Assembly (NCBI GenBank): GCA_003697125.1
Contig: RFGB01000037.1
Location: forward strand, 1 to 38,985
Source of the DNA: Alphaproteobacteria bacterium
Lineage (GTDB): Bacteria > Pseudomonadota > Alphaproteobacteria > Rhodobacterales > Rhodobacteraceae
DNA length: 38,985 nt
Reading direction: 5' to 3'
This document shows positions 1 through 38,985 of this stretch, one piece after another. Position 1 is the stretch's first letter, and every line of letters starts with the position of its first letter. The position numbers and the translations under genes are program-made. The notes beneath the pieces were generated by a model that searched no databases, was not told where the DNA came from, and worked only from the letters and a program-made list of their open reading frames with translations.

Positions 1-1
1 C

Positions 2-1084
<1,083 letters not shown>

Positions 1085-1095
1085 TCCGGGTGCCG

Positions 1096-1118
1096 CGGCG
1101 GGGCGAGTCGCCCCGCCG
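1096..1118 (+). terminator. Perfect GC-rich hairpin after mdh
   Basis: CGGCGGGGCG, loop AGT, CGCCCCGCCG forms an uninterrupted 10-bp stem starting 12 bases after the mdh stop. No T-run follows, so it is not a classical intrinsic terminator. It could be a pausing, mRNA-stabilising or 3'-end-protecting element that separates mdh from sucC expression. Confidence 0.45.
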
Positions 1119-1125
1119 GAGGTCC

Positions 1126-1154
1126 GTGATCACATAGGATTTTCCTGTGATCAC
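1126..1154. promoter_or_regulatory. Twin GTGATCAC palindromes (candidate operator or RNA hairpin)
   Basis: Two identical 8-bp palindromes GTGATCAC lie at 1126-1133 and 1147-1154, with centres 21 bp apart (two helical turns). The second extends to TGTGATCACA. Such spacing suits two dimers on one face of DNA upstream of the sucC promoter. The same bases could fold as RNA: GTGATCACA pairs with TGTGATCAC around a short GGA/TCC stem, so a 3'-UTR hairpin of mdh is the alternative. I cannot name the regulator. Confidence 0.5.
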
Positions 1155-1202
1155 AAACTGTGGGATAGCTGCCGCATTCGGGAAGTTTTCATCTCTGGCC
1201 GA

Positions 1203-1230
1203 TTGTATTCCCGCGGCCCGGTGCTAAGCA
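1203..1230 (+). promoter_or_regulatory. Candidate promoter of the sucC operon
   Basis: TTGTAT (1203-1208) and TAAGCA (1225-1230) are 16 bases apart and about 55 bases upstream of sucC. The -10 is part of the perfect inverted repeat GTGCT-A-AGCAC (1221-1231). The twin GTGATCAC element lies 50-80 bases further upstream, a position compatible with an activator or upstream silencer. Confidence 0.45.
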
Positions 1231-1282
1231 CGGTGCCGCCCGGTGGCATGGCAACCGGAACGGACAGGGGCGGAGCCTCAGC

Positions 1283-2512
<1,230 letters not shown>

Positions 2513-2517
2513 GCCAC

Positions 2518-2880
2518 ATGCTGCGCCTGATCGCCGCCGCCCTGATCGCCGCCGCGCCTGCCGCGGCGCAGGAGGGGTGCCCCTGGGGCGGCGCGGTGCG
2601 CAGGGCCAACCAGCTGCATGTCGACATCTTCGTGAAGCGGTTCGACGATCCGGTGCTGTTCGCGCGCATCGACGGCCACCCGGCCTGCGACGTCACGGTC
2701 GAGGCGGTCCGCCAGGCCGCCCGCCGGCCGGACTGCGCGCTCTATGCCGACCGGCCCGATGCGCTGGGGATCGAGATGGCGCTGCACTGCCTTCTGTCCG
2801 AGACCGGCGACCGGCCCGAGGCCGGCACCACCGTCTGGATCAGTTCGGCCGCCACCGCGGCGCTTCTGGGCGGAAACTAG
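2518..2880 (+). CDS. Small periplasmic protein with four cysteines, between sucC and sucD
   Basis: A 120-residue product not in the ORF track as its own entry (it is the 3' part of ORF 1876..2880). Residues 1-18 form a clear Sec signal peptide ending AAAAQ before EG. The mature part has exactly four cysteines (21, 57, 73, 91), suggesting two disulfides in the periplasm. I recognise no catalytic motif. It starts five bases after the sucC stop and ends 50 bases before sucD, so it is cotranscribed with the succinyl-CoA synthetase subunits. A secreted protein wedged between two subunits of a cytosolic enzyme is odd; hypothetical proteins occur at this position in related bacteria, so the link may be positional only. 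Function unknown. Confidence 0.8.
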
Positions 2881-2930
2881 GCGGGCGGCAATCAGGCGCG
2901 CGACAGCGCGCGGAACGAGAGGACGAGAGG

Positions 2931-3818
2931 ATGGCCGTTCTGGTCGACGAGAACACCAAGGTGATCTGCCAGGGCCTGACCGGTGCCCAGGGCACCTTCC
3001 ATACCGAGCAGGCGATCGCCTACGGCACCAAGATGGTCGGCGGCGTCACCCCGGGCAAGGGCGGCACCGCCCATGTCGGACTGCCGGTCTTCGACACCGT
3101 GGCCGAGGCCCGCGCCGCCACCGGCGCCACCGCGACCGCGATCTATGTTCCCCCGCCCTTCGCGGCCGACGCGATCCTGGAGGCGATCGATGCCGGCATG
3201 GAACTGATCGTGTGCATCACCGAGGGCATCCCGGTGCTGGACATGATGCGGGTCAAGCGCGCGCTGCAGGGCACCCGCTCGATCCTGATCGGGCCGAACT
3301 GCCCCGGCGTGATCACGCCGGACGCCTGCAAGATCGGCATCATGCCCGGGCACATCCATCGCCGCGGCTCGGTCGGCGTGGTCTCGCGCTCGGGCACGCT
3401 GACCTATGAGGCGGTCGCCCAGACCACGGCGGCGGGCCTGGGCCAGTCGACCTGCGTCGGCATCGGCGGCGACCCGATCAAGGGCACCGAACATGTCGAC
3501 GTGCTGGAATGGTTCCTGGCCGATGACGAGACGCAGGCGATCATCATGATCGGCGAGATCGGCGGCACCGCCGAGGAGGAGGCCGCGCAGTTCCTGAAGG
3601 ACGAGGCGCGGCGCGGCCGCCGCAAGCCGGTCGCGGGCTTCATCGCCGGGCGCACCGCCCCCCCGGGCCGGCGCATGGGCCATGCCGGGGCGATCATCTC
3701 GGGTGGCAAGGGCGGCGCCGAGGACAAGATCGAGGCGATGCGCTCGGCCGGCATCGTGGTCGCCGACAGCCCCGCGGCGCTGGGCGAGGCGGTGCTGAAG
3801 GCGATCGAGGCGTTCTGA
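2931..3818 (+). CDS. sucD: Succinate--CoA ligase, alpha subunit
   Basis: Partner of SucC; carries the phosphohistidine and the CoA-binding Rossmann domain. The 295-residue product starts [18 protein letters not shown], has the CoA-binding [21 protein letters not shown]-like region, IGPNCPGVI and SRSGTLTYE, and the active-site histidine in [10 protein letters not shown]. The start at 2931 was chosen over the long ORF (from 2577) because it matches the family N-terminus and follows an aacgagaggacgagagg ribosome-binding region. An 8-bp hairpin overlaps its stop codon. Identification is secure. Confidence 0.97.
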
Positions 3819-3835
3819 GGCCCGTCGCGGGCCTC
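3817..3835 (+). other. Hairpin at sucD stop codon
   Basis: GAGGCCCG-TCG-CGGGCCTC forms an 8-bp stem overlapping the sucD stop, with no following T-run. It may adjust relative levels of sucD and sucA by pausing or mRNA processing rather than terminate transcription. Confidence 0.4.
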
Positions 3836-3863
3836 GCCAGACCCGGCCCGCACGGGGCCGAAA

Positions 3864-3893
3864 GAGGGAGCGGGCCACCGGCCCGGCATGGGC
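3864..3893 (+). promoter_or_regulatory. sucA ribosome-binding site with an intervening hairpin
   Basis: GAGGGAG (3864-3870) is the only good Shine-Dalgarno before sucA. It is directly followed by a perfect hairpin CGGGCC-ACC-GGCCCG (3871-3885), then GC and the start ATG (3888), with a second ATG at 3894. Linear spacing is 17 or 23 bases, too long for normal initiation. With the hairpin looped out the spacing to the second ATG becomes about 8. Confidence 0.4.
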
Positions 3894-6839
3894 ATGACCC
3901 AGCAGTCGCGCAACACGCAGTTCCACGCATCCTCCTTCCTGCAGGGGCACAACGCCCACTATGTCGAACAGCTCTATGCCCGCTATGCCGCCGATCCGCT
4001 GTCGGTGGACGAGAGCTGGCAGGAATTCTTCGCCGCGCTGGGCGACGACGCCGCGACGGTGCGCAGCGAGGCGTCCGGCCCGTCCTGGGCCCGGCGCGAC
4101 TGGCCGCCCACCCCGCGCGACGACCTGACCGCGGCGCTGGACGGCGACTGGGGCGAGGCTGTCGCCAGGGTCGAGAGCCGGGTGCGCGAGAAGGCCGCCC
4201 AGGGCGGGGTCAGCCCGACCGAGACACAGGTCCGCCAGGCGACGCTGGATTCGATCCGGGCGCTGATGCTGATCCGCGCCTATCGCATCCGCGGCCATCT
4301 GGTCGCCGATCTCGATCCGCTGGGCCTGCGCGAGAAGACCCCCCACCCCGAGCTGGACCCGGCCAGCTACGGCTTCACCGAGGCCGACATGGACCGGCCG
4401 ATCTTCATCGACAACGTGCTGGGCCTGCAGACCGCGACGCTGCGCGAGATCCTGGCGCTGGTCAAGCGCACCTATTGCGGCACCTTCGCGCTGCAGTTCA
4501 TGCACATTTCCGACCCCGAACAGGTCGCCTGGCTGAAGGAACGCATCGAGGGTTACGGCAAGGAGATCCAGTTCACCAAGCGCGGCCGCCGGGCCATCCT
4601 GAACAAGCTGGTCGAGGCCGAGGGTTTCGAGAAGTTCTGCCACGTCAAGTTCACCGGCACCAAGCGCTTCGGCCTCGACGGCGGCGAGGCGCTGATCCCG
4701 GCCATGGAACAGATCATCAAGCGCGGCGGCGCGCTGGGGGTGAAGGAAATCGTCATCGGCATGCCCCATCGCGGCCGGCTGAACGTGCTGGCCAATGTGA
4801 TGGGCAAGCCCTATCGCGCCATCTTCAACGAGTTCCAGGGCGGCAGCTTCAAGCCCGACGACGTGGACGGCTCGGGCGACGTGAAGTATCACCTCGGCGC
4901 CTCCTCGGACCGCGAATTCGACGGCAATGTCGTCCACCTGTCGCTGACCGCGAATCCCTCGCATCTGGAGGCGGTCAACCCGGTCGTGCTGGGCAAGGCG
5001 CGCGCCAAGCAGGAACAGCTGGGCGACACCGAGCGCAAGGCGGTCCTGCCGGTGCTGCTGCATGGCGATGCCGCCTTCGCCGGGCAGGGCGTCGTGGCCG
5101 AATGCTTCGGCCTGTCGGGCCTGCGCGGCCACCGCACCGGCGGCACCATCCATATCGTGGTGAACAACCAGATCGGCTTCACCACCGCACCACACAACTC
5201 GCGCTCCTCGCCCTATCCCACCGACATCGCGCTGATGGTCGAGGCGCCGATCTTCCACGTCAATGGCGACGATCCCGAGGCGGTGGTCCACGCCGCCAAG
5301 GTCGCCACCGAGTTCCGCCAGAAGTTCGGCAAGGATGTCGTCATCGACATGTTCTGCTATCGCCGCTTCGGCCACAACGAGGGTGACGAGCCCATGTTCA
5401 CCCAGCCGCTGATGTACAAGGCCATCAAGCGGCACAAGACGACGCTGCAGCTCTATACCGAACGTCTGGTCGAGGACGGGCTGATCCCCGCCGGCGAGAT
5501 CGAGGACATGAAGGCCGCCTTCCAGGCCCGGCTGAACGAGGAGTTCGAGGCCGCCAAGGATTACCGCCCCAACAAGGCCGACTGGCTGGACGGCCGCTGG
5601 GCTGGGCTTGGGCGCGAGGATGGCGAGTATCAGCGCGGCGAGACGGCGGTCCCCGAGGAGCGGCTGCGCCGCATCGGGCTGGCCCTGTCGACCATCCCCG
5701 ACGGGATCAAGGCCCACAAGACCGTTGCGCGCCTGATGGAGACGCGGCGGCAGATGATCGAGACCGGCCAGGGGATCGACTGGGCGATGGCCGAGGCGCT
5801 GGCCTTCGGATCGCTTCTGACCGAGGGCTTCCCGGTGCGCCTGTCGGGCCAGGATTCCACCCGCGGCACCTTCAGCCAGCGCCACGCGGCGATCATCGAC
5901 CAGGACACCGAGGAACGCTACTTCCCCCTCAACAATCTCGGGATGGATCAGGCGCAGTTCTTCGTCGTCGATTCCATGCTGTCGGAATATGCCGTGCTGG
6001 GCTTCGAATACGGCTATTCCCTGGCCGAGCCGAGGGCGCTGGTGCTGTGGGAGGCGCAGTTCGGCGATTTCGCCAATGGCGCCCAGATCATGATCGACCA
6101 GTTCATCAGCTCGGGCGAATCCAAGTGGCTGCGCATGTCCGGGCTGGTGATGCTCCTGCCCCATGGCTATGAGGGTCAGGGGCCCGAACATTCCTCGGCC
6201 AGGCTGGAACGCTATCTGCAACTGTGCGCCGAGGACAACCTGATCGTCGCCAACTGCACCACGCCCGCGAACTATTTCCACATCCTGCGCCGGCAGATGC
6301 ACCGCAACTTCCGCAAGCCGCTGGTGCTGATGACGCCCAAGTCGCTGCTGCGCCACAAGCTGTGCGTGTCGAGGCTGGCCGAGATGGCCGAGGGGTCGTC
6401 CTTCCACCGCGTGCTGTGGGACGATGCCGAGCTTGGCAATTCGGCGCTGAAGCTGCGCCCGGACGAGGAGATCCGCCGCGTGGTCATCTGCTCGGGCAAG
6501 GTCTATTACGACCTGCTCGAGAAGCGCGACGAGATGGGCGCCGACAACATCTATCTGCTGCGCCTGGAACAGTTCTACCCCTTCCCGGCCCTGTCGATGA
6601 CCAGGGAGCTCGCCCGCTTCAAGCAGGCCGAGATCGTCTGGTGCCAGGAGGAGCCGAAGAACCAGGGTGGCTGGACCTTCGTCGAGCCGAACATCGAATG
6701 GGTGCTGGGCCGCATCGGCGCGTCCTGCGCCCGCCCGCGCTATGTCGGCAGGCGCGCCGCCGCATCGCCGGCGACCGGCTTCGCCAGCAAGCACAAGGCC
6801 GAGCAGGAGGCGCTGGTCTCCGAGGCGCTGACGCTCTGA
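3888..6839 (+). CDS. sucA: 2-oxoglutarate dehydrogenase E1 component
   Basis: Thiamine-diphosphate-dependent E1 of the 2-oxoglutarate dehydrogenase complex; decarboxylates 2-oxoglutarate and succinylates the lipoyl groups of SucB. The 983-residue product is slightly longer than the usual ~930-990. Visible family features: N-terminal E2-contact segment (ASSFLQGHNAHYVEQLY), IGMPHRGRLNVL, LLHGDAAFAGQG, NNQIGFTT, DSTRGTFSQRHA and the C-terminal QEEPKNQGGW. The start is either ATG 3888 or ATG 3894 (MTQQSRN); the ribosome-binding site arrangement favours the second. It lies 69 bases after sucD and 12 before sucB, within the same operon. Identification is secure. Confidence 0.97.
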   Translation: MGMTQQSRNTQFHASSFLQGHNAHYVEQLYARYAADPLSVDESWQEFFAALGDDAATVRSEASGPSWARRDWPPTPRDDLTAALDGDWGEAVARVESRVREKAAQGGVSPTETQVRQATLDSIRALMLIRAYRIRGHLVADLDPLGLREKTPHPELDPASYGFTEADMDRPIFIDNVLGLQTATLREILALVKRTYCGTFALQFMHISDPEQVAWLKERIEGYGKEIQFTKRGRRAILNKLVEAEGFEKFCHVKFTGTKRFGLDGGEALIPAMEQIIKRGGALGVKEIVIGMPHRGRLNVLANVMGKPYRAIFNEFQGGSFKPDDVDGSGDVKYHLGASSDREFDGNVVHLSLTANPSHLEAVNPVVLGKARAKQEQLGDTERKAVLPVLLHGDAAFAGQGVVAECFGLSGLRGHRTGGTIHIVVNNQIGFTTAPHNSRSSPYPTDIALMVEAPIFHVNGDDPEAVVHAAKVATEFRQKFGKDVVIDMFCYRRFGHNEGDEPMFTQPLMYKAIKRHKTTLQLYTERLVEDGLIPAGEIEDMKAAFQARLNEEFEAAKDYRPNKADWLDGRWAGLGREDGEYQRGETAVPEERLRRIGLALSTIPDGIKAHKTVARLMETRRQMIETGQGIDWAMAEALAFGSLLTEGFPVRLSGQDSTRGTFSQRHAAIIDQDTEERYFPLNNLGMDQAQFFVVDSMLSEYAVLGFEYGYSLAEPRALVLWEAQFGDFANGAQIMIDQFISSGESKWLRMSGLVMLLPHGYEGQGPEHSSARLERYLQLCAEDNLIVANCTTPANYFHILRRQMHRNFRKPLVLMTPKSLLRHKLCVSRLAEMAEGSSFHRVLWDDAELGNSALKLRPDEEIRRVVICSGKVYYDLLEKRDEMGADNIYLLRLEQFYPFPALSMTRELARFKQAEIVWCQEEPKNQGGWTFVEPNIEWVLGRIGASCARPRYVGRRAAASPATGFASKHKAEQEALVSEALTL

Positions 6840-6851
6840 GAGGATGAGACA

Positions 6852-8441
6852 ATGAGCATCGAGGTTACCGTCCCGACCCTGGGCGAAAGCGTCACCGAGG
6901 CGACCGTCGCCACCTGGTTCAAGAAGCCCGGTGACCCGGTGGCCGTCGACGAGATGCTGTGCGAGCTGGAGACCGACAAGGTCACCGTCGAGGTGCCCAG
7001 CCCCGCCGCCGGAAAGCTGGCCGAGATCCTGGTGCCCGAGGGCGGCACGGTCGGCGTCGGCGCCGTGCTCGCCACCATCGAGACGGGGGCGGGCGCGAAG
7101 AAGGCCCCCGCGGCGCCGGCCGAGGCCGAGCCGGACGCCCCGGCAGGGAAGGCCCCGGCCCCGCGCGCCGAGGCCGGGGCGGCCGCATCGGGCGCCGCCG
7201 GGGATGGCGAGGCCGGGGGCACCGTCGAGGTGCCGGTGCCCGCGCTCGGCGAGAGCGTGACCGAGGCCACCGTCGCCAGCTGGTTCAAGAAGCCCGGCGA
7301 CGCGGTTGCCGCCGACGAGATCCTGTGCGAGCTGGAGACCGACAAGGTCACCGTCGAGGCGCGCAGCCCCGCCGCCGGCACGCTGGCCGAGATCCTGGTG
7401 CCCGAGGGCGGCACCGTCCAGGCGGGCGGCCGCCTGGCGCTGATCCGCACCGGCGCCGCAGCCGCCAAGGACGCCCCCGCCGCGGCCGCGGACGCCCCCG
7501 ACGGCGAGGGTGGCGCGGAGGCGGCCCCGGCCCGGGGCCAGCCGCGGCGCGATGTCGAGCACGCCCCCTCGGCGCGGGTGCTGATGGCCGAGAAGGGCCT
7601 GTCGCCCGACCAGGTGCAGGGAACCGGACGCGACGGGCGCATCATGAAGGAGGACGTGCTGAAGGCCGCCGCCCAGCCACCTTCCCAGCCCGAGGCACAG
7701 CCCGCCCGGACCCCGCGCGCCCCGGTTCCGGCCGAGGATGCGGCGCGCGAGGAGCGGGTGCGGATGACCCGGCTGCGCCAGACCATCGCCCGCCGGCTGA
7801 AGGACGCGCAGAACACCGCCGCGATCCTGACCACCTACAACGAGGCGGACATGTCCGCCATCATCGCGCTGCGCAACGAATACAAGGACATCTTCGAGAA
7901 GAAGCACGGCGTGAAGCTGGGCTTCATGTCCTTCTTCGTGAAGGCCTGCTGCCATGCGCTGAAGGAGGTTCCCGAGGTCAACGCCGAGATCGACGGCGAG
8001 GACATCGTCTACAAGAACTACTACCACATCGGCGTGGCGGTGGGCACGCCGCAGGGGCTGGTGGTGCCGGTGGTCCGCGACGCCGACCAGCTGTCCTTCG
8101 CCGCGATCGAGAAGCGCATCAGCGAGCTGGGCGCGCGCGGGCGCGACGGCAAGCTGACCCTGGCCGAGATGCAGGGCGGCACCTTCACCATCTCCAATGG
8201 CGGGGTCTACGGCTCGCTCATGTCCTCGCCGATCCTCAATCCGCCCCAGTCGGGCATCCTCGGCATGCACAAGATCCAGGAACGCCCGGTGGTGGTCGGC
8301 GGGCAGATCGTCATCCGCCCGATGATGTATCTCGCGCTCAGCTATGACCATCGCATCGTCGACGGCAAGGGCGCGGTCACCTTCCTCGTCCGCGTGAAGG
8401 AGTCGCTGGAGGATCCCCGGCGGCTGCTGATGGACCTCTAG
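6852..8441 (+). CDS. sucB: Dihydrolipoyl succinyltransferase (E2o) with two lipoyl domains
   Basis: Core of the 2-oxoglutarate dehydrogenase complex; transfers succinyl from lipoyl-lysine to CoA. The 529-residue product is longer than the ~400 of single-lipoyl E2o. Order of domains: lipoyl 1 (residues ~1-77, lipoylated K43 in ETDKVTVE), Ala/Pro-rich linker, lipoyl 2 (~124-201, K165 in the same motif), second linker, peripheral-subunit-binding domain (~235-270, [11 protein letters not shown]), linker, and catalytic domain (~295-529) with SYDHRIVDG containing the catalytic His and Asp. The DNA of the two lipoyl domains is very similar over long blocks. Two-lipoyl E2o proteins occur in related alphaproteobacteria. 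A gagaggatgagaca ribosome-binding region overlaps the sucA stop. Confidence 0.95.
6861..7446 (+). repeat. Internal tandem duplication encoding the two lipoyl domains
   Basis: Unit 1 (about 6861-7080) and unit 2 (about 7227-7446) are offset by 366 bases. Blocks around the lipoyl-lysine codons (a 37-base block beginning ctgtgcgagctggag) and around gctggccgagatcctg (about 33 bases) are identical at the nucleotide level, indicating recent duplication or continuing gene conversion. Confidence 0.8.
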
Positions 8442-8476
8442 GCGCGACCCGCCACGACCGGCTGAAAGGACAAGCT

Positions 8477-9859
8477 ATGGCTGACTTCGACGTGATCGTG
8501 ATCGGCGGCGGGCCGGGCGGCTATGTCTGCGCCATCCGCGCCGCGCAGCTGGGGCTGAAGGTGGCCTGCGTCGAAGGGCGCGGCAGCCTCGGCGGCACCT
8601 GCCTGAATGTCGGGTGCATCCCGTCGAAGGCGCTGCTGCATGCCACCGAACGGCTGCACGAGGCCCAGACCAGCTTCGCCACCCTGGGCATCGCCGGTTC
8701 GGTCAAGCCCGACTGGGCGCAGATGCAGCGCCACAAGGCGGCCACCGTCGAGGCCAATACCCGCGGGATCGAGTTCCTGTTCCGCAAGAACAAGGTGACC
8801 TGGATCAAGGGCTGGGCCGAGCTTGCCGGAGAGGGGCGGGTGCGGGTGGGAGAGGACACCCACACCGGCCGGCACATCGTCATCGCCACCGGCTCGGAGC
8901 CCGCGCCGCTGAAGGGTGTCGAGGTCGACGAGGAGCGCGTGGTCACCTCCACCGGCGCGCTGGCGCTGAAGAAGCCGCCCCGCCGCCTCGCGGTGATCGG
9001 CGCGGGCGTGATCGGGCTCGAGCTTGGCTCGGTCTTCAACCGCCTCGGCACCGAGGTGACGGTGCTCGAATATCTCGATCACGTCACCCCCGGCATGGAT
9101 GGCGAGGTGCAGAAGGCCTTCCGCCGCCTGCTGGAGAAGCAGGGGCTCAAATTCGTCCTGGGCGCGGCGGTGCAGGGGGTCGAGACGCAGAAGACCAAGC
9201 TGAAGCTGCACTGGACCAGCCGCAGCGACGGCGGGGAACATGCACTCGAGGCCGATGTGGTGCTGGTCGCCACCGGCAGGCGCCCCTATCTCGCCGGGCT
9301 GGGGGCCGAGAAGCTGGGCCTTGCCCTGACCGAGCGCGGCTTCATCCGCACCGATCACGGCCGCACCAGCATCGACGGCATCTGGGCGATCGGCGACGTG
9401 ACCGAAGGCCCGATGCTGGCCCACAAGGCCGAGGACGAGGGCATGGCGGTGGCCGAACGGATCGCCGGGCGCGCGGGCCATGTCAACTACGGCGTGATCC
9501 CCAGCGTGATCTACACCGCGCCCGAGGTCGCCGCGGTCGGCCAGACCGAGGAGGCGCTGCGCGAGGCGGGCCGCGCCTACAAGGTCGGCCGGTTCCAGTT
9601 CATGGCCAATGGCCGCGCCAAGGCCAACCTGGTCGCCGACGGCTTCGTGAAGATCCTGGCCGATGCCGAGACCGACCGCATCCTGGGCGCGCATGTCATC
9701 GGCCCGGCGGCGGGCGAGCTGATCCACGAGATCTGCGTCGCCATGGAGTTCGGCGCCGCGGCCGAGGATCTTGCCCGCACCTGCCACGCCCACCCCACCT
9801 ATTCCGAGGCGGTGCGGGAGGCGGCGCTGGCCTGCGGCGACGGCCCGATCCATTCCTGA
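8477..9859 (+). CDS. lpd: Dihydrolipoamide dehydrogenase (E3)
   Basis: FAD/NAD+ enzyme that reoxidises the dihydrolipoyl groups of SucB. The 460-residue product has the FAD-binding GGGPGGY near the N-terminus, the redox-active disulfide motif [16 protein letters not shown], the NAD-binding [12 protein letters not shown], the FAD-contacting [15 protein letters not shown], and the C-terminal catalytic [14 protein letters not shown]. All key residues are present. The ATG follows GAAAGGACAAGCT, 35 bases after sucB. As the last gene of the 2-oxoglutarate dehydrogenase set it is presumably the dedicated E3, though it could also serve other 2-oxo-acid complexes or glycine cleavage. Identification is secure. 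Confidence 0.97.
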
Positions 9860-9867
9860 GCCGGGCC

Positions 9868-11370
9868 TTGGGCGGGGCCAATTTCGCGCGCGAGGTGATC
9901 GACCGCGGCAGCGGCACCGCCCTGCTGCATGTTCCGCGCGACGGCCCCCCCGTCGCCATCGGCCATGACTGGCTGGCCGAACGCTCATCGGCCATCGCCG
10001 GCGGGCTGGCCGCGCTGGGCCTCGCCCCGGGCGACCGGGTGCTGGTGGCGATGGAACGCCACCCCGACTGGTTCGCGGTGATCTTCGGCTGCATGAAGGC
10101 CGGGCTGGTCGCCATGCCGGGAACCGTGCTGCTGACCGCCGACGACATCGCCTTCCGCCTCGCCGCGGCCGGGGCGCGGGCCGCGATCGTGGCGCCGCAG
10201 CTCTGCCCGAGGGTGCCCGAGCTTGCGGTGCGCATCGTGGCGGGCCCGGCCCGGCCGGGCTGGGTGGCGCTGGATAGCCTGAACGGCCCCGATCCCGGCA
10301 TCGCCACCGCGCCCGGCGACACGGCGCTGATCTACTTCACCTCGGGCACCACGGCGCGGCCCAAGATGGTGCCGCGCGACCATGCCTATGCCTTCGCCCA
10401 CGCCCACACCGCCCGGCACTGGATGGGCTGCGGCCCGGGCGACCTGCACTGGACGCTGACCGACACCGGCTGGGCCAAGGCGGCATGGGGCATGCTGTTC
10501 GCGCCGCTCCTGGCCGTAGCGACGGTGGTGGTGCACGAACCCGCCCACCCCTTCGATCCCGCCGCCCATCTGGAACTGCTGGCGCGGCTCGGGGTCACCG
10601 TGTTCTGCGCCCCGCCCACCGTCTACCGGATGTTCGCGCAGCTGCCGATCCCGCCCCTGCCCCGGCTCAGGCGCGCGCTGGGTTCGGGCGAGCCGCTGAA
10701 CCCCGAGGCCAATCGCGCCTGGACCGATGCCACCGGCATCCCCATCGCCGACGGCTACGGCCAGACCGAGGCGATCTGCCTGATCGGCAATCCCCCCGAC
10801 CACCCGCCGCGGATCGGGTCGATGGGCCTGCCGCTGCCCTGCTTCGACATCGACGTGGTCGATGCCGGGGGCCGGCGCCTGCCCGCCGGCGAGACCGGGC
10901 ATGTCGCGGTGCGGCTGACCGATCCCTGGCCGCCCGGCCTGTTCCGGGGCTATCTGACCCCCGAGGGCCCCGACCGGCGCGCCTTCCGCAATGGCTGGTA
11001 TTACACCGGCGACATGGCGCGTCGCGATGCCGACGGCTATTTCTGGTTCGTCGGGCGCGCCGACGACGTGATCCTCTCGGCGGGCTACCGGATCAGCCCC
11101 TTCGAGGTCGAGAGCATCCTTCTGGAACATCCCGCCGTGGTCGAGAGCGCGGTGGTGGCCGCGCCCGACCCGGTGCGGGGGCAGATCGTCGCCGCCCATG
11201 TCGTGCTGGCCCCGGGTCATGCCGCCGACGACGCGATGGCCGAGGCGCTGCGCGCCCATTGCCGCGCCCGCAGCCAGCCCTGGGCCTGCCCGCGCCGGAT
11301 CATCTTCGCCCCCTCGCTGCCCAAGACCGTCTCGGGAAAGATCCGCCGCGCCGCGCTGCGGGCGGGCTGA
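9868..11370 (+). CDS. AMP-dependent acyl-CoA synthetase (medium-chain/acetyl-type)
   Basis: Member of the adenylate-forming superfamily: carboxylate + ATP + CoA to acyl-CoA + AMP + PPi. About 500 residues. Motifs: A3 YFTSGTTARPKMVP (the usual Gly of SGTTGxPK is Ala), A5 GYGQTEA, A7 YYTGDMA, A8 GRADDVILSAGYRISPFEVE, and A10 PKTVSGKIRR with the catalytic lysine. No in-frame ATG exists near the N-terminus; TTG 9868 (giving xGGANFAREVID, as in related synthetases) is my choice, with GTG 9895 as an alternative. It begins eight bases after the lpd stop, so it is probably read through from the TCA operon. Its stop lies only six bases from the convergent ligase gene. Substrate unknown. Confidence 0.85.
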   Translation: MGGANFAREVIDRGSGTALLHVPRDGPPVAIGHDWLAERSSAIAGGLAALGLAPGDRVLVAMERHPDWFAVIFGCMKAGLVAMPGTVLLTADDIAFRLAAAGARAAIVAPQLCPRVPELAVRIVAGPARPGWVALDSLNGPDPGIATAPGDTALIYFTSGTTARPKMVPRDHAYAFAHAHTARHWMGCGPGDLHWTLTDTGWAKAAWGMLFAPLLAVATVVVHEPAHPFDPAAHLELLARLGVTVFCAPPTVYRMFAQLPIPPLPRLRRALGSGEPLNPEANRAWTDATGIPIADGYGQTEAICLIGNPPDHPPRIGSMGLPLPCFDIDVVDAGGRRLPAGETGHVAVRLTDPWPPGLFRGYLTPEGPDRRAFRNGWYYTGDMARRDADGYFWFVGRADDVILSAGYRISPFEVESILLEHPAVVESAVVAAPDPVRGQIVAAHVVLAPGHAADDAMAEALRAHCRARSQPWACPRRIIFAPSLPKTVSGKIRRAALRAG

Positions 11371-11376
11371 GCGGCC

Positions 11377-12978
11377 TCAGCCCCGGGTCTTCAGCGCGCG
11401 GAAATCATGCAGGCCGGGGCGCGACAGCGGATCCTCGCCCGGTGCGAAGATCGCGTGCTTCTGCACCTTCTGGGTTCCGGTCACCGGCAGTTCGGGCAGG
11501 AACAGCACATAGCCCGGCGCCTTGAAATGGGCGAGCCTCGCGAAGGCGTGGTCGAACACCGCCCGCGCCAGCGCCGCGTCGGGAACCGCATCCCCGGCGG
11601 GCACGATGCAGGCCAGCACCTCCTCCTGCCGCATCGGGTCGGGCACCGCCACCACCGCCACCTGCGCCACCGCGTCCAGCTCCTGCAGGCAGGCCTCGAC
11701 CTCGGCCGCGGCGATGTTCTCGCCGGACCGGCGGATGATGTTGCGCCGCCGGTCGACGAAGAAGATCATCCCGCTCTCGTCCATGGTCACCGTGTCGCCG
11801 GTGTGGAACCAGCCGCCGCGCCAGGCCTCGGCCGTCGCCTCGGGCCGGTTCAGATAGCCCGAGAAGAAGCCGTGGCGCGGCGTGGCGGCGGAATGGCGCA
11901 GCACCATCTCGCCCGGGGTCCCGGGGGGCAGGTCGCGGTCCTGCTCGTCCACCACGCGGACCTCCAGCCCCGGAAAGGGCCGGCCGATGGCGCGGGTGTC
12001 GGGCAGGGTCGGCTCATGCGCGGCGGCCAGGATGCGGCACATCTCGGTCATGCCCCAGATCTCCACCAGCTCCAGGCCGAAGCGGCGCTCGAACGGGCGG
12101 TGCAGGCTGGGATCGACCCCGGCGCTGACCGCGAGCCGCGCGCCATGGTCGCGGTCGCGCGGATCGGGCGGCGCGGCCATCAGGGCCGGGACCACGATGC
12201 CCAGCGTGTGCAGCACGCCCGCCCCGGTGTCGCGCACATCCTGCCACCACCGGCTGCGCGAGAAGCGCGGCGGCTGGATCTGGCACCCCCCCGACAGCAT
12301 CATGGCCATGAAGGAGACGGTGGCGGCGTTGATGTGGTAGAGCGGCAGCGGGTTCATCAGCCGCTCGCCGGGCCGGATGGTCATCAGCCCGCCCACCGAC
12401 AGATAGCGCGCGCCGATCATCAGCTCGTATTCATGGCTGAGGATGCAGCCCTTCGGCCGGCCGGTGGTGCCCGAGGTGTAGAGAAGGCAGGATTCGCTTT
12501 GCGGGGTCAGCGCGGCGCGCGGGGCCTCGGGCGCGGGGGGCAGCGCATCGGCAAGGCCGTCGAGCAGCACCACCGGCAGCGCGCGCCCGGCCTCGGCAAG
12601 GCCCGCGCGCAGGTGATCGACATGCGCGGCATCGGTCACCGCCAGCACCGCGGCGCTGTCGGTCAGCTGGAAGGCCAGCTCGGCCGGGCGCAGGTCGGGG
12701 TTGATCGGCACCACCGACAGACCCACCGCGTTCAGCGCCAGCTTCAGGACCAGATGTTCCGGGCGGTTGCCCAGCGAGACCGCCACCCGCTGGCCCGGGG
12801 CATAGCCCGCCGCGGTCAGCGCCAGCGACCACTGCGTGACCGCCTCGGCGGCCCGGGCATAGGTGATCCGGCGCATCTCGCCCTCGCGCGGGGGGGTGAG
12901 CAGGAAGTCGGCCGGGCCGAAGCGCAGCGCGGCTTCCATGAAGGCCTCGCCGATGGTGCGCCCCGCGATCGGGATCAT
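11377..12978 (-). CDS. AMP-dependent acyl-CoA ligase (CaiC-like)
   Basis: Second adenylate-forming ligase, 533 residues. Motifs: A3 [14 protein letters not shown]5 WGMTEM, A7 [15 protein letters not shown]8 [20 protein letters not shown] and a C-terminal TGTQKVQKH containing the probable adenylation lysine. The RRSGEN..EVE segment resembles crotonobetaine/carnitine-CoA ligases, but the true substrate cannot be read from sequence. The start ATG at 12978 was chosen because it overlaps the pyrC stop (ATGA) and gives the family-typical N-terminus; the ORF track's upstream extension to 13611 is a shadow over pyrC. It is translationally coupled to pyrC and converges on the other ligase gene. Confidence 0.85.
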
Positions 12979-14006
12979 TCCACCACCCTCCATTCCAGCG
13001 CGATGCCCGGGTCGAACAAAGTGACCGGCCCCGCCCCGGTGGCGCGGCGGCGCGGCGGCGTCCAGGGTGCGCCCTTTTCCAGCGTGATGCGCGCCTCGTT
13101 CGGCGGCAGGCGGTAGAAGGCCGCGCCGAAAAGGCTGGTGAACCCTTCCAGCCGGTCGAGCGCGCCCTCCTCCTCGAAGACATGCGCGAGACAGGCCAGC
13201 GCCACCGGGGCGGTATAGCAGCCCGCGCAGCCGCAGGCGGATTCCTTGGCCGCCGTGGGGTGGGGGGCGCTGTCGGTGCCGAGGAAGAAGCGCGGATCGC
13301 CCGAGACGGCCGCGGCGCGCAGCGCTGCGCGGTGGCTGGCGCGCTTGAGCACCGGCAGGCAGTAGTAGTGCGGCCGGATGCCGCCCGCCAGCAGGTCGTT
13401 GCGCGACAGCATCAGATGCTGGACGGTCAGCGTTCCCGCCATGCCTTCGGCCCCGCGCAAATAGGCCACCCCTTCCGCGGTCGTGATGTGTTCCAGCACC
13501 ACGCGCAGCCCCGGCAGCCGGCGGCGCAGCGGATCCAGCACCCGGTCGAGGAACACCGCCTCGCGGTCGAAGATGTCGACGGCCGGGTCGGTGACCTCGC
13601 CATGCACGCACAGCGGGATGTCGGCCTCGACCATCGCCTCCAGCACCGGCATGACGCGGTCGATGTCGCGCACCCCGGAGGCGGAATTCGTCGTCGCCCC
13701 CGCGGGATAGAGCTTGACCGCGGTCACCAGCCCCGACGCCGCCGCGGCGACGACATCGGCGGGATCGGTGGCCTCGGTCAGATACAGCGTCATGTGCGGC
13801 TCGGTGTCCTGGCCGGGCGGCATGGCGGCGAGGATTCGGGCGCGATAGGCCGCGGCCTCCGCCCCGGTCACCACCGGGGGCACCAGGTTCGGCATCACCA
13901 GGATGCGGCGGAAATGGCGGCTGTCGGGCAGCACGCCGGCCATCATCGCGCCATCGCGCAGATGGACATGCCAGTCATCGGGTCGGCGCAGGGCAAGACG
14001 GGTCAT
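12975..14006 (-). CDS. pyrC: Dihydroorotase (class II)
   Basis: Cyclises N-carbamoyl-aspartate to dihydroorotate in pyrimidine synthesis. The 343-residue product matches the E. coli-type PyrC length (about 345). Metal and substrate ligands are visible: [10 protein letters not shown] (His13, His15), carboxylated lysine in [25 protein letters not shown] and GTDSAPH. The start at 14006 ([13 protein letters not shown]) is preferred to the ORF-track start at 14084, which would add an unrelated Pro/Gly-rich extension. A ribosome-binding GGCGGAGG precedes it. The downstream neighbour is an acyl-CoA ligase with a four-base overlap instead of the pyrE I would expect in related genomes. Identification is secure. 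Confidence 0.95.
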
Positions 14007-14025
14007 CGGCGCATCCTCCGCCCCC

Positions 14026-14054
14026 TGCCTAGCCCAGCCGCCGCGGCGTGAAAA
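14026..14054 (-). promoter_or_regulatory. Candidate promoter of pyrC
   Basis: On the minus strand TTTTCA (14054-14049) and TAGGCA (14031-14026, within GGGCTAGGC) are 17 bases apart. The predicted start would leave a leader of only about 13 bases before pyrC. The -35 coincides with the T-run of the upstream terminator. Confidence 0.3.
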
Positions 14055-14082
14055 GCCGGGGCCCGGCTGTCCGGACCCCGGC
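14051..14082 (-). terminator. Intrinsic terminator of the large repeat protein gene
   Basis: Read on the minus strand, GCCGGGGTCCGG-ACAG-CCGGGCCCCGGC forms a 12-bp stem (one G-U pair) with a tetraloop, directly followed by TTTT. It lies about 25 bases after the stop of the 1716-residue gene and before pyrC, isolating the two. Confidence 0.8.
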
Positions 14083-14107
14083 ACGCGGGCGGCGCGCCGC
14101 CCGACCG

Positions 14108-17100
14108 TCAGACGAAGTTCAGCACATCGGCCGCCTGCAGCGCATACAGCGCCGAGGATTCGTCGAAGATGTAGAACTTCCCGTCCGGGTCATAGGGGGT
14201 GACGCTGTCGGTGGTCACCGATTCCAGCGTCTCGACCGAGGCCCAGTTGCCCGTCGCCTCCAGCGGCGCGTTGAAGCGGCCATGCACGTCGCCGCCGAAC
14301 TGGGACTGGAAGGCCGCAATGGTGGCCGCGGCGCCGGCGGTGGCGAACTGGCCGTCGGACAGCAGCACGATCTGGTTGTCGTCGGACAGGTCCGCGCCGA
14401 TGTCGGTGAACCACGCCAGCGCCTCGGCCAGCCCGGCATTCACGTCCGAATCGCCGGCGCCACCCTGCTGGAACACCAGGCCCTGGCCGGCGCCCCAGGC
14501 CTGGAGGCTGGCGTCCCCCGTCCAGTTCACCGCCGCGATCGCCGCGTCGTCGAAGCCGATCAGCCCCACCTTCAGCTGATACCCCGCCGCGGCGGCGGCC
14601 GCCTCGAAATTGGCGATCGCCTGCGACACCGCGTAATAGGCGAGGTCGAAGCTGGAATTCGCCACGCCGTCGCCGTTGATGTCGCCCACCGGCAGGCCGG
14701 ACAGGTTGTCGACCATCATCGAGGAGGAGACATCGACCACGAAGGCGACATTGATGGTGGGGCCGCCCCCTTCCCCGCCCCCGCCGGGGCCGTCCTCGCC
14801 GATCACGTCGATGGTGACATCGGCCAGCGACTGCGCCCCGTGCGCGTCGGCGATGACATAGCTCAGCTGCACGGTGTCCTTCTCGCCCGCGTTCAGGCTG
14901 GCGAAATCCCCGCCCGGGGTGAACAGGAAGGAGCCGTCGCTGGCCACGCTCAGCGTGCCGGTGCGCCCGCCGGCCGAGGTGACGGTCCAGCTGTCGCCGA
15001 TCGCGCCGAGGCTGGTGCCCCCCTGGCGCACCTCGACCACATGGATCGAATCGCCATTGGGGTCGCTGTCCACCCCCGCGCCGGTGTCGTCGGTGATCAG
15101 GTTGCCGGCCAGGGTCGCCGATTCGGCCACGTCATAGTCGTTGTCGGTGGCCTGGGGCGGGTCGTTCAACCCGTCGATCACGATCTTCAGCTGCGCGGTG
15201 GCGGTGGCGCCATGGCTGTCGGCGATCTGGTAGTCGACCGTGAATTCCGCCACGTCGAAGCGGCCCATTGCCCCGAAGCCCGCCCCGGGAGTGAAGCTGT
15301 AGGCGCCGTTGGCCGCCACCGTCAGCGTGCCCGACAGCGCGACCCCCTGGGCGCTGGTGGTCGACAGCGCGATCTGGCTGCCCGGGGCCATGCCGCCCGC
15401 GGCGATCACCGCGATCGGGTCCTGGGCATAGCCGTCATGGTTGGGATCGCTGTCATTGGCCAGCACATTGCCGAGGATCAGCGTGGCGGCCTCGGTGGTG
15501 CGGTTGGTGTCGTCGCGCGCCACCGGCGCCTCGTTCAGCCCGGTCAGGGTGACGGAGAGCGTCGCGTCGTCGGTCGCCCCCCAAGCGTCGGCGATCCGGT
15601 AGCCGACCGAGAAGACCACGGTCTCGCCCTCGGCCATCGCGGTCATGCCCGCGCCGGGCACCAGGCTGTAGCTGCCATCGGCCGCGACCGTCAGGGTGGC
15701 GCCGACCGTGCGGCCCAGCGAGGTGGTCGCCGACAGCGCCAGCGCCGTTCCCGCCGCCTGCCCGCCGGCGGCGATCACCGAGATCGCGTCGCCATTGGGA
15801 TCGGAGTCGTTGGCCAGCACATTGCCGGTGACCGCCGCGGCGGCCTCGGTGTCGAAGGCCGCGTCATCCTCGGCCGCGGGCGGCTCGTTCAGCCCGTTCA
15901 CCTGGACCGTCACCGTGGCGGCGGACTGGTCGCCATCGTCATCCTCGATGGTATAGGCGATCTGGAAGCTGCGCGATTCGCCCTGGCCAAGGGCGCGGAA
16001 TCCCGCGCCGGGCGTCACGGTCAGCGTTCCGTCGGGCTGCAGGGTGAAGCTGGCATCCAGCCCGTCATCCGTGGTCAGGGTGAAGGGGGTGCCGTCGGCG
16101 CTGCCGCCATCCACCGCGACGATGCGGATCGCGCCGTCCCCGGCGGTGTCGTTCGCCAGGATGTTCAGGCTGGCCTCGGTCGCCTCGTCGGTCACCAGAA
16201 GATCGTCGGCCGCCACCGGCAGAAGGTCGACCCCCTCTCCGTTGATGACCACATCGACGAAGGCGGTGTCGCTGACCGTCTCGCCGGCCACGGTCTGCTG
16301 GAAGGTCATCCCGGCGATGGCGCCCGAGCCCTGCAGCGTGACGGTCATCGTCTTCACCCCGGCCACGCCCACCGCCATGTCGGCCATGCCGCCATTGGCG
16401 GTGACGGGGCCGGTCATCTCGGCGATCAGGTTGCCCGATTCGTCATAGAAGCGCAGCAGGGGGCTCGGCTCCTCGGTATCGAGGAAGGTCATCTGCTCGA
16501 CCGTGGCCGGGCTGTCGAAGGTGAAGGTGAAGGTGCCCCCGCAGGCATTGTCGTCGGGGTCGGAGGAGTCGAAATCCTCGGTGATGATCAGCACCCCGCC
16601 CTGGCCGGGCTGGTGCAGATCCCAGTCCCCGCCGGTGGGATGGTCCGCGTCGAAGATCATCGCGGCATTCTCGCCCGAATGACCGGCGCGGACCGCCGAG
16701 ATCGTCACCCCCTCGATCTGGTTCGAGACGATGGTCCCCGCGGCGAGATCGGGGCCGTCGAAATCGACGACGCGGGTCTGCGTGGTCTGGGTCGAGGCGG
16801 TGACGGTATAGGCCAGGCGGAAGCTGTCGGTCTGGCCGTCCTCGAGGTCGAGGAAGCTGTCCCCGCCGTCGAAGGTGAAGCTGCCATCGGCGTTCACCGT
16901 GACGGTTCCGGTGCGCCCGCCGGCGGTGGTGACGGTGAAGCTCTCGCCCACGGGCGCCGTGATCTGGCCATCCGCACCGACCACCGCCAGCGCGGTCACG
17001 CTCAGCGCGCCGGGGGCGGCCGGCAGGCCGTTCAGCAGGTCATCGGCGATGATGTTGTCGGCGATGTCCTCGGCCTCGCCCACCGAATAGCCATTGTCCA

Positions 17101-19258
17101 GGGCGTCGACCCGGATCGATTCGCCCAGCACGGTGACGGTGACGGTGGCGCTGTCGGTCAGCACCCCCGCGACCGGCGTGGCGCTGCCGCCCAGCTTCAG
17201 CGAGCCGCAGCGCGCGCCGCCCTCGGGCCCGACGCTGGTCACGCGCAGGCCGAAATCCTTTCCCGCGAGCAGGTCGAGCGTCAGCGCCTGGCTGGCATGG
17301 CTCAGCGTGAAGCTGGTCTGGCGGATGTCGTCGGGGCTCGCCCCGGGGGTGCCGAATTCGACCCCGACATCGAAGGCGCCGAAGCCGCCATTCATGTTGG
17401 CGCCATTGCCCAGGCTGATGACCCCATTGGCCGACGCCTGTACCTCGGTCACGTCCGCGCCCGAGATCGTCAGCCCCGGCAGCAGCGATTCGTCGGCGAT
17501 GTGGAAGAACAGCGCGCGCAGATCGCCGATCGCGCCGCCGTCGTTCAGCACCTCGACATCGAACTGCAGGCTGCCATTGACCTCGGTCACCGTGGCGCGG
17601 GCATCGAAGCCGCCCGCGCCCGAGAAGCGCACCACCAGCCCGCCGCCGGCATCGTCGGGGGCCTCGATGGTGTAGTCGAAGCTGACCTGGGCCGACTGCC
17701 CTTCGGTCAGCGCGTCGAAATCGCCATCGGCGTCGAAGTCGAAGCTGCCATCGGCATTCAGCTTCACCCGCCCGCCGCCGGCCAGGTCGACCCACTGCCC
17801 GATGCCGGCGGCCTCTCCGTTGATCCGCACCACGGTGCCGGCGGCCAGCGCGGGCAGGCTGTCATTGTCCAGCACATTGCCGTCGGTATCGCCGGCGCCT
17901 TCGCTCTCCAGCACGGTGATGGCGTCATCCACCGCATCCAGGGCCAGCCCCTCGCCATCGATCACCACGGTGACCACCGCGGTGTCGGAGACCCCGTCGG
18001 CGGTGACGGTGTATTCCAGCTGGAAGCTGTCGCTCTGCCCCTCGCGCAGGTCGCGGAAGGATTCGCCGCCATCGAAGGTGAAGCTGCCATCGGCATTCAC
18101 GGTCACCGTGGCGGTGCGCCCGCCCGAGGTGATGACGGTGAAGGCCTGCCCCACCGCGCCGGCGCCGGCATTCTCGGCCCCAAGCGCCGAGACGGCGGTG
18201 ACCTGCAGATCCGCGGCCCCGAGGATGCCGCCCTTCAGGTCATTGGCGATGATGTTGTCGGCGACCTGCGCATCCTCGCCCAGCCGGTAGGTGTCATCGA
18301 CGGCGTCGACGGTGATCGGCACCGGATCGCCGCCGCCCGCGGGCTGGGCGGTGATCACCACATTGTCGATGGCGATCTTCTCGGCGCAGCTGGAGAAGTC
18401 GGAGACGATGCGCAGCTGCGCGGCGGTGACGCCCTGGGGCAGGGCATAGCTGAGCCCGGACAGCCCGCCGCCGGTGATGGTCTGGCCGGTGATCGATCCG
18501 GTCAGCGTGCGGCCCCAGCCGGTGAACATGTCCAGAAGATGGACATTGCCGTCCTGGTCCACGATCTCGATGCGCAGCATGTCGCCGTAGCGGGTGCCCC
18601 AGGCCTCGAAGCTTCCCCCGGCTATCTTGGCGTCGAGCGTGAGGCTGGCGCCGTCGGTGCCGGTCAGATCGACGGTGGCGAAGACCAGCTTGCCCTCGCG
18701 CCCGCCCTGGAATTCGGCCTGGCCGTTCTTGCCCTTGACGCGCACCGCATCGACGATGTCAGGGGAATCCTCCAGGTTGCGACCGACCGAGAACGCCTCC
18801 TCGAGGAGCACGGCGCTGCCGCCCGCGGGGCCCGCATCACCCTCGGACAGGGTCGCGGTGCGGGTGAACTCGATCTTGTCGATGCGGACATATTCGTTGC
18901 CGTCCTTGTAGGCGCGCAGCTGGATCTCGGCGCCCTGGGGGATGCGGATCCCGTCCAGCGTGAATTCGCTGAAGCCGCCATTGTTCGAGCCGGCACCGTC
19001 ATCATCCTTATCGAGGATGATCGAACCGACCACCTGCCCGTCGATCAGCAGCTCGATGACCGACTGGCCGTCATTCTCGTCCTGGACGAAGATCGAGACG
19101 GTGAAATAGCCGCCATCCTCCAGCATGCTGCCGGTCAGGCTGCCGGTCTCGCCACGGATCTTCACCAGCTGGCCACCCGAGGCCTGGCTGCCGTTCACGA
19201 CCATGAAATTGTCGAGAACCAGATCCTCGGCTTCATAGACGATCGTCTGACTGGTCAT
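14108..19258 (-). CDS. Giant VCBS/cadherin-repeat protein with CBM-like and vWA domains
   Basis: A 1716-residue probable surface or secreted protein. Approximate layout: residues 1-132 a CBM6/35-like beta-sandwich starting at an EAEDLVL motif; 150-310 a second carbohydrate-binding-like domain; seven VCBS/cadherin-like repeats beginning near 317, 439, 716, 1014, 1126, 1244 and 1369 (motifs such as [12 protein letters not shown] and [11 protein letters not shown]); and from ~1500 a von Willebrand A domain with an intact metal site DVSSS (D1509) and LLSDGQF. Two unrelated domains (~536-706 and ~819-989) are inserted into repeats 2 and 3. No N-terminal signal peptide and no RTX nonapeptides are visible. 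The extreme C-terminus (ADVLNFV) could be a type I secretion signal, but no transporter is nearby. Role inferred: adhesion or matrix/polysaccharide binding. Confidence 0.85.
14776..18313 (-). repeat. Seven VCBS/cadherin-like repeats (coding)
   Basis: Coding repeats of about 110-130 residues (longer where a domain is inserted). DNA similarity is visible, for example between the segments around 16862-16920 and 18060-18120, which both encode a SFTFDGG strand. Such arrays can expand or contract by recombination and may be misassembled from short reads. Confidence 0.75.
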
Positions 19259-19546
19259 CGCGCCCTACACTCCAAAGCCACGCACCAAATGCCCGCACCC
19301 ACGGAACCCGGCGCGGGTGGCATCCCCTGTGAACGAACCGGATGCCCGGTCCAGCTACGCCACGGCACGCTACTGCCCCTGACAATGCCCGCGACAAGGC
19401 GGGCGCCACCCGTCCCGGCCCAGGCCGGCGCCGCGACCGGAACCGGCCCGGCAGGGCTGCCCGATCGCCACGGCCGGACACTGCCGGGCTCCTGTGGCAG
19501 GAAAAGGGCGGTTTGCCGAAACATTGTGGCCGGGCGGGGCGCGCCC
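19259..19546. other. 288-base non-coding region upstream of the repeat protein gene
   Basis: No convincing ORF. On the minus strand a GGAG ribosome-binding site precedes the repeat-protein start. A GCCCGC/GCGGGC hairpin lies at 19387-19404, and a TTGTCA box occurs on the minus strand near 19381-19386 without a clear -10. The length suggests it holds regulatory sites for the surface protein, but I cannot define them. Confidence 0.4.
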
Positions 19547-20317
19547 TCAGGCCGAAAGGAACCGGTCGACCGCGGCGATCACCTCGCCCGGACGTTCGGC
19601 ATGCAGCCAGTGGCCGGCGCCGGGGATCACCTCGATTCGCGCGGCGGGGAACAGGGCATGGATCCGGTGGTGATGTTCGGGCCGCAGATAGTCGGACTCA
19701 CCCCCGGCAAGGAACAGCGCCGGGCCGTCGAACCGGCGGTCGATCTCGGGCCAGCCGGTCAGTTCCGGCATCGCGCGCTCCAGCGCCTCGAGATTGAGCG
19801 CCCAGCGCGCCCCGCCCGCGTCGATGATCAGGCTCTGCAGCAGGAAGGCGCGCAGCGCCCGGTCGGGAATGTCGCGGGCAAGGCGCCGATCCGCCTCGGC
19901 CCGATCGGCCAGCCCGGCCAGGTCCAGCCGGCGCAGCGCCGCGATCAGCGGCGCGTGGCTGTGCCGGTAGGCCACCGGCGCGATGTCGGCCACCACCAGC
20001 CGGCGCAGCATCGCCGGCCGGGTCAGGGCAAGCAGCATCGCCGCCTTGCCGCCCATCGAATGGCCCATCAGATCGGCGCGCCCGCCCAGCCCGGCGATGG
20101 TCGCGGCAAGATCCTCGGCAAGGTCGCGGTAGCGATGGTCGGGGTGGTGGAAGCTGCCACCGTGGTTGCGCATGTCCACGGTGACGACATGGCGCGCGGC
20201 CGACAGCGCGCGGGCGACCGCCCGCCAGTTGCGCCCGGCCCCGAACAGCCCGTGGGCGATCACGAGCGGCGTGCCGCCCGCCCCGGCCCCGAATTCCTGT
20301 CGGCTGAGTTCCGCCAT
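19547..20317 (-). CDS. Alpha/beta hydrolase (YbfF-like esterase)
   Basis: A 256-residue single-domain alpha/beta hydrolase, probably a cytoplasmic esterase. Visible: oxyanion-hole region IAHGLFGAGRNW, VDMRNHGGS, nucleophile elbow GHSMGGKAAM, and the catalytic histidine in GAGHWLHAERP. These match the YbfF-type carboxylesterases; the physiological substrate is unknown. The start ATG at 20317 gives the family-typical N-terminus. The 1029-residue ORF in the track extends far into the divergent gene and is a shadow. It is divergent from the membrane P-loop gene with 78 bases between starts. Confidence 0.85.
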   Translation of the reverse strand: MAELSRQEFGAGAGGTPLVIAHGLFGAGRNWRAVARALSAARHVVTVDMRNHGGSFHHPDHRYRDLAEDLAATIAGLGGRADLMGHSMGGKAAMLLALTRPAMLRRLVVADIAPVAYRHSHAPLIAALRRLDLAGLADRAEADRRLARDIPDRALRAFLLQSLIIDAGGARWALNLEALERAMPELTGWPEIDRRFDGPALFLAGGESDYLRPEHHHRIHALFPAARIEVIPGAGHWLHAERPGEVIAAVDRFLSA

Positions 20318-20329
20318 CCCCGCTTCCCG

Positions 20330-20359
20330 TTTCACCCCGCCTGCGCCGCGTGCTAGCCT
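20330..20359 (+). promoter_or_regulatory. Candidate promoter with palindromic GCTAGC -10
   Basis: TTTCAC (20330-20335) and TAGCCT (20354-20359, with extended TGC) are 18 bases apart and about 37 bases before the GTG start of the membrane protein. The core GCTAGC (20352-20357) is palindromic and lies nearly midway between the divergent starts, so it might serve both directions; a matching -35 on the minus strand is not obvious. Confidence 0.4.
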
Positions 20360-20395
20360 GCGCCGCGACGCGGGCGGGATCAAGGGACCGGAGAG

Positions 20396-22381
20396 GTGAC
20401 ACGCAGGGCCTGGATTCTCCTGGCGGCGCTGGGGGTGGCGGCGGTGCTGCTGCTGATCGCGGGCTTCGGCGCCCAGGGCTGGAAGGGTCAGCTGGCGCTG
20501 GCCGGCATCGCCATCGCCGCGGCGGGCCTGTGGGCCGGGCGGACGGTGATCGGCGACTTGTGGCTGCTGCGCATCTCGCGGGCGGAATTCGGCGTCTCGG
20601 ACCTGCAGGCGAACTACACCCGCACCTATGCCTGGATGGCCAACCAGCTGGGGCATTTCACCCTGGGGCTGGGGACCGCGCTGGCCTATCTGTGGCTGGT
20701 GGAGGGGCTGCAGGAGGCGCTGGGCCACCTGACCGCGCCCCCGGCGGGGGCGGCGCTGACCGGCCCGGTGGCGGCCGCGGCGGTCACGGGGCTGGCGGCG
20801 GCGGTGATGTGGCGGCGGCTGTCCGGGCTTTGCCCGGCGCCGCTCGATGCGGCCGAGGGCGCCGTTCCCGCCACCGCGCCGCTGCGGCGCGCCACGGCCT
20901 TCTTCACCGTGATGCTGCTGCTCGGGGCGGTGGCGGCCACCTGGCCGACGGCGCAGGTGGCGCGGGCCGCGGGCCTTGTCTTCGCCGTGGCGGTGGCGCT
21001 GGCGGCGCTGGATCAGGCCCGCCGCCGGGGGGATGCCGGCGCCGCCCGGCCGCACCAGCCCGGCGGCTGCCGGGGGCTGTGGCTGATCGTGCTCGCCGCC
21101 GCGCTCGGCGCCTTCGCGGTCTGGTTCTTCGCCATCGCCATGCTCGCCCCGGGGGGCGCGTGGGCCGACCCCGACCGGCTGGCCGGCATCATCACCGGCA
21201 TGGGCGCGGCCTTCGTCTCGCTGGCGGTCTGGGGCACCAAGGAATTCGGCAATGACCAGCGCGGCATCCTGACCGAGCTTCAGCGCGCCCGGACGCTCCG
21301 CGGCCCGGACTGCCCCGCGCGCGAGGCCGGGCTGCGCCTGCGCGAGGAGGGGCTGTGGGACAGCATTGCCGACGGCTTCTTCTATGTCACCGGGGCGGTG
21401 CTGGCGGTGGGGATCATCGCCTCGCCCCCGCGGCTGGGCGACGGCTTCGTGCAGAGCGGCTGGGAGCTGGGCGCGGTCGCCTTCTTCACCGCGATGATGC
21501 TGCTCCTCGGCCGGCGCTATGCCTATCGCGCCCGCGCCATCGACCTGACCGGCGTGCCCTATGCCTGCCGGCTGGGGCTGGTGGAGGTGCCGGTGACCGT
21601 GGTCGCGGGGCGCGACCGGCTGACCCCCCGCCAGGATCTGTGCGACCTCGATGCGCTGGGGCTGGCGATGTCGGCGCTGGACCGCAACGCCGCGCCGCTG
21701 CCGCCGATCGTCGTCTTCGGCCGGCGCGGGGCCGGAAAGTCGCCCCTGGTGATCGCGCTGGCCTGCGAGGCGGGGCTGTCGCCGCTGCCGGTCAGCCTGT
21801 GCGCGCGGTTTCCCGACGGCGCCCCCGAACGGATCCGGGTGCGGTATGCCGCCTATGACCGCGCCCGGCTGGACGAGGCCGCCGACCCGGTGGCGATCCG
21901 CCATGCCTATCGTAGCGGGATCGACAACCCGCTGCTGGTCGACGGCCAGCTGCTGTGGGACCTGGCGCGGGCCGATGTCGCGGTGATCGACAACATCCCA
22001 TGGCGGGCGCTGGGCTTCGCGGAAGGCGCCATGCGGCCCGTCCCGCGGCTCGCGCGGCTGATCGCGGCGCTGTCGCGTTCGGCCTGCTGCACGATCTGGG
22101 CCATTGACCCGCCGCCCGAGCCCGCCGGGGACGGGTCGGAGCGGGTGCAGGACGCGACGCTTCAGCGCGCGGCCGAGGCCTTCGCGGCGCATCTGGCCGC
22201 CGCCACCCCCGGGCCGCGGCGCGATCCCGAGGCAATCCTGGTGCGGGTCGAGGACAGCCGCGCCCGGCGCTGCGCAATGCTCGAGGCGCTGTGGCGGGCG
22301 ATCGACCGGCCGGATTCGCCGCCGCGGCGCCACGATGCCGTCTGCCCGCCCGCCGCCGGAAGCCGGGCCGATCCGCAGTGA
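20396..22381 (+). CDS. Polytopic membrane protein with C-terminal P-loop NTPase domain
   Basis: A 661-residue protein of no family I recognise. About ten hydrophobic segments lie in residues ~5-380 (for example 5-27, 31-50, 80-105, 222-245, 358-378). A cytoplasmic domain (~385-661) follows with a Walker A motif GRRGAGKS near residue 441 and a Walker B-like VAVIDN near 527. That suggests a membrane-anchored ATP- or GTP-driven or switching protein. The start is GTG 20396 directly behind GGAGAG. Its stop overlaps the next start (GTGA), so it is translationally coupled to the CpdB-like phosphoesterase, implying joint function. It could be a STAND-like sensor or a transport regulator; nothing in the sequence decides this. 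Confidence 0.8.
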   Translation: MTRRAWILLAALGVAAVLLLIAGFGAQGWKGQLALAGIAIAAAGLWAGRTVIGDLWLLRISRAEFGVSDLQANYTRTYAWMANQLGHFTLGLGTALAYLWLVEGLQEALGHLTAPPAGAALTGPVAAAAVTGLAAAVMWRRLSGLCPAPLDAAEGAVPATAPLRRATAFFTVMLLLGAVAATWPTAQVARAAGLVFAVAVALAALDQARRRGDAGAARPHQPGGCRGLWLIVLAAALGAFAVWFFAIAMLAPGGAWADPDRLAGIITGMGAAFVSLAVWGTKEFGNDQRGILTELQRARTLRGPDCPAREAGLRLREEGLWDSIADGFFYVTGAVLAVGIIASPPRLGDGFVQSGWELGAVAFFTAMMLLLGRRYAYRARAIDLTGVPYACRLGLVEVPVTVVAGRDRLTPRQDLCDLDALGLAMSALDRNAAPLPPIVVFGRRGAGKSPLVIALACEAGLSPLPVSLCARFPDGAPERIRVRYAAYDRARLDEAADPVAIRHAYRSGIDNPLLVDGQLLWDLARADVAVIDNIPWRALGFAEGAMRPVPRLARLIAALSRSACCTIWAIDPPPEPAGDGSERVQDATLQRAAEAFAAHLAAATPGPRRDPEAILVRVEDSRARRCAMLEALWRAIDRPDSPPRRHDAVCPPAAGSRADPQ

Positions 22382-24261
22382 CCGCCCCGCCGCCCCGCAT
22401 CGCCCGTGCCCCGCGCCGGGCGCAGGTCCGGCTGCGCATCCTGTGCACCACCGACCTGCATGCCCATGTCCTGGGGCACGACTATGCCACCGGCGAACCC
22501 GATCCCGCCGGCGGGCTGGCGCGGGCGGCCAGCCTGATCGACGCGCTGCGCGCCGAGGCGCCGGGGGCGATCCTGCTCGACAATGGCGACCATCTGACCG
22601 GCGCGCCGCTGGGCGACCATCCCGGCCCGGGGCCACATCCGGTGATCGCCGCGATGAACCTGATCGGCTATGACGCGGGAACCCCGGGCAATCACGATCT
22701 CGACCATGGCCCGGGATTTCTCGCCCGCGCCTGCGCGGCGGCGGCCTTTCCGCTGGTCTCGGCCAACCTCGCCCGCCGCGCGGGGCCCGATCCGCTCGGC
22801 GATGCGCTGCTTCTGCCCCCCTTCGTCATCATCGAGCGGGCGCTGCCCGATGCGGCCGGCCGGATGCACCCGGTCCGCATCGGGGTGATCGGTTTCCTGC
22901 CGCCGCAGACCCTGATCTGGAACCGCAGGCATCTGGACGATGGCTGGGCGGTGCGCGACATCGCCGAGGCCGCCCGCGCCTGGGTGCCGCGGATGCGCGA
23001 AGCGGGCGCCGATCTGGTGGTGGCGCTGTGCCATTCCGGCATCGACCCCGGCCCGGCCCGGCCGGGGATGGAGAATGCCGCCGGCCGGCTTGCCGCCATG
23101 CCCGGCATCGATGCGGTGGTGGCCGGCCATCAGCACCTGCTGTTCCCCGGCCCCGATTTCGCCGCCGGCGCGGGGATCGATCCCCGCGCCGGGCGCATCC
23201 ATGGCCGCCCGGTGGTGATGGCGGGATGCCGGGGAACCCATGTCGGGGTGATCGACCTTTCGCTTTGCCGCGATTCTCGGGGCTGGCGGGTGACGGGGGC
23301 CAGGGTCTCGAACCGCCCGGTGGCGCGCCGCAGCCGCGGCCGGATCGAACCCCTGTTCGCCGAGCGGCGCGACATCGTCGCGGCCACCGCCGCCGCCCAT
23401 GCCGCGACACTGGCCCGCGCCCGGCGGCGGGTGGGCTTCACCGCCACCGCGCTCAGCACCCATTTCGCCCTGGTGGCCGACTGCGCCGCGCTGCAGCTGA
23501 TCGCGGATGCGCAGATCCGGTATCTGCGCAGGGCGCTGCGCGGGACCGCGCAGGCGGGACTGCCGATTCTTGCGGCGGTGGCACCGGCGCGCGCCGGCGG
23601 CCGCGGGGGGCCGGCGCATTACACCGACATCCCGCCCGGCCCGCTGACCGCGGGGCACATCGCCAGCCTGTGCCCGTTCCACAACACGGTCTGGGCGCTG
23701 GAAATCCACGGCGCCATGCTGGCCGAATGGCTGGAGATGTCGGCCGGGCTGTTCCACCGCATCGCGCCGGGGGCATGCGATGCGCAGCTGATCGATCCGG
23801 CGCGGCCCGCCTTCGGCTTCGACATCATCAAGGGGATGGAATATCGCATCGACCTCGCCCGCCCCCCGCGCTATGGCCCCGACGGCAGCCTGCTCCACCC
23901 CGGCAGCCGGCGCATCGCCGGGCTGGGATTCGCCGGCCGGCCGGTCACGCCCGGGCAGCGCTTCGTGATCGCCACCTCGGACTATCGCGCCGCGGGCGGC
24001 GGCAACTTCCCGGGCACCGGCCCGGCCGCGGTCGTCCACCGCGGGGGCGAATCGATCCGCGATCTGGTCGCGGACCATGTCCGCGCGCTTGGCCGGCTGG
24101 AGGTCCGGCCGGCGGGCAACTGGGGCTTCGTGCCGATGCCGGGCACCACGGTCCTGTTCGAGACCAGCCCCCGGGCCGATCCCGCCACCATCGGCGGGCT
24201 GGCGGTCGAACGCGCCGGCAGGGGCGCGGGGGGGTTCGCGCGCTTCCGCCTCCGGCTGTGA
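22378..24261 (+). CDS. CpdB-like metallophosphoesterase / 5'-nucleotidase
   Basis: A 627-residue member of the 5'-nucleotidase / 2',3'-cyclic-nucleotide phosphodiesterase family. N-terminal calcineurin-like domain with metal ligands TTDLHAH, DNGDHLTG, PGNHDLD, CHSG and AGHQH; C-terminal nucleotide-binding domain with GGRGGPAHYTDIP and YRAAGGGNFPG, closely resembling CpdB. Homologues usually carry a signal peptide and act in the periplasm, but here the N-terminus (VTAPPPRIARAPRRAQ, then the first strand) shows none. The start GTG 22378 overlaps the upstream stop by four bases; the track's start at 22291 would also not give a signal peptide. Whether it is cytoplasmic or delivered by its membrane partner is open. 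Confidence 0.88.
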   Translation: MTAPPPRIARAPRRAQVRLRILCTTDLHAHVLGHDYATGEPDPAGGLARAASLIDALRAEAPGAILLDNGDHLTGAPLGDHPGPGPHPVIAAMNLIGYDAGTPGNHDLDHGPGFLARACAAAAFPLVSANLARRAGPDPLGDALLLPPFVIIERALPDAAGRMHPVRIGVIGFLPPQTLIWNRRHLDDGWAVRDIAEAARAWVPRMREAGADLVVALCHSGIDPGPARPGMENAAGRLAAMPGIDAVVAGHQHLLFPGPDFAAGAGIDPRAGRIHGRPVVMAGCRGTHVGVIDLSLCRDSRGWRVTGARVSNRPVARRSRGRIEPLFAERRDIVAATAAAHAATLARARRRVGFTATALSTHFALVADCAALQLIADAQIRYLRRALRGTAQAGLPILAAVAPARAGGRGGPAHYTDIPPGPLTAGHIASLCPFHNTVWALEIHGAMLAEWLEMSAGLFHRIAPGACDAQLIDPARPAFGFDIIKGMEYRIDLARPPRYGPDGSLLHPGSRRIAGLGFAGRPVTPGQRFVIATSDYRAAGGGNFPGTGPAAVVHRGGESIRDLVADHVRALGRLEVRPAGNWGFVPMPGTTVLFETSPRADPATIGGLAVERAGRGAGGFARFRLRL

Positions 24262-24281
24262 CCCCGCCCCCGGGGTGCGGC

Positions 24282-24310
24282 TTGCAAATCCGCCGCCGGC
24301 GGGTCTATAG
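24282..24310 (+). promoter_or_regulatory. Candidate efp promoter
   Basis: CTTGCAA with TTGCAA at 24282-24287 and CTATAG at 24305-24310 are 17 bases apart, close to the alphaproteobacterial housekeeping consensus. The efp ATG follows about 34 bases later. This is the strongest promoter-like pair in the window. Confidence 0.6.
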
Positions 24311-24343
24311 CGTCGGCGTTCCCAGCCCCCCGAGGATCCCGCG

Positions 24344-24907
24344 ATGCCCAAGATCTACGGCAACGAAATCCGGCCCGGCAACATCATCGAACATGACGGC
24401 GGCCTGTGGGTCGCGGTCAGGACCAGCCATGTCAAGCCGGGCAAGGGCGGTGCCTTCGCCCAGGTCGAACTCAAGAACATCCGCGACGGGCGCAAGCTGA
24501 ACGAGCGCTTCCGCTCGGAAGACAAGGTCGAGCGCGTGCGGCTCGAGCAGAAGGACCAGCAATTCCTTTACGAGAGCAACGGGATGCTGGTGTTCATGGA
24601 TACCGAGACCTTCGAGCAGGTGGAGCTTCCCGCCGACATCCTCGGCGACCGGCGCCCGTTTCTGCAGGACGGCATGACCGTGCAGATCGAATACTACGAG
24701 AGCGAGGCGCTGAGCGTGACGCTTCCCGAGAAGGTCGTCTGCACCGTCGCCGAGACCGAGCCGGTCGTGAAGGGCCAGACCGCCGCCAACAGCTACAAGC
24801 CCGCGGTTCTGGACAACGGCGTGCGCATCACCGTGCCGCCCTTCATCGGTCCCGGCGAATCGATCGTCGTCAATACCGAAACCCTCGAATACGTCGAACG
24901 CGCCTGA
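24344..24907 (+). CDS. efp: Elongation factor P
   Basis: Rescues ribosomes stalled on polyproline stretches. The 187-residue protein has the standard three-domain length, begins [13 protein letters not shown] and carries the modification loop [10 protein letters not shown] with lysine at position 34, the residue beta-lysylated by EpmA in EpmA/B organisms; neither modification gene is in the window. The C-terminal OB domain has the usual [17 protein letters not shown] signature. It has its own promoter-like sequence and lies 27 bases upstream of the inositol-phosphatase-type gene, likely cotranscribed. Identification is secure. Confidence 0.97.
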
Positions 24908-24934
24908 CCGGCGCGTGACCGCCATGGAGCCCCG

Positions 24935-25747
24935 ATGTCCACGGCCTCGCCCACGCTCAACGTGATGATCCGCGCCGTGCGCCGCGCCGCCCGCGCGCTG
25001 GTGCGCGACTTCGGCGAGGTCGAGAACCTCCAGGTGTCGATGAAGTCGGCCGGCGACTTCGTCTCGAAGGCCGACATCCGCGCCGAGCAGATCCTGCGCG
25101 AGGAGCTTCTGGGCGCGCGTCCGGCCTATGGCTGGCTGGGCGAGGAGGGCGGCGAGACCCCCGGGCGCGACCCCACCCGGCGCTGGATCGTCGACCCGCT
25201 GGACGGAACCAGCAACTTCCTGCACGGCATCCCGCACTGGGCGATCTCGGTGGCGCTGGAACACAAGGGCGAGATCGTCGCCGGCGTGGTCTACGACCCG
25301 GCCAAGGACGAGATGTTCACCGCCGAGAAGGGCGCGGGCGCCTGGCTGAACGACCGCCGCATCCGCGCAAGCGGCCGGCGCGACCTGATCGAATGCCTGT
25401 TCGCCACCGGCGTGCCCTTCGCCGCCAGCGCCGACCTGCCCTCCACGCTCGCCGATCTCGCCAGGCTGATGCCGCACTGCGCCGGGGTGCGGCGCTTCGG
25501 TTCCGCGGCGCTCGATCTCGCCTGGGTCGCGGCCGGGCGCTATGACGGCTTCTGGGAACGCGGCCTGAACCGCTGGGATATCGCGGCGGGCCTCCTGCTC
25601 GTGCAGGAGGCGGGAGGCCTCAGCGCCAGCCTCACCGGCCAGCCGGTCCTCGCCTCGGGCGCCGTCGTCGCCGCAAATCCGCAGGTCTTCGACCGGCTGC
25701 GCGCCATCCTGCTTGCCGCCGAACCCAGCCGGGCCACCCGCGGCTGA
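24935..25747 (+). CDS. suhB: Inositol-1-monophosphatase family protein (SuhB)
   Basis: Mg2+-dependent phosphatase of the IMPase superfamily, 270 residues. Metal-binding motifs are intact: GEEGGE, DPLDGTSNFLHG and the distal WDIAAGLLLVQEAGG. In proteobacteria SuhB also acts in rRNA antitermination; alphaproteobacterial members are commonly placed next to efp, as here. Other sugar-phosphate substrates are possible because the family is promiscuous. The ATG at 24935 follows GGAGCCCCG, 27 bases after efp. It converges with the ygfZ-like gene across 122 GC-rich bases. Confidence 0.93.
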   Translation: MSTASPTLNVMIRAVRRAARALVRDFGEVENLQVSMKSAGDFVSKADIRAEQILREELLGARPAYGWLGEEGGETPGRDPTRRWIVDPLDGTSNFLHGIPHWAISVALEHKGEIVAGVVYDPAKDEMFTAEKGAGAWLNDRRIRASGRRDLIECLFATGVPFAASADLPSTLADLARLMPHCAGVRRFGSAALDLAWVAAGRYDGFWERGLNRWDIAAGLLLVQEAGGLSASLTGQPVLASGAVVAANPQVFDRLRAILLAAEPSRATRG

Positions 25748-25869
25748 TCCCGGGCGCCGCCCCACGGGCAGGCCGCGGCCGGGCGGGGCCCATGGGGGCC
25801 GCGCGAAGGCCCGACCCGGGCGGCGGCGGCGACGGGGCGGGCGGGGGCCACGCCCGGCCGCGGCGCCGG
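25748..25869. other. Convergent GC-rich spacer
   Basis: The space between the suhB and ygfZ-like stops is extremely G/C-rich with many overlapping inverted repeats (for example GGCCCATGGGGGCC) but no T-run on either strand. It may contain bidirectional pausing structure; I do not assign a terminator. Confidence 0.35.
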
Positions 25870-26685
25870 TCACAGGCGTTCCAGAACCTCGATGCGCGCG
25901 GCGCCCGCGGTCAGCGGGCCGTCGGCACGGTCGAAGCGCAGCTGGGCGATGCCGCGCCCGCCCAGCGCCGAGCAGATCCGCCCCGCCGCCCGGTCGCCGG
26001 CCATCACCGGGCTTCCCGCCGCCGGCGTGTCGCCATGGATCGCCACCCGCGCCAGCCCCCGGCGCAGCTCGGCCCGGTGCTTCATCCGCGCGGTGACCTC
26101 CTGGCCGACATAGCAGCCCTTGCGGAAATCCACCCCCCGGAACCGCTCGAACCCCGCCTCGAGAATGTAGCTCTCGCCGGGAATCAGCTCGCTGCCGCGC
26201 GCGGGCACGCCCAGCCCGATGCGCAGCGCCTCATAGGCCGCGGCCGGGGCCGGATCGCCGCCCAGCGCCGCATGCACCGCCGCGGGATCGGCGGCATAGA
26301 TCCGCAGACCCAGATCGGGATGGCGCGGATCGGCCACCGCCAGCGCGCCATCCGCCGCCGGCCAGTCCCCGCCCGGCCAGGCCAGCACCACCGACAGGCC
26401 CGCCGGGGCGATGGTCACATCGCGCCGCAGCCGGTACATCCCCAGCCGCGCGGCCAGCTGATCGGCCCCGTCGGAGGCGACGTCGAGCAGCACCGCATCC
26501 CCCGCATCGACAAGGATGAAGTCGAACAGATATTTGCCCTGCGGCGTCAGCAGCGCGGCATAGAGCGCCCGGTCCGGACCGAGGCGGCCCACGTCATTGG
26601 TCACGATGCCCTGCAGGAAGGGCCGCACATCCGCACCGGTCAGCCGCAGCACCGTCCGGGTGTCATCGGTCAGCAGGTTCCCCAT
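25870..26685 (-). CDS. ygfZ: YgfZ/GcvT-domain folate-binding protein
   Basis: A 271-residue YgfZ-family protein, a tetrahydrofolate-dependent factor for Fe-S cluster assembly or repair. The diagnostic KGCYVGQEVTARMKHR motif with its conserved cysteine is present near residue 200. The N-terminus RPFLQGIVTNDV is also typical. The start ATG 26685 was chosen from the family N-terminus; the track ORF extends upstream through the divergent gene. A minus-strand promoter candidate lies 45-70 bases upstream. It is divergent from the DUF2064 gene. Confidence 0.92.
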   Translation of the reverse strand: MGNLLTDDTRTVLRLTGADVRPFLQGIVTNDVGRLGPDRALYAALLTPQGKYLFDFILVDAGDAVLLDVASDGADQLAARLGMYRLRRDVTIAPAGLSVVLAWPGGDWPAADGALAVADPRHPDLGLRIYAADPAAVHAALGGDPAPAAAYEALRIGLGVPARGSELIPGESYILEAGFERFRGVDFRKGCYVGQEVTARMKHRAELRRGLARVAIHGDTPAAGSPVMAGDRAAGRICSALGGRGIAQLRFDRADGPLTAGAARIEVLERL

Positions 26686-26729
26686 CGCCGCCCCCGGGGC
26701 AAATCCCCTCGCCTCGCACCGGCCCGACA

Positions 26730-26757
26730 GGTATACAGGGGATGAGCCCCATTCAAG
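26730..26757 (-). promoter_or_regulatory. Candidate ygfZ promoter
   Basis: On the minus strand CTTGAA (26757-26752) and TATACC (26735-26730) are 16 bases apart. The spacer contains the inverted repeat GGGG-CTCAT-CCCC, which could be an operator. The ygfZ start is 45 bases downstream. Confidence 0.45.
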
Positions 26758-26841
26758 CGCAGCCGCCGAGATGACCGCCCGAACCCCGCCTTGCGCGCAG
26801 CCCACGCGGTTCGCCACTGCCCTGACGGAGGGGGCGGTCCG

Positions 26842-27453
26842 TTGACCGGCCGCCAGCGGCGGATCGTCCTGGTGCTCGCCGACATGCGCGCCGGCCGGGC
26901 CATGCCCGCGCTGGCCCGCGATATCGGCCCGGTCGCCGCGGCATGGTGGTATCGCCACCAGATCGCCGCCCTCCTGCGCCGCATCGGCGGCGACCCGCGC
27001 TGGGAAACCTGGCTGGCCATGCCCGGCAGGCAGGCCTGGCCGCGCCTGCCCGGCCTGCCGCGGATCGATCCCGGCCCCGGCGATCCGGGCCGGCGTCTTG
27101 CGCGGATCTTCCGCGACATGCCGCCCGGGCCGGTGCTGGCCATCCTGCCCGATGCGCCGGGCATCCGGCCCGCGCATCTGGCCGAAGCCTTCGCGATGCT
27201 GGGCCGGATGGAGGCGGTGTTCGGCCCCACGCCCGACGGCGGTTTCTGGCTGGCCGGGCTGGCCCGCGGCCGCCGGCCGGCCCCGGCCGGGCTGTTCGCC
27301 GGGGTGCGATGGAACACGCCCCACGCGCTGGCCGACAGCATCCGGGGCCTGAATGCCAGGCGGATCGGCTTCGCCGCGCCGCTGGCCCGGGTGACCCGCG
27401 CCCGGGACCTGGCGACGCTGCGGCGCGACCCGTCGGCGCTGCCCTTCCCCTGA
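26842..27453 (+). CDS. DUF2064/TIGR04282-type transferase homologue, eroded motif
   Basis: A 203-residue GT-A-like protein of the DUF2064 (TIGR04282) family, whose members are annotated as glycosyl- or nucleotidyl-transferases of uncertain role. The family body is clear: AAWWYRHQ, RLARIFRDMPPGPV, PDAPGI, FGPTPDGGFWLAGL, VRWNTPHAL. The N-terminal substrate-binding motif, normally like KxPxPGxVKTRL, reads ADMRAGRAMPAL here: the lysines and KTR are gone. That suggests altered or lost catalysis. I prefer TTG 26842 (behind ACGGAGGGGGCGG) over TTG 26791 because it gives the expected N-terminus. It converges with the PGI-like gene across 31 bases. Confidence 0.75.
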   Translation: MTGRQRRIVLVLADMRAGRAMPALARDIGPVAAAWWYRHQIAALLRRIGGDPRWETWLAMPGRQAWPRLPGLPRIDPGPGDPGRRLARIFRDMPPGPVLAILPDAPGIRPAHLAEAFAMLGRMEAVFGPTPDGGFWLAGLARGRRPAPAGLFAGVRWNTPHALADSIRGLNARRIGFAAPLARVTRARDLATLRRDPSALPFP

Positions 27454-27466
27454 TCCGGCCCGCCGC

Positions 27467-27478
27467 GCCCGGCCGGGC
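27467..27478. other. GC palindrome between convergent genes
   Basis: GCCCGGCCGGGC is a perfect 12-base palindrome in the 31-base gap between two convergent genes. It has no loop or T-run, so a terminator role is only possible, not shown. Confidence 0.25.
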
Positions 27479-27484
27479 CGGCGC

Positions 27485-28642
27485 CTAGCCGGCCCCGGAC
27501 GCGGGCCGCCGCGTGCCGGCGGCGGCGCGCAGCGGGCAGGCCGCCCACAGCTCGGCGGCCACCTCGGCACGGCGTTCGGCCAGCGCCAGAAGCCGCCCCA
27601 GCATGCGCGGGCCGCGCCCGCCATGGGCGATCACCAGCGCGGGTTCGGCCCCGGCGCCGGTCGGGGCCGCGTCCAGCGCCCGGGCGAGCGCATCGGACCG
27701 GCCGGGCGCGGCCTCGGCCAGCACGTCCCGCGCCATGGCGGCGACCGCACCGCGCCCCGCGCGCAGCGCCGCACCCAGATCCGCCCAGCCCTCGGGCCAG
27801 GCCGCGGCCGGCGCTCCGGCGCCGTCAGCCCCCCGCCGCCGGATCCCGGCGCACAGATCCGCGAAGCCCAGAAGCAGGGGAATGTTGCCCTCGGGCGGGG
27901 CGGTGCGGAAATGCGCATCCGCCTCGGCCGCGCCGCGCACCAGCTCGGCCCGGGCATCGGCGCCGATCGCCAGCGCCAGCGCCGGGTCGAGACAGGCGCC
28001 GATCGCCGCCCCCGCCGGGCCGTCGGCCAGCGGCAGGATGGCATCCCGGCCCAGCCCCAGCGCCAGGGCGGCCTCGGGCGCGCGGGTGGAGATGAGGAGC
28101 GCCGGCCCCGCCCGTCCCGGCGATGGCGGGAGCCGGCCCGCGAGCATCGCCAGGGCCGCGAGGGTCGGCGCGCTCCACTCCGCGGCATGGATGAGCGCGC
28201 GCGTCCGCGCCGGATCGAGCCGGGCGAGCAGCGCCTCCAGCCGGGCAATCTCGCCCGGCGCGACGAGATGCACCCGGCCGCCCGCCGGCGGCAGGGCGGC
28301 GAGGATCATCCGCATCGCCCGATGGGCGGCATCCGCGGCGACGATGACGAGATCGTCAGCCGGCCCGCCGGCGCCCGGCGCCGCGGGCGGGACCGGCGGC
28401 GCCACCGCCGGCAGACCGGGCGCGGTCGCGCGGCGCGCGAAGACCCCGGTCGAGATCGCCAGCCGGTTCAGGATCGCCATCGCCCCGCCGCCGAGCCCGG
28501 CGCCGTCAAGCCCGACGGCCAGGTCGCCGCCTGCCCAGCGCACCCGAAGCGGCGCGCGCCGGGGTCCGGCCCCGCCCGTGCCGTGCCGCCATCCGGCGAC
28601 GGCCAGCCATTCCAGATCCAGCCACTGCTCGCGCATCCGCAT
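27485..28642 (-). CDS. Degenerate phosphoglucose isomerase homologue
   Basis: A 385-residue protein that aligns by eye to glucose-6-phosphate isomerase but has lost its catalytic motifs. Matching stretches: RVHLV...LDPARTRALI (in PGI followed by SKTFTTxET, here AAEWSAPTL), then a collinear GAAEADAHFRTAPPEGNIPLLLG, very like the PGI segment GAxxMDxHFRxAPxExNLPVLL, and near the C-terminus LGRLLALAERRAEVAAELW, like LGxLIALYEHxVFVxGxIW. The GGSxxGP, WVGGRYS and C-terminal DQWGVELGK signatures are missing, and the usual length is ~530. It is therefore probably not an isomerase; a regulatory or structural role, or decay, is possible. Start ATG 28642 (ATG 28636 also possible). Confidence 0.65.
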   Translation of the reverse strand: MRMREQWLDLEWLAVAGWRHGTGGAGPRRAPLRVRWAGGDLAVGLDGAGLGGGAMAILNRLAISTGVFARRATAPGLPAVAPPVPPAAPGAGGPADDLVIVAADAAHRAMRMILAALPPAGGRVHLVAPGEIARLEALLARLDPARTRALIHAAEWSAPTLAALAMLAGRLPPSPGRAGPALLISTRAPEAALALGLGRDAILPLADGPAGAAIGACLDPALALAIGADARAELVRGAAEADAHFRTAPPEGNIPLLLGFADLCAGIRRRGADGAGAPAAAWPEGWADLGAALRAGRGAVAAMARDVLAEAAPGRSDALARALDAAPTGAGAEPALVIAHGGRGPRMLGRLLALAERRAEVAAELWAACPLRAAAGTRRPASGAG

Positions 28643-28819
28643 CACGCCACGCTCCGCCCGCGGGGCGGCCGGCCGCGCCGGCCCCCGATCCTCCGGCCAT
28701 CCCGATGCTGCGCGCGACATGCCCCCGCGTCCACCGCGAAATGCCGACAATGCATTGCAACGCCGCGCGATCCCGGCTTTGCTCGACCCATCCCACGGCC
28801 TTGCGAGGAGGGGCACCGG
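28643..28819. promoter_or_regulatory. Divergent intergenic region with CAATGCATTG palindrome
   Basis: Region between the divergent PGI-like and MaoC genes. It contains the perfect palindrome CAATGCATTG (28748-28757), overlapping TGCATTGCA (TGC-N3-GCA), which is a plausible operator for a fatty-acid or PHA-type regulator. A TTGCAA box at 28756-28761 lacks a good -10. The MaoC ribosome-binding site GCGAGGAGGGGC is strong. Confidence 0.35.
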
Positions 28820-29293
28820 ATGCAGGACGCGATCACGCTGGCCGCGCTGGCCCAGCGCATCGGCGAGGAGGTCGGCTGCTCGGACTGGATCACCATCGAT
28901 CAGCCGCTGATCGACAGCTTCGCGCGGCTGACCGGGGATGACTACTTCATCCACACCGACCCCGCCCGCGCCAGGGCCGAGGCGCCCTTCGGCGGCACCG
29001 TCGCCCATGGCTTCCTGACGCTGTCGCTGCTGACGCCGATGGCCTATCGCGCCCTGCCGCCGGTGGCCGGGCGGCGGCTGCAGGTCAATTACGGCTTCAA
29101 CCGGGTGCGCTTCGTCGCGCCGGTGCCCGCGGGCAGGCGCATCCGCGGCCGCTTCATGCTGCTGGCCTGCGACCGCGCCCCGGGCGAGGCGACGCTGACC
29201 TGGCAGGTGACCGTCGAGATCGAGGCCGCCCCGCGCCCGGCGCTGGTGGCGGACTGGCTGCACCGGCTGTGGGGCGATCTGGAGGCGGGCTGA
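28820..29293 (+). CDS. MaoC-like (R)-specific enoyl-CoA hydratase
   Basis: A 157-residue hot-dog-fold protein of the MaoC dehydratase family, converting trans-2-enoyl-CoA and (R)-3-hydroxyacyl-CoA. The catalytic Asp/His signature is visible: TGDDYFIHTDPxxA, then FGGTVAHGFLTLSLL. The start ATG at 28820 follows GAGGAGGGGC; the track ORF extends upstream in a shadow frame. It is followed 73 bases later by the acyl-CoA dehydrogenase, so it probably supplies or consumes its enoyl-/hydroxyacyl-CoA products. Family assignment is firm; chain length is unknown. Confidence 0.92.
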   Translation: MQDAITLAALAQRIGEEVGCSDWITIDQPLIDSFARLTGDDYFIHTDPARARAEAPFGGTVAHGFLTLSLLTPMAYRALPPVAGRRLQVNYGFNRVRFVAPVPAGRRIRGRFMLLACDRAPGEATLTWQVTVEIEAAPRPALVADWLHRLWGDLEAG

Positions 29294-29366
29294 CCCGCGC
29301 GGGCCGCCTTGCACGCCGGCCGGGCGCTTGTCATCCTCGGGGCCGGGCAAGCTCAGGGAGGCTTCG

Positions 29367-30599
<1,233 letters not shown>

Positions 30600-30603
30600 G
30601 ACG

Positions 30604-31317
30604 ATGGCAGGCCACCGCCTGACCCTGTTCACCCCCGCGACCTGGGCGGCCTTCCGCGACCATGGCGCCACGGTCGCGGGCTTCCGGCCCACCCATGCCG
30701 GGCGGGCGGGCGCGATCCGGCCCGGCGATCTGTTCCTGTGCTATCTGGTGAAGCTGTCGCGCTGGTGCGGCGTGCTGGAAGTGGCGTCCGATGTCTTCCA
30801 GGACGACAGCCCGATCTTCTGCGACCCCGACCCCTTCACGCTGCGCTTCCACGTCCGGCCGCTGGTGGTGCTCGACCCCGAACGCGCGATCCCCATCCAG
30901 GCGCCGCGGATATGGACCCGCCTGAGCTTCACCCGCGACCAGACCCCGGGCAGTTCGCTGGGCTGGACGGGACATCTGCGCGCCTCGCTCACCGACATCA
31001 CCCCCGGGGATGGCGCGGTGATCCGCGAGGCGCTGGAAGCGCAGGCGGCGAACCCGCAGCCCTGCCCCCTGACCGCGCGGGATCGCCGCTTCCTGCGCCG
31101 CGCCCCGACCCTGCGCACCGCGAAGGGCGAGATCAGCGTGGAAATCCCCGGGGATACCCGCGAGGAGGAAGCCCCGCCCGCCGCCGCCACGCCCGGAGAA
31201 CGGGAGTCGACCCGGATACAGGCCACCCTGGCCAGGATCGGCGCGACGATGGGCTTTCGCATCTGGGTGCCCCGCAACGACCGCGCCCCGCGCCTGCTCC
31301 CACCCCAGCCCGAGTGA
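30604..31317 (+). CDS. PUA/EVE-like protein, apparently lacking its C-terminal nuclease-like domain
   Basis: A 237-residue protein. Residues ~1-140 look like a PUA/EVE-type domain (CYLVKLSRWCGVLEV, DDSPIF, PFTLRFHVRPLV, IPIQ, LSFTRD). After a linker, residues ~205-230 (IQATLARIGATMGFRIWVPRND) match the beginning of a PDDEXK-like C-terminal domain which, in longer homologues I recall, continues about 150 residues with an IDVLW motif. Here the protein stops about ten residues later. The next gene starts at once, so there is no room for a frameshifted remainder. It may be a truncated modified-base reader or nuclease, or a stand-alone reader. Start ATG 30604, four bases after the dehydrogenase. 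Role unknown. Confidence 0.75.
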   Translation: MAGHRLTLFTPATWAAFRDHGATVAGFRPTHAGRAGAIRPGDLFLCYLVKLSRWCGVLEVASDVFQDDSPIFCDPDPFTLRFHVRPLVVLDPERAIPIQAPRIWTRLSFTRDQTPGSSLGWTGHLRASLTDITPGDGAVIREALEAQAANPQPCPLTARDRRFLRRAPTLRTAKGEISVEIPGDTREEEAPPAAATPGERESTRIQATLARIGATMGFRIWVPRNDRAPRLLPPQPE

Positions 31318-31325
31318 CCGCAGCG

Positions 31326-32360
31326 ATGCCCGATTCACCCGCCGCGCTTCTGCCCCTCGACCGCCTCGAGCCATGGCTTGCCGCCCACATACCCGGCTTC
31401 CGCGGCCCGGTCACGGCCGAGAAGACCCCGGTCGGCCAGTCGAACCCGACCTTCGTGCTGACCGCGCCCTCGGGTCGCTATGTGCTGCGGCGAAAGCCGC
31501 CCGGACAGCTCCTCAAATCCGCCCATGCGGTCGATCGCGAATTCCGCGTCATCTCGGCCCTGGCGGACAGCGAGGTGCCGGTGCCGCGTGCGCTGGCGCT
31601 GTGCGAGGATGAGGGGGTGATCGGGGCGATGTTCTATGTGATGGCGCATGTCCCGGGGCGCACCTTCCTCGACCCCCGCCTGCCCGGGCTGTCGCCCGAT
31701 GCGCGCGCCGCGGCCTATGACGACATGAACCGCTGCCTTGCCGCGCTGCATTCGGTCGATGTCGCCCGGGCGGGCCTGTCGGATTTCGGGCCGCCGGGCA
31801 GCTATTTCGCCCGCCAGGTCGCGCGCTGGGCGAAGCAGTATCGCGCCAGCCAGACCGAGGAGATCCCCGAGATGGACCGGGTGATCGCCTGGCTGGAGGC
31901 CAATCTGCCCGGCGACGATGACGAGACCACGCTGGTGCATGGCGACTGGCGCATCGACAATCTGCGCTATGCGCCCGATGCCCCGCGGGTGGCCGCGGTG
32001 CTGGACTGGGAACTGTCGACGCTGGGCCATCCGCTGGCCGATCTCGGCTATCAGCTGATGCAGTGGCGCATGCCGCCGGGCGAGCCGGGCCGGGGCCTGG
32101 AGGGGGTGGACCGCGCCGCGCTGGGGATTCCCTCGGACGAGGCCTATGTCGAGGCCTATGCCCGCCGCCGCGGCCTGACCGAGCTGCCCGACATGACCTA
32201 TTGCCTCGCCTTCGCCTTCTTCCGCATGGCGGCGATCCTGCAGGGGGTCAAGAAGCGCGCGCTGGACGGTAATGCCTCGAACCCCGAGGCGGGGCTCAGG
32301 CTGGGCAGCTTCGTGCCCGAATTCGCCCGCCGCGCCGCCCGGGTGATCGAATCGGCTTGA
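31326..32360 (+). CDS. APH-family phosphotransferase (ACAD10/11 N-domain / LvaA-like)
   Basis: A 344-residue kinase of the aminoglycoside-phosphotransferase superfamily. Visible: YVLRRKPPGQ with the ATP lysine, catalytic loop LVHGDWRIDNL and metal-binding VLDWELSTLGHPLADLGY. The KPPGQLL and DWE...GHPLADL patterns are those of the ACAD10/11 phosphotransferase domain, not of antibiotic-resistance enzymes. It probably phosphorylates a hydroxyacyl-CoA processed by the neighbouring dehydrogenase. The start is ATG 31326, or GTG 31314, which would overlap the upstream stop (GTGA). The track ORF from 30738 is extended by a shadow. Confidence 0.88.
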   Translation: MPDSPAALLPLDRLEPWLAAHIPGFRGPVTAEKTPVGQSNPTFVLTAPSGRYVLRRKPPGQLLKSAHAVDREFRVISALADSEVPVPRALALCEDEGVIGAMFYVMAHVPGRTFLDPRLPGLSPDARAAAYDDMNRCLAALHSVDVARAGLSDFGPPGSYFARQVARWAKQYRASQTEEIPEMDRVIAWLEANLPGDDDETTLVHGDWRIDNLRYAPDAPRVAAVLDWELSTLGHPLADLGYQLMQWRMPPGEPGRGLEGVDRAALGIPSDEAYVEAYARRRGLTELPDMTYCLAFAFFRMAAILQGVKKRALDGNASNPEAGLRLGSFVPEFARRAARVIESA

Positions 32361-32390
32361 CCGCCGGCGCAGTCATGCCAGCATCGGGGC

Positions 32391-32951
32391 ATGATCCGCC
32401 TGATCCGTCCGGCCGCGATGCTTCTGGGCCTGTGCGCGGCGCTGGCCCCGGTGGGCGGGCTTGCCGGCTGCCCGCCCGCCGCCGACCGCGGGGCGGAACG
32501 GGCGGAGCTTCTGGCCGGGCTTGCCGCCGCGCCCGACGAGGAATCGGCCCGGGCGCTGGCCGACCGGCTGTGGCGGCTGTGGACCACCGCGCCCGATCCC
32601 CTCTCGCAGGAATGGCTCGACGAGGGCATGGACCGCATCCGCATGGCGGATTATGCGATGGCCGAGCGGATCCTGACCGAGCTGATCGCTTGGTGTCCCG
32701 GTTTCGCCGAAGCCTGGAACCAGCGCGCCTTTGCCCGCTTCCTGAAGGGCGACATGGAAGGGTCGCTGGCCGATATCGCGCGAACGCTGGCGCTGGAGCC
32801 GGCGCATTTCGGGGCGCTGTCGGGCAGGTTCCACGTGCTGATGGCGCTGGGTCGGCCGGCCGAGGCGCGCGCGGCGCTGCGCGCGGCGCTGGGCATCCAT
32901 CCCTGGCTGGTCGAACGCCATCTGCTCGCCCCGCCGGGGCGCGAGCTGTAA
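32391..32951 (+). CDS. TPR-like lipoprotein
   Basis: A 186-residue predicted lipoprotein. The signal peptide ends in a lipobox GGLAGC (C27). The mature part is helical with two to three TPR-like units around residues 85-170 (AEAWNQRAFARFLKGDMEGSLADI, ALSGRFHVLMALGRPAEARAAL). Such proteins act as envelope scaffolds. It is 30 bases from the kinase-like gene, possibly in the same transcript, and converges with the lipoprotein/caspase cluster across seven bases. Function unknown. Confidence 0.8.
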   Translation: MIRLIRPAAMLLGLCAALAPVGGLAGCPPAADRGAERAELLAGLAAAPDEESARALADRLWRLWTTAPDPLSQEWLDEGMDRIRMADYAMAERILTELIAWCPGFAEAWNQRAFARFLKGDMEGSLADIARTLALEPAHFGALSGRFHVLMALGRPAEARAALRAALGIHPWLVERHLLAPPGREL

Positions 32952-32958
32952 GCGCCCC

Positions 32959-33420
32959 TCAGCCGGCGAGACCGGCCAGCGTCTCGGCCAGCGCGCGGGT
33001 GTCGGCAAGCGTGCGGCGCAGGCTGTCCAGCCGTGCCGCCGGGTCGGGATCCTCGGCGCGGGCGGTGGTCACCGCCTCGACCCGGGCGGCCAGCTCGGGC
33101 GGGATCGGGCGGCCCTTGCGCTCGATCTCGTAGCGCAGCCGCAGCAGATCGCGCCGCGCATCGGCAAGCTCGCGGTCCAGCCGGGCGATCTCGGCCTCGA
33201 CGCGCGCGGTCTCCTCGGCCAGGGCGGCCTTCTCGCCCTCCAGCCTGCCGGTCTCCTCGCGCCCGGCGCTCACCCGCGCCTCGCGCTCGGCGATGCGCTT
33301 CTCGTAGGTGCCGTCCGAGATGTTCTTCAGCCCCGAGACGAAGCCGCCATCGCCCGGCCGTTCCGAGGTGGCGCAGGCGGCCAGAAGCAGGCCGACGATC
33401 GCGCATGCACGCATGGTCAC
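32959..33420 (-). CDS. Coiled-coil lipoprotein
   Basis: A 151-153-residue predicted lipoprotein. From ATG 33414 the lipobox is LLAAC with C14; GTG 33420 is an alternative start overlapping the upstream stop (GTGA). Residues ~40-105 form a long charged coiled coil (AEREARVSAGREETGRLEG and onward), ending in another Leu/Arg-rich helix. It is translationally coupled to the glycine-zipper lipoprotein gene and ends the minus-strand envelope operon. No enzymatic motif is visible. Confidence 0.78.
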   Translation of the reverse strand: MTMRACAIVGLLLAACATSERPGDGGFVSGLKNISDGTYEKRIAEREARVSAGREETGRLEGEKAALAEETARVEAEIARLDRELADARRDLLRLRYEIERKGRPIPPELAARVEAVTTARAEDPDPAARLDSLRRTLADTRALAETLAGLAG

Positions 33421-34085
33421 AGCTCCCGCGCCAGAAGTTCGGCGATCTCGCGCATCGCCCCGATGCGCGCGCGCAGGCGCTCCAGCCCGGGATCCAGCGG
33501 CGCGGTATCGCCGGCCGAGGCCTCGACCACCAGCAGCGTGCGCGCCTCGCCGAAGAACGCCTCGCGGCGGCTGGCGGCCTCGATCGCGCCCTCCATCTCG
33601 GCAAGGCTGCGCCGGGTGCGCGCGCGCTGGCGCTCCAGCGCCGCGGCATCGCGCCGCGCGGCGGCCAGGGCGGCGCGGCGCTCCTCCAGCACCTTCTGCA
33701 TGTCGGCGATGGTGGCGGTCAGCGCGGCGTTGGTCGCCTCGATGTCGCGCGCCACCGCCTCCAGGACCTCCTCGCGCGTGGCATATTCCCGTTGCAGCTG
33801 GGCGACATAGGCCCCCGCCCCGGCGCCCAGCAGCCGGCCGATCTGGGCGCCGCGGAAGGCGCCTTCGGTTCCGCCCAGAAGCCCGCCCACCACCGCGCCC
33901 AGCCCGAAGCCGGCCAGCGCGCCCTCGCCCACGGTCGCCTGCAGCGCCTCGGACTTCTCGCGCATCGCCCGCTCGGCCTCGGTGTCGGGCTCCCAGGTCA
34001 GGAAGCCGCCCTGGGTGCAGCCGCCGGCAAGCCCGGCCGCGATCAGCAGGGCAGTCAGGCGCCTGGCAGGAAGTCGGACAGCCAT
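33417..34085 (-). CDS. Glycine-zipper, coiled-coil lipoprotein
   Basis: A 222-residue predicted lipoprotein with lipobox AGGC (C23). A glycine-zipper-like membrane segment follows at about residues 53-92 (GEGALAGFGLGAVVGGLLGG and beyond), then a coiled coil (~95-175) and a C-terminal helical part. Glycine-zipper lipoproteins can insert in or span the outer membrane. Its start overlaps the caspase gene by 31 bases; no later start would keep the signal peptide, so the overlap is real. It is probably a partner of the secreted caspase homologue. Confidence 0.8.
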   Translation of the reverse strand: MAVRLPARRLTALLIAAGLAGGCTQGGFLTWEPDTEAERAMREKSEALQATVGEGALAGFGLGAVVGGLLGGTEGAFRGAQIGRLLGAGAGAYVAQLQREYATREEVLEAVARDIEATNAALTATIADMQKVLEERRAALAAARRDAAALERQRARTRRSLAEMEGAIEAASRREAFFGEARTLLVVEASAGDTAPLDPGLERLRARIGAMREIAELLAREL

Positions 34086-35671
34086 GTCAGGGTTCCTCTC
34101 GTGCCGTCATTGGCGGCCATCCGCACATGCTTCAGATACAGGCGGATGTCGCGTTCGGCCTCCTCGCCGAGGCCGGAAAGCCCGCGCGCGGCCTGATCGT
34201 CGATCCCCAGAAGGGCGGGGGTCATCAGCGCGTCGAAATGCCGGCCGGCGGTCTCGATCAGCTCGGCGTAATATTCGCGCGACTGGTCCAGCCGGGCCAG
34301 GACCTTGAACTGCGCGGCCTCGATGGCCTGAAGATCGGCCCGGGCCGGATCCAGCATGGCGCGCGCCCGGGGATCCTTCGCCGCCATGGCCTCGATCTCG
34401 GCATAGGTGGCGCGGGCGACCTCCAGCGCCTTGTCGATGCTGGCCAGGGCGACGATGTCCGTGCGGATGCGCTGGCCGAGCCGGGTGCCGAGGAAGACGT
34501 TGACGCGGGCCGCCTCGAGATAGAGCTGCCGCCCGTCGAAAGCGGCGGGGTCGCCGGACTGTGCGACATAGGCCTCGAGCCCGCGCTTGAGCTGCGCCTC
34601 TCCCGGCAGGCCGGGAAGTCGGGGCAGATAGCCCAGGGTCTGCAAGGCGGCATAGAGGCGGGCGTGGTCCTGCGCGGCGACGAATGCGGCGGCGTCGAAG
34701 CCCTGCGGCGGGCGGGGCCCGGCGGGCTCGCGCGCGAACCGGGCCAGCCTGCGTTCGGCGAAGTCGCGAAACAGCCCGTCGGGGAACTCCTCCAGATAGG
34801 CGCGATAGGGCCCGGGCTCCAGCGAACCCGACACCTCGCGCCAGCGGGCGACGTCGCGGTCGATCAGCGCGGCGAGGTTCTGCGGCGTGGGCTGGGTGTT
34901 CAGGTAATGCTCGCCCAGAACCGATTCCTCGACCCAGGGCACCTGCTGGCCGCCGGTCTTCAGCACCACCTGCTGGCGCACGCGGCCGAACATCAGCCGG
35001 ATCTCCAGCCCCGGGGTGGCGATGTGCTGCAGGAGCGCGGCGGTGAACACGCTGTTGTCGCCCGCCCCGTCATAGGCCACCGCGCCGGGATCGGTGGCAT
35101 AGGCGATCAGCAGGCCCGCCCCGCCCGAGCTGCGCCTGAGGCCGGGGCCATCGACGAAGCCGGCGCCCGCCCGGGTCAGCGGATTGTCGCGGCAGGCGTC
35201 GAGGATGATCACCCCCAGCTCGGGCCGGGCGGAACGGATCGCCGCCTGAACCTCGGACAGCGTCACCGCCGCGGCCTCGACCGCGCTGCGGCTCAGCTCG
35301 GCCAGGTCGCTGCCCAGCAGATAGTTCTCGCCCCCCGCCTGAACGCCATGGCCGGCATAGAAGAACAGCGCGATCTCGGCCCGGTCGGCCGCGGCGCGGA
35401 ACGCCTCCAGCGCCGCGCGCATGCCGGCGGCGTCGCGATCCTCGGCCCGGATCACCCGGAAGCCCAGACCGCCCAGCGCGGCGTCGAGCGCGCGGACATC
35501 GTTGACCGGATTCTTCAGCTGGAACTGGCTGTTGCGGTAATTCGCATTGCCGATCAGCAGCGCCACCCGCCCCGCCGCCTGGGCCGATGCCGCCAGCGCC
35601 AGGGCCACCAGCAGCGCCGCCAGCGCAAGGCCGGCAATGCGACGCGGCTGCTGGCGGGGGGCGGGGCGCAT
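34055..35671 (-). CDS. Secreted caspase-family (C14) peptidase homologue
   Basis: A 538-residue protein with a Sec signal peptide (residues 1-33, ending AQA) followed by a caspase-fold domain (~34-255). The catalytic dyad is intact: His108 in FYAGHGVQ and Cys160 in ILDACRDNP; LIGNANY at the first strand is typical of the family. The remaining ~280 residues are helical, beginning with a WREVSGSLEPGPYRAYLEEFP repeat-like segment. Bacterial caspase homologues (orthocaspases/metacaspases) cleave after basic residues, but specificity here is unknown. The start ATG shares one base with the stop of the upstream barrel gene (TGATG), and its 3' end overlaps the next lipoprotein gene. Confidence 0.88.
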   Translation of the reverse strand: MRPAPRQQPRRIAGLALAALLVALALAASAQAAGRVALLIGNANYRNSQFQLKNPVNDVRALDAALGGLGFRVIRAEDRDAAGMRAALEAFRAAADRAEIALFFYAGHGVQAGGENYLLGSDLAELSRSAVEAAAVTLSEVQAAIRSARPELGVIILDACRDNPLTRAGAGFVDGPGLRRSSGGAGLLIAYATDPGAVAYDGAGDNSVFTAALLQHIATPGLEIRLMFGRVRQQVVLKTGGQQVPWVEESVLGEHYLNTQPTPQNLAALIDRDVARWREVSGSLEPGPYRAYLEEFPDGLFRDFAERRLARFAREPAGPRPPQGFDAAAFVAAQDHARLYAALQTLGYLPRLPGLPGEAQLKRGLEAYVAQSGDPAAFDGRQLYLEAARVNVFLGTRLGQRIRTDIVALASIDKALEVARATYAEIEAMAAKDPRARAMLDPARADLQAIEAAQFKVLARLDQSREYYAELIETAGRHFDALMTPALLGIDDQAARGLSGLGEEAERDIRLYLKHVRMAANDGTRGTLTWLSDFLPGA

Positions 35672-36954
35672 CAGAACCGGTAGCCGAAATTCACCCGCAG
35701 GCCCTGATAATCCGAGCCCGAGGCGAAGGTGTAGGTGAGGCCGAGGCGGACCGAATCCCAGGTGAAGCCGTTGACCGAGTTCACCGTCCCGAACGAGATG
35801 GCGATGTCGGTGACGTTCTCGGCATAGAGATCGCTGCCGAAATAGCGTGTGTTGACGACCGAGGCTTCCCAGGTCGTGCCCTGCCCGAACAGCTTGAAGT
35901 CGAGCGGTCCGGACACAGCGATCCCGTTGCGCAGCACGACATTGTGCAGGTCGTAGTCGAAGCGGCTGCCGTCATAGCTGATCGGGAAGGTCTGGATATA
36001 GGCGACCGAATTGCCGATGGCGAAGTTCAGCTCGCCCGCGGTGAAGCGGTAATTCGAGGTGAGCGACACCGCCCCCAGCCCCGCCACCGTGCCCAGGTCG
36101 AACGACCCGACCAGCCCGCCCCGGATCGCCGGCGTCAGCGTCCAGTTGTCATAGAGCGGCAGCCGCACCCCCAGCCCCAGCGATCCGGAATAGGAATCCG
36201 CCCCCTCGAGGCGCACATAGGTGAAGGGTGCATCCACGATCACCGCATAGCGCGGATCGTCCAGCGGCATGGCATAGTTCAGCGGCAGGTCATAGACCTC
36301 GGCGTCGCGCCCCGCGGCCGAGAAGCGCCCGAAGCGGGCATTGATCGCGAAGCTGGCGCGGCTGCGGTCATAGCCGTCGCTGGCCGAGGCAACCTGGCTC
36401 GGCTCGGGCCCCACCGTGGTGCCCATGATGAAGTCGGCCTCGACCATCTTCGACATCAGGCTGTTCGGCGACCCGGCCACCGGGTCGAAGGGGGTGATGC
36501 GCACCGCCTCGCGCAACAGGCGCGTCGCCAGCGCATCCTCGTTGCGGCGCAGGAAGCGCTCCAGCGCATCCTCGTTCTGGGCGCGGGTGGCGTCGGGGGC
36601 GTCGAAGACCTCGACGAAGTCGATCGACGGGATGATGAACTCCACCCGCGACCCGGCGGTGGGATAGCTGACCACCGCATCGACGCCGCGGAAATTGACA
36701 TCGACCCGGGCCACCGATTTCGGGGTATAGGCGGGGTTGATCCGCTCATAGCCCGACCGGCGCAGGCTGTCGATCAGCGCATCGACATCGGGGAACCGGT
36801 CCGACCCGGTGATCGCCTCGTCATCCGTGAATACCGTGACCGTGGTGGTCAGAAGCCCGTCCGCGGCGCTGGCCGGGGACATCGCGAGGGCCGGAGCCAG
36901 CCCTGCCGCGGCCAGTGCGGCCCGCAGCCTGCGCAGAGGCGACCTTGTGAGCAT
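35671..36954 (-). CDS. Outer-membrane beta-barrel candidate with N-terminal periplasmic domain
   Basis: A 427-residue exported protein. Signal peptide residues ~1-30 (ending SPASA). Residues ~31-180 are a soluble alpha/beta-type domain (VTVFTDDEAITGSDRFPDVDAL). From ~190 onward alternating hydrophobic strands (SLGLGVRLPLYDNWTLTPAI, SVRLGLTYTFASGSDYQGL) end in a C-terminal phenylalanine (NFGYRF), the hallmark of BAM-assembled barrels. I recognise no specific family. Start ATG 36954; the track ORF's upstream part belongs to the shadow of the peptidase gene. It is coupled to the caspase gene by a TGATG overlap. Confidence 0.75.
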   Translation of the reverse strand: MLTRSPLRRLRAALAAAGLAPALAMSPASAADGLLTTTVTVFTDDEAITGSDRFPDVDALIDSLRRSGYERINPAYTPKSVARVDVNFRGVDAVVSYPTAGSRVEFIIPSIDFVEVFDAPDATRAQNEDALERFLRRNEDALATRLLREAVRITPFDPVAGSPNSLMSKMVEADFIMGTTVGPEPSQVASASDGYDRSRASFAINARFGRFSAAGRDAEVYDLPLNYAMPLDDPRYAVIVDAPFTYVRLEGADSYSGSLGLGVRLPLYDNWTLTPAIRGGLVGSFDLGTVAGLGAVSLTSNYRFTAGELNFAIGNSVAYIQTFPISYDGSRFDYDLHNVVLRNGIAVSGPLDFKLFGQGTTWEASVVNTRYFGSDLYAENVTDIAISFGTVNSVNGFTWDSVRLGLTYTFASGSDYQGLRVNFGYRF

Positions 36955-37058
36955 CGGCCCTCCCAACCCGCAGCGTTTCCTGCCTGTCCTGCCCCTGCGA
37001 CGATCAGGCATATCGCCCCGAAACGCAAGCCTTTCGCGCCGGCGCTTCGGCCCGCGGA
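36955..37058 (-). other. Spacer between M15 peptidase and barrel gene
   Basis: 104 bases between two minus-strand genes. A palindromic GCGCCGGCGC and an AGGAAACGC/GGGAGGG ribosome-binding region are visible, but no good promoter pair or T-tailed hairpin, so readthrough from the peptidase gene is likely. Confidence 0.35.
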
Positions 37059-37868
37059 TCAGATCTGCCCCAGCCGGCGCCACTGCTCCAGCTTCTCCCG
37101 GCTCACCTCGAAATGCATCGAATCCTCGCGCGCGAAGCCCGCCCCCCAGTACCAGCCCTCCTTCTGGAAGAAGTCGGCCAGGAGCGTCAGCCCCAGCTGG
37201 GTCTTGCCGTCGCCCAGCGTGTCCAGCACCCCGTCGATGTTGAGGTCCACCGCCAGCCCGTAGGCATGGGCCGAGGCGGAATCGTGGCTGCCGCGCACCT
37301 TGCGCACGCACAGCGATCCCGAACCCTGGATGCGGGCATAGAGCGCGGGCTCGTAGACCTGGACATTGCGGAACACCTGCCTTAGCGAGGCGATGGCCGG
37401 GCGCAGCATGTGCACTTTGATCGGCCCGACATCCTCCAGCGACAGGAGCTCGAGAAGCTTCGGGTTGGTCATCGGCTGGCATTCGTCGGTCAGATCCTCG
37501 CGCGGCAGGCCGAGCAGCTCCTCGAGAAACTCCGCCGAGGCGTGGGTGAGACCCGCATTGACCGAGCGGCGGCCGGCGATCAGCACCACCTTGGCGAAGC
37601 TGTCCGCAAGGCTGTCGGTCGCGGCCGGCGGGTCGGGCTGATCCTGGCGCATGGCCGGCGCCGGTCCGTCCCGGGCCAGCCGCGCCTCCAGCCCGGCCAC
37701 CCGCGCGGCCAGGCTGTCGACCTCGGCCTGAAGCCGCGCAAGCTCGGCGGCGCTGGCCGGCGGCTCGGCCGGCGCGGCGGGGCGCAGCGACCGCGCGGCC
37801 AGATACCAGCCCAGCGGCGCGGTCAGCGCCGCCACCGCCACCAGCGCGATCAGGATGCCCTGCCGCAT
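37059..37868 (-). CDS. Membrane-anchored M15-type peptidoglycan peptidase
   Basis: A 269-residue protein with an N-terminal membrane anchor (residues ~4-25), a short coiled coil (~40-67), a linker, and a C-terminal M15 (VanY/L-Ala-D-Glu peptidase-like) zinc-peptidase domain. Metal ligands: His201 and Asp208 in SAHAYGLAVD and His252 in DSMHFEV, with the usual acidic residue just before. It probably trims peptide cross-links or stem peptides from the periplasmic face of the inner membrane. It is the first gene of the minus-strand envelope set and divergent from the Ser/Thr kinase. Confidence 0.88.
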   Translation of the reverse strand: MRQGILIALVAVAALTAPLGWYLAARSLRPAAPAEPPASAAELARLQAEVDSLAARVAGLEARLARDGPAPAMRQDQPDPPAATDSLADSFAKVVLIAGRRSVNAGLTHASAEFLEELLGLPREDLTDECQPMTNPKLLELLSLEDVGPIKVHMLRPAIASLRQVFRNVQVYEPALYARIQGSGSLCVRKVRGSHDSASAHAYGLAVDLNIDGVLDTLGDGKTQLGLTLLADFFQKEGWYWGAGFAREDSMHFEVSREKLEQWRRLGQI

Positions 37869-37910
37869 GCGCGCTTCCCGTTCCGGACCTGCCGCATGGC
37901 CATGGGCCCG

Positions 37911-37940
37911 AGCCTAGCCCGGACGCCGGGGCGCTGTCGA
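37911..37940 (-). promoter_or_regulatory. Candidate promoter of the M15 peptidase gene
   Basis: On the minus strand TCGACA (37940-37935) and TAGGCT (37916-37911, in GGGCTAGGCT) are 18 bases apart and 43 bases from the start codon. The -35 matches the consensus TTGACA at five of six positions. Confidence 0.5.
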
Positions 37941-37990
37941 GCGGTTCCGCCCGCCGCCCGGCCACGGCCGGGACGGGGTGCGAAGACGGC

Positions 37991-38020
37991 TTCCGCTGGC
38001 GCGCGACCTGCTGCTATCCT
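37991..38020 (+). promoter_or_regulatory. Candidate promoter of the Ser/Thr kinase gene
   Basis: TTCCGC (37991-37996) and TATCCT (38015-38020, preceded by TGC) are 18 bases apart. The -10 resembles that of the membrane P-loop gene (TGCTAGCCT). It lies about 50 bases from the divergent M15 promoter candidate, so the two transcription units could be co-regulated. Confidence 0.4.
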
Positions 38021-38087
38021 CGCCGCCGCGAACGGGGCGGGGCCGGACCGGGCGCGGGCTCACGCGCGGCAAAGCGGGAGGACGGCA

Positions 38088-38985
38088 TTGGCGGCAGATC
38101 AACCGGGGGGCACCCTCAGGCCCGGCGAGATTCTCAACAACACCTATGTCATCGAGGAGCTGGTCGCGGTGGGCGGCACCGGCGAGGTCTACCGCGCGCG
38201 CAACCGCGCCTCGGACCGCGAGATCGCGGTGAAGATCCTGCGGCGGGAATTTGCCGGCAACGAGACCTTCCTCGACCTGATGCGGCGCGAGGCCTCGGTC
38301 CTGCACGAGGTGCAGGACGACGCGGTGGTGCGCTACTACGACATCCTGCAATCCGATGCCCATGGCGGCTTCGTGTTCCTGGTGATGGAATTCATCCGCG
38401 GCGAGTCGCTGGCCGAGCGGATGCGCCGCGGCCCGCTGGACGAGGAGACCTGCCTGACCATCGCCCGGCGCATCGCCCGCGGGCTGAAGGCCAGCCATGA
38501 CAAGAAGGCCTATCACCGCGACCTTTCGCCCGACAACGTGATCTTGCGCAATGGCGACCCGGCGCAGGCGGTGCTGATCGATTTCGGCATCGCCAAGGAT
38601 GTCAGCGAGGATGCGCGCACCGTGATCGGCGGCGGATTCGCCGGCAAGTATCAGTATGCCGCGCCCGAGCAGCTGGACGGCCGGGCCGACGGACGCTCGG
38701 ACCTCTACGCCCTGGGCATGACCCTGATCGGGGCGTTCCGCGGCCGGGCGCCCCATGCGGGGGCCAGCTATCTCGACATCATCCGCGCCAAGGCCGAGAA
38801 GCCCGACATCGCCGACCTTCCCGACCGGCTGCGCGCGCTGGTCGACCGGCTGGTGGAACCCGACCCCGACCGCCGCCTGCAGACGCCTGCCGAGGTGCTG
38901 GCCTTCCTCGACAGCATCGCCGGCGGCGCCGCCCCGCCCGGCCCGCCGCCGCCCGCGCAGCGGCGGACCGCCGCGCCCGGTCCCG
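38088..38985 (+). CDS. Ser/Thr protein kinase (5' part, runs off the window)
   Basis: Not in the ORF track because it has a TTG start and no stop in the window; translated by hand it gives 299 residues and is open at the right edge. Residues ~20-275 are a Hanks-type kinase: glycine loop VAVGGTGEVY, ATP lysine K49 (AVKI), alpha-C glutamate E68, catalytic loop HRDLSPDN (143-150), DFG (165-167) and APEQ (192-195). The lysine of HRDLKPxN is serine here, as in an alphaproteobacterial kinase subgroup I recall. A Pro-rich linker begins near residue 283, so a further domain probably follows. TTG 38088 sits behind GGGAGGACGGCA. Divergent from the M15/barrel/caspase/lipoprotein operon. Confidence 0.88.
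   Translation, partial: MAADQPGGTLRPGEILNNTYVIEELVAVGGTGEVYRARNRASDREIAVKILRREFAGNETFLDLMRREASVLHEVQDDAVVRYYDILQSDAHGGFVFLVMEFIRGESLAERMRRGPLDEETCLTIARRIARGLKASHDKKAYHRDLSPDNVILRNGDPAQAVLIDFGIAKDVSEDARTVIGGGFAGKYQYAAPEQLDGRADGRSDLYALGMTLIGAFRGRAPHAGASYLDIIRAKAEKPDIADLPDRLRALVDRLVEPDPDRRLQTPAEVLAFLDSIAGGAAPPGPPPPAQRRTAAPGP

Follow-up and report, generated by a model that had tools for sequence, protein, structure and literature searches.

The window (the whole 38,985-nucleotide stretch of DNA that was analyzed) carries a run of TCA cycle genes on its plus strand. The malate dehydrogenase gene mdh (122–1084; Pfam Ldh_1_N and Ldh_1_C) is followed by sucC (succinyl-CoA synthetase beta chain, 1283–2512; an ORF with 74 to 85% identity to relatives in the family), the first gene of an operon that continues with sucD (2931–3818), sucA (2-oxoglutarate dehydrogenase E1, 3888–6839) and sucB (dihydrolipoyl succinyltransferase, 6852–8441), three ORFs identified by their own sequences. 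Between mdh and sucC, a gap of 198 bp holds two exact copies of the 8-bp palindrome GTGATCAC, at 1126–1133 (in the context cGTGATCACA) and at 1147–1154 (in the context TGTGATCACAAA), on either side of an AT-rich spacer of 13 bp (1134–1146; no strand is assigned to these three parts). Their start-to-start distance is 21 bp, as the original prediction had described. With its flanks, the whole putative operator occupies 1125–1157 on the plus strand, outside its upstream neighbor mdh, and follows the family consensus TTGTGATCACA-N11-TGTGATCACAAA.

A scan for sigma-70 promoters and terminators found neither. In relatives, a TTT-rich block recurs ∼48 bp and a TATA-like block ∼70 bp downstream of the second palindrome, and the window has TTGTAT (1203–1208) and CTAAGC (1224–1229) at the matching positions, which suggests a weak candidate promoter at 1203–1229 on the plus strand. 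If this is the promoter, the operator would lie upstream of it, centered near -90, the position to be expected of an activator site. The original prediction had put the pair upstream of the main promoter of the TCA operon, which was that reader's own supposition; downstream of the pair there is only the weak candidate. Just after mdh, positions 1096–1118 can form a strong GC-rich hairpin with a 10-bp stem and a 3-nt loop and without a T run, which may end the mdh message. The gap between sucC and sucD (2513–2930) contains an ORF of ∼120 codons whose start resembles a signal peptide and which has no match in Pfam. This gap measures 3 bp to 1.2 kb in relatives and no homolog of the ORF was found in their sucC-sucD gaps, so that the spot seems to collect differing inserts.

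Single copies of GTGATCAC are not rare: four occur in the window and 128 in its genome. The copy at 3309 falls inside sucD over Val-Ile-Thr codons, and such codons are probably the source of much of this abundance. From 128 single copies, ∼0.005 exact pairs at a 21-bp spacing are expected in the genome and one is observed, so that the genome-wide search proposed with the original prediction returns the mdh-sucC gap as the sole exact pair and bears out the claim that the pair exceeds chance. The longer form TGTGATCACA has a single occurrence genome-wide, at 1146; in a genome-wide pattern search for YGTGATCACR, the remaining sites were all CGTGATCACG or the copy of the pair at 1125.

Phylogenetic footprinting of the gap, also proposed at the outset, was carried out on 30 sucC loci picked by SucC protein similarity alone, the locus of the window included. 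The pair is present upstream of sucC in 28 of them, with a spacing of 21 bp in 26 and of 20 bp in two, and mostly 97 to 115 bp from the start codon. A direct pattern search across 150 sampled genera of the family recovered the pair in 134, as two copies in most genomes, and the control, the reversed pattern, gave no match. Outside the family, the search returned a pair in only one of 140 genomes of the class (G050); with a 22-bp spacing and a position beside an alpha/beta hydrolase gene, it was set aside as unrelated. Two family members that had entered the sample of the rest of the class both carry the pair. Column conservation was computed on 66 elements, 46 from sucC and 20 from sdhC. Both palindromes are invariant in the footprint upstream of sucC, an invariance that holds by construction for loci fetched by pattern, while protein similarity alone had selected about half of the 46 sucC elements; the spacer is unconserved across the 66 elements except for the inner A and T that adjoin the palindromes. 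As a phylogenetic footprint the pair is strong. It had been conceded that a motif lacking in close relatives and from related genes elsewhere would speak against a regulatory role, and the pair proves both conserved and present before sdhC.

Among the loci examined, the pair precedes sucC or sdhC (almost always at ∼110 bp from the former and at 110 to 190 bp from the latter) throughout, with exceptions only in two genomes: G067 has a third pair directly before fumC (L042 1501-1529), and in G162, where sucCD is not downstream of mdh, the pair precedes sucA. At locus L079 the gene homologous to sucA is directly 3′ of the element. In the genome of the window, sdhC lies on another contig (C153, L312) and is preceded by GTGATCGC-N13-GTGATCAC, a pair with one mismatch and the same 21-bp spacing. 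A location upstream of the sucCD-sucAB and sdhCDAB operons is therefore seen before sucC in the window, before sdhC in relatives and, with the one mismatch, before sdhC in its own genome. Another GTGATCAC lies farther upstream, and the three GTGATCAC-like sites before this sdhC, at -230, -197 and -176, have spacings of 33 and 21 bp, or roughly three and two turns of the helix. When genomes with one exact pair were re-examined, about half had a pair with one or two mismatches before sdhC; no such pair precedes sdhC in five pairless genomes.

Strong sites of the form TTGTGATCACAA were also encountered alone, at akgR genes, before fumC in G064 (L281) and, in G141 (L278, G141:C8:82702-82713), 130 bp before a carboxylase-like gene. 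The start of the latter gene resembles that of pyruvate carboxylase or of some other biotin-dependent carboxylase, which would make it a possible anaplerotic target. A regulon built on lone TTGTGATCACAA sites was dropped as the cases are too few. The pair in G067 and the lone site in G064 suggest that fumarase is part of the regulon in some genera.

The activator AkgR of Rhodobacter sphaeroides, a candidate for the protein that would bind these sites, we take to be RSP_0981, in keeping with synteny: akgR often lies ∼10 kb from sucC in convergent orientation, which fits the position of RSP_0981 near RSP_0962-0976. RSP_0981 is a GntR protein predicted to regulate the genes for succinyl-CoA synthetase, succinate dehydrogenase and 2-oxoglutarate dehydrogenase in R. 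sphaeroides (PMC4344238), and GTGATCAC, the core palindrome present exactly at both sites of the window, is given as a motif among the sites of AkgR in PMC6365646. The genome of the window has 28 GntR-type hits, and a comparison of its GntR proteins with those encoded by relatives with small genomes singled out the AkgR orthologous group. Its member here, G000:C172:5798-6457, is a protein of 220 residues with an N-terminal GntR winged helix (PF00392, 58.1 bits) and a C-terminal FCD domain (PF07729, 67.8 bits), both above cut-off, which places it in the FadR/FCD subfamily of the GntR superfamily. It is 68 to 75% identical to the orthologs elsewhere, and is identified as AkgR by orthology rather than by a match to a record of that name. 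Another candidate regulator, L100, was discarded when the nearby GTGATCAC turned out to lie inside its own coding region.

An AkgR ortholog at least 68% identical was detected in 16 of 16 pair-bearing genomes tested. The exact search left 16 pair-negative genomes, 13 of them with a readable sucC; one of these, G065, has both an AkgR ortholog and a one-mismatch pair and is a false negative. None of the other 12 encodes a full-length AkgR ortholog, the homologs short of this being a 95-residue piece in G135 (60%) and proteins in G079 (44%), G005 and G127 (both 36%). With G065 counted as positive, co-occurrence is 17/17 versus 0/12 (Fisher p = 2e-8, a value that is too strong owing to shared ancestry and to the hand-picked sample of pair-positive genomes). 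In the pairless G079 (contig C66, L171), TTTGATCAAA stands upstream of the gene for the 44% homolog; regulator and site have possibly diverged together there.

We also gathered 80 akgR loci by protein only and sought GTGATCAC within 260 bp upstream. It is present in 55, compared with ∼0.8 expected, and in fact lies within ∼90 bp of the gene, usually as a single copy. No upstream GTGATCAC was found for akgR in the genome of the window, nor at the Cereibacter and Rhodobacter akgR loci, and a site before the regulator's own gene is common in the group without being a defining feature of AkgR operators. Because the site adjoins its own start codon in most relatives, akgR is suggested by these sequences to be autoregulated there.

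We propose that the pair serves as a double operator for AkgR, a regulator of the GntR superfamily (FCD/FadR-type) that is predicted to bind it in this organism, and give this reading a probability of about 0.9. One AkgR dimer would occupy each GTGATCAC palindrome, and the 21-bp spacing, equal to two helical turns, would align both dimers along one side of the double helix, ahead of the sucC promoter, from where they may activate sucCDAB. The matching pair upstream of sdhC would bring succinate dehydrogenase under the same control, and the usually single site next to the akgR start codon in most relatives would serve autoregulation, in a direction that we infer. The sequence, its conservation, the target genes, the spacing, the co-occurrence of the regulator and the site before the regulator gene in relatives were observed here; the motif and the activation by AkgR in R. 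sphaeroides come from the literature, the motif by way of a citing paper (PMC6365646). The original prediction of a cooperative operator for a GntR-type regulator holds as to the regulator class, on the footprint, the second target operon, the GntR/FCD co-occurrence, the own-gene site in most relatives and the AkgR motif from the literature, whereas cooperativity is something we infer from the fixed spacing.

An operator for a regulator other than AkgR, such as a GntR paralog of the 2-oxo-acid or sugar-acid class, is possible but unlikely. The genome is rich in GntR proteins, any of which could share the site as a paralog, and the same palindrome has been proposed as the operator of a GntR protein from Pseudomonas with 32% identity to AkgR (PMC6365646). 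Against this, it is the AkgR ortholog that tracks the pair across the genomes tested, in a comparison that covers the AkgR group, the motif precedes akgR itself in most relatives, and akgR is linked to the TCA cluster. The double AkgR operator is far better placed, too, than a CRP/FNR-type operator, whose CRP form the original prediction had offered as a variant and which we consider very improbable. The TGTGA...TCACA half-sites do resemble those of CRP, which binds TGTGA-N6-TCACA, but here they abut, with 0 bp between them instead of the 6 bp needed. In addition, the co-occurring protein is of the GntR/FCD type, and R. sphaeroides is without a predicted CRP analog (PMC4344238). No better chance attaches to the other variant on offer, a hairpin formed by the mdh transcript in its 3′ untranslated region. 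Positions 1085–1282 fold well as RNA (z = -3.0) and the AGGA/TCCT of the spacer in the window can lengthen the stem, but two self-complementary palindromes can always pair, across the 66 elements the inner spacer has little tendency to pair and is not conserved as a stem, and sdhC, fumC and sucA are preceded by the same element. The end of the mdh message would be better ascribed to the separate hairpin at 1096–1118, which already follows mdh, than to the twin palindromes. Chance repetition of an 8-mer as common as GTGATCAC has a negligible claim on a pair so far above expectation whose spacing and place are fixed and kept family-wide.

Under the double AkgR operator, the site defines in a little-studied relative a putative switch in the TCA cycle that would couple the succinate dehydrogenase step to the succinyl-CoA/2-oxoglutarate steps. 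One operator geometry is kept in nearly all sampled genera of a large and ecologically important marine and soil family, and the operator is missing where the regulator is missing. The geometry offers a ready rule for predicting the AkgR regulon, which in some genera includes fumC, and it suits the question of why activation by a GntR/FCD protein should take two sites at a distance of two turns. More tentatively, and at somewhat less than even odds, we speculate that a two-mode code operates throughout the family, in which the strictly spaced pair is required for activation of TCA operons, akgR controls itself through the lone site at its start, and loss of the site goes with loss of the regulator. 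If so, the sign of the regulation that one GntR/FCD protein exerts would depend on the number of operators.

The closest known system is the AkgR regulon of R. sphaeroides, reportedly described by Imam, Noguera and Donohue (2015, mBio 6:e02461-14), where AkgR is said to activate the TCA cycle. The locus studied here shares with it the motif GTGATCAC, the suc and sdh target operons, the GntR ortholog and the bacterial family (PMC6365646, which cites that work; PMC4344238), and differs in genus and in having an akgR without an upstream site. PS417_07240, the GntR regulator of a deoxyribonate cluster in Pseudomonas simiae, likewise has GTGATCAC as its proposed operator and is the protein with 32% identity to AkgR, but its single palindrome lies before its own operon, at -47 to -40, in a catabolic cluster and not in the TCA cycle (PMC6365646). 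CceR (RSP_1663), a LacI-family regulator of central carbon metabolism in the same bacterial family, has mdh and sdh among its predicted targets (PMC4344238, PMC11323563); its motif is [A/G/T]GTT-N6-8-AAC[A/C/T], unlike the GTGATCAC palindrome. McbR of Escherichia coli (PDB ID: 4p9f) is the closest solved relative of the AkgR alignment (E = 1e-24), a likeness of protein sequence only, and it and other solved GntR/FCD proteins are without demonstrated regulation of TCA genes. AkgR, its motif and its TCA targets are already known from the literature, and the operator before sucC is an ordinary example of them; three features may be new, namely a 21-bp geometry held fixed across the family, the fact that it and the regulator are absent together, and the paired sites at targets versus mostly lone sites at akgR.
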